64,000 nt of DNA, from contig NZ_BSVB01000001.1 of the NCBI RefSeq assembly GCF_030161895.1, positions 1,116,001 through 1,180,000 on the forward strand. Reading direction: 5' to 3'. The position numbers and the translations under genes were made by a program. Of the stretch, positions 1 to 64,000 are shown in pieces (position 1 is the first letter of the stretch; each line of letters opens with the position of its first letter). The DNA comes from Pseudolysinimonas kribbensis. Its GTDB lineage: Bacteria > Actinomycetota > Actinomycetes > Actinomycetales > Microbacteriaceae. A model generated the notes under the pieces. That model ran no database searches, was not told the DNA's origin, and saw nothing but the letters and a program-made list of their open reading frames with translations.

Positions 1-182
1 ACCGCACCGACGAAGGCGACGTCGCCTCCCGCGCGGGCAGCGGCGACGGCCTGATTGAGGCCCTTGCCGCCGGGCACCGTCGTGAAGCCGGAGCCGAACA
101 TCGTCTCGCCGGGACGCGGCAGCCGGGGCTGGCGTACCACCAGGTCCATGTTGGCGCTGCCGAGAACCGCGATCGTGCTCAC
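1..182 (-). CDS. rbsK: Ribokinase, N-terminal part (cut by window edge)
   Basis: The first 60 codons read from a GTG start at 182. They begin MSTIAVLGSANMDLVVR and continue with PGETMFG and PGGKGLNQAVAAARAGG. These are the opening motifs of the ribokinase branch of the PfkB family, which phosphorylates ribose to ribose 5-phosphate using ATP. The GGKG(x)NQA stretch is part of the sugar-binding site. The ATP site and catalytic Asp lie beyond the window. The gene points out of the window and its neighbour downstream in this strand is unseen. Another PfkB sugar kinase is possible but the NMD...PGGKGxNQA pattern favours ribokinase. Confidence 0.8.
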   Translation of the reverse strand, partial: MSTIAVLGSANMDLVVRQPRLPRPGETMFGSGFTTVPGGKGLNQAVAAARAGGDVAFVGA

Positions 183-203
183 TCGACGACGGTACTGGAG
201 GCC

Positions 204-1013
204 CTAGGCGTTCTCCTTGCGGAAGGTGCGCGTGCCGACCCACATCAGGATCACGAAGATCACGACGCTCCAGATCGACCCCCAGAGCGTCTCGATGCCC
301 CATCCGCCCGTGAACGCGCCGCGGATCGCGTCGACGATGTGCTTGGTCGGCATGACGTCGCCGACCACCTGCAGCCACGTGGGCCCGAGACTCAGGGGCA
401 GCAGGATGCCGCTCAGCAGCAGCACGGGCAACGCGATCGAGTTGACCACCGGCGCCAGCACGTCCTCGCTCTTCGTGATGAGCCCGAGCGTGTTGGAGGC
501 CGCGGCGCACGATGCTCCGAGCAGGAGGGTCAGGAGCAGGCCGAACAGCATCCCGCCGAGTGAGGCGCGCAGCCCGAAGGCCCAGCCCAGCCCGATGAGC
601 ACGAGGCCCTGCGCGAACAGCTGCAGGACATCCCGCAGGATGCGGCCGAACAGGAGCGCCGTGCGGCTCGCCGGGGTCACGCGCTCGGCCTCGATCACGC
701 CGGCGCGCCACTCGGCGACCAGGCCGAAGCCGGCGAACAGCGCTCCGAAGATCCCGAGCTGCACCAGCAGGCCCGGCACGAAGATCGTGTACGCGTTCTC
801 GACGCCGAAGCTCGCGCTGAGCGGCTGCAGCAGCGGGCCGAACAGCACGAGGTAGAGCACGGGCTGCACGAGCCCGATGATGACCCAGGCCGGATTGCGC
901 AGCGCGATCCGCAGCTGGCGGCGGAACACGATGCCGGTCGCGCGCAGGAACGACGGCGCACTCGGCAGAACCGTCGCGGGCGCGGCGGGGGCGGTCGGGG
1001 CGGTGGTGGTCAT
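204..1013 (-). CDS. ABC-2 type transporter permease (drug exporter type)
   Basis: About 269 residues with an Ala/Pro-rich N-terminus followed by FRRQLRIALRNPAWVIIGL and six hydrophobic segments, the layout of ABC-2 (DrrB-like) permeases that export drugs or lipids. The reading frame extends further upstream without stop, but the ATG at 1013 overlaps the TGA of the ATPase gene (ATGA) and gives the family length, so I chose it. It forms a two-gene export unit with the upstream ATPase. The substrate cannot be told from sequence; control is probably by the PadR regulator encoded just upstream. Confidence 0.88.
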   Translation of the reverse strand: MTTTAPTAPAAPATVLPSAPSFLRATGIVFRRQLRIALRNPAWVIIGLVQPVLYLVLFGPLLQPLSASFGVENAYTIFVPGLLVQLGIFGALFAGFGLVAEWRAGVIEAERVTPASRTALLFGRILRDVLQLFAQGLVLIGLGWAFGLRASLGGMLFGLLLTLLLGASCAAASNTLGLITKSEDVLAPVVNSIALPVLLLSGILLPLSLGPTWLQVVGDVMPTKHIVDAIRGAFTGGWGIETLWGSIWSVVIFVILMWVGTRTFRKENA

Positions 1014-1981
1014 CAGGCGGCGTCCTCTCGCAGCGAGCGGCCGGTCAGGGTGAGGAACACGTCGTCGAGCGTCGGCCGGCGAACGTCGACGGAGACCAGT
1101 GCGACACCGGCGTCGTCGAGCTCGCGCACGAGCCCGGCCAGGTGCGATCCGGCGCCCGGCACGCGCAGCGAGACGGTCGTGCCGTCGACGTGGGCGCTCT
1201 CTCCGGGCACGAGAGCGGAGAGCGCCGTCGCGGCCGGGACGACCTGCGCGCGGTCGCCGACCACGAGCTCCACGAGGTCGCCCGCGACTTGCCGCTTGAG
1301 CGCGTCGGGCGTGTCGGCGGCGACGATCGTGCCCCGGTCGATCACGAGCACCCGATCGCACAGCGCGTCGGCCTCGTCGAGGTAGTGCGTCGTGAGGAAC
1401 ACCGTCATGCCGCGCCCGTTGCGCAGCTGCGAGATGTGGCTCCAGAGATTGGCGCGTGCCTGCGGATCCAGGCCCGTGGTGGGTTCGTCGAGGAACACGA
1501 GCTGCGGGTCGTGCACGAGGCCCATCGCGATGTCGAGGCGACGGCGCTGCCCGCCGCTCATGGCCTTGGGGGCGCGCTTCCACATGCCGTCGAGCTCGAG
1601 CTGGGCGAACAGCTCCTGGCCGCGGGCGGTCGCCTGCGCCTTCGGGATGCCGTAGAGCTGCCCGTGGTCGACGACCTCCTCGCCGGCCCGGGCCTCGGGT
1701 TGCGTCGATCCGGACTGCGACACGTAGCCGATCGACTGGCGCACGAGCCCGGGCTGGCTGGCGACGTCGTACCCGGCCACCGTCGCCGTGCCGGAGGTCG
1801 GCGTCAGGAGCGTGGTCAGCATCCGGAGCGTCGTCGTCTTGCCGGCCCCGTTGGGGCCGAGGAATCCGACGATCTCGCCGGCCTCCACGTCGAGGTCGAC
1901 GCCGGCCACGGCGCGCACCTCGGTCTTGTCCCGCCCGGCGCGGGTCGGAAAGCTGCGCGCGAGCCCTCGAGCATGGATCAC
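1013..1981 (-). CDS. ABC transporter ATP-binding protein (DrrA-like)
   Basis: About 322 residues with Walker A GPNGAGKTT near residue 45, the signature MSGGQRRRLDIAMG and Walker B LVFLDEPTTGLD, plus the C-terminal extension typical of DrrA-type exporters. A longer frame starts at 2029, but that segment lies over a 26-bp palindrome and lacks a ribosome site. The GTG at 1981 is preceded by GAAAGGGG at correct spacing, so I use it. It pairs with the permease through a 4-base ATGA overlap. Likely role: multidrug or antibiotic export at the cytoplasmic membrane, switched by the neighbouring PadR protein. Confidence 0.88.
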   Translation of the reverse strand: MIHARGLARSFPTRAGRDKTEVRAVAGVDLDVEAGEIVGFLGPNGAGKTTTLRMLTTLLTPTSGTATVAGYDVASQPGLVRQSIGYVSQSGSTQPEARAGEEVVDHGQLYGIPKAQATARGQELFAQLELDGMWKRAPKAMSGGQRRRLDIAMGLVHDPQLVFLDEPTTGLDPQARANLWSHISQLRNGRGMTVFLTTHYLDEADALCDRVLVIDRGTIVAADTPDALKRQVAGDLVELVVGDRAQVVPAATALSALVPGESAHVDGTTVSLRVPGAGSHLAGLVRELDDAGVALVSVDVRRPTLDDVFLTLTGRSLREDAA

Positions 1982-2000
1982 GATCGATCCCCTTTCGTTG

Positions 2001-2026
2001 GTCAAACTTGAGTATTCAAATTTGAC
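2001..2026. promoter_or_regulatory. 26-bp near-perfect palindrome, likely PadR operator
   Basis: The arms read GTCAAAnTTGA on both strands around a TA-rich centre; only two pairs differ. It sits between the end of padR and the start of the ABC ATPase gene, overlapping where a promoter for the exporter would lie (TTGACC and TTGAATACT are present on the minus strand). PadR repressors bind such A/T-rich palindromes beside the exporter they control. Assignment to this PadR is inferred from position. Confidence 0.6.
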
Positions 2027-2035
2027 CATGAACGG

Positions 2036-2707
2036 TCAACCCCGCATCGCGTCGAGCCGCTCCTGATATCTCCGGCGCTCCGCCGCCATGCGCCAGCCGG
2101 GGTCGTCGTCGGGCGGCTGCCAGGCGGTCGCGGCGTCCTCACCGACGAAGTACAGGGCCCCCGCCTGCACCGAATCGATGATCTGCGCGAGCCACGCGAT
2201 CTGGGCGTCGACGATCCGAGCCTCGAGCCCCAGCTCGAGCGCGACGTGCGGCGGCGCGGTGGCCGCGACCGTGAGTTCGTCGATCTTCTCGTCGAAGGTC
2301 GGGCGGGCCGCGACGAGGGTGGCGTGGCGCGCACGCGCGGCCCGCAGGAAGTCCTCCCGCGGCAGGAAGGTGGCGAAGTTGAAGGCGACCCGCAGCGGCA
2401 GCAGATCGCCCGAGTCGCCGACGTTCTCGAGCGACTCCGTGACCAGGCGGGCCAGCTCGCGATCGCCCTCGTCGGTGATGGTGAAGACGGTGGCGGCCCG
2501 GTCGTCGCCGGATGTCGGCAGCTCGTGCTTCGCGATCAGACCCGCCGTGGCGAGCGTGGTGAGCATCGAGTAGACCGATCCGGGGTTCAGCTGGGCCCAG
2601 CGCTCGACGTCCCAGCTCAGCAGCTCACGGCGCAGCTGGTAGCCGTTCGCCGGGCCTCCGACCTTGACGACGCCCAGCACGAGGATGCGGGTCGTCAGGG
2701 CCGACAT
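2036..2707 (-). CDS. PadR-family transcriptional regulator
   Basis: 223 residues. The N-terminal winged helix shows LVLGVVKVGGPANGYQL, NPGSVYSMLTTLATAGLI and FTITDEGDREL, the PadR hallmarks (GYxL, GxxYxxLxxLxxxGL, Y/FxIT). The C-terminal half is helical and would form the dimer. The ATG at 2707 lies 17 bases after the murB stop. PadR proteins usually repress a neighbouring exporter and their own gene and release DNA on binding a toxic ligand. Palindromes at both its ends (2001-2026 and 2722-2737) fit that model. Confidence 0.9.
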   Translation of the reverse strand: MSALTTRILVLGVVKVGGPANGYQLRRELLSWDVERWAQLNPGSVYSMLTTLATAGLIAKHELPTSGDDRAATVFTITDEGDRELARLVTESLENVGDSGDLLPLRVAFNFATFLPREDFLRAARARHATLVAARPTFDEKIDELTVAATAPPHVALELGLEARIVDAQIAWLAQIIDSVQAGALYFVGEDAATAWQPPDDDPGWRMAAERRRYQERLDAMRG

Positions 2708-2721
2708 GCCGTCAGCCTAAA

Positions 2722-2737
2722 TGATCAAATTAGATCA
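2722..2737. promoter_or_regulatory. Palindrome TGATCnAATTnGATCA upstream of padR
   Basis: A 16-bp near-perfect palindrome that overlaps the murB stop codon and ends 15 bases before the padR start. It shares AATTTGA with the palindrome in front of the exporter genes. It could be the padR autoregulatory site, which would place its promoter inside the 3' end of murB. Confidence 0.45.
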
Positions 2738-3802
2738 GCACCGAAGCCGACGAGAGTCGGCTCGGGCTGCAGCACCACGCCGAACTCCGACAGCACCCGG
2801 GTCTGCACGAAGTCGGCGAGCTGCACCACGTCGGCCGCGGGGCGCCGCCGCGGTTCACGATCGCGAGGGTGTGCTTGGCCGAGATGCCCGCGCGCGAGCC
2901 GGGCAGCGCGAAGCCGCGCGGGATGCCGGCGCGCTCGATGAGCCAGGCGGCGCTGAGCTTGACGTGGCGCTCCCCGCCGGCGGCGGGGGCGGGATCGCGC
3001 TGCCGAGCGGCAGCACCCGCTCGGGGTCCTCCGGCTCCTGGGGCCAGCGCGGGGCGTCGGCCGGCAGACTGCGCGCGAACGACTCGGTGACGATCGGATT
3101 GGTGAAGAAGGAGCCCGCGCTCACCGAGTCGGGGTCCGCGGCATCCAGCACCATGCCCTTCGACCGGCGCAGCTCGAGCACCGCGGCGCGCACCCGCTCC
3201 AGCGGCGCCCGGTCGCCGATCCGCACCTGCAGGGCGCTCGCCAGCTGCGCATAGGCGATCGGGCGCGAGAGGCCCGGATCGCCCGTGTCCAGCGCGAGCT
3301 CGAGCGCGACCACGACACCGGGCCGGCCCTCCTTGAACACGCTCGTGCGGTAGCCGAATCCCAGCTCGTCCGGCCCGAGTCGCTCCACCTGCCCCGTGCC
3401 CGGCTCGGCGACCTCGACCGCGACGATGCTCGCGGCGATCTCCTGCCCGTAGGCGCCGATGTTCTGGATCGGCGCGGCACCCGCCGACCCGGGGATTCCG
3501 CTCAGCGCCTCCACGCCCGCGCCGCCCCGCGCGATGGCGGCCTGCACCACGCCGTCCCAGGGCTCGCCCGCCTCCACCCGCAGCACGCCCGGTCGCGGCT
3601 CGGAGACGCCCCGCGTCGCGACCCGCAGGACCGTGCCCGCGATGCCGTCATCCGCCACGACCAGATTCGAGCCGCCGCCGAGCACCAGGTCGCCCTCCTC
3701 GAGCTCGGCGATCGCGGCGAGGAGCTCGTCGCGCGTCGTCGCCTCCACGAATCGGCCCGCGGGGCCGCCGACCCGGAGCGTGGTGAGGTCGGCGAGGTTC
3801 AC
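2725..3802 (-). CDS. murB: UDP-N-acetylmuramate dehydrogenase (two frame breaks near the 3' end)
   Basis: MurB reduces UDP-GlcNAc-enolpyruvate to UDP-MurNAc with FAD and NADPH in the cytoplasm, an early step of peptidoglycan synthesis. Seen: LRVGGPAGRFVE at the start, the FAD-binding LGGGSNLVVADDG, GIPGSAGAAPIQNIGAYGQE, and SAGSFFTNPIV carrying the proton-donor Ser. The frame breaks near 2985 and near 2848; read across both, the C-terminus is ERHVKLSAAWLIERAG, GISAKHTLAIVNRGG and LQPEPTLVGFGADLI with the conserved Glu. Two added bases give exactly 360 codons. The GTG start at 3802 overlaps the upstream stop (GTGA). Likely sequencing losses, not decay. Confidence 0.9.
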
Positions 3803-4206
3803 GGGGCGACGCGGACCTGGGCCTTGCCGAGCACGGCCGACTCGCCGACGGTGACCGTGAGGTCGATGCGCGTGCCGGCGGGATCGCCGACGGAGCCGAC
3901 CACGGCCCGCACGTGCACGTGCGCACCGTCGACCTCGTCGACCGGAACCATGCGTGTGAAGCGCACCTGATAGTCCAGGATGCGGCGGGGATCGCCGCCC
4001 AGCCAGTCGAGCACCGGCTGGATCGCGAGGCCCATCGTCAGCATCCCGTGCGCGATCACCCCCGGCAGGCCCATGCGCGTGGCGACGTCGTCGCGCAGGT
4101 GGATCGGGTTCAGGTCGCCGGACGCCCGGGCGTAGCGGGCCAGGGCCTCGCGCGTCAGGTGGACGTCGCTCTCGGCGATCAGCTCGCCGACCTCGAGCGC
4201 GCTCAC
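3799..4206 (-). CDS. MaoC-like dehydratase (HadB-type)
   Basis: About 135 residues forming a single hot-dog fold. The hydratase motif is visible as YARASGDLNPIHLRDDVA, with Asp and His of the (R)-specific hydratase 2 catalytic pair, followed by MGLPGVIAHGMLTMG. In actinobacteria such small MaoC proteins act in pairs as (3R)-hydroxyacyl thioester dehydratases. Start is a GTG overlapping the stop of the partner gene (GTGA), and it overlaps murB the same way, so the three are translationally coupled. Product specificity is inferred. Confidence 0.85.
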   Translation of the reverse strand: MSALEVGELIAESDVHLTREALARYARASGDLNPIHLRDDVATRMGLPGVIAHGMLTMGLAIQPVLDWLGGDPRRILDYQVRFTRMVPVDEVDGAHVHVRAVVGSVGDPAGTRIDLTVTVGESAVLGKAQVRVAP

Positions 4207-4649
4207 GCGTCGGCTCCGACCATCAGAAGGGAGGTCGCCGTGACGACGTGGGCGCCGTCCGCGTCGGAGACGACGGTCTCGGCGGTGACCATCGTGTTGC
4301 CGCCGACCGAGCGGATGCCCGTGACGGTGAGCGCGGCGGTGAGCTCGTCGCCCGCGACGATCGGCCGGGTCTGCGTGAAGCGCTGCTCGCCATGCAGCAC
4401 GCGCGAGAGCTCGATCCCGGCGTCCTCGTCGCCCATGAGCTGATCCCACGCCCCCTGCTGCACCACGACCGCGAAGGTGGGCGGAGCGACGAGATCGGTG
4501 TAGCCGGCGGCGCGCGCGGCCTCCACGTCGTGACTCAGCGGGCTGGTCGAGAAGACCGCGTCGGCGAACTGCCGCACCCGCTCCCGTTCGACGCGGTAGG
4601 GCGGGGCGGGTGGATAGCCGCGCCCCGCCAGGTCCGGATTCACAGGCAC
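4203..4649 (-). CDS. MaoC N-terminal-type dehydratase subunit (HadA/HadC-like)
   Basis: About 148 residues resembling the non-catalytic partner of the MaoC pair (FAS1-like dehydratase, UPF0336): PPYRVERERVRQFADAVF near the start, APPTFAVVVQQ in the middle and GEQRFTQTRPIVAGDEL, then a hot-dog core. It lacks the D-x4-H catalytic pair seen in the downstream subunit, as expected for HadA/HadC types. First gene of the dehydratase-dehydratase-murB operon. Two GTG codons (4649 and 4643) could start it; I give the longer one. Confidence 0.82.
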   Translation of the reverse strand: MPVNPDLAGRGYPPAPPYRVERERVRQFADAVFSTSPLSHDVEAARAAGYTDLVAPPTFAVVVQQGAWDQLMGDEDAGIELSRVLHGEQRFTQTRPIVAGDELTAALTVTGIRSVGGNTMVTAETVVSDADGAHVVTATSLLMVGADA

Positions 4650-4684
4650 GGATCGAGCCTAGTTACCCCCGTGTCGCGGCATGG

Positions 4685-4721
4685 AAAAGGCCCGGTGACG
4701 TCTCCGTCACCGGGCCTTCTT
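4685..4721 (-). terminator. Strong intrinsic terminator
   Basis: A perfect 14-bp stem (AAGGCCCGGTGACG with its complement) around a 4-base loop at 4687-4718. On the minus strand it is followed by TTTTCC, so it ends the short transcript carrying the 26-codon gene; A-rich bases on the other side might let it also work from the plus strand. Confidence 0.85.
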
Positions 4722-4738
4722 CGTGGTCTCGGGGCCGC

Positions 4739-4819
4739 CTACTGGCAGCTGTCGCACTGGAGGTCGTCCATCGGATCGACCGGCACGCTGTACCCGCCCA
4801 CGGTGTCGAGCTCGTTCAT
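4739..4819 (-). CDS. 26-residue peptide ending in Cys-Asp-Ser-Cys-Gln
   Basis: An open frame of 26 codons starting MNELDTVGGYSVPVDP and ending DDLQCDSCQ with TAG. Support for real translation: GGGGAGGT sits at the right distance before the ATG, a consensus-like promoter lies about 60 bases upstream, and a strong terminator follows 18 bases after the stop. The peptide is acidic, has no signal or membrane segment, and carries one CxxC pair at its end. I do not recognise a named family. It could bind metal, form a redox pair, be a modified-peptide precursor, or be a small coding region on a regulatory RNA. Confidence 0.7.
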   Translation of the reverse strand: MNELDTVGGYSVPVDPMDDLQCDSCQ

Positions 4820-4867
4820 CTCGACCTCCCCTCTGTCTGCGGTCCGCGAGGCTGCTGCCTTGCGGGG

Positions 4868-4918
4868 TCTTCACTATATAACGGGAATTCCACGGATGTC
4901 ATTCCACTAGATGTAGTG
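4868..4918 (-). promoter_or_regulatory. Promoter of the 26-codon gene with repeat elements
   Basis: On the minus strand ATGACA (about 4897-4902) and TATATA (4875-4880) are spaced 16 bases apart, a good sigma-70 type match. GTGGAAT occurs twice with a 14-base period (4901-4907 and 4887-4893), flanking the -35 box. Just upstream is the palindrome CACTA-gatg-TAGTG (4905-4918). The predicted transcript from about 4868 to the terminator is close to 190 nt. The repeats suggest a dedicated regulator, not identified. Confidence 0.6.
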
Positions 4919-5039
4919 ATCTCGGCGTGTCGCGCTGATTCCTCCATGATCGTCGGGGCCACCGACATCGGCCGCCCGGATCCCGGATGCTCGCTGGGCG
5001 TCGATTGCCGCACGGGGCCGCGCGCCCGATGCTGGAGCC

Positions 5040-6182
<1,143 letters not shown>

Positions 6183-6288
6183 CGCCGGCATCCCGAGCGC
6201 CCGCGTTCGCATCAAGCCGGCACGGGTGAAGGTGCCCGCGTGATGCGGACGTCGGCGCTCGGCGTCGCGTTCGACGTAGATTGCCGAC

Positions 6289-6807
6289 ATGGCACAGAAC
6301 GATCCCTTCTCCCGGCTCCCGCAGGTCCCCGGCTTCGAGCTGACCAGCACCGACGTCACGGACGGGCAGCCCATGCCCGCCCCGCAGACCTCCGGCATGC
6401 TGGGCGTTCCGGGCGGCGAGGACCGCTCGCCGCAGCTGAGCTGGTCGGGCTTCCCCGCGGGCACCCGCAGCTTCGTCGTGCAGATGTACGACCCCGACGC
6501 GCCGACCATGTCGGGCTTCTGGCACTGGACGGTGGCCGACATCCCGGCGTCGGTCACGTCGCTCGAGACGGGAGCGCCGCTGCCCGAGGGCGCCGTCGCG
6601 CACCGCAACGACACCGGGCAGCCGGGGTACGTGGGCGCCGCGCCGCCGGCCGGACATGGGCCGCACCGCTACTTCCTCGTGGTGAGCGCGCTCGACACCG
6701 AGACGCTCGGCGTCCCGGCGGACGCGTCGCCCGCGTACGTCGGCTTCACCGTCCACGCGCACGTGCTCGCGCGTGCGGTGCTCGTGCCGACGTTCGAGGT
6801 GCGGTAG
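6289..6807 (+). CDS. YbhB/YbcL-family PEBP-like protein
   Basis: 172 residues of the phosphatidylethanolamine-binding-protein fold: LSWSGFPAGTRSFVVQMYDPDAPTMSGFWHW contains the DPDAP and HW ligand-pocket motifs, and GPHRYFLVVSALD is the second. Bacterial members are cytoplasmic and of unclear role. Starts with ATG after a short spacer; the stop overlaps the region where the convergent HD-domain gene ends. Confidence 0.88.
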   Translation: MAQNDPFSRLPQVPGFELTSTDVTDGQPMPAPQTSGMLGVPGGEDRSPQLSWSGFPAGTRSFVVQMYDPDAPTMSGFWHWTVADIPASVTSLETGAPLPEGAVAHRNDTGQPGYVGAAPPAGHGPHRYFLVVSALDTETLGVPADASPAYVGFTVHAHVLARAVLVPTFEVR

Positions 6808-7408
6808 CTACTCGAGACGCTCGAGGGGTTCGCGGTGAGCTTCGCGGCCACGCCGCCGCGCACGATGCGCGCCGCCTGCGACGCGGGCTTGCGCTCGGCC
6901 TGATCGGCGGCGAGCCGCGCGAACTCGTGCGCGAGGTCGAGACGCGGGTACGCGGCGAGCACGGCGACGCGGTAGTCGAGCGGCAGGGCGTCGGGCCGCG
7001 CCCCGGCGATGTCGAGGCTCGTGGCCACGTCGAGCAGGCGCCCCTCGACCCCGCCGGCGGGCACCGGATCCGGGCTCATGTGGGCGACGATCGCGGCGGC
7101 GAGGTGGGCGCGACGGCCCCCATCCCATCCGGCCCCCGCCGCGAGCACGCTCGCGACCGCGCCCCCGCGTGCTCGAACGGCGTGCGGTGCGCGTCGAACG
7201 GCTCGAGCAGGGAGATGTCGTGCAGCACGGCCCCGACGTACAGCAGCTCCTCGTCGATCGGCCCGACCGCGTCGAGCTCGGCGAATCCGAGCGCCCAGCG
7301 CCACGACCGGATGCTGTGGTTCAGCAGCGACGGCGTGAGGTACGCGACCGCGACCGCGAGCGCCGCACGCGCCGCGGGGGTGTCGGGAGGGTCCGTCTCG
7401 GCATCCAT
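6808..7408 (-). CDS. HD-domain hydrolase (two frame breaks)
   Basis: Read through two apparent one-base losses this gives 200 residues: LTPSLLNHSIRSWRW, VLHDISLL (the HD metal pair), a break in a G-run near 7168, then WDGGRRAHLAAAIVAHM and YPRLDLAHEF. The pattern matches HD-domain proteins annotated as cyanamide hydratase-like or phosphohydrolase. The second break, near 6829, lets the frame reach the TAG at 6808; without it the frame would run on into the PEBP gene. Adding two bases gives exactly 201 codons. Function beyond HD hydrolase is unknown. Confidence 0.72.
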
Positions 7409-7409
7409 G

Positions 7410-8629
7410 TCAGGCCTCGACCGCGGCGAGCTGGCCGCAGGCGCCGTCGATCTCCTTGCCGCGGGTGTCGCGCAGTGTGGTGGGGATGCCCGCCGCCTCG
7501 AGGTGCTCGATGAAGGCGACGGTGGTGCGGCGATCGGAGGCGGTCCAGATCGACCCGGGCGTCGGGTTCAGCGGGATCGGGTTGACGTGCACCCAGCCGC
7601 GCCCGCGCGCATTCAGCTTCTGGGCGAGCAGGTCGGCGCGCCAGGCGTGGTCGTTCATGTCCTTGATGAGCGCGTACTCGATGGAGACCCGGCGGCCGGT
7701 CGTCTCGAAGTACGCGCGCGCCGCGTCGAGCGCCTCATCGACCTTCCAGCGCGAGTTGACCGGGATGAGCTCGTCGCGAAGCTCGTCGTCCGGCGCGTGC
7801 AGCGAGAGCGCGAACGTGAGCGGCAGATCCTCGGCGGCGAGCTTCTTGATCGCCGGGACGAGGCCGACGGTCGAGACGGTGATGTGGCGGGCCGACATCC
7901 CGAGCCCCTCGGGCGCCGGGGCGACCATGCGCCGCACGGCCTTCATGAGCCGCGCGTAGTTGGCCAGCGGCTCCCCCATGCCCATGAAGACGATGTTCGT
8001 GACGCGCGGGGCGTCGTGGCCGCCGTCGGTGCGCAGCCCCCGAGCTCGCCCTCCTGGATCGCGCGGTTGGCCGCGACGACCTGGTCGACGATCTCGGCGG
8101 CGGAGAGGTTGCGGGTCAGCCCCGCCTGGCCGGTGGCGCAGAACGGGCAGTTCATGCCGCATCCGGCCTGGCTCGAGACGCACAGGGTGACGCGGCCCGG
8201 ATAGCGCATGAGCACCGACTCGACGAGGGCCCCGTCGAACAGCTTCCAGAGGAACTTGATCGTCTCGCCACCGTCGGTGCGCAGGCGCCGCACCTCGGTC
8301 AGCAGCGGTGGCAGCATGGCGGCGACGAGCTCCTCGCGACCCTCGGCCGGCAGGTCGGTCATGAGCGCGGGGTCGGTCGTCGAGCGGGTGAAGTAGTGGG
8401 TCGAGAGCTGCGTCGCCCGGAACGCCGGCACCCCGAGCTCCTGCGCCCGCGCCTTGCGCCCGGCGAGGTCGAGGTCGGCGAGATGGGTCTCGGGCTGCGT
8501 GCGCCGGGGCGAGGCGAACTGCAGGAGCGGGCGCCCCTCGGTGTCGCGCGCCTGCGTCCAGCCCTCGGTCGCCGGCCGGATCTGGGGAGCACGCTCCGGC
8601 GCTGCGGCGGGACGGCTCGGCTCGGTCAT
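7410..8629 (-). CDS. rlmN: 23S rRNA (adenine-2503-C2)-methyltransferase (one frame break)
   Basis: RlmN is a radical SAM enzyme that methylates A2503 of 23S rRNA and A37 of some tRNAs. The cluster motif CGMNCPFC gives Cys157, Cys161 and Cys164; [25 protein letters not shown] and the C-terminal GACGQL with the second catalytic Cys are present. The frame breaks near 8040 in a GGGGG run (GELG into LRTDGGHD); one added base gives 407 codons. ATG 8629 overlaps the stop of the upstream gene (ATGA). About 50 residues longer at the N-terminus than the E. coli protein, normal for actinobacteria. Confidence 0.92.
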
Positions 8630-9343
8630 CCCCCATTGTGTCGTGCCGACCCGGATGCCGCGGCCTCCACCCGGCCGCCCGCGCCCTGGCGTTCGACACG
8701 GCTCGCCCCGCGGGGTCGGGCTCGTCGTCGACGATGTTGTACGTGCCGTCGGGCCAGCCGAGCGCCTGGACGGTCGCACTCACGACGTCGTCGACGTGCA
8801 CCCAGCAGCCCACCCCGGCAGCGAGCGCGCGCTCGCGGCGTCGGGGTACCACGTGCTCGGACCCCAGAGCATGCCGTAGCGCAGCACGGTCGCGTGCGGC
8901 AGGCGGGCGACCGCGCGCTCCATGTCGGCGACGACACCCGGGGTGATCGGCTCATCCTCGGTGGCCGCCGCCGCGCCGGGCTGCACGAGCCAGGCGATGC
9001 TCTGCACGAGCATCCGGTCGACGCCGGCCGCCTCCGCCGCCGCGACCAGGTTCGCCGTGCCCTCACGGCGCAGCCGGGCGTTCGCGTCGCGGTCGCCGGC
9101 GCCGAGGTCGGTGAGCTCGTGCAGGATCGCGTCGGGAGCGACCTCGGCGACCACCGCCGTCACCCGATCGGCGTCGAACGCGTCCATCACGACGCCGCGC
9201 GCGCCCCGGTCGTCCAGCAGCGCCAGGCTCTCCGGGCGGCGGGTGGTCGCGACGACCTCGTGGCCGGCCGCCACCAGGGCCGGAATGAGAGGACGCCCGA
9301 TGACGCCGGTGCCGCCGGCGAGGAGGAGCCGCATCCCGCTCAC
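8626..9343 (-). CDS. NAD-dependent epimerase/dehydratase (frame breaks near the 3' end)
   Basis: N-terminal Rossmann motif [17 protein letters not shown], then [12 protein letters not shown] and [12 protein letters not shown], as in extended SDR epimerases. After about 8850 the frame shifts to [31 protein letters not shown], the usual C-terminal substrate region. A second shift near 8715 would bring the frame to a TGA at 8626 that overlaps the rlmN start. Two added bases give 240 codons. Start is GTG 9343 overlapping the upstream stop (GTGA). Such epimerases are typical neighbours of ECF41 sigma factors, as here. Exact C-terminus is uncertain. Confidence 0.65.
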
Positions 9344-10106
9344 GCCGCCGTCGTCCCCTGCGCCTGCGCCTGTGCGACCAGCCACTCCTCGAATGTCACC
9401 GTGCCGAGCCGCGCGCCGGGCTTCGGCAGGATCGTGCCGTCGCGCAGCGCGCGTCCGAACCCTCCCGGCAGCGGCACGGCGAGCACCGGCGTGCCCCGGC
9501 CGATGGCACGCAGGTAGCGGCGCACCATGTCGGGCATCGACTCGATCCGCGGACCGGCGAGCTCGCGGTCCAGACCCCGCGGGGCGCCCTCGGCGATCTC
9601 GACGATGACGGTGGCGACTTCGGCGGCCGCGATCGGCTGAGCACGCATCGACGGGCACACGACGAACGGCCCGACCTGCATGCGCTGGGCCATCTGCACG
9701 GCGAACTCGTGGAACTGGGCGGCCCGCAGCAGCGACCATCCGCCGCCCGAGGCCATCACGAGCTCCTCCTGCCGCGCCTTGCCCGCGTAGTAGCCGTGCG
9801 GCGCCTCCGGGACACCGATGATCGACAGCGCCACATGATGACGGACGCCGCGCTCGCGCTCGGCCGCGAGCAGCCGCGTCGTCGTCGCCTCGAAGAACGC
9901 GATCGCGGGCTTCGCGGCGCTCGTCGCGGTCGAGGCGACGTCGATGACGGCATCCACGCCCTCCAGTGCGGCGGCGAGACCCGTGCCCGCCATCAGGTCG
10001 ACCCCGGTCGAACGGGCGAGCACCACCGGCTCGTGACCTCGCTCCCGCACGACGCGCGTCACGTGCGCGCCGACCATGCCGGTCCCCCGGCCACCGCGAT
10101 CCTCAT
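9340..10106 (-). CDS. NmrA-like NAD(P)H-binding protein (frame break at codon 8)
   Basis: Starts ATG AGG ATC GCG GTG GCC at 10106, breaks in the GGGGG of the GGTG dinucleotide loop, then continues MVGAHVTRVVRERGHEPVVLARS. Later segments GVDAVIDVAST, HHVALSIIGV, YYAGKARQEELV and GWSLLRAAQFHEF fit atypical SDR proteins of the NmrA/SDR_a5 group, which bind NAD(P)H and either reduce a substrate or sense redox state. One added base gives 256 codons. Middle gene of a three-gene set divergent from the ECF41 sigma gene; it matches the oxidoreductase member of the usual ECF41 partner genes. Confidence 0.75.
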
Positions 10107-10119
10107 CGGCCGGCCTCCG

Positions 10120-10554
10120 TCACGCTCGCGTCCATGACCCGATCCTCCCCCGGCGCCGGCTCGGCGGCAGCAGGAGCAGCCCGAGCACGAGCGACAGGCC
10201 GAGGCTGACGACGTTGCCGATCCGGTCGAGCGCCGACCCCTGGAGGTGCAGCACGTGGTAGCCGAAGTGCAGCACGCCGAAGACGCTCCAGGCCAGTCCC
10301 ACCACGCGACCCGGCGCCGCGGTGCGCGCGACGATCGCCGCGAGGCTCGCCGCGGCGAGGGCCAGGTAGAGCGATCCGACGTCGCGGATCAGGTGCTCGT
10401 CGTAGGCGCCCGCGGCATCCACCCAGTGCAGGCCGAATCCGGGGAAGGAGTCGTAGAAGGCGCGGGGCGCGATCTCGGCCCACAACCCGACGAAGAGCCC
10501 GAGCGCTACCGTGACCGCCAGCACGATGCGGCGGAATGATGTGTTCATGCCCAT
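10120..10554 (-). CDS. Small membrane protein (DUF4345-like)
   Basis: About 144 residues with four hydrophobic helices: RIVLAVTVALGLFVGLWAEI, then LYLALAAASLAAIVA, VVGLAWSVFGVLHFGYHVLH and VSLGLSLVLGLLLL, ending in an Arg-rich tail. APRAFYDSFPGFG and the His-rich FGVLHFGYHVLH are notable. Two ATGs (10554 and 10548) could start it and neither has a ribosome site, while a probable ECF41 promoter ends right at them, so it may be leaderless. An alternative end at 10103 would need a frame change. First gene of the likely sigma-controlled operon. Confidence 0.6.
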   Translation of the reverse strand: MGMNTSFRRIVLAVTVALGLFVGLWAEIAPRAFYDSFPGFGLHWVDAAGAYDEHLIRDVGSLYLALAAASLAAIVARTAAPGRVVGLAWSVFGVLHFGYHVLHLQGSALDRIGNVVSLGLSLVLGLLLLPPSRRRGRIGSWTRA

Positions 10555-10584
10555 CACGACGACGCAGCACCCCGGAGTGTGAGG
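10555..10584 (-). promoter_or_regulatory. Candidate ECF41-type promoter
   Basis: On the minus strand CCTCACA (10578-10584) is followed after 16 bases by CGTC (10558-10561). The published ECF41 consensus, from memory, is TGTCACA and CGTC at about this spacing. The start point would fall at the first ATG of the membrane-protein gene. It lies in the 32-base gap between that gene and the sigma gene. Confidence 0.5.
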
Positions 10585-10586
10585 CC

Positions 10587-11504
10587 ATGAGCGGGAACGC
10601 CGAGATCGACGGCGAGGTCCTCGGCGAGCGGCGGCATCTGCTGTCGCTGGCGTTCCGGATGCTCGGCACGATCGCCGAGGCCGAGGACGCGGTGCAGGAG
10701 ACCTACGCACGGTGGTACCGGATGTCGCCCGCCGAGCGCGACGCCATCGAATCCCCCGTGGGCTGGCTCACCCGCGTCGCGAGCCGGGTCTGCCTCGACG
10801 TGCTCGGTTCGGCGCGCGCCCGTCGCGAGCGTTACGTCGGTCCCTGGCTGCCCGAGCCCGTGCCTCCGGGGACGTTCACGGAGTCGCTCGGCACCGCGTC
10901 GGCGGTCGTCGACCCGCTCGACCGGGTGAGCCTCGACGAGTCGGTCAGCACGGCGCTGCTCATCGTGCTCGAGACGATGACGCCCGCCGAGCGGGTGGCG
11001 TTCGTGCTGCACGACGTGTTCGCCATGCCGTTCGACGAGATCGCCGAGGTCGTCGGCCGGTCTCCAGCGGCGTGCCGGCAGCTGGCGGCGACCGCCCGCC
11101 GCCGGGTGAGCGACCATCGCCGTCAGCAGGTGCCGCGGGCGGAGCACGACCGGGTCGTGCGGGCGTTCGCGGCCGCGACGCAGCGCGGCGACCTCGCCGG
11201 CCTCGTGGCCGTGCTCGACCCGGATGCCGTGCTGCGCGCCGACGGCGGGGGCGTGGTGAGCGCCGCTCGCAATCCGGTGCTCGGGGCGGAGCGCGTCGCA
11301 CGGTTCCTGCTCGGGCTCGGCGAGAAGTTCCCGCAGATCGAGGTGCTGCCGCAGGACACCCCCGACGGCCTCGGCTTCGTGATGTGGGACGAGGGCCGGA
11401 TCGTCGCGGTCGTCACGGCCGCGGTCGCCGGCGGGCGCATCGCGGAGCTGCGCATGATGCGCAATCCCGAGAAGCTGACGCTCTGGAACGAGCTGCCGGC
11501 CTGA
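10587..11504 (+). CDS. ECF41-family RNA polymerase sigma factor
   Basis: 305 residues. Regions sigma2 (LSLAFRMLGTIAEAEDAVQETYARW) and sigma4 (MTPAERVAFVLHDVFAMPFDEIAEVVGRS) are followed by a SnoaL-like C-terminal domain. The three ECF41 marks are present: WLPEP at 87-91, DGGG at 219-222 and NPEKL at 293-297. In this family the C-terminal domain regulates the sigma factor in place of an anti-sigma protein. The frame is open further upstream, but the ATG at 10587 is where homology begins. Target genes are usually the neighbouring oxidoreductase and epimerase genes, matching the divergent set here. Confidence 0.92.
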   Translation: MSGNAEIDGEVLGERRHLLSLAFRMLGTIAEAEDAVQETYARWYRMSPAERDAIESPVGWLTRVASRVCLDVLGSARARRERYVGPWLPEPVPPGTFTESLGTASAVVDPLDRVSLDESVSTALLIVLETMTPAERVAFVLHDVFAMPFDEIAEVVGRSPAACRQLAATARRRVSDHRRQQVPRAEHDRVVRAFAAATQRGDLAGLVAVLDPDAVLRADGGGVVSAARNPVLGAERVARFLLGLGEKFPQIEVLPQDTPDGLGFVMWDEGRIVAVVTAAVAGGRIAELRMMRNPEKLTLWNELPA

Positions 11505-11520
11505 ACCGCGCGCTCCCGCG

Positions 11521-11576
11521 CCTCCCGCCGGGAGGGATGGAGGAACGCCGCGGGAAAGAAACCGGGCGTCCCTCCC
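11521..11576. terminator. Possible terminator hairpins in the 11505-11738 gap
   Basis: CCTCCC-gcc-GGGAGG (11521-11535) follows the sigma gene, and GGGAGGGA (11530-11537) can instead pair with TCCCTCCC (11569-11576). There is no clear T-run, so termination is only suggested. The rest of the 234-base gap shows nothing recognisable apart from a TTCGCGAA palindrome near 11698. Confidence 0.3.
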
Positions 11577-11738
11577 GCGGTCGGCGACCCCCGGTCGCGC
11601 CCCGCGGAGCCGTGACCCCAGACAGGGTCCCCCTGATTCCGGCTCACCCACGTGCTTACCGTCCGGCGTGCCCGCGCGCAACCTTTCGCGATGGAAAGTT
11701 CGCGAACATACAGGCCGTTCGCCGCCGCACCGAGCCGC

Positions 11739-12668
11739 TCAGCGCCGGCGGATGGTGCCCGTCGTGCCCGCCAGCGCGCGCAGCACCGCCGGGCGCAGCA
11801 CGAACCACGCGGCCACCATGACCGCGACGGTGGCGGCGAACACGATCGCGCCGGCCCAGCTCGCGTCGTCGCGCACCGCGTACACGTGGTTGAGGTTGCG
11901 CAGCGCCCCCGTGGCGAGCACGAGGAACACGTGCACGACGATGAACGCCAGGAACAGCACCATGACGGCGACGTGGATGCGCCGCGCCACGCGGATCGGG
12001 AAGACGCGGTCGAGCGGGCGCAGGCGCACCGTGAATCCGGGTGTGAGCCGGATGCCGGTGAGGATCGCCGCCGGGGCGAGCACGAAGATCACCACCCCGT
12101 AGCTGATCAGCTGCAGGGCGTTGTAGTTGGTCCAGCCGTCGTCGGCCGGCCAGTGCAGCGACGCGTACTGCAGGAGAGCCGAGACGGCATTGGGCACGGC
12201 ATCCCAGTGCACCGGGATCACGCGCACCCATTGGCCGGTCACGAACAGCAGCACGTAGAAGATCGCACCGTTCAGGATCAGCAGCGCGTCGAGGGCGAGG
12301 TGGAACCACACCTGCAGGCCGATCCGCACGGGCTGGCCCGCGGTGCGGATGCGACCGTCGTTGCGCCGGACCCAGAACGTGTCGGGGCGACCGGCGTACC
12401 GGATGCTCCAGCCGCTGCGCACGATGAACAGCAGCAGGAACGCGGTCAGGCCGTGCTGCCACGCCAGCCAGGCGGGGAAGCCGACCGGCGTCCAGTCCGG
12501 CAGCGCGGAGGTGCCCGGGAACGCCGTGAGGAAGGCATGACCGGCGTCCGAGTCGCGGATCGCCTGCGCCGCGACCACGACGAGCACCGCGGCGACCGCG
12601 GCGGCGGGCACGATCCAGAGCAGATGGAGCAGACGGCGCCGGGCGGGCGCCGCACCGGATGCGCTCAC
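11739..12668 (-). CDS. Cytochrome b/b6-type membrane protein
   Basis: About 309 residues with roughly six membrane helices: LLHLLWIVPAAAVAAVLVVV, then AWQHGLTAFLLLFIVRSGW, FHLALDALLILNGAIFYVLLF, LISYGVVIFVLAPAAI, IHVAVMVLFLAFIVVHVFLVL and a last one near the C-terminus. His residues in WQHG, WFHLAL, RRIHVAV and VVHVF fit heme b ligation in cytochrome b561-like proteins. The GTG start overlaps the stop of the enoyl-CoA hydratase gene (GTGA), tying it to the fatty-acyl operon, where it might carry electrons from an acyl-CoA dehydrogenase. That role is inference. Confidence 0.72.
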   Translation of the reverse strand: MSASGAAPARRRLLHLLWIVPAAAVAAVLVVVAAQAIRDSDAGHAFLTAFPGTSALPDWTPVGFPAWLAWQHGLTAFLLLFIVRSGWSIRYAGRPDTFWVRRNDGRIRTAGQPVRIGLQVWFHLALDALLILNGAIFYVLLFVTGQWVRVIPVHWDAVPNAVSALLQYASLHWPADDGWTNYNALQLISYGVVIFVLAPAAILTGIRLTPGFTVRLRPLDRVFPIRVARRIHVAVMVLFLAFIVVHVFLVLATGALRNLNHVYAVRDDASWAGAIVFAATVAVMVAAWFVLRPAVLRALAGTTGTIRRR

Positions 12669-13441
12669 CGGTGCTCGATGTCCGGCGGTCGCTTCTGCAG
12701 GAAGGCCGCCATGCCCTCCTTCTGGTCGTGCAGCGCGAACATCGCGCCGAACGCGCGGCGCTCGAAGCGCAGGCCCTCGGCGAGGGTCGTCTCCTGCGCG
12801 ACGTTGACGGCCTCTTTGGCGGCGTAGACGACCGGGAGCGAGCGGGAGGCGATCGCCTGCGCCACCTCGAGCGCGGTGGCGAGCAGCTGATCGGCGGGCA
12901 CGACCCGGGCGACGAGGCCGGCGGCGAGCGCCTCGGCGGCGTCGATGCGGCGCCCGGTGAGCACCATGTCCATCGCGAGCGCCTTGCCGACGGCGCGCGT
13001 GAGACGCTGCGTGCCGCCGAGGCCCGGGATGACGCCGAGCGCGAGCTCCGGCTGGCCGAACTGGGCGGTGTCGGCCGCGATGATGAGGTCGCAGAGCATG
13101 GCGAGCTCGCAGCCGCCGCCGAGCGCGTAACCGGCGACCGCGGCGATGAGCGGCGTGCGCAGCGCCGGCACGCGCTGCCACTCGGCGAACTGGCCGTGCA
13201 CGGCGAAGTGCGCGTAGTCGAGCGAGGCCATCTCGGCGATGTCGGCGCCGGCGGCGAACGCGCGATCCGACCCGGTGAGCACGATCGCGCCGATGCCGTC
13301 GTCGGCATCGAGTGTCTCGAGCTCGTCGACCAGGGCGGTGATGAGCCCGCTGTCGAGAGCGTTGAGCACCTCGGGCCGGTCGAGGGTGAGGAGCGCCACA
13401 CGGCCGCGCCGCTCGACGCGGACGGGGGTCTCGCCGGGCAT
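12665..13441 (-). CDS. Enoyl-CoA hydratase
   Basis: 258 residues of the crotonase fold. AFAAGADIAEMA forms the first part of the oxyanion hole, YALGGGCELAMLCD holds the first catalytic Glu and PELALGVIPGLGGTQRL the second, so it should hydrate trans-2-enoyl-CoA. ATG 13441 is a clean start four bases after the upstream hydrolase gene ends. It works with the thiolase and the hydroxyacyl-CoA hydrolase of the same operon in fatty-acid or branched-chain amino-acid breakdown. Confidence 0.92.
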   Translation of the reverse strand: MPGETPVRVERRGRVALLTLDRPEVLNALDSGLITALVDELETLDADDGIGAIVLTGSDRAFAAGADIAEMASLDYAHFAVHGQFAEWQRVPALRTPLIAAVAGYALGGGCELAMLCDLIIAADTAQFGQPELALGVIPGLGGTQRLTRAVGKALAMDMVLTGRRIDAAEALAAGLVARVVPADQLLATALEVAQAIASRSLPVVYAAKEAVNVAQETTLAEGLRFERRAFGAMFALHDQKEGMAAFLQKRPPDIEHR

Positions 13442-13445
13442 GCCG

Positions 13446-14532
13446 TCAGCCTACCGGCGAGCCGTCGCCCGTCCCGAGGTCCTGACCGAGGTCGAGCTCC
13501 GGGTCGACGGGCGCGAACGCAGCGGTCACGACGGCCGAGTCGACCTCGGCGAGCGAGGCGGGGTTCCAGCGCGGCGAGCGGTCCTTGTCGATGACCTGCG
13601 CCCGGATGCCTTCCGCGAAATCGGGCCAGCGCAGCGCATGCAGGCCCACGCGGTAGTCGCGCCGCAGCGCGTCGTCGAGCGTCGGCTCGGTGGCGGCGAT
13701 CCGGAGCGCGCGCAGGGTCACGGCGAGCGCGGTGGGTGAGCGGGTCTCGATCACCGCCGCGGCGGTTCGGGCGGGCTCGTCGCCGGAACGCAGCCGCTCG
13801 AGGATCGCGGCGACGTCGTCGCCCGCATAGGCCTCGTCGATCCAGTCGCGCTGCGCGAGCAGCTCGGAGGCGGGCGGCGCCTCGGCGACGGCGGCGATCG
13901 CGGCATCCGCGTCCGTCGCCTCGAGGGCGGCGGCCACCTCGGCCAGGCGCACGGACGGCACGAACGCGTCCGCCATCCCGAGCGCGATCGCGTCGGCGCC
14001 CGAGAACATGCCGCCGGTGAGGGCGGCGTGGGTGCCGAGCTCCCCGGCGCGCGCGCGAGCAGCCGCGTGCCCCCGACATCCGGGACGAAGCCGATCCCGG
14101 TCTCGGGCATCCCGATGCGGGTGCGCTCGGTGACGACCCGGTGCGAGCCGTGGGCCGAGATGCCGACGCCGCCGCCCAGCACGATGCCGTCCATGAACGC
14201 GACGTAGGGCTTCGGATAGTGCGCGATGGCCGCGTTCATGCGGTACTCGGCGCGCCAGAACGCGGCCGCCGCGTCGGTGCCGTCGACGGCGGAGCGGTAC
14301 ATGCCGACGATGTCGCCGCCCGCGCAGAGGCCGCGCTCGCCCGCACCGCTCACGAGCACGGTCGCGACCGCGTCGTCGTCCGCCCAGTCGGCCAGGGTCG
14401 CCGACACCGCGTCGACCATCCCCGGTCGAGCGCGTTGATGACGCGCGGGCGATTGAGCGTGATGACGCCGAGCCGGCCGCGGCGCTCGACGAGCACCGTG
14501 GGGTCGGGCTCCGTGGCGTCGGAATCGCTCAC
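13446..14532 (-). CDS. 3-hydroxyisobutyryl-CoA hydrolase-like protein (two frame breaks)
   Basis: Crotonase-fold hydrolase: GVITLNRPRVINALD, a break in GGGG near 14420, then MVDAVSATLADW, GAGERGLCAGGDIVGMYR, YPKPYVAFMDGIVLGGGVGIS and GMPETGIGFVPDVGGTRLLAR. A second break near 14051 leads to LGTHAALTGGMFSGADAIALG and a C-terminal region with IRAQVIDKDRSPRWNPASL, characteristic of HIBYL-CoA hydrolases of valine catabolism. Two added bases give 363 codons. GTG start overlaps the thiolase stop (GTGA). Confidence 0.85.
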
Positions 14533-15719
14533 GCGACGCGCTCCACGATGGTGGCGTTCGCCATCCCGCCGCCCTCGCACATGGTCTGCAGGCCGAAGCG
14601 CGCGCCGCGCTCGTCGAGCACGTCGAGCAGCGTGCCGAGCAGCTTGGTGCCGGAGGCGCCGAGCGGATGCCCGTTCGCGATCGCGCCGCCGTGCACGTTG
14701 ACGCGCTCGGGGTCGGCGCCCGTCTCGCGCTGCCACGCCAGCACCACCGACGCGAACGCCTCGTTGACCTCGAACACGTCGATGTCGCCCAGCGCGATGC
14801 CCGCACCCTCGAGCACCTTGCGCGTCGCCGGGATGACGCCGGTGAGCATCAGCAGCGGATCGTCGCCCACCACCGAGAACGCGCGCACGACCGCACGCGG
14901 ACGCATCCCGAGCCGCTCGGCCAGCCCGCGCTCCATGACGAGCGCGGCGGACGCGCCGTCGGAGATCTGGGAGGCGTTGCCGGCCGTGACGACCCAGCCG
15001 AGCTCCGGATGCCGAGCCGCGAGCTCCTCGGTGCGGAACGCGGGCGCGAGGCCGGCCAGCGACTCCACGGAGCTGCCCGGCCGGATGCCCTCGTCGCGCG
15101 TCGCGAGCTCGGCGGTGCGTCCGTCGCCGCGATCGACCGACGTCGGCACGATACCCGTCGGGGATGCCGCGACCGCCCGCGCGTGCGACCCGGCAGCATA
15201 GGCGTCGAGCTCCGTGCGCGTCAGCCGCCACCGCGCGGCGATCAGCTCGGCCGAGATCCCCTGGGGAACCAGGCCGCCGGCGTCGGCGAACCGTCTCGCG
15301 ACGTCGGGACCTGTCGCGTCGGCGCCCTGCACCGCCGAGAACATCGGCACCCGTGACATCGACTCGACGCCCGCGGCGACCGCGACGTCGTACGCGCCGG
15401 CCATGACGCCCTGCGCCGCGAAGTGCAGCGCCTGCTGCGACGAGCCGCACTGCCGGTCGATGCTGACCGCCGGAACGGCCACCGGCCACCCGGCGGCGAG
15501 TACGGCGTTGCGCGCGACGTTCATCGACTGCTCGCCGGCCTGCGTGACGCAGCCGACGATGACGTCGTCGATCGTCGCCGGGTCGACGCCGGTCCGCTCC
15601 GCGAGCGCCCGCAGCACGTGCGCGAGCAGGTCGACCGGATGCCAGCCCGACAGCATCCCGCCCGCCTTGCCCTTGCCGATCGGCGTGCGGACGACGTCGA
15701 CGATGACCGCTTCGCGCAT
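14529..15719 (-). CDS. Acetyl-CoA C-acyltransferase (thiolase)
   Basis: 396 residues with the complete thiolase set: nucleophile Cys91 in DRQCGSSQQA, VFEVNEAFASV, GGAIANGHPLGASG with the catalytic His, and CEGGGMANA with the second Cys near the end. It cleaves 3-ketoacyl-CoA to acetyl-CoA and a shortened acyl-CoA (or the reverse). ATG 15719 fits the family start (REAVIVDVVRTPIGK). First gene of the acyl-CoA operon running to 11739. Confidence 0.93.
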   Translation of the reverse strand: MREAVIVDVVRTPIGKGKAGGMLSGWHPVDLLAHVLRALAERTGVDPATIDDVIVGCVTQAGEQSMNVARNAVLAAGWPVAVPAVSIDRQCGSSQQALHFAAQGVMAGAYDVAVAAGVESMSRVPMFSAVQGADATGPDVARRFADAGGLVPQGISAELIAARWRLTRTELDAYAAGSHARAVAASPTGIVPTSVDRGDGRTAELATRDEGIRPGSSVESLAGLAPAFRTEELAARHPELGWVVTAGNASQISDGASAALVMERGLAERLGMRPRAVVRAFSVVGDDPLLMLTGVIPATRKVLEGAGIALGDIDVFEVNEAFASVVLAWQRETGADPERVNVHGGAIANGHPLGASGTKLLGTLLDVLDERGARFGLQTMCEGGGMANATIVERVA

Positions 15720-15783
15720 GCCCCCATCCTCGTCCCCGCACCCGAGCGGGTCGAGGAGCGGCTGCCGAACTCGGGCGGGGGCT

Positions 15784-16815
15784 TCAGGACTTCGCCGCGA
15801 GGTGCTCCCGCATCGCCGGGATCACGGTCTCGCCGTAGACGCGCAGCGTCTCCTCCTTGGAGTCGTGCTGCAGGTACCCCGCGAAGTGGTCGACGCCGAT
15901 CGCCTGCAGCTGCTTCAGCTTGGCGATGTGCTCGTCGGCCGTGCCGAGCAGGCAGAACCGGTCGACGATCTCGTCGGGCACGAAGTCGACATGGTCGTTC
16001 TCGGCCTTGCCGTGCGAGTTGTAGTCGTAGCCCGTGCGGCCTTTGATGTAGTCCACGAGCACCTCGGGAAAGTCGGCGTGCTCCCCGTACCGCATCACGA
16101 CGTCGTGCACGTGGTTGCCGACCATGCCGCCGAACCAGCGGGTCTGGTCGCGCATGTGATCCCGGTCGTCGCCGATGTAGAACGGCGCGGCGACGCAGAA
16201 CTTCACCGCATCCGGATCGCGCCCCGCGGCCTCGGCGGCCTCGCGCACCTTGCCGATCATCCATTTCGCCACGTCGATGTCAGCCAGCTGCAGGATGTAG
16301 CCGTCGCCGACCTCACCCGCGAGCTTGAGCGCCTGCGGCCCGTAGGCGGCGACCCACACCTCGACCTCGCTGCCGGTCGACCACGGGAAGCGCAGCGTCG
16401 CGTCGTGGTACTCGACGGCGCGGCTGTTGGCGAGCTCCCGGATGACGTGGATCGCCTCCCGCAGCTCGGCCAGCGTCGTCGGGTGGCCGTTCGTGACGCG
16501 CACGGCGGAGTCACCGCGCCCGATCCCGATCACGGTGCGGTTGCCGTACATCTCGTTGAGCGTCGCGAACACCGATGCCGTGACGGTCCAGTCGCGCGTC
16601 GCCGGGTTGGTGACGAACGGGCCCACCTTGATGCGCTGGGTCTCGGCGAGGATCCGGCTGTAGATGACGTACGGCTCCTGCCAGAGCAGGTGCGAGTCGA
16701 AGGTCCAGACGTTGCTGAACCCGTGCTGCTCCGCCAGCTTCGCGAGCGCGACGGCGCGCGAGGCGGGCGGGTCGGTCTGCAGGACGGCGCCGAACGTCAT
16801 CGAGGAGCTGGCCAT
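15784..16815 (-). CDS. LLM-class (F420/flavin-dependent) oxidoreductase of the pyrimidine cluster
   Basis: 343 residues of the bacterial luciferase-like TIM barrel: GAVLQTDPPASRAVALAKLAEQ, ILAETQRIKVGPFVTNP, VIGIGRGDSAVRVTN and VEVWVAAYGPQALKLAGEVGDGY. The family resembles a group of putative F420-dependent enzymes known to sit beside dihydropyrimidinase genes. The frame runs on from upstream, but ATG 16815 gives the family start and is 11 bases after the dihydropyrimidinase stop. Likely redox step in pyrimidine or hydantoin breakdown; substrate not proven. Confidence 0.85.
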   Translation of the reverse strand: MASSSMTFGAVLQTDPPASRAVALAKLAEQHGFSNVWTFDSHLLWQEPYVIYSRILAETQRIKVGPFVTNPATRDWTVTASVFATLNEMYGNRTVIGIGRGDSAVRVTNGHPTTLAELREAIHVIRELANSRAVEYHDATLRFPWSTGSEVEVWVAAYGPQALKLAGEVGDGYILQLADIDVAKWMIGKVREAAEAAGRDPDAVKFCVAAPFYIGDDRDHMRDQTRWFGGMVGNHVHDVVMRYGEHADFPEVLVDYIKGRTGYDYNSHGKAENDHVDFVPDEIVDRFCLLGTADEHIAKLKQLQAIGVDHFAGYLQHDSKEETLRVYGETVIPAMREHLAAKS

Positions 16816-16826
16816 GGTCCCGTCCC

Positions 16827-18263
16827 TCAGATCAGGTACTGCGACAGGCCGCGCTTGATGTACCGGCCGTCGCCCTTGGAGCCGACGTAGCCGGTCTCGT
16901 CGACGATCACCTTGCCGCGCGAGAGCACGGTGTCGACGTGGCCGTCGATCTCGAAGCCCTCCCAGGCCGAGTAGTCCATGTTCATGTGGTGCGTGGCATC
17001 CACCCCGATCGTCGTGTGCCCGTTCGGGTCGTAGACGACGAGGTCGGCGTCGGCGCCGGGCTGGATGACGCCCTTGCGCCCGTACATGCCGAACATGCGC
17101 GCGGGGGTCGTCGACGTGATCTCGACGAAGCGCTCGAGCGTCAACCGGCCGTCGACGACGCCCTGGTAGAGCAGGTCCATGCGGTGCTCGACCGAGCCGA
17201 TGCCGTTCGGGATCTTGGAGAAGTCGCCCAGCCCCATGTCCTTCTGCCCCTTCATGCAGAACGGGCAGTGGTCGGTCGAGACCATCTGGATGTCGTTGGT
17301 GCGCAGCGCCTGCCACATGTGGTCCTGGTGCCCGTCGGCCCGCGCGCGCAGCGGCGTCGAGCAGACCCATTTGGCCCCCTCGAAGTCGCCCCACTCGTCG
17401 CTCCGCGCGCCGAGCTGCTCCTCGAGCGAGAGGTAGAGGTACTGCGGGCAGGTCTCGCCGAACACGTTGAGACCGAAGTCGCGGGCGGCCGCGATCTGCG
17501 CGACCGCCTGCTTGGCGCTGACGTGCACGACGTAGAGCGGGACGCCGGTGAGGTGGGCGATCATGATCGCGCGGTGGGTGGCCTCCTCCTCCGCCTGCCA
17601 CGGACGCGTGGTGCCGTGGAAGAACGGGGTCGTCTCGCCGCGGGCGAGGGCCTGCTGCACGAGCACGTCGATGATCCCGCCGTTCTCGGCGTGCATCATC
17701 ATCATCGCGCCGTTCGACGCGCCCTTTTGGAACGCCCGCAGGATCTGGCCGTCGTCGCTCAGGAACACGCCCTTGTACGCCATGAAGAGCTTGAAGCTCG
17801 TGACGCCCTCGTCGATGAGCTCGTCCATCGCGGTGAGGCTGGCATCCTGCACGTCGCTCAGGATCTGGTGGAACCCGTAGTCGATCGCGCAGTTGCCGGC
17901 GGCCTTCTCGTGCCAGAGCCGGTACTGGTCGAGGACGTTCTGGTCGGGGTACTGCACGACGAAGTCGACGATCGTCGTCGTGCCGCCCCACGCCGCCGCG
18001 CGTGTTCCGGTCTCGAACGTGTCGGAGGCGTTGGTGCCGCCGAACGGCATCTCCATGTGCGTGTGCGCGTCGATGCCGCCCGGGAACACGTATTTTCCGG
18101 TCGCGTCGACCACCCGGTCGACGCTCGCGCGCAGGTCGCTGCCGAGCAGGCTCGAGCCGGGCTGCAGCACCGCCGCGATCTGCTCGCCGTCGACGAGCAC
18201 GTCGGCCGCCCCGCGCCCGGTCGAGGAGACGACCGTGCCGCCGGCGATGAGGGTCGTGGCCAT
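16827..18263 (-). CDS. Dihydropyrimidinase / D-hydantoinase
   Basis: 478 residues of the cyclic amidohydrolase family that opens dihydrouracil to N-carbamoyl-beta-alanine with two Zn ions. Visible ligands: His67 and His69 in DAHTHMEMP, carbamylated Lys158 in SFKLFMAYKG, His in MMMHAENGG and YVVHVSAKQ, and Asp in VSTDHCPFC. Its ATG at 18263 shares one base with the stop of the beta-ureidopropionase gene (TGATG), so the two steps of the pathway are coupled. Confidence 0.94.
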   Translation of the reverse strand: MATTLIAGGTVVSSTGRGAADVLVDGEQIAAVLQPGSSLLGSDLRASVDRVVDATGKYVFPGGIDAHTHMEMPFGGTNASDTFETGTRAAAWGGTTTIVDFVVQYPDQNVLDQYRLWHEKAAGNCAIDYGFHQILSDVQDASLTAMDELIDEGVTSFKLFMAYKGVFLSDDGQILRAFQKGASNGAMMMMHAENGGIIDVLVQQALARGETTPFFHGTTRPWQAEEEATHRAIMIAHLTGVPLYVVHVSAKQAVAQIAAARDFGLNVFGETCPQYLYLSLEEQLGARSDEWGDFEGAKWVCSTPLRARADGHQDHMWQALRTNDIQMVSTDHCPFCMKGQKDMGLGDFSKIPNGIGSVEHRMDLLYQGVVDGRLTLERFVEITSTTPARMFGMYGRKGVIQPGADADLVVYDPNGHTTIGVDATHHMNMDYSAWEGFEIDGHVDTVLSRGKVIVDETGYVGSKGDGRYIKRGLSQYLI

Positions 18264-19102
18264 CAGGGCATCACCGTCCTCGTGTAGGACTCGGGCCGGC
18301 GGTCGCGGTAGAACTGCCAGTCGTCGCGCATCTGCCGCACCAGGTCGAGGTCGAGGTCGCGGATCAGCAGCTCCTCGTCGGTTCCGGAGCCGCGCTCGCC
18401 CACGAAGTTGCCGCGCGGGTCGATGACCTGGCTCGTGCCGTAGAAGTCGACGGCGAGCTCGCCGTACTCGTTGTCCTCCCGGCCGACGCGGTTCGGCTGC
18501 AGCACGAAGTAGCCGTTCGCGACCGCCGCGGCCGGGCCCTCCACCTCCCACAGCCGGTTGCTGAGCCCCGGCTTGGTCGCGTTCGGGTTGAACACCATGT
18601 GCGCCCCGCCGAGGCCGAGCTCGCGCCAGCCCTCCGGGAAGTGCCGGTCGTAGCAGATGTAGAGGCCGACCTTGCCGACGGCGGTGTCGAACACGGGGTA
18701 GCCGAGGTTGCCGGGGCGGAAGTAGAACTTCTCCCAGAACCGGTCGAGATGCGGGATGTGGTGCTTGCGGTACTTGCCGAGCACGCGTCCGTCGGCATCC
18801 ACGATCACCGCCGTGTTGTAGTACACGCCGGTCATCTCCTCCTCGTATATCGGGAGGATCATGACCATGCCGAGCTCCTTCGCGAGCGCGGCGAAGCGCT
18901 GCACGATCGGACCGTCGGCGGGCTCGGCGTACGCGTAGTACTTCTTGTCCTCGGTGATGCCGAAGTACGGACCGTAGAACAGCTCCTGGAAGCAGATGAC
19001 CTCCGCGCCCTGCGCCTTCGCATCGCGCGCGAACTGCTCGTGCTTGTCGAGCATCGAGGCCTTGTCGCCGGTCCAGGTGGTCTGCGTGATGGCGGCTCTC
19101 AT
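18263..19102 (-). CDS. Beta-ureidopropionase (nitrilase-superfamily amidohydrolase)
   Basis: 279 residues with the Glu-Lys-Cys triad of the nitrilase superfamily: Glu40 in CFQELFYGPYF, Lys113 in KYRKHHIPH and Cys150 in LYICYDRHFPEG. HIPHLDRFWEKFYFRPGN and NRVGRED match N-carbamoyl-beta-alanine amidohydrolases, the last step to beta-alanine, CO2 and ammonia. First gene of the pyrimidine-degradation operon (hydrolase, dihydropyrimidinase, LLM oxidoreductase). Confidence 0.93.
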   Translation of the reverse strand: MRAAITQTTWTGDKASMLDKHEQFARDAKAQGAEVICFQELFYGPYFGITEDKKYYAYAEPADGPIVQRFAALAKELGMVMILPIYEEEMTGVYYNTAVIVDADGRVLGKYRKHHIPHLDRFWEKFYFRPGNLGYPVFDTAVGKVGLYICYDRHFPEGWRELGLGGAHMVFNPNATKPGLSNRLWEVEGPAAAVANGYFVLQPNRVGREDNEYGELAVDFYGTSQVIDPRGNFVGERGSGTDEELLIRDLDLDLVRQMRDDWQFYRDRRPESYTRTVMP

Positions 19103-19133
19103 GGAAGGACGATAGTCCGGCGGGGTCCGCGGG

Positions 19134-19739
19134 TCACGTGAGCGCGCGCGTGACCTCCGAGCGCAGCGCCGGCAGCACATCCTCCCGGAACCACGGGTTG
19201 CGCCCCTGCCAGCGGAAGTTCAGCGGCGACGGGTGCACGAGCGGCAGCTGGTCGGGCAGGTAGTCGCGGAACGCCCGCACCGTCTCGGTGAGGTTCGCCT
19301 TGCGGCGTGCGCCGAGATAGTGCTGCTGCGCCGTCGTGCCGATGAGCAGGGTCAGCCGCACGTCGGACAGCTGCGCCAGCAGCGCCGGATGCCAGCGGTC
19401 GGCGAACCCGCGCCGCGGCGGCAGATCGCCGCTCGCCCCGCGCCCGGGGTAGTAGAAGTCCATGGGCAGGATGGCGATGCGCCCCGGATCGCGGAAGGTC
19501 GCCTCGTCCACGCCGAGCCACTCGACGAGGTTCACGCCGCTCGCGTCGTCGAACAGGATGCCGCTGGCCTGCGCTCGCGCGCCCGGGGCCTGACCGACGA
19601 TGACGATCCGCGCCCCCGGTGCCGCCGCGAACAGCGGCCGCCAGCCCTGCGCGGTGAAGACGGCGTTCTCGGGATCGGCGATGACCGCCTCACGGACGGC
19701 GTCGATCGCCGCCTGGCCGGCTGCGGCATCCGTGCCCAT
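19134..19739 (-). CDS. Uracil-DNA glycosylase superfamily protein
   Basis: 201 residues. IVIVGQAPGARAQASGILFD matches motif A and LPLVHPSPLNFRWQ motif B of the UDG fold. It resembles proteins labelled uracil-DNA glycosylase family and differs from classical Ung, lacking the usual GQDPYH. Thought to remove damaged or deaminated bases, but this branch is little studied. Divergent from the acetyltransferase gene with only 23 bases between starts. Confidence 0.82.
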   Translation of the reverse strand: MGTDAAAGQAAIDAVREAVIADPENAVFTAQGWRPLFAAAPGARIVIVGQAPGARAQASGILFDDASGVNLVEWLGVDEATFRDPGRIAILPMDFYYPGRGASGDLPPRRGFADRWHPALLAQLSDVRLTLLIGTTAQQHYLGARRKANLTETVRAFRDYLPDQLPLVHPSPLNFRWQGRNPWFREDVLPALRSEVTRALT

Positions 19740-19762
19740 ACCGCGACGATAGCCTCGGAGGA

Positions 19763-20284
19763 GTGAGCACGCCCGTCTTGCGCCCGATCGAAGCGGGCGA
19801 CATCGCGGCCCTCGTCGCGCTCAACACCGACGCGGCTCCGGCCGTCAACGTGGTCTCAGTCGACGAGTTCACCCGGCTCGCGGACGACAGCACGCTGGCG
19901 CTCGCGGTCGACGACGGCGAGCCGGCCGGTCTGCTGCTCGCCCTGCCGCCGGGGCTCGACTACGCGAGCGAGAACTACCGCTGGTTCTCGGAGCGCGCGA
20001 GCGCGGCCGGCACCGACTTCCTCTACGTCGACCGGATCGTGGTGGCGCCGCGCCTGCGCGGCACCGGCGTCGGTCGCCGGCTCTACGAGACGGTGTTCGC
20101 CACGGCGGCGGTGCGCGGCGTCGCCGAGGTGCTGTGCGAGGTCAACCTGCAGCCGCCGAACCCCGGTTCGATGCGCTTCCACCTCGGGCTCGGCTTCGCC
20201 GAGGTCGGCCGCCAGCACACGAAGGGCGGCGCCGTGGAGGTCGCGCTGCTCGCGCGCGCGACGGCGGCGGCGACATCGGCGTGA
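19763..20284 (+). CDS. GNAT-family N-acetyltransferase
   Basis: 173 residues. The acetyl-CoA-binding motif reads IVVAPRLRGTGVGRRLYETVF (R-x2-G-x-G/A), preceded by FLYVDRIVV and followed by LCEVNLQPPNPGSMRFHLGLGF. GTG start at 19763 is preceded by GGAGGA. It resembles small acetyltransferases with a PNPGSMxFH motif; the acceptor is unknown. Followed by the DhaK-DhaL gene 22 bases later, possibly co-transcribed. Confidence 0.87.
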   Translation: MSTPVLRPIEAGDIAALVALNTDAAPAVNVVSVDEFTRLADDSTLALAVDDGEPAGLLLALPPGLDYASENYRWFSERASAAGTDFLYVDRIVVAPRLRGTGVGRRLYETVFATAAVRGVAEVLCEVNLQPPNPGSMRFHLGLGFAEVGRQHTKGGAVEVALLARATAAATSA

Positions 20285-20306
20285 GCGACGCGGCAAGATC
20301 GAGGGC

Positions 20307-22031
20307 ATGACCCGTCTCTTCAACGACCCCGCCGCGTTCGCCGACGAGCTGCGCGAGGGGTTCATCGATGCCAACGGCGACCTGGTGCGCGGCGTGACCG
20401 GCGGCGTGGTCCGCTCGACCGTGTCGCGGCCGGGCAGTTCGGCCGTCGTCATCGGGGGCGGCTCCGGTCATTACCCGGCGTTCGCGGGCCTGGTCGGCCC
20501 GGGGCTGGCCAGCGGCGCCGCGATGGGCAACCTGTTCGCCTCGCCCAGCGCCCACCAGGTGGAGTCGGTGGGCCGCGCGGCCGACCACGGCGGTGGCGTG
20601 CTGCTGACCTGCGGCAACTACGCGGGCGACGTGCTCAACTTCACGGCGGCGGCGGAGGCGATGCGCGCCGACGGGATCGACGTCCGGACCCTCTGGGTGA
20701 CCGACGACATCTCGAGCGCCCCGGCATCCGAGCGCTCGAAGCGCCGCGGCATCGCGGGCGGCCTCGTCGTCTACAAGGTCGCCGGTGCGCTCGCCGAGGA
20801 GGGCGCGGCGCTCGCCGACGTCGTCGCGGCCGCGAGCCACGCCAACGACCGCACGCGCACGCTCGGGGTCGCGTTCTCGGGGTGCACCTTCCCGGGGGCG
20901 AGCGAGCCGCTGTTCACGGTGCCGGAGGGGCGCATGGCGGTCGGGATGGGCATCCACGGCGAGCCCGGCATCAGCGAGACCGACGTGCCGACCGCCGACG
21001 GGCTGGCCCGGATGCTCGTCGAGGCGCTGCTCGGCGAGCTGCCGGATGACGTGCCCGAGGCCCGGGGGCAGCGTGCGCTCGTGATCCTCAACGGCCTCGG
21101 CACCGTCAAGTACGAGGAGATGTTCGTCGTCTACCGCTCGGTCGCGCGGCTGCTCGCCGAGGCCGGCGTCGAGGTCGCGTTCTCGGAGGTCGGCGAGTTC
21201 TGCACGAGCTTCGACATGGCCGGCCTGTCGCTCACCATCACCTGGCTCGACGAGGGGCTCGAGCGGCTCTGGGCGGCGCCCGCGGTGACGCCCTCGTTCC
21301 GCACGGGGAGCCTCGAGGTGGAGCCGCTGAGCGATGAGGAGCTGGCGCAGGCCGACGAGGCGGCCACGGCGATCCCGCCCGCGAGCGCCGAGTCGCGGGA
21401 TGCCGCCGCGACGGTGCTGGCGAGCCTGCGGGCCGCGAAGGACGTCATCGACGCGAACGCCGACGAGCTCGGCCGCATGGACGCGGTGGCCGGCGACGGC
21501 GACCACGGCATCGGCATGCAGCGCGGCGTGCACGCCGCCGTCGACGCCGCCGAGGATGCGGTGGCGCGCGGCGCGGGCGCGGGCACGACGCTCGGCATGG
21601 CGGCCGACGCCTGGTCGGACCGCGCCGGCGGCACCTCGGGCGTGCTCTGGGGACTCCTGCTCCGCACGCTCGCGCAGACCGTCGGCGACGAGGAGCGACC
21701 CGACACGACGACCGTCGTGAGCGGGGTCGCCGCCGCCGAGCAGCGGCTGCGGGAGACCGGCGGCGCGTCGGTCGGCGACAAGACGATGGTCGACGCGATC
21801 GTGCCGTTCGCCGGAGTCCTCGACCAGCGCCAGGGCGACGGTCTCGCCGTCGCGTGGGCCGCGGCCGCGGACGCGGCCACCGAGGCGGCCGCGGCGACCG
21901 CCGACCTCGTGCCCCACCTCGGGCGTTCCCGTGCGCATGGCGAGAAGTCGCTCGGCACGGCCGATCCCGGCGCACACTCGTTCGCATTGATCGTGACCGC
22001 GGTCGCCGCGGTTCTGGAGGAAGGCAACTGA
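20307..22031 (+). CDS. DhaK-DhaL fusion kinase (dihydroxyacetone or erythrulose kinase)
   Basis: 574 residues. DhaK part: [21 protein letters not shown] and GMGIHGEPG with His217, which forms the covalent bond to the keto substrate. DhaL part from about residue 350: [14 protein letters not shown] (Mg-ATP Asp residues), GGTSGVLWG and [12 protein letters not shown]. Such ATP-using fusions phosphorylate dihydroxyacetone or tetruloses. The next genes (RpiB-like and TIM-like) are the isomerases of L-erythrulose use in Brucella and Mycobacterium, so an erythrulose kinase of the LerK/DerK kind is the better guess. Confidence 0.88.
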
Positions 22032-22504
22032 TGACGCAGCAGAAATGGCGGATCGTGGTCGGCAGCGACGACGCCGGCTTCGACTACAAGGAGATCCTCA
22101 AGAAGGATCTCGAGGGCAGCGACCTCGTCGAATCAGTCGTCGATGTGGGCGTGGACGCCGATGGGCACACCCCGTACCCGAAGGTCGCGGTCGAGGCGGC
22201 GGAGATGGTCGCGCGCGGCGAGGCCGATCGCGCGCTGCTGATCTGCGGCACCGGACTCGGGGTCGCGATCTCCGCGAACAAGGTCCCGGGCATCCGGGCG
22301 GTCACGGCGCACGACGGGTACTCCGTCGAGCGCGGCGTGCTGAGCAACAACGCGCAGGTGCTGTGCATGGGCCAGCGCGTCGTCGGCATCGAGCTCGCGC
22401 GCAAGCTCGCCCGCGAGTGGCTGACGTACCGCTTCGACGAGTCCAGCGCGAGCGCCGCGAAGGTCGCCGTCATCACCGAGTACGAGACCACCGGCCAGTG
22501 CTGA
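22031..22504 (+). CDS. RpiB/LacAB-family sugar-phosphate isomerase (EryI-like)
   Basis: 157 residues: [16 protein letters not shown] at the start, [16 protein letters not shown] with catalytic Cys72, and [17 protein letters not shown]. RpiB interconverts ribose 5- and ribulose 5-phosphate; the EryI relatives convert D-erythrulose 4-phosphate to D-erythrose 4-phosphate. ATG shares one base with the kinase stop (TGATG), so it belongs to the same operon. Context favours the four-carbon role. Confidence 0.88.
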
Positions 22505-22522
22505 CGGTCGAGCGCTGAGCCG

Positions 22523-23241
22523 ATGACGCGGCCGATCGTCGGGGTGAGCCTCAAGGCCTACTTCTCGCTCGCCGACGCGCGTGCCTGGCTGATCGAGGCG
22601 GCCGGGGTCGTCCCGGGTTCCGTCGAGTTCTTCGTCGCGCCGAGCTACCTCGCGATCCCCGACGGGCTCGAGGCGTTCCCGGACGGCACGGCGGCCCAGG
22701 ACGTCTCGGCTGAGGAACCCGGCCCCTTCACCGGCGAGGTGACCGCCGCCGAGCTCGAGGAGGCCGGCGTGCGGTACGCCGTGATCGGTCACGCCGAGCG
22801 GCGGCGGCTCTACGGCGACACCGACGAGGTGGTCGCGGCGAAGACGGCGGCCGCCCTGCGGCACGGCCTGGTGCCGGTGCTGTGCGTCGGCGAGACCGAG
22901 GACGGTCCGGATGCCGCGGCCGTCTCCGTCGCCCAGGTGCGCTCGGCGCTCGCCGGCGCGCCCCGGGGCGCGTGATCGTCGCGTACGAACCCGTGTGGGC
23001 GATCAGCGCGATGGATCCCGCGCCGGACGAGCACATCCGCGCGGTCGCGGCCGCCCTGCGTGCCGCTTCGCGCGACCCCGGCGACGCGGTGATCTACGGC
23101 GGCAGCGCCGGTCCCGGCCTGCTCGCCCGGCTCGGCGACGCCGTCGACGGCGTCTTCCTCGGTCGCCGCGCCCATGAGGTGCGCGCGCTGAAGACGGTGA
23201 TCGAGGAGGCGGTCGCGCGCACCGGCTCCGCACCGGCATGA
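22523..23241 (+). CDS. Triose-phosphate-isomerase-like protein (EryH-like; one frame break)
   Basis: TIM-barrel isomerase: Lys in VSLKAYF, catalytic His in YAVIGHAERRRLYGD, then a break in the CCCCGGGG near 22965 (a TGA follows in the first frame), then IVAYEPVWAISAMDPAP with the catalytic Glu and YGGSAGPGL, the phosphate loop. One added base gives 240 codons. As a second TIM next to kinase and RpiB homologues it matches EryH, which converts L-erythrulose 1-phosphate to D-erythrulose 4-phosphate. Confidence 0.85.
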
Positions 23242-23248
23242 TCGGAGG

Positions 23249-24144
23249 GTGAACGCCCCCGCAGCACCGACCTCATCGCCGGAGAGCCCGAGCGGCTCTG
23301 GACCGGCTCGCGCTGGGGCGAGGGGCCCGTCTGGCTGCCGGGGCTCGACGCCCTGCGCTGGAGCGACATCCCGAACAACCGCATCATGCAGTGGCATCGC
23401 GAGACGGGCGAGACGATCGTCTACGACGACGCCCCCGAGTTCACCAACGGCCGCACCCTCGACCTCGCCGGTCAGGTGGTGCAGTGCTCGCACGGCCGAC
23501 GCCGGGTGGAGCGCGACGTCGACGGCGTGGTGACCTCGATCGTCGACGCCTTCGACGGGCGTCGCCTCAACTCGCCGAACGACGTCGTGGTCGCCTCGGA
23601 CGGCGCGATCTGGTTCACGGACCCGCCCTACGGGATCCAGCCCGACGAGATCGAGGGCCACGCGGGAGTGCAGGAGTACGGCGGCTGCTTCGTCTTCCGC
23701 TTCGTCGAGGCGACCGGGGAGCTGACGCCCGTCATCACCGACATGGTGCGCCCGAACGGCCTCGCGTTCTCCCCCGACGAGTCGGTGCTCTACGTCGCCA
23801 ACACGGGTGACGGTCAGGGCGATCGGGACTACGTGCGGGCGTTCGACGTCGTGGGCGCGGGGGTCGCGAACCCGCGCGAGCTCGGCGATCCGAGCGCGGC
23901 CGACGGCTTCCGGGTCGACGTCGAGGGTCGCATCTGGACGTCGTGGTCGCGGGGGCCGAGCGGCGGCGTCGCCGTGTGGGCGCCCGACGGCACCGAGCTC
24001 GCCCGGGTCGACGTCGGCGAGCGCACGGCGAACGTCGCGTTCGGCGGCCCCGACGGCGACGAGCTGTACATCACCGCGTCGACCAGCCTGTACCGGCTGC
24101 GCACGACCACGACGGCCGCCCCGCGGCCCGAACCCCTCGGCTGA
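23249..24144 (+). CDS. SMP-30/gluconolactonase-like protein (frame break near the start)
   Basis: Six-bladed propeller lactonase: RWGEGPVWLPGLDALRWSDIPNNRI carries the metal Glu, RRLNSPNDVVVASDGAIWFTDPPYG the Asn and NGLAFSPDESVLYVANTG the Asp. The frame begins at GTG 23249, seven bases after the TIM-like stop, but a base is missing in the CCCCC after codon 3. One added base gives 299 codons. It would hydrolyse an aldonolactone made during polyol or sugar oxidation. Last gene of the tetrulose-type operon, converging on the DeoR gene with four bases between stops. Confidence 0.85.
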
Positions 24145-24148
24145 GGGC

Positions 24149-24994
24149 TCAGTCGCGGGTCGTGCGGCTCCGGCTGTCCGCCTCGTCGGCGATGTGCACG
24201 CGGATGCCGCTCGCGCCGATCCGCTCGAGCTCCTGGGCGTCGGCGGAGGAGTCGGTCACGAGGTCGGTGATCGCCTCGACGCTCGCGACCGGGGCGAGCG
24301 TGACCCGGCCGATCTTCGACCCGTCGGCCACGACGATGACCCGCTCGGCCTGGGTCACCATCGCGAGGTTGGTGCGGGCCTCGGTCTCGTCGTAGGTCGT
24401 CGCACCTCCTGCCGCGCTCATCCCGTCGGTGCCGAGCACCGCGGTGCCGATGTTGATGGCGCTGAAGCTGCGCTCGGCGAGCACCCCGACGAGCTCGAAC
24501 GAGTGCGGTCGCACGACCCCGCCGGTCATGATCAGCTGCAGCGTCTGGCGCGAGGCGACCTGGGTCGCGATCGTGAGCGAGTTCGTGACGATCGTGAAGT
24601 CGTGCCGGGTCGAGAGCACGCGAGCGACCTCGGCGGTGGTCGTGCCGCCGCTGAACGCGACCACGTGCCGGCCGGTGGGGATCAGCTGGGCCGCCTTGCG
24701 GGCGATCAGCCGCTTGGCCTCCCGGAACTGGGTGTCCTTGAGCCGCACCGGCAGCTCGACCTCGGTCTCGATGATCCGGGCGCCGCCGTGGGTCCGGCGC
24801 AGCAGCATCTGGTCCTCGAGCTCGGCCAGGTCGCGACGGATGGTGGCCGGCGAGACCTGCAGCGACTCCGAGAGCGCGGCGAGCGGCAGCGATCCGGAGG
24901 AGGTCAGCATGTCGAGGATCGACAGCATCCGCTCGGAGCGCTTCATCGATGTCGCGTACGGGCGGGGTTCCCGCTGCTGTCCCGCCATGGTCAT
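24149..24994 (-). CDS. DeoR/GlpR-family transcriptional repressor
   Basis: 281 residues. N-terminal helix-turn-helix: RMLSILDMLTSSGSLPLAALSESLQVSPATIRRDLAELE followed by LLRRTHGGA. The C-terminal sugar-phosphate sensor shows VAFSGGTTTAEVARVL, TIVTNSLTIATQVA, GGVVRPHSFELVG and VVADGSKIGR. DeoR proteins release DNA on binding a phosphorylated sugar. Starts at ATG 24994 with TACACT seven bases upstream, so the mRNA may be leaderless. Divergent from the GH4 gene, its probable target. Confidence 0.92.
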   Translation of the reverse strand: MTMAGQQREPRPYATSMKRSERMLSILDMLTSSGSLPLAALSESLQVSPATIRRDLAELEDQMLLRRTHGGARIIETEVELPVRLKDTQFREAKRLIARKAAQLIPTGRHVVAFSGGTTTAEVARVLSTRHDFTIVTNSLTIATQVASRQTLQLIMTGGVVRPHSFELVGVLAERSFSAINIGTAVLGTDGMSAAGGATTYDETEARTNLAMVTQAERVIVVADGSKIGRVTLAPVASVEAITDLVTDSSADAQELERIGASGIRVHIADEADSRSRTTRD

Positions 24995-25075
24995 GCGCTC
25001 AGTGTAAATGATCGCTTTTTAGCACGAGTGCTCATTCTGTTGCAGAAATCGATCAGGCGTCAGGAGGATGGCCCC
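24995..25075. promoter_or_regulatory. Divergent control region of DeoR and GH4 genes
   Basis: Contains AGCAC-GA-GTGCT (25021-25032) in the middle, and the outer pair TGATCG (25009-25014) and CGATCA (25050-25055). On the minus strand TACACT (25001-25006) is a -10 box for the regulator gene, and the AGCAC palindrome lies where its -35 would be. GGAGG precedes the GH4 start. These are good operator candidates for the DeoR protein, by position only. Confidence 0.5.
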
Positions 25076-26392
25076 ATGACTCGTGTGGTGTTCATCGGAG
25101 CCGGCAGCGTCGTCTTCACCCGGCAGCTCGTGACCGACCTGGTCGGCTACCCGGATCTCGACGGCCTCGAACTGGTGCTGCACGACATCGACCCCGACCG
25201 CCTGGCGGTCGCCGAGGGCACCGCGCGGCAGGTGAACGACCGCGCCGGCACGCACCTCGTGGTCCGGCCGGAGGCCGATCGTCGCCGCGCGCTCGAGGGC
25301 GCGGACTTCGTGGTGAACATGGTGCAGGTCGGCGGGATCGACGGCACCAGGAAGGACCTCGAGATCCCCGCCCGGTACGGCCTGAAGCAGACGATCGGCG
25401 ACACGACCGGGGTCGGCGGCGTGTTCCGCGCCCTGCGCACGTTCCCCTTCCTCTCGGGCCTCGCCGCCGACATGCGCGAGGTGTGCCCGGAGGCGATGCT
25501 CCTGAACTACACCAACCCGATGGCCATGAACATCTGGTGGCTGTCGGTGGCGGCACCCGAGCTGCGGGCGATCGGGCTCTGCCACAGCGTGTACTGGACC
25601 GCGCACGGCCTGAGCGCCCTCGTCGGCGCCCCGTTCGAGCGCGTGCGCTACCGCGCCGCCGGCGTCAACCATCAGGCCTGGCTGCTCGAGTGGACACTCG
25701 ACGGCGAGGACCTCTACCCCCGGCTCCGCGAGCGGATCCTGGGCGATCCCGAGCTGCAGCGCCGGGTGCGGGTGGAGATGCTCGAACGGTTCGGCTACTA
25801 CCCGACCGAGACGAGCGAGCACTCGTCGGAGTACCTGTCGTGGTTCCTGCGCTCGCCCGAGCAGATCGCGAAGTACCGCATCGAGCCGCTGCAGTACCTC
25901 GGCATCAGCGAGGGCAACGTGCAGGAGTTCGAGGACGCGAAGGCGTCGCTCGCGAAGGGCGAGGAGCTCGAGCTCGAGCACGGCGAGGGCGAGTACGCTC
26001 CCAAGATCATCAACGCGATCACCACCGGCACGAGCGTCGAGATCCACGGCAACCTCCCGAACCGCGGGCTCATCGACAACCTGCCCGGCGACGCCGTCGT
26101 CGAGGTGCCGGTCGTCGTCGACGGCCAGGGGCTGCACCCCCAGAACATGGGTTCGCTGCCCTGGGGGCCGGCCAGCCAGAACCTGAACTACATCTCGGTC
26201 GGACGCCTGGCCGTCGAGGCCGCCCGCATGGGCGATCCGCTGCTCGTGCGCCAGGCCGTGCTCGTCGACCCGAACGCGAGCTCGTCGGTCACGCCGGAGC
26301 AGATCTGGGCGATGTGCAACGACCTCGTCGCCGCCCACGGCGACCTGCTGCCGGAGCCGCTCCGGGTGAGCCTGCCCGCCACCTGGGCATGA
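25076..26392 (+). CDS. GH4 family glycosidase (alpha-galactosidase/alpha-glucosidase type)
   Basis: 438 residues. GH4 enzymes use NAD and Mn and an oxidation-elimination mechanism. Seen: Rossmann start VVFIGAGSVVFTRQLV, GDTTGVGGVFRALRT, LNYTNPMAMN, metal ligands in IGLCHSVYWT (Cys, His) and YRAAGVNHQAWLLEW (Asn-His), and NLPNRGLIDNLPGDAVVEVP. The CHS and GVNH motifs match MelA/AglA-like alpha-glycosidases, not 6-phospho-beta-glucosidases. ATG 25076 after GGAGG. Overlaps the aldolase gene by ATGA, so its product likely enters that pathway. Confidence 0.88.
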   Translation: MTRVVFIGAGSVVFTRQLVTDLVGYPDLDGLELVLHDIDPDRLAVAEGTARQVNDRAGTHLVVRPEADRRRALEGADFVVNMVQVGGIDGTRKDLEIPARYGLKQTIGDTTGVGGVFRALRTFPFLSGLAADMREVCPEAMLLNYTNPMAMNIWWLSVAAPELRAIGLCHSVYWTAHGLSALVGAPFERVRYRAAGVNHQAWLLEWTLDGEDLYPRLRERILGDPELQRRVRVEMLERFGYYPTETSEHSSEYLSWFLRSPEQIAKYRIEPLQYLGISEGNVQEFEDAKASLAKGEELELEHGEGEYAPKIINAITTGTSVEIHGNLPNRGLIDNLPGDAVVEVPVVVDGQGLHPQNMGSLPWGPASQNLNYISVGRLAVEAARMGDPLLVRQAVLVDPNASSSVTPEQIWAMCNDLVAAHGDLLPEPLRVSLPATWA

Positions 26393-27234
26393 CCCTCGCC
26401 CGCACCGCCGACCTCGTCGCGGATGCCGTGGCACGCGGCGTCGCGGTGCCGAGCTTCAACGTCATCACCCTCGAGCACGCCGAGGCGATCGTCGCCGGCG
26501 CGCGGGCGGCGGGCGTTGACGTGCTGCTGCAGCTCAGTCAGAACGCGGTGCGGTACCACGGCTCGCTCGCGCCGATCGCGAGCGCCTGCCGGGCGCTCGC
26601 CGAGAACGCGGGGGTGCGGGTGGCGATCCATCTCGACCACATCGACGACGTCGCGCTCGCCGAGCAGGTCATCGCCGACGGGCCGCGCCTCGGCATCTCG
26701 TCGATCATGGTCGACGCCTCGACGCTGCCCTACGCCGACAACGTCGCGCTCACCCGCGACCTCGGTGCCCGCGCCGGCGCCGCCGGACTGTGGGTCGAGG
26801 CCGAGCTCGGCGAGGTGGGCGGCAAGGACGGGGCCCATGCGCCCGGCGTGCGCACCGACCCGGCCGAAGCGGCGGCGTTCGCGGCCGCGACCGGCATCGA
26901 CGGCCTCGCGGTCGCGGTCGGCAGCTCGCACGCGATGACGGCCCGCACCGCCGACCTCGACCTCGACCTCGTCGGCCGGCTGGCGGGCGCGGTCGCCGCA
27001 CCGCTCGTGCTGCACGGATCGTCGGGGGTGCCGGATGCGACGATCGCCGCGGCGGTCGGGGCCGGCATCCGGAAGGTCAACATCGGCACGGCGCTCAACG
27101 TGGCGTTCACGGGCGCGGTGCGCGAGACCCTCGCCGCGGATGCCGCGCTGACCGATCCCCGGAAGTACCTGCGCCCCGCCCGCGACGCGATGACCGACGC
27201 GGTCGCCGACCTCTGCCGCGTCGTCGGCGGCTGA
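26389..27234 (+). CDS. Class II (Zn) fructose/tagatose-bisphosphate aldolase (GatY/KbaY-like)
   Basis: 281 residues of the class II aldolase barrel: SFNVITLEHAEAIV, VAIHLDHIDDVALAEQ (catalytic Asp and Zn His), VEAELGEVGGKDGAH, VAVGSSHAM (Zn His), LVLHGSSGVPD (Zn His) and KVNIGTALNVAF for phosphate binding. It splits a ketose 1,6-bisphosphate (or related phosphate) into DHAP and an aldehyde. Similarity in size and motifs to GatY/AgaY suggests tagatose 1,6-bisphosphate, which fits the kinase and isomerase genes at 28-31 kb. Confidence 0.88.
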   Translation: MTLARTADLVADAVARGVAVPSFNVITLEHAEAIVAGARAAGVDVLLQLSQNAVRYHGSLAPIASACRALAENAGVRVAIHLDHIDDVALAEQVIADGPRLGISSIMVDASTLPYADNVALTRDLGARAGAAGLWVEAELGEVGGKDGAHAPGVRTDPAEAAAFAAATGIDGLAVAVGSSHAMTARTADLDLDLVGRLAGAVAAPLVLHGSSGVPDATIAAAVGAGIRKVNIGTALNVAFTGAVRETLAADAALTDPRKYLRPARDAMTDAVADLCRVVGG

Positions 27235-27243
27235 CCGCCCGGC

Positions 27244-28320
27244 TCAGAGGCCGAGCACGCGCGCCGCGTTGTCGTGGTAGACCGCGCGCAGCGTCGCGTC
27301 GTCCAGGTGCAGCGCCGAGACGTCCCAGCGGCCCTGCGGCGGGATCGGCGACTCCGGCGAGTACGGGAAGGACTCGTCGTCGGTCTCGAAGAACCGGAAC
27401 GCGTGCCGGTAGGCGTCGGCCGAGATCGGGTAGACGTCGGTGCCGAAGAGCACCCGGTCCGGATGCCGCTCCAGCAGCCGCGCGACGCGTCGCGGCTGGC
27501 GGCCGAGCTCGGCCATCCGCCCGCCGGTGTCGACCGTGAAGTTCGGCGCGCGGTCCATGAGCCCCTCGACCCAGTCGAGGTCCTCGGCGGCGCAGCCGAC
27601 GTGCGCGCCGATGTAGCGCGTGCCGGGCGTCGCGGTCACGAGGTTCGCGAGCCCCTCGACGATCCGCTCGAAGCCGGGGTAGACCTCCCGGTCGCCGAAC
27701 CACCAGTCGCGCTCGTGCATGAGCTCGTCGAGCCGCTCGTTGTGCGCGTCGAGCGGGTCGAAGAACGCCTTCGGGTCGGCGACGTGGATGAGCACCGGCA
27801 GGCCCAGCTCCCCGGCTCGGCCGAGGATGGAGGCGACGCGCGGGTCGTCGGGCAGGACCTTGGAGCCGTCGGCGTCCGTCACCCACAGACCGAGGTTCTT
27901 CCACACCTTGACGCCGCGGGCACCGGCGGCCGCGCTCTGCTCGAGCTGGCGCAGCAGCGCGCGCTCGCCGTCGGGGTCGGCCAGGCGGTCCCAGTCGATC
28001 TGGCAGAAGGTCAGGAACCGGCCGGGGTGCGCGCGGTCGTAGCGGTCGAGGTTGGCGGTGAGCTCCGCATCCCACCGTCCGTCGAGGTTGACGATCGTCT
28101 GCACCTGGACGGCGTCCATCGCGGCGAGGAGGCCGGGCACGTCCTTCACCACCCAGTCGCCGTCGTGGCTCAGCCAGGTTCCGAGGTGGTTGTGCACGTC
28201 GATCGCCGGGTGGGCGGCGCGCTCCACGTGCGTCTGCGGAACCGTGAGCCGGCTCTTCGGAGTCCAGGACCGCAGGGGCAGTTCGGCCAGGGAACGCCAC
28301 TCGGCATCGGTCAGCGACAC
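27244..28320 (-). CDS. Amidohydrolase-superfamily protein, paralogue A
   Basis: 358 residues of the metal-dependent TIM barrel: AIDVHNHLGTWL (first metal His pair), GVKVWKNLGLWVTDADG, LIHVADPKAFFD, YIGAHVGCAAEDLDWVE, VLFGTDVYPISAD with the catalytic Asp. The GTG at 28320, after GAAAGG, is a better start than the ATG frame extension. The protein is closely similar in layout to the one at 34344-35411, and both end or begin at sugar-transport genes. It could be a sugar lactonase or decarboxylase-type amidohydrolase; substrate unknown. Confidence 0.83.
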   Translation of the reverse strand: MSLTDAEWRSLAELPLRSWTPKSRLTVPQTHVERAAHPAIDVHNHLGTWLSHDGDWVVKDVPGLLAAMDAVQVQTIVNLDGRWDAELTANLDRYDRAHPGRFLTFCQIDWDRLADPDGERALLRQLEQSAAAGARGVKVWKNLGLWVTDADGSKVLPDDPRVASILGRAGELGLPVLIHVADPKAFFDPLDAHNERLDELMHERDWWFGDREVYPGFERIVEGLANLVTATPGTRYIGAHVGCAAEDLDWVEGLMDRAPNFTVDTGGRMAELGRQPRRVARLLERHPDRVLFGTDVYPISADAYRHAFRFFETDDESFPYSPESPIPPQGRWDVSALHLDDATLRAVYHDNAARVLGL

Positions 28321-28449
28321 GGGTCCGCACCTTTCGAAACACACTCATGCGCATTGAGCGGTTTGACCATTTTCTTGTCATCTGCGCAGTTACCCTGCAC
28401 TATTTCACACACGCGGACCGCGTCGAACCCGTCCGAGGGAAATGAGCAC
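28321..28449. promoter_or_regulatory. Divergent control region with TGCGCA elements
   Basis: Between the amidohydrolase (minus) and SIS (plus) genes. TTGTCA (28375-28380) and CACTAT (28398-28403), 17 bases apart, make a plausible plus-strand promoter. TGCGCA occurs at 28348-28353 and again inside the promoter spacer at 28383-28388, and ATTGAGCG-GTTTGAC starts at 28353. The same motifs recur in the region 35412-35645, so a shared regulator is likely. Confidence 0.45.
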
Positions 28450-29328
28450 ATGAGTATCACCACTTCCGAGATCGCCAGCCAGCCGGCCCTCTGGGAGCGC
28501 GCGATCGCCGAGGCGGACGGCGCTCGCGAGCTGCTCGGTGCCCCCGGTGAGCGCGTGCTCTATCTCGGGTGCGGCACCTCGGCGTACATCGCCGAATCGC
28601 TCGCGATCCTCCGCGAGCAGGCCGGCGTCGGATACAGCGACGCCGCCTACGGGTCGGAATGGCGGCCAGGGCGCGAGTACGACCGCGTCGTCGTCGTCAC
28701 CCGCTCGGGCACGACGAGCGAGATCCTCGACGCCCTCGCGCTCGTGCCGGCGGGCGTGCATCGCACCGCGATCACGGGAGTCGCCGACGCCCCGGTGCAC
28801 GCGCTCGTCGACGACGCCCTCGTGCTCGACTACGCCGACGAGAAGTCCGTCGTGCAGACCCGGTTCCCCACCACGACCCTCATCGCGGCGCGCACCGTGT
28901 TCGGCGAGGACGTGTCGGCGCTGCCGGATGCGGCCCGGCGGGAGCTCGACCGCCTGCAGGACCTCGACGTCGCGGCGCTCGATCACTTCGTGTACCTCGG
29001 CTCCGGATGGGCGTACGGGCTCGCGCAGGAGGCCGCGCTCAAGATCCGCGAGGCCGCCCAGGCCTGGTCGGAGTCCTATCCCACCCTCGACTACCGGCAC
29101 GGCCCGATCGCGGTGGCGCATCCGGGCTCGGTGGTCGCGATGTTCGGCACGCCGGTGCCCGACCTCGTGCAGGACGTCGAGGCGACCGGCGCGGTCGTGC
29201 GCACGAGCGCCGCGGATCCGCTGGTCCAGCTCGTCGCGGCGCACCGGCTCGCGGTCGATGTGGCCGCCTCGCGCGGGCTCGACCCCGACGAGCCGCGCGC
29301 GCTCACCCGGTCCGTCATCCTGCGGTAG
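28450..29328 (+). CDS. SIS-domain sugar isomerase/deaminase (AgaS-like)
   Basis: 292 residues with two SIS folds: ERVLYLGCGTSAYIAES, VVVVTRSGTTSEILDAL, then FVYLGSGWAYGLAQEAALKIREA and SESYPTLDYRHGPIAVA. This is the arrangement of GlmS-isomerase-half relatives such as AgaS, which isomerise or deaminate amino-sugar 6-phosphates (galactosamine 6-phosphate to tagatose 6-phosphate in the aga pathway). Start ATG 28450 after GAGGGAAATGAGCAC. Followed at 5 bases by a PfkB kinase gene. Confidence 0.85.
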   Translation: MSITTSEIASQPALWERAIAEADGARELLGAPGERVLYLGCGTSAYIAESLAILREQAGVGYSDAAYGSEWRPGREYDRVVVVTRSGTTSEILDALALVPAGVHRTAITGVADAPVHALVDDALVLDYADEKSVVQTRFPTTTLIAARTVFGEDVSALPDAARRELDRLQDLDVAALDHFVYLGSGWAYGLAQEAALKIREAAQAWSESYPTLDYRHGPIAVAHPGSVVAMFGTPVPDLVQDVEATGAVVRTSAADPLVQLVAAHRLAVDVAASRGLDPDEPRALTRSVILR

Positions 29329-29333
29329 CCGGC

Positions 29334-30284
29334 ATGACCTCCGGTCCGCCGCGGGTGCTCGTCGCGGGAGATGCGAACGTCGACCTCGTGCTCCGCGGCG
29401 ATGTCCGTCCCCGCTTCGGCCAGGTCGAGCAGCTCCTCGACGACGGCGCCCTCGTGCTCGGCAGCTCCGCGGGGATCGCGGCCTGCGGTCTCGCGCGGCT
29501 CGGCATCCCGACCGACCTGGTCGCCGTCATGGGCGATGATGCGTTCGGCCGGTTCGCCCGCGAGGAGCTCACGACCCGCGGCGTGGGCACGGAGGCCGTC
29601 CGCGTGCACGCCGAACTGGCCACCGGCCTGTCGGTGATCCTCTCCGCCCCCGAGGACCGCGCGATCCTCACGGCGATCGGCGCGCTCGGCGAGCTGACCG
29701 CCGACGACCTGCTGGCCGCCGCCGAGGGCCACGATCACGTGCACGTGGCCTCGTTCTATCTGCTGCCCCGGCTCATGCCCGGGCTCGGCGAGGTCTTCGC
29801 CGAGCTGCATCGTCGCGGCCTCACGACGAGCATCGACACCAACTGGGACCCCGCCGAGACCTGGGCGCACGTCGCCGAGGTGCTGCCGCACGCCGACATC
29901 CTGCTGCCCAACGCGCAGGAGCTGCGCGGCATCGCGGGGGCGCTCGGGGTCCGCGACGACGACGACCACGACCTCGGCCGCGCCGTGGCGGCGCTGGGGC
30001 CGGAGGTCGTGGTCAAGGACGGCGCCCGCGGCGGGTGGTCGGTCGGAGCCGGCGGGCAGGTCACGGCGGTGGCGGCGCGCCCGGTGAAGGTGGTCGACAC
30101 GACGGGCGCGGGCGACAGCTTCGACGCGGGCTACCTGGCCGCGCGGCTGAGCGGCGTCTCCGATCCGCGCGAGCGGCTGCGCTGGGCCGTCGCCGCGGGG
30201 TCGCTGTCGACGCGCGGAGCGGGCGGCACGGGGGCGCAGGCGACCCGCGCCGAGGTGCTGCAGGCGTTGCGGGCGCTGCCGTGA
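29334..30284 (+). CDS. PfkB-family sugar kinase
   Basis: 316 residues: VLVAGDANVDLVLRGDV, GSSAGIAACGLARLG, VAVMGDDAFGRF, LLPNAQEL, VVVKDGARGGW and VVDTTGAGDSFDAGYLAA with the catalytic Asp of the GAGD motif. Ribokinase-like kinases of this shape phosphorylate a free sugar or sugar acid; the exact sugar is not evident. GTGA overlap links it to the second kinase downstream. Confidence 0.88.
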   Translation: MTSGPPRVLVAGDANVDLVLRGDVRPRFGQVEQLLDDGALVLGSSAGIAACGLARLGIPTDLVAVMGDDAFGRFAREELTTRGVGTEAVRVHAELATGLSVILSAPEDRAILTAIGALGELTADDLLAAAEGHDHVHVASFYLLPRLMPGLGEVFAELHRRGLTTSIDTNWDPAETWAHVAEVLPHADILLPNAQELRGIAGALGVRDDDDHDLGRAVAALGPEVVVKDGARGGWSVGAGGQVTAVAARPVKVVDTTGAGDSFDAGYLAARLSGVSDPRERLRWAVAAGSLSTRGAGGTGAQATRAEVLQALRALP

Positions 30285-31197
30285 TCCTCGCGATCGCCCC
30301 GAGCCCGTCCCTCGACGTCACGTACGTGGTCGAGGAGCTCGTCGAGGGCGGCCACGTGCGTCCGCTCGAGGTGCACCGGGTGGCCGGCGGCAAGGCGATC
30401 AACGCGGCCCGAGCCGCCCGGGCGCTCGGCGCCGAGGTGCGCGTCGTCGCGCCGCTCGGCGGCACGTCGGGCGCGTTCATCGCCGAGGAGCTCGCGCACG
30501 CCGGCATCGCGCTGCACGCCGTTCCGACCGGGCCGACCCGCACGTGCGTCTCGGTCTTCGCGCGGGTGGACGGCACGATGACCGAGATCTACGAGCAGGC
30601 CCCGCCGATCGCCGACGCGTGGGCCGGGATGCTCACCGCGATCGGGGCGGAGCTCGCCACCGCCGGCCCCGTCCACGTGCTCCTGAGCGGCAGCGTGCCG
30701 CCGACCGGCGCTCCCGACCCGCTCGGGGACGTCGCGCGGCTGGTCGCGCAGGCCGGGGCGCGCTGGGCGGTCGACACCCACGGCGAGGCGCTGCGGCGCG
30801 CGATGGAGCTCGCCCCGGAGATCGTGAAGGTCAACAAGGCGGAGGCGGCGGAGGCGCTCGGAGCCGACGGCGACGCGCGTGCGCTCGCCCTGGCCCTGCA
30901 CGAGCGCACCCGGGGGTCGCGATCGTGACCGACGGTCCGGCGGGCGTCGTCGCGGTCGACGGCGAGCACGCCATCCGGGCACTGCTGCCGGGTGTGCGCG
31001 GCGGCTTCCCCGTCGGCAGCGGAGACACGATGCTCGGAACCCTCGTCGCCTCCCTCGACGCGGGCGAGCCGCTCGAGGGTGCTCTCGCGGTCGCCACGGC
31101 CGCCGCCACCGCGAACGCGCTCGTGCCGGGCGCCGCCGTCTACCGCGAGGACGACCTGCGCCGGCTGCGCGCCCTCGTCGAGCTCAGCCCCGCCTGA
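30281..31197 (+). CDS. 1-Phosphofructokinase / tagatose-6-phosphate kinase-like (one frame break)
   Basis: Starts VILAIAPSPSLDVTYVVEEL and contains VHRVAGGKAINAARAARALG, CVSVFARVDGTMTEIYEQ and KVNKAEAAEALG, the pattern of LacC/FruK kinases acting on a sugar phosphate. The frame breaks in the GGGGG near 30914; beyond it come VAIVTDGPAGVVAV and GSGDTMLGTLVASL (GxGD; Ser in place of Ala). One added base gives 306 codons. With the GatY-like aldolase it could form tagatose 1,6-bisphosphate and cleave it. Confidence 0.84.
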
Positions 31198-31203
31198 GCC
31201 GCG

Positions 31204-32091
31204 TCAGCCCTTGACGGCCCCCGAGGCGATGCCCTCGAGCATGTTCCGCTGGAACACGACGAACAGCACGATCATCGGGATGCTCGCGAGGAACGACCCC
31301 GCCATGAGCACCGGGTAGTCGGTCAGGAACTGCCCCTGCAGCGTCGCGAGCCCCGCCGAGAGCGTCATCTGCTCCGGATCGTTGTTGACCACGAGCGGCC
31401 AGAGGAGGTCGTTCCACGACCAGATCGCGGTCAGGATACCGAGCGCCAGCATGCCGTTCTTGGCCAGCGGCAGCATGACGCGCCACCACACCTGGAACGG
31501 GTTGCAGCCGTCGAGCCGCGCCGCGTCATCCAGCTCTTCCGGCAGGGTGAGGAAGAACTGCCGCATCAGGAACGTGCCGAACGCGCTGAACATGCCGGGC
31601 AGCGCGAGCGCGATCACCGTGTTGAGCAGCCCGAGGTGCTGCATGATCTCGAACTGCGACAGCAGGAAGAGCTGCGACGGGATCATGAGCACCGACAGGA
31701 ACAGCACGAAGATGACGTTGCGCCCCGGGAACTGCAGTCGCGCGAAGGCGTACCCGGCGGCCGCGCAGAACAGCACCTGGGACACCGTGCGCAGCACCGT
31801 CATGACCACCGTGTTCGTGAACTGCGCGGCGAACGGCAGGGTGCCGAACACGTCGCTGAAGTTGCTCCAGATCGGTGTCGCCGGCAGGGCGGTCGGTGGG
31901 ACCGACGACGACTCGGCGTAGGTCTTCAGCGAGGTCGAGATCTCCCAGAAGAAGGGCACGACCATGAGGAGCGCGCCGGCGATCAGGATGACGTGCACGA
32001 CCAGGTGCGACGGCCTGCGGCGCCGCTTCTTCGCGACCCTCTCGCCGGACGCCGCGAGGGCGCCCGTCCGCGGGACGACGGCTTCAGACAT
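31204..32091 (-). CDS. Carbohydrate ABC importer permease (MalG type)
   Basis: 295 residues, six membrane helices, and the EAA loop seen as LPEELDDAARLDGCNPFQVWWRV, which docks the ATPase. The end LEGIASGAVKG is typical of MalG-like permeases. Overlaps the MalF-like gene by eight bases. No ATPase gene is in the cluster; such importers usually borrow a shared MsiK/UgpC-type ATPase encoded elsewhere. Confidence 0.92.
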   Translation of the reverse strand: MSEAVVPRTGALAASGERVAKKRRRRPSHLVVHVILIAGALLMVVPFFWEISTSLKTYAESSSVPPTALPATPIWSNFSDVFGTLPFAAQFTNTVVMTVLRTVSQVLFCAAAGYAFARLQFPGRNVIFVLFLSVLMIPSQLFLLSQFEIMQHLGLLNTVIALALPGMFSAFGTFLMRQFFLTLPEELDDAARLDGCNPFQVWWRVMLPLAKNGMLALGILTAIWSWNDLLWPLVVNNDPEQMTLSAGLATLQGQFLTDYPVLMAGSFLASIPMIVLFVVFQRNMLEGIASGAVKG

Positions 32092-33033
32092 AGTGGACCC
32101 ACCTCCGCTGCATCCGGAACTGGAAGAGCGTGATCACGAGGATCAGCGCGAGCAGCACGAACGCGATCGCGGACGCGTAGCCGCCCTGGCCCTGCAGGAT
32201 CCCCTTCGAGTAGAAGAGATAGACCACGGTCTCCGATGCCGGGATCGCCGGGCTGTCCTTGCCGACCATCAGGTAGATGAGGTCGAACGCCTGCAGCGAG
32301 TTGATGATCGTGATGACCGTCACGAAGAACGTGGTCGGGGTCAGCAACGGCACGGTGATGCGCAGGAACTGCCGGATGCGCCCGGCCCCGTCGATGGCCG
32401 CCGCCTCGTAGTACTCCCCGGGATCGACTGCATGCCCGCCAGGAACAGCACCATGTTGTACCCGATGGAGCTCCAGATCGACACGACGCCGACCGCGTAG
32501 ATCGCCGTCGACGAGTCGGAGAGCCAGTGCCCGCCGTCGATGCCGACCAGCCCGAGCCCCCAGTTCACCAGCCCGAAGTCGCCGTTGTACAGCAGCTTCC
32601 ACACGAGGGCGACCGCGGCCGGGAGCGTCACGACGGGCAGGAAGTAGAGGGTGCGGTAGACGCTCACCCCGCGAAGGCCGCTGCTGCTGAGCAGGGCCGC
32701 CACGACCATCGAGATCGGGATGCCGATGAGGGTCATGACCGTGAAGATCAGCGTGTTGAGCAGCGACCGCAGCAACTCGGGATCCTGCACCACCTGGGTG
32801 TAGTTCTCGAGCCCGCTCCAGTCGTGTCCGCCGAACGTGCCCCACGTCGTGAACGAGAAGAAGAACGTCTGGATCGCCGGCCAGAGCGAGAAGACGCCGA
32901 GGCCGATCGCCGTCGGCGCTATGAGCAGATAGCCCCAGAGCGCGTCGCCGCGGTGCAGGGGCGAGCGATGGGCGCCCCGACGGGGCGGGGATGGTGTTCC
33001 CCGCCCCGTCGGGGTCGCGAGCTGAGCGGTCAT
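32084..33033 (-). CDS. Carbohydrate ABC importer permease (MalF type; one frame break)
   Basis: N-terminal part: ALWGYLLIAPTAIGLGVFSL, WSGLENYTQVVQDPEL, VYRTLYFLPVVTLPAAVAL and MVLFLAGMQSIPG; a base is missing in the GGGG at about 32420, then EYYEAAAIDGAGRIRQFLRI (the EAA loop) and two more helices ending RRWVHYV. One added base gives 317 codons. It forms the membrane channel with the MalG-type partner. Confidence 0.9.
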
Positions 33034-33052
33034 CGGTGTGCGACGCGTCGCA

Positions 33053-34334
33053 TCACTTCTCCGCCGCCAGCGCCTTGTCCATCTGCGCCGCGACCTTCTT
33101 GGCCGCCGCGGCGACGGTCTCGTCGCCGGTCCAGGCCTTGTTGAACTCCGCCGTCGCCGCGTCCTGCCAGATCGCCGAGTTCAGCGACGACGGGTACTGC
33201 GACGAGTTCTTCAGCGCGTCGACGAACACCTGCAGGTGGTAGTTCGGGAACGAGTCGACCCAACCGCCGGCCGCGCCCTTGTACGCGGGGATCACGATCC
33301 CGGCGGCCGCCTGCGCGGTCTCGGCCTTCTTGCTCCCGAGGAACTCGAGGAACTTGAACGCCTGGTCGGGATGCGCCGTCTTCGCCGCCATGACGTTCGC
33401 GAGGCCGTTGCTGACGCCGCCCGGCTTGTCGAGCTTCGGCATCGGCGCGACGTCGGCGTTCGCCTTGGCGTACGGCACGTCGGCGAACTCCGCCGCCGCC
33501 CAGGAGCCCTCGTAGATCATCGCGACCTTGCCGGAGGTGAACATCGAGTCGGGATCGGTGTCGGTCATCTGCTGGAGCGTGGGCGACACGTGGTACTTGT
33601 TGATCAGGTCGACCCAGACCTGCACGCCCTTGATCGCCTCGGGGGTGTCGTAGCCCGACTTCTTCTTGTCGGCCGAGATCACCGTGCCGCCGGTCTGCGG
33701 GATCGTGGAGTAGTAGCTCTGCTGCGCTGCCGGCTGTGCAGCGATGCCGTAGACCCCCTTCGCCGGATCGGTCAGCTTCTGCGCGGCGGCCACCATGTCA
33801 TCCCAGGTCCAGTCGGCGGTGGGTGCTGCGACGCCGGCCTGCTGGAAGAGGGTCTTGTTGTACCAGAGCCCGATGGCGTCGATGTCCTTCGGGATGCCGT
33901 AGACGTCGCCCTTCCAGGTGTACGCCTTCGTCTGGATGTCGATGTAGTCGCTCATCGTGAGGCTCGAGCCCTTGAGCTTGTCCGACAGGTCCGCGATGAC
34001 GCCGCCGTTGGCGTAGGTCGCGAAGTTGGACTCGTTCATCCAGAAGACGTCGGGCGCCGCTCCCCGTCGCGGCGGTCTTGAGCTTGGTCCAGTACTGCTC
34101 CCACGGGGTCAGCTGCACCTTGACCGTGATGTCGGGATTCTGCTGGTGGAACTCGTCGGCCAGCGTGCGCATGACCTTGGCCTGGGTGTCGTCCCAGACG
34201 GCGTAGCTGATCGTGACGGGTCCGGAGCCCGAGCCGCCACCGGAGCAGCCGGCGAGCACGAGGCCCGCCGCGACGGCGGCGGCGGCCGCCGAGAGCAGCC
34301 GCACCGAGCGGCGGGACGGTTTCTGGATGCGCAT
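33053..34334 (-). CDS. Extracellular sugar-binding lipoprotein (frame break near residue 90)
   Basis: Lipoprotein signal with Arg-rich start and lipobox LVLAGCSGG (Cys near residue 30). Mature part: VTISYAVWDDTQAKVMRTLADEFHQQNPDI, PWEQYWTKLKTAAT, then two bases appear to be lost near 34055-34066, and PDVFWMNESNFATYANGG follows, with IPKDIDAIGLWYNKTLF and YEGSWAAAEF as in family 1 solute-binding proteins. Adding two bases gives 428 codons. It captures the sugar for the two permeases downstream. Confidence 0.9.
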
Positions 34335-34343
34335 GCGTGTCTC

Positions 34344-35411
34344 CTAGGTGTCGCGGTGGTGCAGGGCGGGGATGAGGGCGCGGGCGTTGTCGCCGGCGAC
34401 GCCGGCTGCGAGCTCCGGCGACAGGTCGAGAGCCGAGATGCGCCACCTGCCGTTGCCCGGCGGATCCTCGGCGTCGTACGGGAAGTACTCGTCGGCGGTC
34501 TCGAGGAAGCGGAAGTAGATCGCGTAGTCCTCGGCCGTCGGCGGGGAGACGTCGGTGCCGAGGACCACGCGACCGGGGTGATCCTCGATGAGCCTCCTGG
34601 TCCGACGCGGCTGACGTCCGAGCTCGGCGATGCGCGCGGCGGTGTCGACGGCGAAGTTCGGATAGGCGGTCAGCATCCGGTCGACCCAGTCGAGGTCCTC
34701 GGCGATGCAGCCGACGTGCGCGCCGACGATCGTGACGCCGGGGTTCGCGGCCACGGCGCCCTCCAGGGCATCGAGCAGGCGCGCCAGCGGCGGGAACCCG
34801 GGGCCCATGAACCGCCAGTCCGGATGCCGCAGCAGCTCCTCGAGGCGCTCGTTGCGCTCGTCGAGCGGCTCGAAGAACGCCGCCGGGTCGGCCGTGTGCA
34901 CGGTCACCGGCAGGCCGGCCTCGGCGATCGCCGCCCACATCGGCTCGAGCCGCGGATCGTCGAGGAAGAACAGCTCGCCGCGCTCGTCGCGCAATCTCAG
35001 CCCGATGTCCTTCCAGAGCTTGACGCCCGTGGCACCACGGGCGGCGGAGTCGGCGAGCGATGCGGCGATGCGATCCGGCCAGCCCGGCGTCGTCGTCTCA
35101 CGCCAGTCGACCCGCGCGTAGCTCACGAACCGGCCGGGGAACGCGCGGTCGTAGCGGTCGAGGTTGGCCTCGAGCTCGTCGACCCAGCACCCGTCGAGGT
35201 TCACGATCGTCGCGACGTTGGCGGCATCCATCAGATCGACGAGCGCCGGCACGTCCGCGACCCGCCACCGGCCGTCGTGCCAGCGGCCGAGATGGTTGTG
35301 CGCGTCGACCGCCGGGGTGCTCGAGCGGGGCACCTCGTGCTCGGCGAGTCGCACCGTCGGCCGCGGTCGGAAATCCCGCAGGCGCAGCTCGCCCAGCCCC
35401 TCGACGTCCAC
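34344..35411 (-). CDS. Amidohydrolase-superfamily protein, paralogue B
   Basis: 355 residues, collinear with the protein at 27244-28320: PAVDAHNHLGRWHDGRW, GVKLWKDIGLRLRDERG, VTVHTADPAAFFE, IVGAHVGCIAEDLDWVDRM, VVLGTDVSPPTAEDY, and a shared C-terminus (FRFLETADEYFPY versus FRFFETDDESFPY). GTG 35411 after GGGGAG is the likely start; the frame stays open to 35597. First gene of an operon with the binding protein and two permeases, so its substrate is probably the imported sugar or a derived lactone. Confidence 0.82.
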   Translation of the reverse strand: MDVEGLGELRLRDFRPRPTVRLAEHEVPRSSTPAVDAHNHLGRWHDGRWRVADVPALVDLMDAANVATIVNLDGCWVDELEANLDRYDRAFPGRFVSYARVDWRETTTPGWPDRIAASLADSAARGATGVKLWKDIGLRLRDERGELFFLDDPRLEPMWAAIAEAGLPVTVHTADPAAFFEPLDERNERLEELLRHPDWRFMGPGFPPLARLLDALEGAVAANPGVTIVGAHVGCIAEDLDWVDRMLTAYPNFAVDTAARIAELGRQPRRTRRLIEDHPGRVVLGTDVSPPTAEDYAIYFRFLETADEYFPYDAEDPPGNGRWRISALDLSPELAAGVAGDNARALIPALHHRDT

Positions 35412-35645
35412 GATCCGCTCCCCTCGCCGGCGACCCCCGCCGTTGGTGTCGGACGGTAGATCACCCATTCGGACGGAGACAAGCAAATGCGCAGACGCTT
35501 TGCGCGGTTGGCGGTTTCCGCCGCTCATGTTTCCGTCATGTTGCGATCCGTGCAGATCGATTGAGCGTTTGAGCGCCAGGAGTGCGCATTCGCCCAACCT
35601 GTCGTGACAATGAGGAATCCCACCTCACAGGAGAGGCGATCACAC
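35412..35645. promoter_or_regulatory. Divergent control region of two sugar importers
   Basis: 234 bases without a supported gene. Holds TGCGCA at 35489-35494 and 35583-35588, ATTGAGCG-TTTGAGCG at 35560-35575, and GGCGG-TTT-CCGCC near 35511. The first two elements recur at 28348-28388. AGGAGAGG precedes the plus-strand start at 35646. Likely shared operators for both importers. Confidence 0.42.
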
Positions 35646-36974
35646 ATGAACTCGAGGACGAGAGCCCTGCGGATCGGTGCAGGCGTCACAGCGCTGGTGG
35701 CCGCGGGAGCGGCACTCACCGGATGCTCGTCGACCGCGTCGGGCGGCGGCGATGCGGACAAGACCACGGGAGTGACGATCAGCGTCGTGCTGGCCGTCGA
35801 TCCGCCGCCGAAGGCCACGCTCGACCAGTTCACCAAGGACACCGGCATCACGGTCAAGTGGTCCAACGTCGACTGGGACAGCCTGCAGACGAAGATCGCC
35901 GCGGCCGCCACGGCGAAGACCTACTTCGCCGACGCGACCGACGTCGACTGGTCGCGCGTGGGCCAGCTGGCGAAGCTCAAGTGGTTCCACCCGATGCAGG
36001 ACTACCTGAACGTGTCGAAGCTCAAGGGCGACATGCCCCAGCTCGCATCGTTCACCGACGACGGGCAGACGGTCGGCATCCCCTTCGACGCGTCCTACAT
36101 GGTCACCACCGTCAACAAGAAGATGTTCGCCGACGCCGGCATCACGACCATGCCGACGACGATCGACGAGTACACGGCCGACCTCAAGAAGGTGCAGGCG
36201 GGCGGCGTGCAGTACCCGCTGAACATCCCCTTCGCGGCGTCCGAGGGACTGTCGACCTACTGGTACGAGACCACCGGCGCGTTCGGCGGCAAGGTCCTCG
36301 ACGGGGCGGGCAAGCCGCAATTCACCTCGAAGAGCTCGCCGGGCTACAAGGCCGCCGAGTGGATGATCGGGGCGCTCAAGGACGGCCTGGTCGCCCCCGC
36401 CAACATCAACGTGAGCGACAGCCAGGGCATGCAGACGCTCATGGCCAAGGGCGCCGCCGCATCGATCTTCTCGGACTACTCCGGCAACGTCGGCTCGCTC
36501 TACAACGTGCCGTCGTCGTCGACGGTCACGGGCCAGGTCGAGTACATCCCGACGCCGGGCGTCGACGGCGTCGGCCCCAACCTGACGAACGCGGACGGCA
36601 TCGGCATCCCGATGACCGCCAAGTACCCGAAGGCCGCCGCCACGTTCATCAAGTGGTTCACCTCGACGGATGCGCAGGCGGGCTTCGCCGGAGCCGACGG
36701 CCCGAGCAAGGTGCTGCCCAGCTACGCGCTCCCGTCGCGGCTCAGTGCGGTCGACGTGCTCAACAAGAAGGGCTCGCTCGACGGCGGCGACGTGCTCGCG
36801 ACGCTCCTGAAGGACTCGAAGCCGGTGTTCCCCGACGGAGCTCCGTCGTGGTACCCCGAGTTCTCGCGCGCGGTGTACACCAACCTGCACGCCGCCGCGG
36901 CGGGCACCATGACCGTCGACCAGGCGATCAAGAAGATCGCCGACACCGCGAACCAGCTGGCCTCCGGTTCGTGA
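35646..36974 (+). CDS. Extracellular sugar-binding lipoprotein
   Basis: 442 residues. Signal with lipobox AALTGCSST (Cys about residue 25), then a family 1 binding protein: TISVVLAVDPPPKATLDQFTKD, FADATDVDWSRVGQLAKL, DGQTVGIPFDASYMVTTVNKKMF, AAASIFSDYSGNVGSLY and AKYPKAAATFIKWFTS. ATG 35646 follows AGGAGAGG; an upstream in-frame ATG at 35604 would put 14 residues before the signal. It feeds the two permeases that follow through a GTGA overlap. Confidence 0.92.
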   Translation: MNSRTRALRIGAGVTALVAAGAALTGCSSTASGGGDADKTTGVTISVVLAVDPPPKATLDQFTKDTGITVKWSNVDWDSLQTKIAAAATAKTYFADATDVDWSRVGQLAKLKWFHPMQDYLNVSKLKGDMPQLASFTDDGQTVGIPFDASYMVTTVNKKMFADAGITTMPTTIDEYTADLKKVQAGGVQYPLNIPFAASEGLSTYWYETTGAFGGKVLDGAGKPQFTSKSSPGYKAAEWMIGALKDGLVAPANINVSDSQGMQTLMAKGAAASIFSDYSGNVGSLYNVPSSSTVTGQVEYIPTPGVDGVGPNLTNADGIGIPMTAKYPKAAATFIKWFTSTDAQAGFAGADGPSKVLPSYALPSRLSAVDVLNKKGSLDGGDVLATLLKDSKPVFPDGAPSWYPEFSRAVYTNLHAAAAGTMTVDQAIKKIADTANQLASGS

Positions 36975-37911
36975 GCATCGGGCTCCACGCGGACGGCCGT
37001 TCCCTTCGCCCGGGGACGGCCGCCCCGCGGCGCTTCGCCGGAAGCGGCGGCCCGACCTCCTGCCGTACTTCCTCGTCTCGCCGCTCGCGCTGTTCATCGT
37101 CGCCCTGGCGCTGATCCCGGCGGCGTTCACGATCGGGGCGGCGTTCTTCCGGGTCGACGAGCTCGACCCGCCGACCCGATTCATCGGCCTCGGCAACTTC
37201 GTGCGGCTGTTCGGCGACGATGCGATCACCTCCAGCATCGGCAACACCCTGCTCTACGTGCTGATCGGCGTCGCGCTCTCGACCGTGCTCGGGATCGCGT
37301 TCGCCGTCGCGCTGCAGCGCCCGTTCCGCGGGCGCTCGGCCGTCGTGGCGATCCTGGTCCTGCCCTGGGCGCTTCCCGGCGTCGTCGAGGGCATCATCTG
37401 GGTGAGCATCTGGGACGGCAACACCGGTCTGCTCAACAGCGTGCTGACGTCGGCGCACCTCATCGACCACTACCAGGTGTTCCTCGGCCACAACCAGCTC
37501 CTCACGGTGTTCCTCACCGAGATCGTGCAGGTCTGGCAGATCACGCCGCTCTCCACGCTGCTGATCCTCGCCGGGCTGCAGAACATCCCGGCCGAGATCT
37601 ACGAGTCGGCCTCCATCGACGGGGCGGGCCCCTGGGGCTCCTTCACGCGCCTGACGCTGCCGCTGGTGCGGCCGGGGATCACCGTGGCGATGGTGCAGGC
37701 GGTCATCGCCACGCTCAACGTCTTCGACCAGCCCTACGTGCTGAACGGGGCGGCCGCGACCGGATCGTCGGTCACGATGCAGACCTACTTCGTGACCTTC
37801 CAGAACCTCGACTTCGGCGAGGGCTACGCGCTCTCGCTGCTCATCACGATCGCGACGCTCGTCATCTCGTTCATCGTGCTCAAGCTCGTCTATCGACCGG
37901 TGGAGTTCTGA
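36971..37911 (+). CDS. Carbohydrate ABC importer permease (MalF type; frame break near codon 17)
   Basis: Start GTG 36971 overlaps the binding-protein stop. After a lost base in the CCCC near 37022 the frame reads RKRRPDLLPYFLVSPLALFI, then RFIGLGNFVRLFGDD, VAILVLPWALPGVVEGIIW, IYESASIDGAGPWGSFTRLT (EAA loop) and LVISFIVLKLVYRPVEF. One added base gives 314 codons. Partner of the MalG-type gene that starts at its stop codon. Confidence 0.88.
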
Positions 37912-38744
37912 TGCGCCGCACGCACTGGGGACGCTGGATCGGCGTCGCGTTCATCCTGCTGTGGACGCTCATCCCGATCTACTGGACTATCAACACGAGC
38001 CTGCAGACCGACGCGCAGGTCACGTCGCGCCCGGCCAACTACCTGCCGCCGACACCGACCCTGCAGAACTACGCCGCCCTGCTCACGGCCGACACCGACA
38101 CGGCGCAGGCCATGCGCGCCTCGATCATGAACATCGTCATCGAGTGCCTCGCCGCCACGATCGTGACCGTGCTGCTGTCGACGCTCGCCGCCTACGCGTT
38201 CGCCCGTATGCGGTTCCGCGGACGGCAGGTGCTGTTCTACGCCGTGCTGGCGACCATGGCGTTCCCGGCGTATACGACGCTCATCCCGATCTACAAGATC
38301 ATGAGCTGGCTCGGTCTCGTCAACACCTACACGGGCATCGTGCTGGTGTACGTATCCGGATTCCTGCCGCTGGCGACGTGGATCCTCTACAACTACATGT
38401 CGAGCCTGCCTCGGTCCATCGAGGAGGCGGCCACCGTCGACGGGGCGAGCCGGCTCAAGGTGCTCTGGCATGTGGTCGTGCCGCTCGCCCGGCCCGGCAT
38501 CGTCTCCACCGCGATCATCACGTTCCTGTTCGCGTGGGGGCAGTTCCTGTTCCCGCTCGTGCTCTCCAGCGACCTGTCGACCGAGCCGCTCACCGTCGCG
38601 ATCGCGGCGCTGCAGGGCCGGCATACGGTGCCGTTCTCGCTCATGAGCGCGGCGGGCGTGCTGGCCATCGCGATCCCGGCGGTCATCGCCCTGCTGCTGA
38701 ACCGCTACATCGTGAGCGGTCTGCTCGCCGGCAGCGTGAAGTAG
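37911..38744 (+). CDS. Carbohydrate ABC importer permease (MalG type)
   Basis: 277 residues, six helices; WIGVAFILLWTLIPIYWTIN at the start, AYAFARMRFRGRQVLFYAVL, the EAA loop LPRSIEEAATVDGASRLKVL and the end YIVSGLLAGSVK. Start overlaps the MalF stop by one base (TGATG). No ATPase gene follows. Last gene of the importer operon; a repeat-rich gap separates it from the GH38 gene. Confidence 0.93.
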   Translation: MRRTHWGRWIGVAFILLWTLIPIYWTINTSLQTDAQVTSRPANYLPPTPTLQNYAALLTADTDTAQAMRASIMNIVIECLAATIVTVLLSTLAAYAFARMRFRGRQVLFYAVLATMAFPAYTTLIPIYKIMSWLGLVNTYTGIVLVYVSGFLPLATWILYNYMSSLPRSIEEAATVDGASRLKVLWHVVVPLARPGIVSTAIITFLFAWGQFLFPLVLSSDLSTEPLTVAIAALQGRHTVPFSLMSAAGVLAIAIPAVIALLLNRYIVSGLLAGSVK

Positions 38745-38850
38745 CCCCGCGGTCACCCGTTCCCGACCCCCGTCTCCCGGCCCGACCCCGTCTCCCACCC
38801 GGGGCCGCGACGCCGCGAGCGCGCGAGGCCGCGAGGCCGCGAGGCCGCGA

Positions 38851-38930
38851 GCGTCAAAAGTGCAGGAGCATCGCGGCGATCCGGTCCCGTACCGGGACGA
38901 CACGTCGTCCGTCTCCTGCACTTTTGACGC
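38851..38930. repeat. 80-bp inverted repeat with internal hairpins (clover shape)
   Basis: The ends GCGTCAAAAGTGCAGGAG (38851-38868) and its exact complement (38913-38930) form an 18-bp perfect stem. Inside are three smaller stems: ATCGC-G-GCGAT (38870-38880), GTCCCG-tac-CGGGAC (38884-38898) and GGACGAC-ac-GTCGTCC (38895-38910); the last two share bases. A/T-rich outer arms contrast with the surroundings. It looks like a REP or small non-autonomous mobile unit; it could also end transcription of the importer operon. Confidence 0.75.
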
Positions 38931-38940
38931 GGGGACGGCG

Positions 38941-39049
38941 GCGGAAGGACGCGGACGGACGCGGCTGGACGCGGTAGGGCACGGCGGCGAAGGGGCGCAC
39001 GTCCAGCGGCGAAGGGGCGCACGTCCAGCGGCGAAGGGACGCACGTCCA
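38941..39049. repeat. Two tandem arrays (10-bp and 22-bp units)
   Basis: GCGGnnGGAC repeats three times at 38941-38970. Then a 22-base unit beginning GCGGCGAAGGGGCGCACGTC is repeated three times (38984-39005, 39006-39027, 39028-39049); the third copy differs by one base. Such arrays often vary in copy number between strains. Confidence 0.8.
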
Positions 39050-39170
39050 GCGGGCGCGCGTTGGGCGCGCGGGCGCGGCGCGGGATGCTCGCACGCGCGG
39101 GCGGGGCGCCCCGTAGGCTGGCCTCCGGGCGGGCCACGCCGACGTGGACGGATCGCGGAAGGGCGGGTCG

Positions 39171-42118
39171 ATGCGCGAGTTCGCGATCTGGGCCGCCGGC
39201 CGCCTGCGGGAGCGCCCGCGCCGCATCCCCCGGCTCGAGAGCATCGCCCGCACGATCTACCGCCCGGTCGTCGAGCTGAAGGCCGAGGTCGTGCGCTCGG
39301 CCGAGCCGATCCCGTTCGCCGATCTCGACCGCGACGCATTCCGGCCGATCCGTCCGGGGCAGGGCTTCGGCCGCACGCTGGAGTGCGCGTGGCTGCGGAT
39401 CAAGGGCGAGGCGCCCGCCGACGCACCGCCCGGCGCGGTGCTGCTGCTCGGCATCCGGGGCGAGGGTCTCGTGCTCGACGCCGGCGGCGAGGTGCTCGAC
39501 GGCGTCTCGACGGTCTGGCAGCAGGGCGACCTGCCCCACGGCGGCGGCCGGTTCCGGCCGGTGCGCGGCGCCCCCACGAGCGGGCCCATCGAGCTGTACG
39601 CGGACATCGCCTACAACGGGTGGCTGCTCTACCCCTATGGCCGCGGCGTCTACGACGGGGCCCGGATCGCCGTGCGCGACGACACGGCGTTCGGCCTGTA
39701 CTACGACTATCTGACGCTGCTCGTGCTGGCCGAGTCGACGCCGGATGCCGTGCTGGCCCGATCGCTGCGCGCGGCCCTCGACGCGGCGTGGTCGCGATTG
39801 CGCACCGGTGACGCCGCGGCGGCGCGCGGCGAGCTGGCCGGGCCGCTCGCGCAGGCCTCCGAGTCGGACTTCACCTACTCGGCCATCGGGCACGGCCACC
39901 TCGACCAGGCGTGGCTGTGGCCGATCCGCGAGACGAAGCGCAAGGCCGCGCGCACGTACGCGCGGCAGCTGAACAACGTCGCCGAGCATCCGGGGTACGT
40001 CTACGGCACGAGCCAGCCGCAGCAGCTGGCCTGGATGAAGGCCGAGCAGCCCGCGATCTACGCGCGACTGCAGCGCGCGGTCGCCGAGCGGCGGATCGAG
40101 CTGCAGGGCTCGTTCTGGGTCGAGACCGACACGAACCTGCCCGGGGGCGAGTCGCTCGTGCGGCAGGCGATCGTCGGCCGGCGCTTCCTGCAGGAGGAGT
40201 TCGGGCTCGGCGACGACGACCTGCGCCTGTGCTGGCTGCCCGACACGTTCGGGTATTCGGGGCGCTGCCGCAGATCCTGAAGAAGAGCGGCATGGACTGG
40301 TTCCAGACCATCAAGCTCGCCTGGAACCGGGTCAACGACTTCCCCCATCGCACCTTCCAGTGGAGGGGCATCGACGGCACCGGCGTGCTCGTGCACATGC
40401 CGCCGGAGGGCGACTACAACTCCCGTGGGGCGGCCGACGGACTGCTGAGGGGGCTGCGGCGCTACCCGGAGCGCGCGCTCGACACGGCTCTGCTCGTCTT
40501 CGGCTCCGGCGACGGCGGCGGCGGGCCCGGCGAGGTGCATCTCGAGGTGACCGGCCGCGAGCACAGCCTGCGCGGGCTGCCGAAGGTCGCGTACTCGAGT
40601 GCGGGCGACTTCTTCCGCGCCCTGGAGGAGAAGGACGTCGTCCCCTCCCACCAGGGCGAGCTCTACCTCGAGGCGCATCAGGGCACCTATACGACCCAGC
40701 GCCGCACGAAGCAGCACAACCGGCGCGTGGAGCGCATGCTGCACGAGGTGGAGGCGCTCGCCGCGATCGTGGGCGAGCCGACGCGCGAGGAGCTCGAACC
40801 GCACTGGCGCGACGTGCTCCTGCACCAGTTCCACGACATCCTGCCGGGGTCGGCGATCGAGCGGGTCAATCGCGAGGCGCGGGAGACCTACGCGCGGATC
40901 GAGGGCGAGCTCGACGGGATCGCGGAGCGACTCGTCGAGCGGCTGCCCGGCTCGGACGTCGGCTCGGACGCCGTCCCGACCGCCGTCAACCTCACGTCGT
41001 TCCCGCGGGTCGAGCACGTGCGCCAGGACGGCGTCTGGATGCGCGCCGAGGTCGCGCCGTACGCGGCCGCACCGCTGCTGCCCGCGCCTTCCGCTTCTCC
41101 GGAGCTCCGCACCACGGCCGACACGATCTCCAACGGACGGGTGACCCTCCGGTTCGGGAGCTCCGGGGACGTGACGTCGATGATCGACGCCGACGGCGGC
41201 GAGCACGCAGGACGGGGCCTCAACCGGCTGGTGCTGCACCGCGACCCGTACCAGTTCCCCTGGGACGCGTGGGACATCGGCCCCGGCTACCTGCGCCGCA
41301 CGCCCGACGTGCTCGTGCCGCGCACCATCGAGTCGGGCGTCGACGGACCGACCGTGTGGCGCCGCCAGGTGTTCCGCTGGGGCCGCGGCGAGGTCGAGCA
41401 GCGCATCGTGCTCGAGGCGGGCGACGACCTCGTGCGGGTCGAGACCCGCGTCGACTGGCGCGAGAGCCACCGGATGCTGCGGGCCGAGTTCCGGCCGGCG
41501 CACTACGGCGACCAGGCGCGCTGCGAGATCCAGTTCGGGCATCTGCTGCGCCCGACGACCGAACGCGACGAGGTCGAGCGCGCGCAGTTCGAGATCTGCG
41601 CGCACAAGTGGCTCGCGGTGCAGGATGCCGAGGCCGGGTTCGCGGTGCTCAACGACGGCACCTATGGTCACCGCGCCAAGGCCGGGCTGCTGAGCCTGAA
41701 CCTGCTGCGCGCCCCCACCTTCCCCGATCCCACCGCCGATCGCGGCGAGCACCGGTTCACGTACGCCTTCCGTGCATTCGCGCCCGGCGACACCGGCCTC
41801 ACCGGTGTCATCGCCGACGGCTATCGCCTGAACAACCCGCTGCGGATCGCCGAGGGCGTCGCGTTCGACAGCGCGGTCGCGAGCTCCGATCCCGGCGTCG
41901 TCGTCGAGACGGTCAAGCCCGCCGAGTCGGGCGAGGGCGTCGTCGTGCGGCTGTACGAGGGACTCGGGCAGGCGAGAACCACGGCGCTCTCGGTCGGCAT
42001 CCCGCACTCCCGCGCGACGTTCACCGACCTGCTCGAACGCCCGCTCGGCCCCGCCGACCTGCGACACCTCGAACTGGGCCCGTTCGAGATCGTGACCATC
42101 CACCTGGAGTGTTCATGA
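39171..42118 (+). CDS. GH38 alpha-mannosidase (one frame break)
   Basis: About 982 residues. Zn and catalytic motifs of GH38: GHGHLDQAWLWPIRETKRK, WVETDTNLPGGESLVRQ, and the nucleophile Asp in LCWLPDTFGYSG. A base is missing in the GGGG at 40259-40262, then LPQILKKSGMDWFQTIKL and HQFHDILPGSAIERV follow, and a C-terminal GH38C domain to HLELGPFEIVTIHLEC. One added base gives 983 codons. Cytoplasmic (no signal), so it trims mannosides after import. ATGA overlap with the symporter gene. Confidence 0.92.
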
Positions 42119-43462
42119 GCGCTGAGACCGCCGCCGTGCCCACCGACCGTCCCGCCGGCCCGTCGACGCGCACGCAGCACGTGGCGATCGTGATCGCGGG
42201 CTTCGGGCAGAACGTCATCCTCACCACGGTGACGACGTTCGTGCTGCTCTATCTCAGCCAGTACGCGGGCATCTCGACCGCCGGTCTCGCGGTGGTCACG
42301 ACCATCATCACCGCGGCCAAGATCCTCGACGCGGTGAGCGATCCCGTCATGGGCAGCATCATCGACATGACGCGCACGCGGCTGGGCAAGCTGCGACCGT
42401 ACATCCTGTTCTCGGCCCTGCCGGTCGCCGTGCTGTCGGGCCTGCTGTTCTCGGTTCCGGACCTCCCCGAGGCCGGGCAGCTCCTGTACTTCGCGATCGT
42501 CTACCTCGTCTGGGGTGTGCTCTACACGGTGTGCGACGTGCCGCTGTGGGGCCTCATCGGCTCGGCGTTCGAGGAGCCGGCGCAGCGCACCCGGGTGATC
42601 GCCAACGTGCGCGTGTTCGGCTCCATCTCCTCGGCCTCGCCACGCTCGGGATGCCGTGGCTCGCCCATGCGCTCTCCTTCGGCCCGAAGACCACCGGCGC
42701 CGGATGGTCGATCGCGGTCTTCTCGACCTCGATCGTCGGCATGGTCCTCTACGTGCTCGCCGGCGTCTTCGGCCGCGAACGCCGGACGACCGCCCAGACG
42801 CGCCTCACGTTCACCGGCCTGTTCCGTGCGCTGTTCCGCAACCGGCCGCTGCTCATGGTGCTGCTCGGCTCGGTGCTCGGGTTCGGCCGTTACATCGTGC
42901 AGGCCGGCGGCGCGCTGTTCGTCGTGATCGCCTACAACAGCGAGGGCCTGTTCACGATCGTCGGAGCCGCGATCATCGCGGGCCTGGTCATCGCGTCCTT
43001 CGCGACGCCCTTCCTGCTGCGGCTGATGAAGCCGCGCACGCTCGTGGTCGGCAGCTCGCTCGTGGGCACGGCCCTCTACATCGCGATGTGGTTCGTCGGC
43101 TACCGCAGCATCCCGGTGCTGATCGTCTTCATCTTCCTGACCGGTCTCACCCTCGGGGTGTTCGGCGTCGTGCAGACCACGATGATCGCGGATGCCGTCG
43201 ACGACGCCGAGCGTCGCACGGGCATGCGCAACGACGGCATCTCGTTCGCGACGCTGACCTTCTCGGCCAAGATCATGAACGCGCTCTCGGTGCTCGTCTT
43301 CGGGCTGTTCATCGTGCTCGCGGGCTACGAGAAGGGGTGCACGTCACCGCGACGATGCAGAGCATCGTCTACGCGGGCATCACCCTCGTGCCGGCCGTGA
43401 GCTGCGTGCTGTCGGCGATCCCGTTCCTCTTCTACCGGCTCGGATCGACGCGGCCGTCCTGA
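42115..43462 (+). CDS. GPH-family sugar:cation symporter (MFS; two frame breaks)
   Basis: Twelve-helix transporter of the glycoside-pentoside-hexuronide type: DAVSDPVMGSIIDMTRTRLGKLRPYI is the signature loop (DxxxDPxxG...GxxRP), with VLYTVCDVPLWGLIG. Frame changes near 42640 and in GGGG near 43336; across them come LATLGMPWLAHALSFGPKTT, GVFGVVQTTMIADAVDDAERRTGMR and ATMQSIVYAGITLVPAV. Two added bases give 450 codons. Likely brings in the mannoside cleaved by the coupled mannosidase. Confidence 0.88.
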
Positions 43463-43600
43463 CGCGAGCCTGAACGTCGCGTGCGGGGCCGGGTGCGCGG
43501 CACGGGATGCGGCGCAGGCTGGCCTCATGGTGGGGCGCGCGGCGTGCATCCGGGGACATCGCGCTCGCACGCCCTGCGCTGAGGAGAAGGGAGAACCGGC

Positions 43601-43747
43601 ATGTCCGACCCGAGAGACGACGACACGGGCGACGAGCCCGACGACATGCAGGAGAGGGAGGCCGTCGAGGAGACGGAGCAGACCGGCGAGGTGAATCCGT
43701 CCGGCCTCTGGCCGGAGGGCGATGAGGAGACCCGATCCCCGCTGTGA
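43601..43747 (+). CDS. Small acidic protein, 48 residues
   Basis: ATG 43601 is preceded by GAGGAGAAGGGAG. The product starts MSDPRDDDTGDEPDDMQERE and ends GLWPEGDEETRSPL: about one third Asp/Glu, no hydrophobic segment, probably unstructured. I do not recognise it. It lies 37 bases before the GAF-ANTAR gene, possibly in the same stress regulon. The 138 bases before it show nothing else recognisable. Confidence 0.65.
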   Translation: MSDPRDDDTGDEPDDMQEREAVEETEQTGEVNPSGLWPEGDEETRSPL

Positions 43748-43770
43748 ACCAGCTGAGCGCCACTCGGGGA

Positions 43771-43784
43771 TAATCTTGCTGGCG
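43771..43784 (+). promoter_or_regulatory. Candidate -10 box giving a leaderless GAF-ANTAR mRNA
   Basis: TAATCT at 43771-43776 lies seven bases before the GTG start of the GAF-ANTAR gene, the distance from -10 to the start point. No ribosome site is present. No convincing -35 is seen. Confidence 0.4.
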
Positions 43785-44425
43785 TGATCGCCGGCGCCGA
43801 CCTCCTTCGGGCGGTCGTCACGGTGGCTGGGGAGCTCATCCCGTCGACCACCACCGGCGTCCTGCTCGCGGATGCCGGCGACCGGCTCGAGATCGCGGCC
43901 ACGAGCGACGACACCGCGACGGTGCTCGAGCTGCTCCAGGCCGGAGTGGGCGAGGGGCCGTGCGTCGACAGCTACCGGCGCGGTGACGTCGTGAGCGTGG
44001 ACGACATCCGCGACGAGGCGGAGTGGCCGGTGTTCCGCGATGCCGCGCTCGCGCAGGGCGTGCTCGCCGTGCACTCCGTGCCGTTGCGGCTGCGGGAGGC
44101 GACGGTCGGATCGATGAACCTCTTCCGCAGCACCGCGGGCGCGTGGACGGATGCCGACACCTCAGCGGCACAGGCCCTCGCCGATCTGGCGACCATCGGC
44201 ATCCTGCAGTCGCGCGAGGTCGACCGCGCCCACGAGCGCAGTGAGCAGCTGCAGCACGCCCTCGACAGCCGGGTGCTGATCGAGCAGGCCAAGGGTTTCG
44301 TCGCGGTCCGGCGCGACATGTCGCCCGCCGAGGCGTTCGACGTCATCCGCGCGCACGCGCGGCAGAGCCGGCAACCGCTCGGCGAGGTCGCCGAGCAGAT
44401 CGTGTCACGGCGTCTCGAGCTCTGA
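43784..44425 (+). CDS. GAF and ANTAR domain RNA-binding regulator
   Basis: 213 residues. GAF sensor domain about residues 1-150 (LQAGVGEGPCVDSYRRGDVVSVDDI, VHSVPLRLREATVGSMNLF), then ANTAR helices: ALDSRVLIEQAKGFVAVRRDMSPAEAFDVIRAHARQSRQPLGEVAEQIV. ANTAR domains bind tandem RNA hairpins to prevent termination; GAF-ANTAR proteins are common stress regulators in actinobacteria. GTG start without a ribosome site. Its 3' end overlaps the convergent DUF7882-like gene by 21 bases. Confidence 0.9.
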   Translation: MIAGADLLRAVVTVAGELIPSTTTGVLLADAGDRLEIAATSDDTATVLELLQAGVGEGPCVDSYRRGDVVSVDDIRDEAEWPVFRDAALAQGVLAVHSVPLRLREATVGSMNLFRSTAGAWTDADTSAAQALADLATIGILQSREVDRAHERSEQLQHALDSRVLIEQAKGFVAVRRDMSPAEAFDVIRAHARQSRQPLGEVAEQIVSRRLEL

Positions 44426-44734
44426 TCCCTTGGCATCGCCGTTCGGCTCGGGGACCACCTGCAGGCCGGTCGTCGAGTTCGCTGACATCATGAGCTGCTC
44501 GATCCAGCGCCGGTTGAGCGCCGGTGACCGGTTGCCGAAGTACTTGAACGAGATCGACGACGTCGGATTCAGCCACACGGCCGTGTGACCGCTGCCCAGG
44601 GCCACGTCGTCGGTCCAGGTGAACATGAACGACTCGCCCCGCCGCAGCTTGGCGCCGATGACCGCCTGCAGGTGCGCGAGGACCCGGTCGTCGAAGTCGA
44701 CGGAGAGCGTCGCGTCGTAGGTGAATCTGCCCAT
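44405..44734 (-). CDS. DUF7882-like small protein
   Basis: 109 residues: MGRFTYDATLSVDFDDRVLA, LQAVIGAKLRRGESFMFTW, TAVWLNPTSSISFKYFGNR and RRWIEQLMMSA. This matches a small family frequent in Microbacteriaceae, often mislabelled as DNA ligase; function unknown. Possibly a nucleic-acid or cell-envelope related fold. Its end lies inside the end of the convergent GAF-ANTAR gene. Confidence 0.78.
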   Translation of the reverse strand: MGRFTYDATLSVDFDDRVLAHLQAVIGAKLRRGESFMFTWTDDVALGSGHTAVWLNPTSSISFKYFGNRSPALNRRWIEQLMMSANSTTGLQVVPEPNGDAKGSELETP

Positions 44735-44822
44735 CGCGGGCGCCTCCACGGACCACACCGGACAGCGACCGGGTCGGGGTCCAGGATCCGGTCGGCGACG
44801 CACCACGCGTCTGATTCCAGAA

Positions 44823-46171
44823 TTACTGCAGAGCGGGTCCGCTCGCCAAATCGCCGAGGGTGCTTCGGACGGTCGGAGCGATCGCGGCCGACACCCGGTC
44901 GCCTCCCGCGTCCTTCGCCGCGTACATCGCCTGGTCGGCGAGCCGGATGAGCTGGTCGGTGCCGATCGGGGTCGAGGCGTCAGCGAGGGCGACCCCGATG
45001 CTCGCCGAGAGGGGAGGTGCGCCGGAATCGACTCGTAGCGCTCGGCGAGGCGGATGCGGATGCGCTCGGCGATCTCGGCCGCGGCATCCGGATCGGGCAC
45101 CTCGGCGACCACCACGAACTCGTCGCCCCCGTAGCGGGCGACGACATGGTCACCGCGGACGATGGAGCGCAGTCGCGCGCCGACCTCGCGCAGCAGCCGG
45201 TCGCCCACCGCGTGCCCGTGACCGTCGTTCACGTGCTTGAAGCCGTCGAGGTCGACGAAGAAGATCGCGGTCAGACCGTCGACGCGCTCATGCAGCTGCA
45301 GCTGCTCCTCGAGGAAGCGCCGGTTCGGCAGGCTCGTCGTCTCGTCGTGGGTCGCGGCGTGCTCGAGAGCCCGCTGCAGTCGCAGGCTCGTGATGACCTG
45401 ACCGGCCTGGCCGGAGAGCGCGCTGGCCAGTGGGGACGCCTGCTCGTCGAAACCACGGGGGTGCAGGAAGAAGCAGACGAAGACGCCGAGGACGTCGTCC
45501 TCGTGCCAGATGGGCGAGGCGATGATCGAGTGCACGCCGGCGGAGACGAAAGCCCGGCCGAGCGGCGCCGCGACGGCATAGGCCTCCTCGGCGCCCGCGA
45601 TCTTGACGACCTCGCCGCGACGCAGGGCGGGGATCGAGAGCAGCTCGCCGACGTCCAGCTCGGCGAACGGATAGGTGCCCGCGACCTGGCGGAGCCGGCC
45701 GTCGTCGGAGAGGAACACCATCGATTCCTCGGCCGCGTAGGCGCGGGCCGCGGTCTCGGCGAGCAGCTGGCCGAGCTCCTCCTCGGTTGTCGCCGCCGAG
45801 AAGGCGATCGAGGCGTCGATGACGAGCTGGAGCCGGTTCTGGGTGCGGCGGACGAGGGCGTGCGTCTGCAGCAGGCCGTCCTCGACCGCCTGCCGGTGCG
45901 TCGCGTCGAACACGACGGCGATCCCTGCGCCGAGCGGGCCCTCGACGAGGACCGGGCGGCGCATCCCGTCGTCGTTCTTGAGGAAGACGATGTCGCCGGC
46001 CGCGAGGCCGCGCTGCGGATCGATCGAGTCGATGAAGTCGGTGAGCAGGCGGCCGGCGACCGAGACCGTGCCGGTCCACGCGCGGAAGACCTCGTTCGCG
46101 CCGACGATCGCGCCCTGGTCGTCGAGCTCGACGAGCCCGCACGGGACGGCATCCGGAACCACATCGCGCAC
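44823..46171 (-). CDS. PAS/GAF sensor diguanylate cyclase (one frame break near the 3' end)
   Basis: Domains in order: an N-terminal PAS-like part (VPCGLVELDDQGAIVGANEVFRAW), a GAF domain (LVIDASIAFSAATTEEELGQLL to VFVCFFLHPRGF) and GGDEF (HDETTSLPNRRFL, FVDLDGFKHVNDGHGHAVGD, VARYGGDEFVVVAE). The active-site GGDEF is intact, so it should make cyclic di-GMP. Where the RxxD inhibitory site would be it reads RGDH. A lost base in CCCC near 45012 separates the last 70 residues (LSASIGVALADAST, LADQAMYAAKDAGGDRV). One added base gives 450 codons. Cytoplasmic. Confidence 0.88.
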
Positions 46172-46304
46172 GACGGAGCCGCCCTTCTCCCGATCGAATC
46201 GCCGACCACGATTTTAGGCGCGAGGGCGCGATTTCGAACCCATCGGTCCGGGGGATTGCTCACCGGCGGCGGATGGACTATGCGGCGCGCGGCGCTCGCC
46301 CGGG

Positions 46305-47200
46305 TCAGTGCACGGGCGTGCCCCCGGTGACGGCGACGACCTCCCCGCTCGTGTAGCTCGCGTCCTGCGAGGCAAGATACACGTACGTCGAGGCGATCTC
46401 GACGGGCTGGCCCGGACGCCCGTACGGGGCCCCTCGCCGAAGTGCTCGAGCTTCTCCGGCGGGTCGGACACCGGCTGCAGCGGCGTCCAGAACGGTCCGG
46501 GCGCGACGCCGTTGACCCGGATGCCGCGCTCGGCGAGCTGCTGCGCCATGCCCCGCACCCAGTTCGCGATGCCGGCCTTGGTCACCGCGTACTCGATGAG
46601 CGACGGCGAGGGCGTGAAGGCCTGCTCCGACGAGGTCGCGATGACCGACGCGCCGGGACCGAAATGCGGCACCGCCGCCTTGGTCAGCCAGAACAGTGAA
46701 CTCAGGTTGGTGTCGACGAGCCGTCTCCAGACCGCGGTGTCGAAGTCCTCGATGCCGTCGACGGTGGGCATCTGCCCGGCGACCATCACCAGCAGGTCGA
46801 GCCCGCCGAGCGCCGCCGCGCCGTCCTCGACGAGGCGACGGCAGTACTCCTCGTCGGCCAGGTCGCCCGGCAGGCACTGCGCAGTGCGACCCTCGGCCCG
46901 CACGAGCTCGGCGACCTGCTGCGCGTCCTCCTCCTCGTCGGGCAGATAGCTCAGCACGACGTCCGCACCCTCCCGGCCGTAGGCGATCGCGACGGCCCGC
47001 CCGATGCCGGAGTCGGCTCCGGTGACGATCGCGCGGCGGCCGGTCAGCCTGCCGGTTCCGCGGTAGCTCTGCTCGCCGTGGTCGGGTGCCGGGTCCATCT
47101 CGGCGACCGAGCCCGGTCCGCTCTGCTTCGCCGCGGGGAAGGGCGGTGCGGGGTACTTCGTGGCGACATTGGTCGGGGCGTAGAGGTCGGTGGAGCTCAT
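46305..47200 (-). CDS. SDR oxidoreductase, glucose/general-stress type (one frame break)
   Basis: Long N-terminal arm (TKYPAPPFPAAKQSGPGSVAEMDPAPDHGE) followed by RAIVTGADSGIGRAVAIAYG, Ser of the active site in ATSSEQAF, YAVTKAG and WVRGMAQQLAERGIRVNGVAPGPFWTPL. This is the GsiB-neighbour YhdF/YhxD type common in stress regulons. Base missing in GGGGCCCC near 46430; the end PYGRPGQPVEIASTYVYLASQ and GEVVAVTGGTPVH follows. One added base gives 299 codons. Confidence 0.88.
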
Positions 47201-47252
47201 GTCGCGACGGTAGGTCGATCGGCGAGAGGCGGCACTGGTGTTCAGCCGATGA

Positions 47253-48051
47253 TCAGGGCTCGCGCCAGTCGTGCGCGGTGAGGTGCGAGCCGGCCTGCGG
47301 GCCCATCTGCAGCATCCCGCCGTCGACCGCCCAGGATGCCCCGGTCACGTACGACGCCGCCGGCGAGGCGAGGAAGGCGACGACGGCCGCGATCTCGTCG
47401 ACGTGCCCCGGTCGCCCGAGCGGCACGCCGGGGCGTTCGGTGCGGTACGGATCCTGCCCGCCGGACTGGCTCATCTCGGTGGCGATCTCGCCGGGGGCGA
47501 CCGCGTTCGCGGTGATCCTCCCGGCCGAGCTCGAGGGCGAGCGTTTTCATGAGGCCGCCGAGCCCGTGCTTGGCGGCGTCGTAGGCAGCGGAGCCGACGC
47601 GGGGCTGGTGCTCGTGCACGCTCGTGATCGCGATGAGCCGGCCGCCGTTACCGGCATCCACCATCCGCCGCGCCGCCCGCTGCAGCACGACGAAGGCCCC
47701 GTCGAGGTCGGTCGCGATCGTGGTGCGCCACTCGTCCCAGGTCAGGTCGAAGAACGGCGTGCCGCCACCGGTTCCGGCGTTGTTCACGAAGACGTCGACG
47801 CCGCCGAGCTCGTCGATCAGACCGTCGATCACGTCGCCGCAGGCGGGAGCGTCGGCGACGTCGAGCCGGGTCACGACCGCACGGACGCCGCGGGCGCGCA
47901 CCGCCTCGGCCGTCCCCTCGGCGCCGTCGCGGTCGCTGTGCCAGGTGATGCCGACATCGAGCCCGGCGTCGGCCAGGGCGATCGCGCTCGCCCGGCCGAT
48001 GCCGGAGTCCGAAGCGGTGACGATGGCATGGTGCGGTGCGAAGTCGGCCAT
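47253..48051 (-). CDS. SDR oxidoreductase (frame change near the 3' end)
   Basis: Classical SDR: HAIVTASDSGIGRASAIALA, VDVFVNNAGTGGG, AITSVHEHQPRVGSAAYDAAKHGLG with Ser and Tyr-x3-Lys. After ALELG near 47517 the frame changes by one and reads ITANAVAPGEIATEMSQSGG and VVAFLASPAASYVTGASWAVDGG. The change equals one gained or two lost bases, unlike most others in the window. Resembles short-chain 2,3-butanediol or acetoin-type reductases, substrate unknown. Confidence 0.85.
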
Positions 48052-48122
48052 GCGGCACGGTAGGCATGCCGGTGCGGGCCGAGCCCGCGCGTTCAGGCGA
48101 TGCGGAGCCGCACGCGGCCCGG

Positions 48123-48719
48123 TCAGCCCACGGCGTAGGTGCGGGTCTCGTCCAGCGGCTCGCCGGGGAGCGCGCCGGCCCGCAGGTGGCCCGGCACGCC
48201 GTGCGCGGAGGTGTGCGGCTCGGGGTCGGGACTGAGGCGCCCGCAGATCCGGCAGACCCAGCCTGGATCCTCCAGCTCCTCGACGACCTCGTACACGGGG
48301 TCGATGTCGCCGTCGCCGCGGCGCATGAGCATCCGGCGGGCGCGCCCGATGGGGCCCGACGGGATGGTGAGCTCGCGGTGCATCCCGCCCTCGGCGTCCC
48401 GCGGGATCAGCACCGTGACGTCGCCCGATCCGAACAGTCGCCCGGCGTCGCCGAGCCGGGCGACCCCGTGCGTGTGCTCGGTGATCTCGAGCGTGCCGCT
48501 CAGGCCCTGATCCCAGACCTCGCGCTGGCGGTACGGCTCGACCACCCCGTGCGCCAGCGGTCCGTGGCGCATGCGGACGAACGAGAGGCGGTGGCCGCGG
48601 AGGGCGACGACGACCCCGTCCGGCGCTCGGGTATCGCCGAGCAGCACGGCGAGCTCCGGGGCGGAATCCGCGGGCATGAGCAGCGCGACCCCGGTCGCGA
48701 CGAAGCACGCATCGGTCAT
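48123..48719 (-). CDS. Uncharacterised protein with a CxxC zinc-like motif
   Basis: About 198 residues starting MTDACFVATGVALLMPADS. Mostly beta-rich in appearance (GHRLSFVRMRHGPLAHGVVE, SGTLEITEHTHGVARLGDA, GDVTVLIPRDAEGG) with a C-terminal WVCRICGRLSPDPEPHTSAH that could bind one metal ion. I do not recognise the family. ATG 48719 is preferred over a TTG one codon earlier. Stands alone between an SDR gene and a small membrane-protein gene. Confidence 0.55.
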   Translation of the reverse strand: MTDACFVATGVALLMPADSAPELAVLLGDTRAPDGVVVALRGHRLSFVRMRHGPLAHGVVEPYRQREVWDQGLSGTLEITEHTHGVARLGDAGRLFGSGDVTVLIPRDAEGGMHRELTIPSGPIGRARRMLMRRGDGDIDPVYEVVEELEDPGWVCRICGRLSPDPEPHTSAHGVPGHLRAGALPGEPLDETRTYAVG

Positions 48720-48853
48720 CAACGGTCCCCTTCCCAGCGACGGGTCGTCCGGTATCCACGGTAGGCAGGGGCGCGGATTCGGCGAGGGGCTTGCGCATCG
48801 CGACGCCGCGCGCTACCCCTTGCGGGGGACACGCGGCGGCGCACCATGGACGC

Positions 48854-49059
48854 ATGACCCGCCGCCGATCCCCGTCCGGCCCGCCGGCCCATCCGCCGCC
48901 TGGTCCGCCGTCGCCCTCGCCGTCGCGGTGGGCGCGAGCACGGCGCTCACGGCGCGCGAACTCGTCGAACGCGGCCGTCGTCGTCGCCCCGATCCGCTCC
49001 CGACGCCCGCCCGCCGTGCCCCGGCGCCACCCGGAGCGCGCCGCCCCGGCGACGGGTGA
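48854..49059 (+). CDS. Possible small single-helix membrane protein (one frame break)
   Basis: ATG 48854 opens MTRRRSPSGPPA; after a one-base loss the frame reads AAWSAVALAVAVGASTALTA, a good membrane helix, then RELVERGRRRRPDPLPTPAR and a Pro/Arg-rich tail to TGA 49059. One added base gives 69 codons. No homologue recognised and the ribosome site is weak, so this is tentative. Confidence 0.4.
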
Positions 49060-49064
49060 CACGC

Positions 49065-49096
49065 CCGCGATTGTGGCATCGTTCCCACAATCGCGG
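49065..49096. promoter_or_regulatory. LacI-type operator before the ABC exporter gene
   Basis: The 18-bp core TGTGGCATCGTTCCCACA (49072-49089) has a central CG and is embedded in a perfect 12-bp inverted repeat (CCGCGATTGTGG, 49065-49076 and 49085-49096). It ends four bases before the ATG at 49101. A very similar core, TGTGGGATCGTTTCCACA, lies at 59264-59281. Central-CG palindromes of this length are typical for LacI-family repressors. As RNA it would also make a hairpin hiding the start. Confidence 0.6.
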
Positions 49097-49100
49097 CAGG

Positions 49101-50893
49101 ATGGACGTCGTGTCGGTACCCACGACGACGATGTCGATCCCGATCATCCCGCCCGGTCGCGTCGACGGCCGTCATCCGTTCCGTTCGCTGCTGCGGCTGC
49201 TCGCGATGCACCGGCGCCGGTTCGCGATCATCGTCGTCGCCTACGCCATCAAGGACTCGCCGAACTGGGTGCTGCCGGTGCTCACGGCGGCGATCATCGA
49301 CACCGTCGTGCAGCACGGCGCGTTCCTGCGGCTCTCCGGCCTCTCGGTGCTCGCCGCGCTCGTCCTCCTGCAGAACTACCCGGTCGGCATCTTCTACAAC
49401 GACCAGTGGAGTCGGGTCTACCGCCGGATCGGCGCCGACCTGCGCAACGCACTCGTCAACCGGCTGCAGAACCTCTCGATCGGATTCCACTCCCGGGCGA
49501 GCGCCTCGGTCATCCAGACCAAGGTCGTGCGCGACGTCGAGACGATCGAGCAGATGCTGCAGTCGTCGTTCCCGCCGGTCATGTCGGCGACCTTCGTGCT
49601 CATCGGCGCGATCACGATGACGGCCCTGCAGGTGCCCGCCTTCATCCTGGTGTTCGCCGTCACCGTGCCACTCGGCGGTGCGCTCGTCTGGTTCGTGCGC
49701 CGGCGGTCGAACCAGCGCAATGAGACCTTCCGGCGCACGGTCGAGCAGTTCTCCTCCCGAGTCGGCGAGATGGCGACGCTCATGCCCATCACCCGCGCGC
49801 ACGGACTCGAGCGGCACGCGGCCCGCCGGGTCGCGGAGAGCGCCGAGGGGCTCCGTTCCGCCGGCTTCTCCTCGACCAGATCGCCGGCCGCTTCGGGGCG
49901 GTGTCGTGGCTCTCGTTCCAGCTGCTCGCCGTGTTCTGCCTGTTCGCGGCCGCGGCCTCCGCCCTCACCGGATTCCTCTCCATCACCCCCGGCCAGGTCG
50001 TGCTGCTCAGCAGCTACTTCACCCTGCTGACCCAGGCGGTCGTCTCGCTGCTCAACCTCATGCCGGTGCTGGCGCGGGGCCGCGAGTCGGTGCGGTCGAT
50101 CTCGGAGGTGCTCGAGGATCCCGACGTCGAGCAGAACAGCGGCAAAGCGACCGTCGAGGCGGTGCAGGGCCGGCTGACGTTCGACCACCTGGGGTATCGC
50201 TACCCGTCCGACGGCCGCGCGGCGCTCGACGACATCCACCTCGACATCGCGCCGGGCGAGACGGTGGCGTTCGTCGGGCCGAGCGGCTCCGGCAAGTCGA
50301 CCCTGCTGAACGCGGTGCTGGGATTCCTGCGACCGACGGCCGGCCGGATGCTGCTCGACGGGGTCGACATGCAGACGCTCGACCTGCGCACCTTCCGCGC
50401 GTTCGTCTCGGTCGTGCCGCAGGAACCGGTGCTGTTCGAGGGCACGATCCGCGAGAACGTCGTCTACGGCCTCGGTGATGTCGACGACGAGGCCGTGCTC
50501 GCCGCGCTGCGGGATGCCAACGCGCTCGAGATCGTGCAGGCGCTGCCCGAGGGCTGGGACGCCCGCATCGGCGAGCGCGGTGCGCGGCTCTCGGGCGGGC
50601 AGCGGCAGCGCTTCGCGATCGCCCGGGCGCTCGTGCGCGACCCGCGTGTGCTGCTGCTCGACGAGGCCACCTCGGCACTCGACTCGGAGTCGGAGTCGCT
50701 CGTCAAGGAGGCTCTGGATCGGCTCTTGGCCGGCCGCACGACCCTCATCGTCGCGCACCGGCTCTCGACCGTGCGCAGCGCCGATCGCATCGTCGTGCTC
50801 GACCGCGGCCGGGTCGCCGAGATCGGCACGCACGAGGAGCTCGTCGCGGCGGGAGGGATCTATGCGCGGCTCAGCCGGGCGCAGAAGCTGTAG
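49101..50893 (+). CDS. ABC transporter, fused permease-ATPase (one frame break)
   Basis: About 597 residues. Membrane part with LLAMHRRRFAIIVVAYAIKD, LNLMPVLARGRESVRSI; ATPase part with VAFVGPSGSGKSTLLNAVLG (Walker A), ERGARLSGGQRQRFAIARAL (signature) and RVLLLDEATSALDSESE (Walker B). The frame breaks near 49866 (RSAGF to LLDQIAGRFGAVSW). One added base gives 598 codons. Type IV exporter of the MsbA/BmrA kind. ATG 49101, 49131 or GTG 49110 could start it. A likely LacI-type site lies in front, suggesting sugar control. Confidence 0.88.
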
Positions 50894-51659
50894 CGGCGTC
50901 GCGCGCGACGACCACCACGTCGACGCCCGCGTCGCGCAGCGGCGCGAGCTCGGCCTCGGTCGCGTCGTCGTCGGTCACGAACTGGTCGAGCAGGTCGAGG
51001 CGGGCGAAGCGCAGGTGGGCCCGCGCGCGCAGCTTGGACGACTCGGCGACGAGCACCCTGCGGTGCGCGATGCGCGCCAGCACCGGCTTCAGCTCGGCGT
51101 CGCGCGATGTCGCGCAGAGCAGGCCGTCGCGGTCGATCGCCACGGCGCTCAGCACCGCGACGTCGACCGACAGGCGCTCGAGCGCCGCGACCGCGAGCGG
51201 ACCGGTGAAGCTGCGGGTGCCGCGGTCGTAGTCGCCGCCGATGGCGACCAGATCGACGTCGTCACGCGCCGCCGTCGCCGCGACGACCGGCTCGGAGTGC
51301 GACACGATCGTCGTTCCGGCCGGCAGCATCCGGGCCAGCGGGGCGATGGTCGTTCCCGCATCGAGCGCGACGGTCGACGACGCCTCGACGTACGCGAGGA
51401 CCGCCGCCGCGAGCCGGCCCTTGACCGCGCCGCCGCGACGGTCGCGCTCGGCGAACGGCAGCACGCGGCCGGCGGGCGCCGCGGCGCCGCCCGGCACGCG
51501 CCGGGCGAGGCCGTCGGCCTCGAGCTGGCGGAGGTCGCGGCGCAGCGTCATCTCCGAGACACCGAGCTCGTCGGCCACCTCGGCGATCGAGAGGTAACCG
51601 TCGTTCTGCAACCGCCGCAACAGCTCGTCGCGGCGGGCGGGGGCGTCCGTGTACCGCAC
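50871..51659 (-). CDS. DeoR/GlpR-family transcriptional repressor
   Basis: 262 residues: RRDELLRRLQNDGYLSIAEVADELGVSEMTLRRDLRQLEADGLARR is the helix-turn-helix with LARRVPGGA, then VALDAGTTIAPLARML, TIVSHSEPVVAA, AIGGDYDRGTRSFTG and LVAESSKL of the sugar-phosphate sensor. GTG 51659 matches the family start. Divergent from the FGGY-kinase operon and its likely repressor. Its 3' end overlaps the end of the convergent exporter gene by 23 bases. Confidence 0.9.
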   Translation of the reverse strand: MRYTDAPARRDELLRRLQNDGYLSIAEVADELGVSEMTLRRDLRQLEADGLARRVPGGAAAPAGRVLPFAERDRRGGAVKGRLAAAVLAYVEASSTVALDAGTTIAPLARMLPAGTTIVSHSEPVVAATAARDDVDLVAIGGDYDRGTRSFTGPLAVAALERLSVDVAVLSAVAIDRDGLLCATSRDAELKPVLARIAHRRVLVAESSKLRARAHLRFARLDLLDQFVTDDDATEAELAPLRDAGVDVVVVARDAATASAPG

Positions 51660-51708
51660 GCGCTTATCCCACCAGGCCGCGCGACGAACTGTCAAGAATC
51701 GAACACAC

Positions 51709-51734
51709 TTGACCTGTTTGTGGAGAAACGAACA
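51709..51734 (+). promoter_or_regulatory. Promoter element and DeoR operator of the FGGY operon
   Basis: TTGACC (51709-51714) is a plausible -35. It is followed directly by TGTTTGTGGAGAAACGAACA (51715-51734), a 20-bp palindrome with 7-bp arms differing at one pair. A related CGAACACA lies just upstream near 51700. Position between divergent genes and A/T-rich arms suit a DeoR repressor site. The -10 is weak. Confidence 0.5.
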
Positions 51735-51745
51735 AAATTGAGGAC

Positions 51746-53160
51746 GTGCTCCCCGTGACCCGCGCCCTGGGCGTCGACGTCGGGACGACCAACACCAAGG
51801 TCGCCGTCGTCGAGATCGCGGGCTCGGAGGTGCGGGAGCTGCGCGTGCTGCGGCGACCGACCGCCGGCGACGGCGACGGGATCCGAACGGCGGTCCGCGG
51901 CCTGGTGCGCGATGCGGTCGAGACGCTCGGCGGCGCTCCCGTCGCGGCGATCGGCATCGCCTCGATGGCCGAGACGGGCGCCCTGCTCGACGCGGACGGG
52001 CGATCGATCGGCGCACTGCTGCGCTGGGATGCCGCGCGGCCCGGCGGAACCGTCGAGCCCGGCCTGAGCGAGCGCACCGGCGTGCCGCGCCCCGAGAAGT
52101 CGACCCGTGCGCTCGTGGCGGCGGCGCTGCCCGGCCGCCGCGGGGCCGTCTCGTGGGCCGGCGGCGCCGAGCTGGCCGCCCTCGCGCTGATCGGGCGGGC
52201 GGTGACCGACCCGACGCTCGCCCTGCGGACGATGCTCGCGACGCTGCCGAGACTCGGGGAGCCGGTGGCGTGGGACGCCGAGCTGCTCGCCGCGACGGGC
52301 CTGCCCGGCGAGGCGCTGCCGCGGATCCTGGTCGCGGGCGAGACCGTCGCGCTGGATCACGCCGCTGCACGCTCGCTCGGCCTGCCCGCCGGCATCCCCG
52401 TCGCGATCGCGGGCCACGACCATGCGGTGGCGACGTGGGCGGCGGGCATGCGCGAGCCCGGCGAGACGGGCGACTCCATCGGCACGGCGGAGGCCCTCGT
52501 GCGCATTGCCGCCGGCGAGATCGACCGCACCGCCGCGATCGCGGAGGGCATGAGCGTCGGACGCACGGTCGACGGCCGGTACGAGACGCTCGTCGGCGGC
52601 ATCCCGGCGGCATCCCGGCTGCTCGCCGAGCTCGCCGGCCGCGTCGGCGGCGACGAGCCCGCCGACTCGTTCGCCGGTCCGATCATGCTGCCGACGCCGG
52701 CGGGCCGGCAGGCGCCGCGACCCGATGGCGCGGCCGTGCTGCGTGCGATCACCCCCGACGGCGCCGACGCCTCGATCCCCACGGACCCGGCGGTGGCCGC
52801 GCGCGCCGTGAGCGCCGGACTCGCCCTGCAGGCGCGCTGGATCGCCGCCGCACAGGACCGGGTGCTCGGCTCGCCCGCGACGCGCACCGTCGTGACCGGT
52901 GCCGCCCACGCCGTCGCCGGACCGTGGTGGGCGGCGAAGCGCCGGCTCTCCCCGCGCTCCTCGCGCGCACCACGGGGATCGCGGAGCCGGTCGCTGCGGG
53001 CGCCGCGCTGCTCGCGGCGGTGCGCGCCGGGCTGGGCGAGTCGGGCATCCGGCTGCCCGTCGACGTCGCCCCGCTCGACCTCGACCCCGGCGCCGACGAC
53101 CTGCTCGCCGCGTTCGTCGCCGCCTCCCTCGACCACCACCTCACCCCGGAGACCTCATGA
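51746..53160 (+). CDS. FGGY-family carbohydrate kinase (one frame break)
   Basis: N-terminal phosphate motif LGVDVGTTNTKVAVVEI, adenosine motif region TRTVVTGAAHAVAGPWWAA and VAIAGHDHAVATWAAG with GDSIGTAEAL. A base is lost near 52940, after which LPALLARTTGIAEPVAAGAALLAAV and the C-terminus follow. One added base gives 472 codons. GTG 51746 after TTGAGGA is the likely start. It probably phosphorylates a ketose or polyol whose product goes to the coupled aldolase (ATGA overlap). Confidence 0.86.
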
Positions 53161-54062
53161 CCCCCGCCCCCACGGCCGCCCCGACCCTCGAGGCGATCGC
53201 CCGCGCCAGCGGCACCTTCGCGATGACCGCGATGGACCAGCGCGAGAGCCTCGTCGCGATGTTCGACGCCGCCGGCCGCGGCCGGCCCGGCCACGATGCG
53301 ATCGTCGCGTTCAAGCTCGAGGTGGCACGGGTGCTCGGGCCGCTGGCATCCGGGTTCCTCATCGACCGCGACTTCGGCTTCGACCGGGTGCGCGACGAGG
53401 CGCTGCTGCCCGCCTCGAGCGGACTCATCCTCGCCGCCGACGCCCTCACCCAGGACGTCGGCGGTCCGGTCGAGGAGACCGAGCTCGACGAGGTCGTGGC
53501 CGCGCCCGGATTCGACCTGCACGGCGTCGCCGCGCTCAAGCTGCTCGTGATCTGGCGCCGCGACGAGTGCCGGGTGCACCGGCACGAGGTCGTGGAGCGC
53601 TTCGTCGCCCTCTGCCGCGAGCGCGGGGTGCTCTCCGTGCTCGAACCGGTGGTGCGCGCGACCCCCGAGGAGACCGCCGCGGGCACCTGGGATCAGGAGG
53701 AGGCGATCCGCGAGGCGGCGCGCGAGCTCTCACCGCTCGGCCAGAGCCTGTACAAGGTGCAGGTGCCGCTCGGCGGCCGCGGCACCGCCGAGGAGCAGCT
53801 CGCCGCGAGCCGGCGGCTCGACGAGGCGATCACCGGGCCGTGGGTCGTGCTGTCGCAGGGCGTCACCCCCGGCGACTTCTCCGACGCCGTGCTGGCCGCG
53901 TGCCGCGCCGGGGCCAGCGGCTTCCTCGCCGGGCGGGCGCTGTGGAGCGACGTGCTCGGCGCCGACGACGTGCCCGGCGCGCTGCGCGCGATCTCCGCAC
54001 CGCGGCTCGCGGCGCTCGGCGAGCTCGTCGACCGCGAGGGCCGCCCCTGGGATCAGGCATGA
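53157..54062 (+). CDS. LacD/YihT-like class I aldolase
   Basis: 301 residues: FAMTAMDQRESLVAMFDAAG, AFKLEVARVLGPLASGFLIDRDFGF, LHGVAALKLLVIWRRDE with a Lys suited for Schiff-base formation, SVLEPVVRATPEE, SLYKVQVPLGG and VVLSQGVTPGDFSDAVLAACRAGASGFLAGRALW. The family includes tagatose 1,6-bisphosphate aldolase LacD and the sulfofructose 1-phosphate aldolase YihT. With only one kinase in the operon, a ketose 1-phosphate substrate is plausible. Coupled by ATGA on both sides. Confidence 0.82.
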   Translation: MTPAPTAAPTLEAIARASGTFAMTAMDQRESLVAMFDAAGRGRPGHDAIVAFKLEVARVLGPLASGFLIDRDFGFDRVRDEALLPASSGLILAADALTQDVGGPVEETELDEVVAAPGFDLHGVAALKLLVIWRRDECRVHRHEVVERFVALCRERGVLSVLEPVVRATPEETAAGTWDQEEAIREAARELSPLGQSLYKVQVPLGGRGTAEEQLAASRRLDEAITGPWVVLSQGVTPGDFSDAVLAACRAGASGFLAGRALWSDVLGADDVPGALRAISAPRLAALGELVDREGRPWDQA

Positions 54063-55549
54063 GCTCGCGCGGCGTCGACCTGCTCGCCTACGCCGACCGG
54101 CTCGGCGGCGACCTCGCCGGGCTGCGTGCCCTGCTCGACGGGCCGCTGGCCGAGTTCGCCGGGGTGCACATCCTGCCCTTCTTCACGCCCTTCGACGGCG
54201 CCGATGCCGGATTCGACCCCGTCGACCACGCGGCCGTCGACCTCCGGCTCGGCGGCTGGGACGACGTGCGCGCCATCGCCGAGCGCCGCGGCGTCACGGC
54301 CGACCTCATCGTGAACCACGTGTCGAGCGCGTCCGCGGAGTTCGCCGACTGGCTGCGGCACGGCGCCGACAGCGCCGCCGACGGGATGTTCCTGACCTAC
54401 GACCGCGTCTTCCCCGACGGCGGCACCGAGGAAGAGATCACCGCGTTCTACCGCCCGCGCCCGGGCCTGCCGTTCACCGCGTACCGCGCCGCCGACGGGC
54501 GGCGCCGCCTGGTCTGGACCACCTTCCTGCCGAGCCAGATCGATCTCGACGTCGCGCATCCGGCGGCACGGGCCTACCTGCGCCGGGTGCTCGACGCGCT
54601 GCGGGAGGGCGGGGTGACGACGGTGCGCCTGGATGCCGTCGGCTACGCCGTCAAGACGCCCGGCACGGATTCGTTCATGACGCCGGCGACGCTCGAGTTC
54701 GTGCGGGAGATCGCGGCGATGGTGCGCGCGGCCGGCATGCGCGTGCTCGTGGAGGTGCACGCCCACTACACGCAGCAGCAGGCGATCGCGCCGCTCGTCG
54801 ACCTCGTCTACGACTTCGCGCTGCCCGCCCTGCTGCTGCACTCGCTCGGCACCGGAACGGTCGACCGGATCGCCGACTGGCTCGCGATCCGCCCCGACAA
54901 TGCGGTCACGGTGCTCGACACCCACGACGGCATCGGCGTCGTCGACGCGGGTCCCGGGGCCGGCCGGCCGGGGCTGCTCTCGACCGACGAGATGGCCGCC
55001 GTCTTCGCGCGCGCCGCCGAGGCCACGGACGGCCACTCGAGCGTCGCGTCGGTCGTGCCCGAGTGGGCCGCCATGCCGCACCAGATCAACGCGACGTTCC
55101 TCAGCGCGCTCGGCGGCGACGGGACCGCGTACCTGCTGTGCCGCGCGGTGCAGCTGTGGGTGCCGGGCGAACCGCAGCTCTACTACGTCGGCCTGCTCGG
55201 CGGACTCGACGACGCGGCCCTGTTCGAGCGGACGGGCAACGGGCGCGACGTGAACCGGCACGTGTACCCGGCCGACGAGATCGAGGCGGCACTGCAGACG
55301 CCCGTGACGCGCGCCCTCCTCGAGCTGGTGCGGATCCGGACGCGGCACGCCGCCTTCGACGGCGCGTTCGGCTACCGTGTGCGGGGCGACGGGCGGCTCG
55401 AGCTGACCCGCACGTCCGGCGGCGCGATGGCGCGGCTCACCGTGGCGACGCGCGAGCCGGCGTTCGAGATCGAGCTGCGCGACGCATCGGGCAGCCGCGT
55501 GATCAGCGGGATCGACGACCTGGCGGCGGAGGGGATGACGGCCGGATGA
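54059..55549 (+). CDS. GH13 subfamily 18 enzyme (sucrose phosphorylase-like)
   Basis: 496 residues: VHILPFFTPFDGADAGFDPVDH, DLIVNHVSSASAEFADWL, VTTVRLDAVGYAVKTPGTDSF with nucleophile Asp, MRVLVEVHAHYTQQQ with the acid Glu, VLDTHDGIGVVD with the third Asp, and GEPQLYYVGLLGG. The PFxxFDGxDAGFDPxDH opening and the HDGIGV motif are those of sucrose phosphorylases and related glucosylglycerate or sucrose-6-phosphate phosphorylases. Cytoplasmic. The exact acceptor released cannot be told; the next glycosidase gene may act on a related compound. Confidence 0.85.
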   Translation: MSSRGVDLLAYADRLGGDLAGLRALLDGPLAEFAGVHILPFFTPFDGADAGFDPVDHAAVDLRLGGWDDVRAIAERRGVTADLIVNHVSSASAEFADWLRHGADSAADGMFLTYDRVFPDGGTEEEITAFYRPRPGLPFTAYRAADGRRRLVWTTFLPSQIDLDVAHPAARAYLRRVLDALREGGVTTVRLDAVGYAVKTPGTDSFMTPATLEFVREIAAMVRAAGMRVLVEVHAHYTQQQAIAPLVDLVYDFALPALLLHSLGTGTVDRIADWLAIRPDNAVTVLDTHDGIGVVDAGPGAGRPGLLSTDEMAAVFARAAEATDGHSSVASVVPEWAAMPHQINATFLSALGGDGTAYLLCRAVQLWVPGEPQLYYVGLLGGLDDAALFERTGNGRDVNRHVYPADEIEAALQTPVTRALLELVRIRTRHAAFDGAFGYRVRGDGRLELTRTSGGAMARLTVATREPAFEIELRDASGSRVISGIDDLAAEGMTAG

Positions 55550-57392
55550 CCGACCTCGTGCGCATCGAACGCGACGCCGCCGCGGTGCGCGTCGTCGCGC
55601 CCGCCTACACCCTCCGGCTGCGGCCGGGGCGCGCGCAGCTGCGCCTCGCCTCGCCCGACGGCCGCATCTGGTCTGACCTGTCCCTGCTCGCCTCGGTGGA
55701 CCGCTCCGACGCGGTCGACGAGGCGTGGGAGATCCCGGATGCCGAGCTCGTCGAGACCGCGGACGGCGCGCGCGTGCGGTTCGCCGCGCGCAGCACGGCC
55801 TGGGCATCCCGCGTCGTCGAGATCGACTGCCTGCCCGGCGAGCTGCGCCTGCGCGTGCACGTCGAGGGCGACGGCCGCCTCGACGACGTGACGCTGCTCG
55901 GCGGCCGCGCCGTGCTGGCGAACGGCGCCGGGGGCGTCTTCCGGTCGAGCATCGAGGCGGGTGCGCTCTTCGTGCCGACGCCGACCGAGCCGGTGCAGGG
56001 CATCCGGAGCTCGGTATCCGGGGCGCGCATCGGCGTCGTCGGCGACGCCGAGCGGGGACGCCTGCACGCCGTCTTCTCGCCCGCGCCGCTGTGCCTCGCG
56101 CTCGGCCGCGACATCGCGCCGCAGGCGACCGCCCTGCCGGCGGGCGACTGGCTGGCGCTGTCGGTCGTCGCGCCGATCGAGCGGATGGGCTTCACCGCGC
56201 TCGGCTACGAGCCGCTCGACGGCGGGTTCCTGCTGCGGCTGTCGTACGAGGGGCGCACGGTCGTGCGCGGCGCCTGGACCAGCCCCGACCTGGTGCTGCG
56301 CCCCGCGGGCTCGCCGGTGGCGGCGTTGACCGACTATCGCGACGACGTCGCGGCGCACGGCTTCGCGGGCGACGCGCCGGCCGGTGCCGCCTGGCATCTC
56401 GAGCCCCTGTTCTGCGGCTGGGGTGCCCAGTGCGCGTACGCCGTCGATCTCGCGGCACACGGCATCGTGCCCGCCGAGGCGCCGCCGGGGTTCGTGCTGC
56501 CCGAGGAGCGGGCGCCGCCCCCGATCTCGCGCGCCAGGACCTGTACGACGGCTGGCTCGCGACGCTGGCCCGGCACGGCATCGACCCCGGCACGGTCGTG
56601 ATCGACGACCGCTGGCAGGCCGCCTACGGCACGAACGAGCCGGACACGGCGAAGTGGCCCGACCTGCGCGCCTGGATCCGCGCGCAGCACGACGCCGGAC
56701 GCCGCGTGCTGCTGTGGTTCAAGGCGTGGGATCCCGACGGCCTCGACCCCGAGCTCACGCTGCGCGATCCGTCGGGCCGGCCCGTGGCGACCGACCCCGG
56801 CAATCCCGCCTACCTCGCCGAGCTGCGCCGGCAGGTGCACCGGATGCTCGCGCCGGACGGTCTGGACGCCGACGGCTTCAAGGTCGACTTCACGCAGCGC
56901 GCGCCGTCGGGCCGGATGCTCGCGGCATCCCCCGGCAGCGGCGCCGACGACGGCGTGTGGGGGCTCGCCGCCCTGCACCGCCTGGTGGGCGCGCTGCACG
57001 CCGCCGCGCACGAGGCGAAGCCCGACGCGCTCGTCGTGACGCACACCATGCACCCGTCGTTCGCGCCGGTCACCGACATGATCCGGCTCAACGACGTGCT
57101 CGAGCGCGACGTCGCGGGCGCCCTCGTGCCGGTGCAGGATCAGCTGCGCTTCCGGCACGCCGTCGCACACGCCGTGCTGCCCGACCATCCGATCGACACC
57201 GACCAGTGGCCGATGCCGGACCGGGCGAGCTGGCTCGCCTACGCCGAGGCGCAGCCGGAGCTCGGCGTGCCCGCTCTGTACTACGTCGACTCGATCGACG
57301 GCAGCGGCGAGCGCGTGCAGCCGCGAGACCTCGACCGGATCGCGCGCAGCTGGCGCGCCTACCGCACCGGCCTTCGACGGAGGCGCGCATGA
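55546..57392 (+). CDS. Clan GH-D-type glycosidase (GH31/GH36-like; one frame break)
   Basis: About 615 residues with an N-terminal beta-sandwich (residues 1-270) and a TIM barrel. Barrel marks: WHLEPLFCGWGAQCAYAV, TVVIDDRWQAAYG, HDAGRRVLLWFKAWD, LDADGFKVDFTQRAPSG with the likely nucleophile Asp, VVTHTMHPSFAPVTDMIRLND and YAEAQPELGVPALYYVDSI. The FKVDF pattern fits alpha-galactosidase or alpha-glucosidase clans, but I cannot place it in a known family. A base is lost in GCCGCCCCC near 56512. One added base gives 616 codons. No signal peptide; works inside the cell. Confidence 0.72.
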
Positions 57393-59263
57393 CCGCCGTG
57401 GAGCTGGTCGCCCCCGGCGTGCATCGGGTGCGCGACAGTTGCGAGGTCTATGTCGTGCAGCGCGACGGCCACGCCATCGCGATCGACTTCGGCACCGGCG
57501 CCGTGCTCGACGCCCTGCCGGAACTCGGCATCGAGCGCCTCGACGCCGTGCTCATGACCCACCACCACCGGGACCAGGGGCAGGGGCTGCCGCGGGCGGT
57601 CGAGGCCGGCATCCCGATCATCGTGCCGCCGACCGAGCAGGACCTCTTCGGACGGGTCGACGAGATGTGGGCGACCCGCACCCTCGCCAACGACTACAAC
57701 CTGCGGCAGGACCGGTTCTCGATCCTCGCGCCGGTGCCGGTCGCGGGCACCGCGGCGGTGTACCGCACGGTCGAGTACGGCGGGATCGCCGTGCGCGCGA
57801 TCCCGACGCCCGGGCACACGATGGGCTCGGTCACCTACCTCGTCGAGCCGCAGGACGACCCGGGCGCCGGCCCGATCGCGTTCAGCGGCGACCTGATCGC
57901 CGCGCCGGGCCGCGTGTGGTCGCTCGCCGCGACGCAGTGGTCGTACACCGAGAACGAGGGTCCGGCGATGCTCGTGCTGAGCTCGATGCTGCTCGCCCGC
58001 GAGGCGCCGTCGCTCGTGCTGCCCTCGCACGGCGAGCCGATCGCGGACCCGGTGCCGGCGCTCGAGCTGCTGACCGAGCGCGCCCAGGCCTACGTCGACT
58101 CGCGCCGCCTGCAGCCGTGGGCCCTGCGCGACTGGCTCGACCACCCGTTCGTGCGCATCACCCAGCACCTGCTCGTCAACCGCGCGGCGAACTCGTGCAG
58201 CTACGTGCTGCTCGACGACGCCGGCGGGGCGCTGCTCATCGACTACGGCTACGACGTGTCGACCGGATGGCCGGCCGGCACCGACCGCGCCGCGCGGCTG
58301 CCGTGGCTCGCCTCGCTCCCCGCCCTGCGCCGGGACTTCGGTGTGGAGCGCGTCGAGGTCGCGCTCGCGACGCACTACCACGACGATCACGTCGCCGGGC
58401 TCAACCTGCTGCGCGAGGTGGAGGGCACCCAGGTCTGGCTGCCGGAGCACGTGGCGCCGATCCTGGCCGACCCGATGCGCACCGACCTGCCGTGCCAGTG
58501 GTTCGACCCGATCCCGGCCGATCGGGTGCTCGAGCTCGGCGGCACGGTCGAGTGGTCGGGATACCGGATCACGACCCACGATCTGCCCGGCCACACGCTG
58601 TACCAGGCCGCGTTCGAGTTCGAGGTCGACGGCGTGCGGGTGCTCGCGACCGGCGACCAGCAGACCGCGCTCGAGGGCCCGCTGGCGGCCCGCGAGATCC
58701 TGAACTACCAGTACCGCAACCGCTTCCGCACGACCGACTACGTCGACAGCGCCGCGCTGTACCGGCGGGTCGCGCCCGGTCTTCTCGTCACCGGCCACTG
58801 GCGCGGACGCTGGGTCGACGAGGGCTACCTCGATCAGCTCGCGGCCCAGGGCGCCGAGACCGCGGCGGTGCACGCCGAGCTGCTCGCCGACGAGGCGCCG
58901 CCGGCCGACGGCAACCTCGTGCTCCTGGAGCCGTTCCACCGGCAGTGGGTCACGGGCGACACCGTCGAATACGTGGCGATCGTGCACAATGCACGGGACA
59001 GCGAGGTGGCGGCCTCGGTGCAGCTCGCGCTCCCCGCGGGCTGGGAGGTGGTATCCCCTCCCGACGCGATGGCGATCCCGCCTCACCGTGAGGCGCGGTT
59101 CACGTTCTCGGTGCGGGTGGGCGACCCCGGGCGCCGGCAGCGGCTCGCGGCCGACGTCACCTTCGACGGCCGTCGCCTGGGCCAGCTGGCGGACGCGGTC
59201 GCCGACGTCGCTCCCCCTCCGTCTGAGGGCATCATGTTGACCCGTCCCGAATCGAATGGATAG
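57389..59263 (+). CDS. Twin metallo-beta-lactamase-fold protein with C-terminal beta domain
   Basis: 624 residues in three parts. Domain 1 (about 1-235): TGAVLDALPELGI, metal set His58, His60, Asp62, His143, Asp168, His214, but Gln63 where the HxHxDH motif has His. Domain 2 (about 250-500): full LATHYHDDHVAGL (His329, His331, Asp333, His334), LPGHTLYQ, ATGDQQT and VTGHWRG. Domain 3 (about 510-610): an Ig-like NEW3-type sandwich (VEYVAIVHNARDSEVAASVQ). No signal peptide. Coupled by ATGA to the glycosidase gene. Could be a lactonase or phosphodiesterase of the sugar pathway; I know of no characterised match. Confidence 0.8.
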   Translation: MTAVELVAPGVHRVRDSCEVYVVQRDGHAIAIDFGTGAVLDALPELGIERLDAVLMTHHHRDQGQGLPRAVEAGIPIIVPPTEQDLFGRVDEMWATRTLANDYNLRQDRFSILAPVPVAGTAAVYRTVEYGGIAVRAIPTPGHTMGSVTYLVEPQDDPGAGPIAFSGDLIAAPGRVWSLAATQWSYTENEGPAMLVLSSMLLAREAPSLVLPSHGEPIADPVPALELLTERAQAYVDSRRLQPWALRDWLDHPFVRITQHLLVNRAANSCSYVLLDDAGGALLIDYGYDVSTGWPAGTDRAARLPWLASLPALRRDFGVERVEVALATHYHDDHVAGLNLLREVEGTQVWLPEHVAPILADPMRTDLPCQWFDPIPADRVLELGGTVEWSGYRITTHDLPGHTLYQAAFEFEVDGVRVLATGDQQTALEGPLAAREILNYQYRNRFRTTDYVDSAALYRRVAPGLLVTGHWRGRWVDEGYLDQLAAQGAETAAVHAELLADEAPPADGNLVLLEPFHRQWVTGDTVEYVAIVHNARDSEVAASVQLALPAGWEVVSPPDAMAIPPHREARFTFSVRVGDPGRRQRLAADVTFDGRRLGQLADAVADVAPPPSEGIMLTRPESNG

Positions 59264-59281
59264 TGTGGGATCGTTTCCACA
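59237..59281 (+). promoter_or_regulatory. Promoter overlapped by a LacI-type operator
   Basis: TTGACC (59237-59242) and TAGTGT (59261-59266) are 18 bases apart, a reasonable promoter for the ROK gene. The palindrome TGTGGGATCGTTTCCACA (59264-59281, central CG) covers the -10 end and the start point, so a bound repressor would block it. The sequence matches the site at 49072-49089 in 16 of 18 bases. It begins inside the stop codon of the twin MBL gene. Confidence 0.62.
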
Positions 59282-59322
59282 CTCGGGCGCCGCCGCCCGC
59301 CACCACCACCAGGAGCCGCTCC

Positions 59323-60305
59323 GTGTCCTCCGCCGCACCGCCCGTCCTCGGCCTGGACATCGGGGGCACGAAGCTCGCGGTCGCCGTGCTGACCGAGGAC
59401 GGCACGACGTCCGCGTTCACGGTCGAGCCGACCGACAAGGATCGCGGCCCCGCCGACGTGATCGACCGCCTGTTCGCGATGGGTCATCGCGCGGTCGAGC
59501 AGGCCGGCCTCGGCCCGATCGGCGCGGTCGGCATCTCCTGCGGGGTCCGCTCGACGCGAGCACCGGGGTGCTCACCGGCCCGCTGCACCTGCCCGGCTGG
59601 GTCGACATCCCGATCGTCCGGATGGCCGAGCAGGCGTTCGGCGTGCCGGCCGCCCTCGAGAACGATGCGACCCTGGGCGCCCTCGCCGAGCACCGCTACG
59701 GCGCCGCCGTCGGCGCCCGCACGATGATCTACCTGACCGTCTCGACCGGCATCGGGGGCGGCGCCGTCGTCGAGGGCCGCCTGCACCGCGGGGCCGCGGG
59801 CAACGGCGGCGAGTTCGGCCACGTTCTCGTGCGCAGCGGCGGTCGGGTCTGCCTGTGCGGACGGCGCGGCTGCCTCGAGGCCTACGCCTCGGGATCGTCG
59901 ATCGCCGTACGCGCCGCCGAGGCCGTCGCGGATCGCGGCGCGGGCTCCTCACTCGCCCGGATCGCCGAGCCCCGTGCCGAGGACGTCATCGCCGCCGCAC
60001 AGGCCGGCGACCGGCTGGCCGGCGAGCTCTGGGCCGAGACCATCGACGTGCTGGCATCGGCGCTCACCGACCTCGTCAATGTCTTCGAGCCCGAGGTCGT
60101 CGTGCTCGGCGGCGGCGTCACCCGCTCCGGCGACGCCCTGCTGCTGCCGATCCGGGCCCGGGTCGCGCGCGACGCGATGCCGCCGGCCGCCGCGGCGGCC
60201 CGCATCGAGCTCGCCGGCCTCGGCGACGAGGTGTGCGCCGTCGGCGCGGGGGCGATCGCCCTCGACCTGCTCGACGCCCGCAGCAAGGAGACCGCACATG
60301 CCTGA
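59323..60305 (+). CDS. ROK-family sugar kinase (one frame break)
   Basis: GTG 59323 after AGGAG. ATP motif VLGLDIGGTKLAVAVL, catalytic part ALENDATLGALAEHRYG, and the ROK zinc motif HVLVRSGGRVCLCGRRGCLEAYASG (Cys-x-Cys-x4-Cys). No helix-turn-helix, so a kinase (glucokinase, mannokinase or amino-sugar kinase) and not a repressor. A base is lost in the GGGG near 59536 (ISCG to PLDASTGV). One added base gives 328 codons. Overlaps the SIS gene by eight bases. Confidence 0.88.
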
Positions 60306-60902
60306 CACGCCTGCCCCCGCGAGCCGCGACTGGATGGCGGACCAGCTCGCCGACCACATCGCCACCGCCGAGGCGGCCGGCCCGCTGCTGCCGCAGGTGC
60401 GCGCGGTCGCCGACCTGCTGTGCGCGTCGTTCGCGAACCGCGGCATCCTGTACACCTTCGGCAACGGCGGCAGCGCCGCCGACGCCCAGCACCTGACCGG
60501 CGAGATCATCGGACACTACAAGCGCGACCGACGCCCGCTCGGCGCCGTCACCCTGAGCACCGATCCCACGACCATGACCTGCATCGCCAACGACTACTCC
60601 TACGACGACGTGTTCTCGCGCCAGGTGACCGGCCTCGCCCGCGCCGGCGACGTCGTCGCCGCCTTCACCACGAGCGGCCGCTCGGCGAACGTGCTCGGGG
60701 ACTCCGCGCCGCCCGCGAGGCCGGCGCGACGACCGTGCTGTTCTCGGGCGGCGACGGCGGACCGGCACGCGAGCTCGCCGACCACGCCCTGATCGCCCCC
60801 TCGACGACGACCCCGCGCATCCAGGAGCTGCACACGTTCTGGCTGCACGTGATCTCCGAGCGGGTCGACGCGTGGGCGGCCGGCGATGAGGCCTTCGCAT
60901 GA
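60298..60902 (+). CDS. GmhA-like SIS-domain isomerase (one frame break)
   Basis: ILYTFGNGGSAADAQHLTGEIIGHYKRDRRPL, LSTDPTTMTCIANDYSYDDVFSRQV and VAAFTTSGRSANVL match sedoheptulose 7-phosphate isomerase and related phosphosugar isomerases. Base lost in GGGG near 60701, then LRAAREAGATTVLFSGGDGG, and LHTFWLHVISERVD. One added base gives 202 codons. In this sugar operon it may isomerise a hexose phosphate made by the ROK kinase; a heptose role is possible but no other heptose gene is near. Confidence 0.85.
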
Positions 60903-63520
60903 GCCGCGCCGCGGGCGGGACCACGCCCGACCGTGCCCCGGTCTCCAATGCGCCGGCCGGTCGCCAGCCGCGCGACCTGCCGGCGGCTCCCCGCCCGCAT
61001 GCGACGCCGCAGCGTGTGCTGCACATGATCGGCAACGCGCACCTCGACCCGGTCTGGCTCTGGCCGTGGCAGGAGGGCTACGCGGAGGCCCGCGCCACGT
61101 TCCGCTCGGTGCTCGACCGCATGAACGAGTACCCGGACTTCGTCTTCACCTGCGACCAGATCGTGCTGCTCAGCTGGGTGGAGGAGCAGGACCCGGAGCT
61201 GTTCGAGGAGATCCGGGCCCGCGTCGCCGAGGGCCGCTGGGTCAACGCCGGCGGCTGGTGGGTGGAGCCGGATTGCAACATGCCGATGGGCGAGAGCTTC
61301 GTGCGGCAGGGGCTGTACGGCCAGCGCTACCTGATCTCGCGGTTCGGCATCCCGTCGACCGTCGGCATGAACGTCGACCCGTTCGGGCACAACGCGATGC
61401 TGCCGCAGATCCTGCGGGGCCAGGGCATGGACTCGTACACGTTCCTGCGCCCGGGGCCGCACGAGTCCGACCTGGCGCCGTCGCTGTTCTGGTGGCGGGC
61501 TCCGGACGGCAGCCGCGTGCTCGGCTACCGCATCCCCTTCGAGTACGGCAGCCCGCCCGGCTCGGTCGACGGGCAGACCGAGAAGGCGCTGCAGGCCCTC
61601 GACCGCCGGGTCGGCGACATGATGGTCTACTACGGCGTCGGCAATCACGGCGGCGGGCCGACCAGGGCCAACATCGAGTCGATCCATCGCTACGACCGGA
61701 TGGGCTCGTTCGGAAGGATGACGATGTCCTCTCCCCGCAGGTACTTCGACGAGGTGCTCGCCCGCGGCGAGGCCTTCCTCGCCGAGCTGCCGGAGCGCGC
61801 CGACGACCTGCAGCACCACGCCCCGGGCTGCTACTCGGCGCACTCGGGCATCAAGGCCTGGCAGCGCCGGGCGCAGCACGCGGTGCTCACGGCCGAGCGC
61901 TGGGCGGCGATCACGGCGGTGACCGACGGGATCGCCTACCCGCGGGACGACCTCGAGCACGCCTGGAAGCAGATCCTGTTCAACCAGTTCCACGACGTGC
62001 TGCCGGGATCGGCGATCGAGTCGGCCTACGACGACGCGCGCGACCAGCTCGGCGAGGCGGTCGCGATCGCCAAGCGCATCACCGTGCTGGCGCACAACGT
62101 GATCGGCCGGCAGGTCGACGTGGCGTTCGTCGAGGGCACCCAGCCCGTGCTGGTGTTCAACCCGCACCCGTGGCCGGTGTCGACCGACGTGCCCATGAAC
62201 TACGGCCCGCTCAAATGGGGCGCGCACGTCGTCGACGCCGACGACCGACCGGTCGCCAACCAGCGCACCCAGTCGGTCTCGACGACGGATGACGGCGCCC
62301 GCGGCGCGCTCGTCTTCCGCGCCGACGTGCCCGCCCTCGGGTACCGGCTCTACCGGCTGCGTCCCGGCGACGCGCCGACGGCGGTCGATGCGGCGGCTCC
62401 GGATGGCGGCCTCACCGTGAGCGAGACGGTGCTCGAGAACGCGCACGTGCGCATCGAGCTCGACCCCGCATCCGGCTCCATCCGCTCGTACCGCGACAAG
62501 GCCACCGGGCTCGACCTCATGACCGACGACGGCACGCACACCCAGGTGTGCGAGGACCCGACCGACACCTGGGGTCACCGCGTCGTCTCCTACGCCTGGC
62601 CGGGAGCGCCGATGGAGCTGCGGCGCATCATCGTGCGCGAGACCGGGCCGCTGCGCGCGCGCGTGCGCGTCGAGCGCCGCTGGCACGACTCGACGCTCGT
62701 CGAGGAGCTGGTGCTGTATGCGGATTCCCCGGTGCTGCGCGTCGACGTCACGCTCGACTGGCGCGAGCAGGCGCACCTGCTGAAGCTGCGCTTCCCGACC
62801 CGGCTCGACGACGCCCAGGCGCACTACGAGATCCCGTTCGGCGAGATCGAGCGACCGGTCGACGGCGCCGAGGAGCCCGCGCAGTCGTGGGTCGACCTGA
62901 CCGGAACGATCGACGGCGCCCCCGCGGGCCTGACCGTGATCACGACGAACAAGCACGCCTATGACGTCTCCCCTGCTTCCCCCGCCTCCGGGCCCGGCTC
63001 CGAGACCGCGGGGCCGAGCATCGGCGTCACCGCGGTGCGCAGCCCCGTCTACTCCTGGCACGACCCGCGCCTGCTCGACCCGGAGGGCGTGTACACGTTC
63101 CAGGATCAGGGCGTGCAGCGCTTCAGCTACGAGCTCGTGCCGCACGCGGGCGACCGCCGCGCCGGGGAGCCGACCCGGCGGGCGGCACTGCTCGGGCAGC
63201 CCGTGCGCGCCATGCAGGAGTCGTCGCACCCGGGCACGCTGCCGGCCGAGCACTCGTTCGCGAGCGACGGAGCGGGCGCGGTCATGGTGACGGCGGTGAA
63301 GGGATCCGAGGATCCGGCGGCCGACGGTGGCACGGACGTCATCGTGCGAGCGGTGGAGACCCGCGGGACGACGGCGCTGTCGCACATCGAGCTGCCGTTC
63401 CTCGGCCGGGCGATTCAGGAGGAGTTCGGGCCGTACCGGCTGCGCACCTTCCGCGTGCCGCGCGACCCCGCGGCCCCGATCGTCGAGGTCGACCTCGTGG
63501 AGCGCCCCCTGGCCGAGTGA
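60899..63520 (+). CDS. GH38 alpha-mannosidase, complete
   Basis: 873 residues without frame problems. HMIGNAHLDPVWLWPWQEGYAEA (Zn His-Asp), WVEPDCNMPMGESFVRQ, nucleophile Asp in GMNVDPFGHNAMLPQIL, GCYSAHSGIKAWQRRAQHA, FNQFHDVLPGSAIES and the GH38C domain (VFNPHPWPVSTDVP, LYADSPVLRVDVTLDW). It differs from the 39171 enzyme (NVDPFGHN instead of LPDTFGYS), so the two are different GH38 branches. Coupled to the SIS gene by ATGA. Intracellular. Confidence 0.94.
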   Translation: MSRAAGGTTPDRAPVSNAPAGRQPRDLPAAPRPHATPQRVLHMIGNAHLDPVWLWPWQEGYAEARATFRSVLDRMNEYPDFVFTCDQIVLLSWVEEQDPELFEEIRARVAEGRWVNAGGWWVEPDCNMPMGESFVRQGLYGQRYLISRFGIPSTVGMNVDPFGHNAMLPQILRGQGMDSYTFLRPGPHESDLAPSLFWWRAPDGSRVLGYRIPFEYGSPPGSVDGQTEKALQALDRRVGDMMVYYGVGNHGGGPTRANIESIHRYDRMGSFGRMTMSSPRRYFDEVLARGEAFLAELPERADDLQHHAPGCYSAHSGIKAWQRRAQHAVLTAERWAAITAVTDGIAYPRDDLEHAWKQILFNQFHDVLPGSAIESAYDDARDQLGEAVAIAKRITVLAHNVIGRQVDVAFVEGTQPVLVFNPHPWPVSTDVPMNYGPLKWGAHVVDADDRPVANQRTQSVSTTDDGARGALVFRADVPALGYRLYRLRPGDAPTAVDAAAPDGGLTVSETVLENAHVRIELDPASGSIRSYRDKATGLDLMTDDGTHTQVCEDPTDTWGHRVVSYAWPGAPMELRRIIVRETGPLRARVRVERRWHDSTLVEELVLYADSPVLRVDVTLDWREQAHLLKLRFPTRLDDAQAHYEIPFGEIERPVDGAEEPAQSWVDLTGTIDGAPAGLTVITTNKHAYDVSPASPASGPGSETAGPSIGVTAVRSPVYSWHDPRLLDPEGVYTFQDQGVQRFSYELVPHAGDRRAGEPTRRAALLGQPVRAMQESSHPGTLPAEHSFASDGAGAVMVTAVKGSEDPAADGGTDVIVRAVETRGTTALSHIELPFLGRAIQEEFGPYRLRTFRVPRDPAAPIVEVDLVERPLAE

Positions 63521-63545
63521 GCGCGTCGAGGAGCGCCCCCGGGGC

Positions 63546-63608
63546 GCGTATCGAGACCTCACGCCCGATGCACCGGGTCTCGATGCGCCGACGGCGGCTA
63601 CTCGACCC
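63546..63608. repeat. GGTCTCGAT...CTACTCGACC repeat acting as a convergent terminator
   Basis: GCGTATCGAGACC (63546-63558) pairs with GGTCTCGATGCGC (63576-63588) with one mismatch, followed by CGGCTACTCGACC. This is the well-known short repeat of Microbacteriaceae genomes, here between two convergent GH38 genes; its right end contains the stop codon of the minus-strand gene. Confidence 0.65.
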
Positions 63609-64000
63609 GCTCGGCGCCGAGAGTGACCGCACGCGCCTGCAGCGGCAGCGCGAGATCCTCGCCGAACGCCCGCACGGCATCCCGCAGCCCACCGGGCGCG
63701 ATCGGCCGGAAGCGGTAGCGCAGCGTTCCGTGGAACTCCTGCCGTGCCGCGAAGTTCGTGAAGTGCAGGTTGTTCATGACCCAGCTGTTGATGTGCCCCG
63801 CCGGCGCATCGAGGCGCCGGGCCCACCGACCCGTCTGGAAGCCGCCGAGCTGCACGAGCGGCGCATCGACCGAGCCCCAGAGCACCGCCGCGCCCCCGCC
63901 CCGCACGCCGACGGCGTGCTGGAGGAAGTACCAGTCCCGGCTCGTGTCGGGCAGCTGCTCGGTGTCCGCCGCGAACACGGCCCCCGCGGTCTCGACGAGG
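63598..64000 (-). CDS. C-terminal end of a GH38-like protein (cut by window edge)
   Basis: The last 133 codons of a minus-strand gene, stop TAG at 63598. It reads LVETAGAVFAADTEQL, DWYFLQHAVGVRGGG, INSWVMNNLHFTNFAARQ and GTLRYRFRPIAPGG. The WVMNN...TNFxA pattern resembles the C-terminal part of some bacterial GH38 proteins. Start and active site lie outside, so the family call is tentative. Confidence 0.55.
   Translation of the reverse strand, partial: LVETAGAVFAADTEQLPDTSRDWYFLQHAVGVRGGGAAVLWGSVDAPLVQLGGFQTGRWARRLDAPAGHINSWVMNNLHFTNFAARQEFHGTLRYRFRPIAPGGLRDAVRAFGEDLALPLQARAVTLGAERVE

What the first reader, a model, noticed from the sequence alone, without database searches (positions are those of the whole stretch)
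4685..4918. Stand-alone 190-nt unit encoding a 26-residue CxxC-Q peptide
A near-consensus promoter, a strong ribosome site, a 26-codon frame ending QCDSCQ and a 14-bp-stem terminator occur within 235 bases between unrelated genes. Paired GTGGAAT repeats and a CACTA-TAGTG palindrome at the promoter suggest tight control. Such a short acidic peptide ending in a Cys pair could be a metal or redox microprotein, a modified-peptide precursor, or part of a dual-function small RNA. I know of no described role.
Basis: partly seen in the sequence, partly recalled or inferred. Interest (0 to 1): 0.75.

Follow-up and report, generated by a model that had tools for sequence, protein, structure and literature searches.

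The report
Detached redox tail of ribonucleotide reductase
The 26-residue peptide is the electron-delivering tail of ribonucleotide reductase, the essential enzyme that makes DNA building blocks, here split off as its own tiny gene with its own switch and also carried alone by phages and plasmids, which suggests that this universal enzyme can work with a loose, diffusible tail.

Summary
In detail: promoter, ribosome site, 26-codon frame and terminator are at window 4685-4918, minus strand. The frame is under strong purifying selection (pN 0.048, pS 0.437, 68 homologs) and the unit is conserved across Microbacteriaceae beside the same MaoC/murB genes.

The peptide is the redox-active C-terminal tail (..VPVDPMDxLQC[DE]SCQ) of a class I ribonucleotide reductase (RNR) alpha subunit. 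In other actinobacterial families the same tail is fused to NrdA. In Microbacteriaceae with NrdA, NrdA stops early, without tail cysteines, and the tail is a separate gene. Among 60 Microbacteriaceae genera the tail gene occurs in all 29 with tail-less NrdA and in none of 31 with NrdE, which keeps its own CVSC tail. In two genomes the only copy is unlinked to nrdA. Phages and plasmids without any RNR catalytic gene also carry stand-alone tails.

Most likely it is a separately translated redox subunit that re-reduces the NrdA active site in trans. The chemistry is inferred. No earlier description was found in the papers searched; P. aeruginosa NrdJa/NrdJb (class II) is the nearest precedent.

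The parts
4739..4819 (-). ORF of 26 codons, detached RNR redox-tail peptide MNELDTVGGYSVPVDPMDDLQCDSCQ
   Evidence: conserved in 29 of 29 NrdA-bearing Microbacteriaceae; pN/pS 0.11
4825..4831 (-). Shine-Dalgarno sequence GGGGAGG
   Evidence: sequence
4872..4884 (-). NrdR box 2 (CCGTTATATAGTG), overlaps the -10 hexamer
   Evidence: pair at fixed 20-nt spacing in 66 of 80 loci and upstream of nrdA
4873..4878 (-). -10 hexamer TATAGT
4885..4904 (-). inter-box spacer GAATGACATCCGTGGAATTC; in relatives a palindrome GAATGACA-N4-TGTCATTC; role unknown
4897..4902 (-). -35 hexamer ATGACA
4905..4918 (-).
4685..4720 (-). intrinsic terminator hairpin AAGGCCCGGTGACG-GAGA-CGTCACCGGGCCTT followed by TT

Best explanation
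The peptide is the redox-active C-terminal tail of a class I ribonucleotide reductase (NrdA), detached from the catalytic subunit and made as a free small protein. Each RNR turnover leaves a disulfide between two active-site cysteines of NrdA. In ordinary class I RNRs a flexible C-terminal tail of NrdA itself swings in with a cysteine pair, reduces that disulfide, and is then re-reduced by a thioredoxin or glutaredoxin. Here NrdA has lost the tail, and the 26-mer with CDSC next to its end does this job in trans, binding the active-site cleft through its conserved YxVPVDPMDxLQ stretch. Most genomes encode one tail gene between nrdA and nrdB and another, the window copy, as a monocistronic unit with its own promoter and terminator. 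Both are under NrdR, the dATP/ATP-sensing RNR repressor, so tail and enzyme rise together when dNTPs are short. Shown here: tail homology, loss of the tail from NrdA, co-occurrence, coding selection, shared NrdR boxes, unlinked sole copies, and RNR-less phage and plasmid copies. Inferred: translation in vivo, binding, electron transfer, repression by NrdR.
For: (1) Homology: in sister families NrdA ends ...VACPVDPMEALQCESCQ* in frame, the motif that the free peptide bears. (2) Complementarity: of 60 Microbacteriaceae genera, 29 have the NrdA type and the peptide. Twenty-eight of those NrdA end ..(R/K)(R/K)GF(GF)GG.. or similar with no Cys after the YY motif; the 29th, the window genome, is obscured by an apparent 1-nt indel. 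The other 31 have NrdE with a built-in CVSC(M/T/A)L tail and no peptide. The NrdA genomes show no second complete RNR catalytic gene. (3) The active-site residues of NrdA are intact, so a reductant is still needed. (4) Not a frameshift product: the tail ORF lies in all three frames relative to nrdA, and in G014 and G052 the only copy is unlinked, at the same murB/MaoC locus as in the window. (5) pN/pS 0.11. (6) An NrdR-box pair at fixed spacing stands before 66 of 80 tail genes and all 25 scored nrdA genes of the family; in the window genome only these two sites exist, control 0; NrdR is encoded. (7) 36 virus records, 3 named phages and 2 plasmids hold a tail but no RNR catalytic gene. (8) Precedents: P. 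aeruginosa NrdJb supplies the Cys pair to NrdJa as a separate protein (PMC4520616); a NrdE tail was seen inside its catalytic site (PMC6572854).
Against: No biochemistry. It is not shown that the 26-mer is made, binds NrdA or is re-reduced by a redoxin. AlphaFold2 on NrdA read through into the tail gave no usable model (mean pLDDT 55). A free 26-mer must compensate for losing its tether by affinity or abundance. Phage copies often sit behind a holin gene, odd for a nucleotide-metabolism gene.
Confidence: 0.87

Rival explanations
1. The tail still ends up covalently on NrdA (programmed frameshift, stop readthrough or post-translational ligation), and the stand-alone copies are spares or decoys.
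For: In 26 of 28 readable genomes a tail ORF directly follows nrdA, within 65-180 nt of its stop.
Against: The tail ORF is in frame 0, +1 or +2 relative to nrdA in different genera and has its own start codon. In G014 and G052 there is no tail near nrdA at all. The window copy has its own promoter, SD and terminator. Phages and plasmids carry it without nrdA.
Confidence: 0.05
2. The free peptide is a regulator or competitor: a tail mimic that occupies the NrdA active site or the redoxin and tunes RNR activity.
For: It shares the NrdR control of nrdA; multiple copies and phage copies would suit a titratable modulator.
Against: NrdA of these genomes has no tail of its own to compete with. The Cys pair is invariant, which a blocker does not need. 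The gene is absent wherever the RNR keeps its tail.
Confidence: 0.05
3. NrdA is reduced directly by a redoxin or mycothiol and the CxxC peptide serves another RNR step, such as metal delivery to the Mn/Fe-type NrdB.
For: NrdB has Phe in place of the radical Tyr in 32 of 32 genomes, as in class Ic, so metal loading matters; CxxC can bind metal.
Against: The sequence is homologous to the fused NrdA tail, and NrdB with the same Phe also occurs where the tail is fused (L081-L083).
Confidence: 0.02
4. RiPP precursor or dual-function small RNA.
For: Small size, strong terminator, stable fold (z -5).
Against: No modifying enzyme in the conserved neighbourhood; codon-type conservation; no Rfam match; fold stability is mostly the terminator.
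Confidence: 0.01

Closest known systems
Redox-active C-terminal tail of class I RNR alpha subunits (NrdA/NrdE)
   Same: Cys-x2-Cys within one or two residues of the C-terminus; homologous VDPMExLQCESCQ sequence in actinobacterial NrdA; expected to reduce the active-site disulfide
   Different: Here it is a separate 21-30 residue protein with its own start codon, often its own promoter, multiple copies, and unlinked to nrdA in some genomes
Split class II RNR NrdJa/NrdJb of Pseudomonas aeruginosa (PMC4520616)
   Same: Catalytic chain and redox Cys-bearing chain are separate polypeptides that must act in trans; NrdJb is required in vivo
   Different: That is a B12-dependent class II enzyme with a full subunit NrdJb from the same operon; here class I, a bare tail peptide, independently regulated, duplicated and mobile
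Phage split nrdA genes (nrdA-a/nrdA-b; reviewed in PMC3653736)
   Same: nrdA divided into separately encoded pieces
   Different: Those splits are mostly tied to introns, inteins or homing endonucleases; a detached redox tail travelling alone is not among the cases seen in the passages read
NrdR regulon
   Same: Two NrdR boxes about three helical turns apart overlapping the promoter; 16-bp boxes with 16-17 bp spacer, inside the 14-17 bp range measured in PMC12051234
   Different: A 26-codon gene as a regulon member is new as far as the searched literature shows

Membership tests
Class I RNR alpha-subunit C-terminal redox tail | Cys pair at the extreme C-terminus | tested here: met
   C22-D-S-C25-Q26 end; invariant
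Class I RNR alpha-subunit C-terminal redox tail | Sequence homology to a fused RNR tail | tested here: met
   G068, G086, G081 and further families end NrdA with VACPVDPMEALQCESCQ-like tails
Class I RNR alpha-subunit C-terminal redox tail | Part of the alpha polypeptide | tested here: not met
   Separate ORF in 28 of 28 readable genomes, unlinked in G014 and G052
Class I RNR alpha-subunit C-terminal redox tail | Required for turnover with the natural redoxin | not testable with these tools
   needs enzyme assay
Split RNR of NrdJa/NrdJb type | Redox Cys pair on a separate chain | tested here: met
Split RNR of NrdJa/NrdJb type | Class II, B12-dependent catalytic chain | tested here: not met
   Sole catalytic gene is NF005101-type class I alpha followed by nrdB
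NrdR regulon | Pair of NrdR boxes at allowed spacing overlapping the promoter | tested here: met
   spacing rule from PMC12051234
NrdR regulon | NrdR encoded in the genome | tested here: met
   TIGR00244, 143.7 bits against cut-off 124.65
NrdR regulon | NrdR binds and represses | not testable with these tools
   needs binding or reporter assay
Class Ic RNR (partner enzyme) | Phe in place of the radical Tyr in NrdB | tested here: met
   WEEANHCMSF in 32 of 32; metal content not testable
Thioredoxin/glutaredoxin/NrdH | Thioredoxin-fold domain match | tested here: not met
   26 residues; no Pfam or NCBIfam match
RiPP precursor | Modifying enzymes in the conserved neighbourhood | tested here: not met
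   Neighbours are MaoC pair, murB, APH-type kinase

The most novel reading that the evidence does not exclude
Class I RNR in a large bacterial clade runs with a freely diffusing 20-30 residue redox peptide as a third, exchangeable subunit whose supply is set independently of the enzyme. Phages and plasmids carry this peptide alone to raise or redirect host dNTP synthesis, which would make it among the smallest auxiliary metabolic genes.
Probability: 0.55. Interest if true: 0.92.

Novelty: new variant of a known kind. Interest (0 to 1): 0.86.

Why it matters
Ribonucleotide reductase is essential and much studied, and its C-terminal redox tail is treated as part of the catalytic chain in class I enzymes. 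A lineage in which the tail is an independent peptide gives a natural two-part system. The re-reduction step, hard to study when tethered, can be titrated, mutated and labelled at will. It gives a function to a family of tiny genes that are mostly unannotated, shows that genome annotation misses a likely essential enzyme part, explains a set of phage and plasmid micro-ORFs, and adds a new kind of member to the NrdR regulon.

Tried and rejected
AlphaFold2 of NrdA (G027) read through its TAA into the adjacent in-frame tail, with 25 rows: mean pLDDT 55, tail region below 35; not interpretable. Pfam, NCBIfam, PHROGs and PDB profile searches with the peptide: no match. Rfam: no match. A SigR/SigH reading of the promoter (GGAAT-N18-GTT fits the window) was considered and dropped: what is conserved across 66 loci and shared with nrdA promoters is the NrdR box pair, while the second arm and the spacer vary. 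Programmed frameshifting between nrdA and the tail was rejected because the frame relation is not conserved. A tail of another RNR type searched in phages gave nothing of use. Literature: none of the papers found describes a detached class I tail; the library lacks most subscription journals.

Full report
What is there. On the minus strand at 4918-4685 lies a complete small transcription unit: promoter ATGACA-N18-TATAGT, SD GGGGAGG, a 26-codon frame MNELDTVGGYSVPVDPMDDLQCDSCQ, and a GC-rich hairpin followed by Ts. No curated family covers the peptide.

Conservation. The peptide is found in 32 of 99 relatives, usually two or more copies per genome, mostly 60-90% identical. For the copies behind the same promoter, 68 distinct coding sequences give pN 0.048 and pS 0.437, and differences by codon position are 0.058, 0.027 and 0.310; the other two frames do not show this pattern. 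64 of 66 such loci in Microbacteriaceae genomes and bins (Leifsonia, Salinibacterium, Microcella, Cryobacterium, Glaciihabitans, Aurantimicrobium and others) lie next to the same MaoC-type dehydratase and murB genes as in the window; none of the 14 other loci does. The window copy is therefore a conserved stand-alone copy at one ancestral locus of the family.

What it is. Some matches to the peptide end long open frames. In G068, G086 and G081, members of other families, these are NrdA proteins ending ..VGGVACPVDPMEALQCESCQ* or similar. Other actinobacterial families show the same fused tail. [quoted passage not shown] subtilis NrdE the tail has been seen inside the catalytic site (PMC6572854).

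NrdA has lost it. In 28 Microbacteriaceae NrdA proteins whose ends could be read, the chain stops at ..(R/K)(R/K)GF(GF)GG.. or similar, with no cysteine after the catalytic YY motif. The active-site cysteines and the NLCxE motif are intact. In 26 of these genomes a separate tail ORF follows within 65-180 nt, in all three possible frames relative to nrdA, with its own start codon. In the window genome the order is nrdA (from 2511789), tail (2514241), nrdB (2514359), but nrdA runs out of frame through an apparent 1-nt loss in GGATTCGGGGGCTGG. The assembly is estimated 86% complete on a single contig and murB in the window also looks frame-broken, so sequence indels are likely.

Complementarity. 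Across 60 Microbacteriaceae genera (one genome each) the peptide is in all 29 genomes with the NrdA-type subunit and in none of the 31 with NrdE; all 31 NrdE end in a built-in CVSC(M/T/A)L tail. Shared descent makes these points non-independent, but there is no exception. A tree of the catalytic domains puts the three close fused NrdA in one clade (100/100) apart from all 24 detached ones; with fused tails in the outgroups, a single fission is the simplest reading. The root inside this group is not resolved.

Action in trans. Three facts argue that the peptide works unattached. In G014 (0.9 Mb, 98% complete) and G052 (100% complete) the only tail gene is away from nrdA, at the murB/MaoC locus. 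The window-type copy is monocistronic. And phages and plasmids carry tails without any RNR catalytic gene: 305 stretches in IMG/VR encode a relative, while the 36 virus records searched whole, Clavibacter phage CMP1, Pontimonas phage phiPsal1, Pseudanabaena phage Pan2 and two plasmids have no PF02867 match. Some virus records may be fragments, so for those the absence is weaker evidence.

Regulation. Taken as 16-bp boxes the spacer is 17 bp, within the 14-17 bp that NrdR proteins bind (PMC12051234). The pair is found at 66 of 80 tail loci (scores 21-27 of 27 against 13-18 for shuffles) and before all 25 nrdA genes of the family that were scored (19-25). In the 3.54-Mb window genome the pattern with up to 3 mismatches occurs twice, at this gene and before nrdA, with 0 in the control. 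The pattern was written from these sites, so the point is the lack of others. NrdR is encoded. In S. coelicolor NrdR represses RNR genes when dATP is high (PMC9110341); the same logic is inferred here.

Mechanism, shown and inferred. Shown by sequence: tail identity, loss from NrdA, separate coding, selection on the protein, shared NrdR sites, unlinked and mobile copies. Inferred: translation, docking in the NrdA cleft, disulfide exchange, re-reduction by thioredoxin or NrdH. The inference has a biochemical precedent in P. aeruginosa NrdJa/NrdJb, a split class II RNR whose small chain mediates disulfide exchange and is needed in vivo (PMC4520616). The partner NrdB has Phe at the radical-Tyr position in 32 of 32 cases, as in class Ic (the class Ic rule is partly from general knowledge, with PMC8463856). 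An AlphaFold2 attempt was uninformative.

Novelty. Split RNRs and RNR tails are known; a class I RNR whose redox tail is a free, separately regulated, duplicated and mobile micro-gene was not found in the literature searched. One plasmid copy of 33 residues is named 'ribonucleotide-diphosphate reductase subunit beta' in RefSeq (WP_223361114.1), which hints at the link but gives the wrong subunit. I class it as a new variant of a known kind.

Noticed in passing
L093, L094 and IMG/VR loci such as L188, L192, L221, L223, L234-L238: In CMP1 and phiPsal1 the stand-alone tail gene directly follows the holin gene, sometimes overlapping its stop codon; in many IMG/VR phages a small holin-like membrane protein precedes it (identified by eye). 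A late lysis-cassette position is unexplained for a nucleotide-metabolism gene.
   Followed up: partly
window 4885-4904 and the same place in 66 relatives: Between the NrdR boxes of tail promoters a second palindrome GAATGACA-N4-TGTCATTC is conserved but absent from nrdA promoters; possibly a second regulator.
   Followed up: no
L032:6273-6163 (-), genome C1:1496165: A third tail copy in the window genome, with no NrdR boxes but an upstream stretch resembling that of copies in G040 (six copies); possibly mobile or island-borne.
   Followed up: no
window 2855-3802 and L031:6200-6474: murB and nrdA both look frame-broken in this assembly (estimated completeness 86%); indel errors are likely, so short frames here should be checked against relatives.
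   Followed up: partly
L031:6321-7304 and 31 relatives: NrdB has Phe at the radical-Tyr position (WEEANHCMSF), so the partner enzyme looks like a Mn/Fe class Ic type.
   Followed up: yes
L095 (Pseudanabaena phage Pan2) about 6001-6078: A divergent tail peptide MDDFDTIDGFACPNDPADLVSCESCQ overlaps an annotated ORF in another frame (Pan2_27), in a phage recorded from a cyanobacterium; origin or host assignment deserves a look.
   Followed up: no
NZ_CP065038.1 49231-49332 (WP_223361114.1): A 33-residue tail peptide is annotated as 'ribonucleotide-diphosphate reductase subunit beta', a wrong name for what is an alpha-subunit tail.
   Followed up: yes
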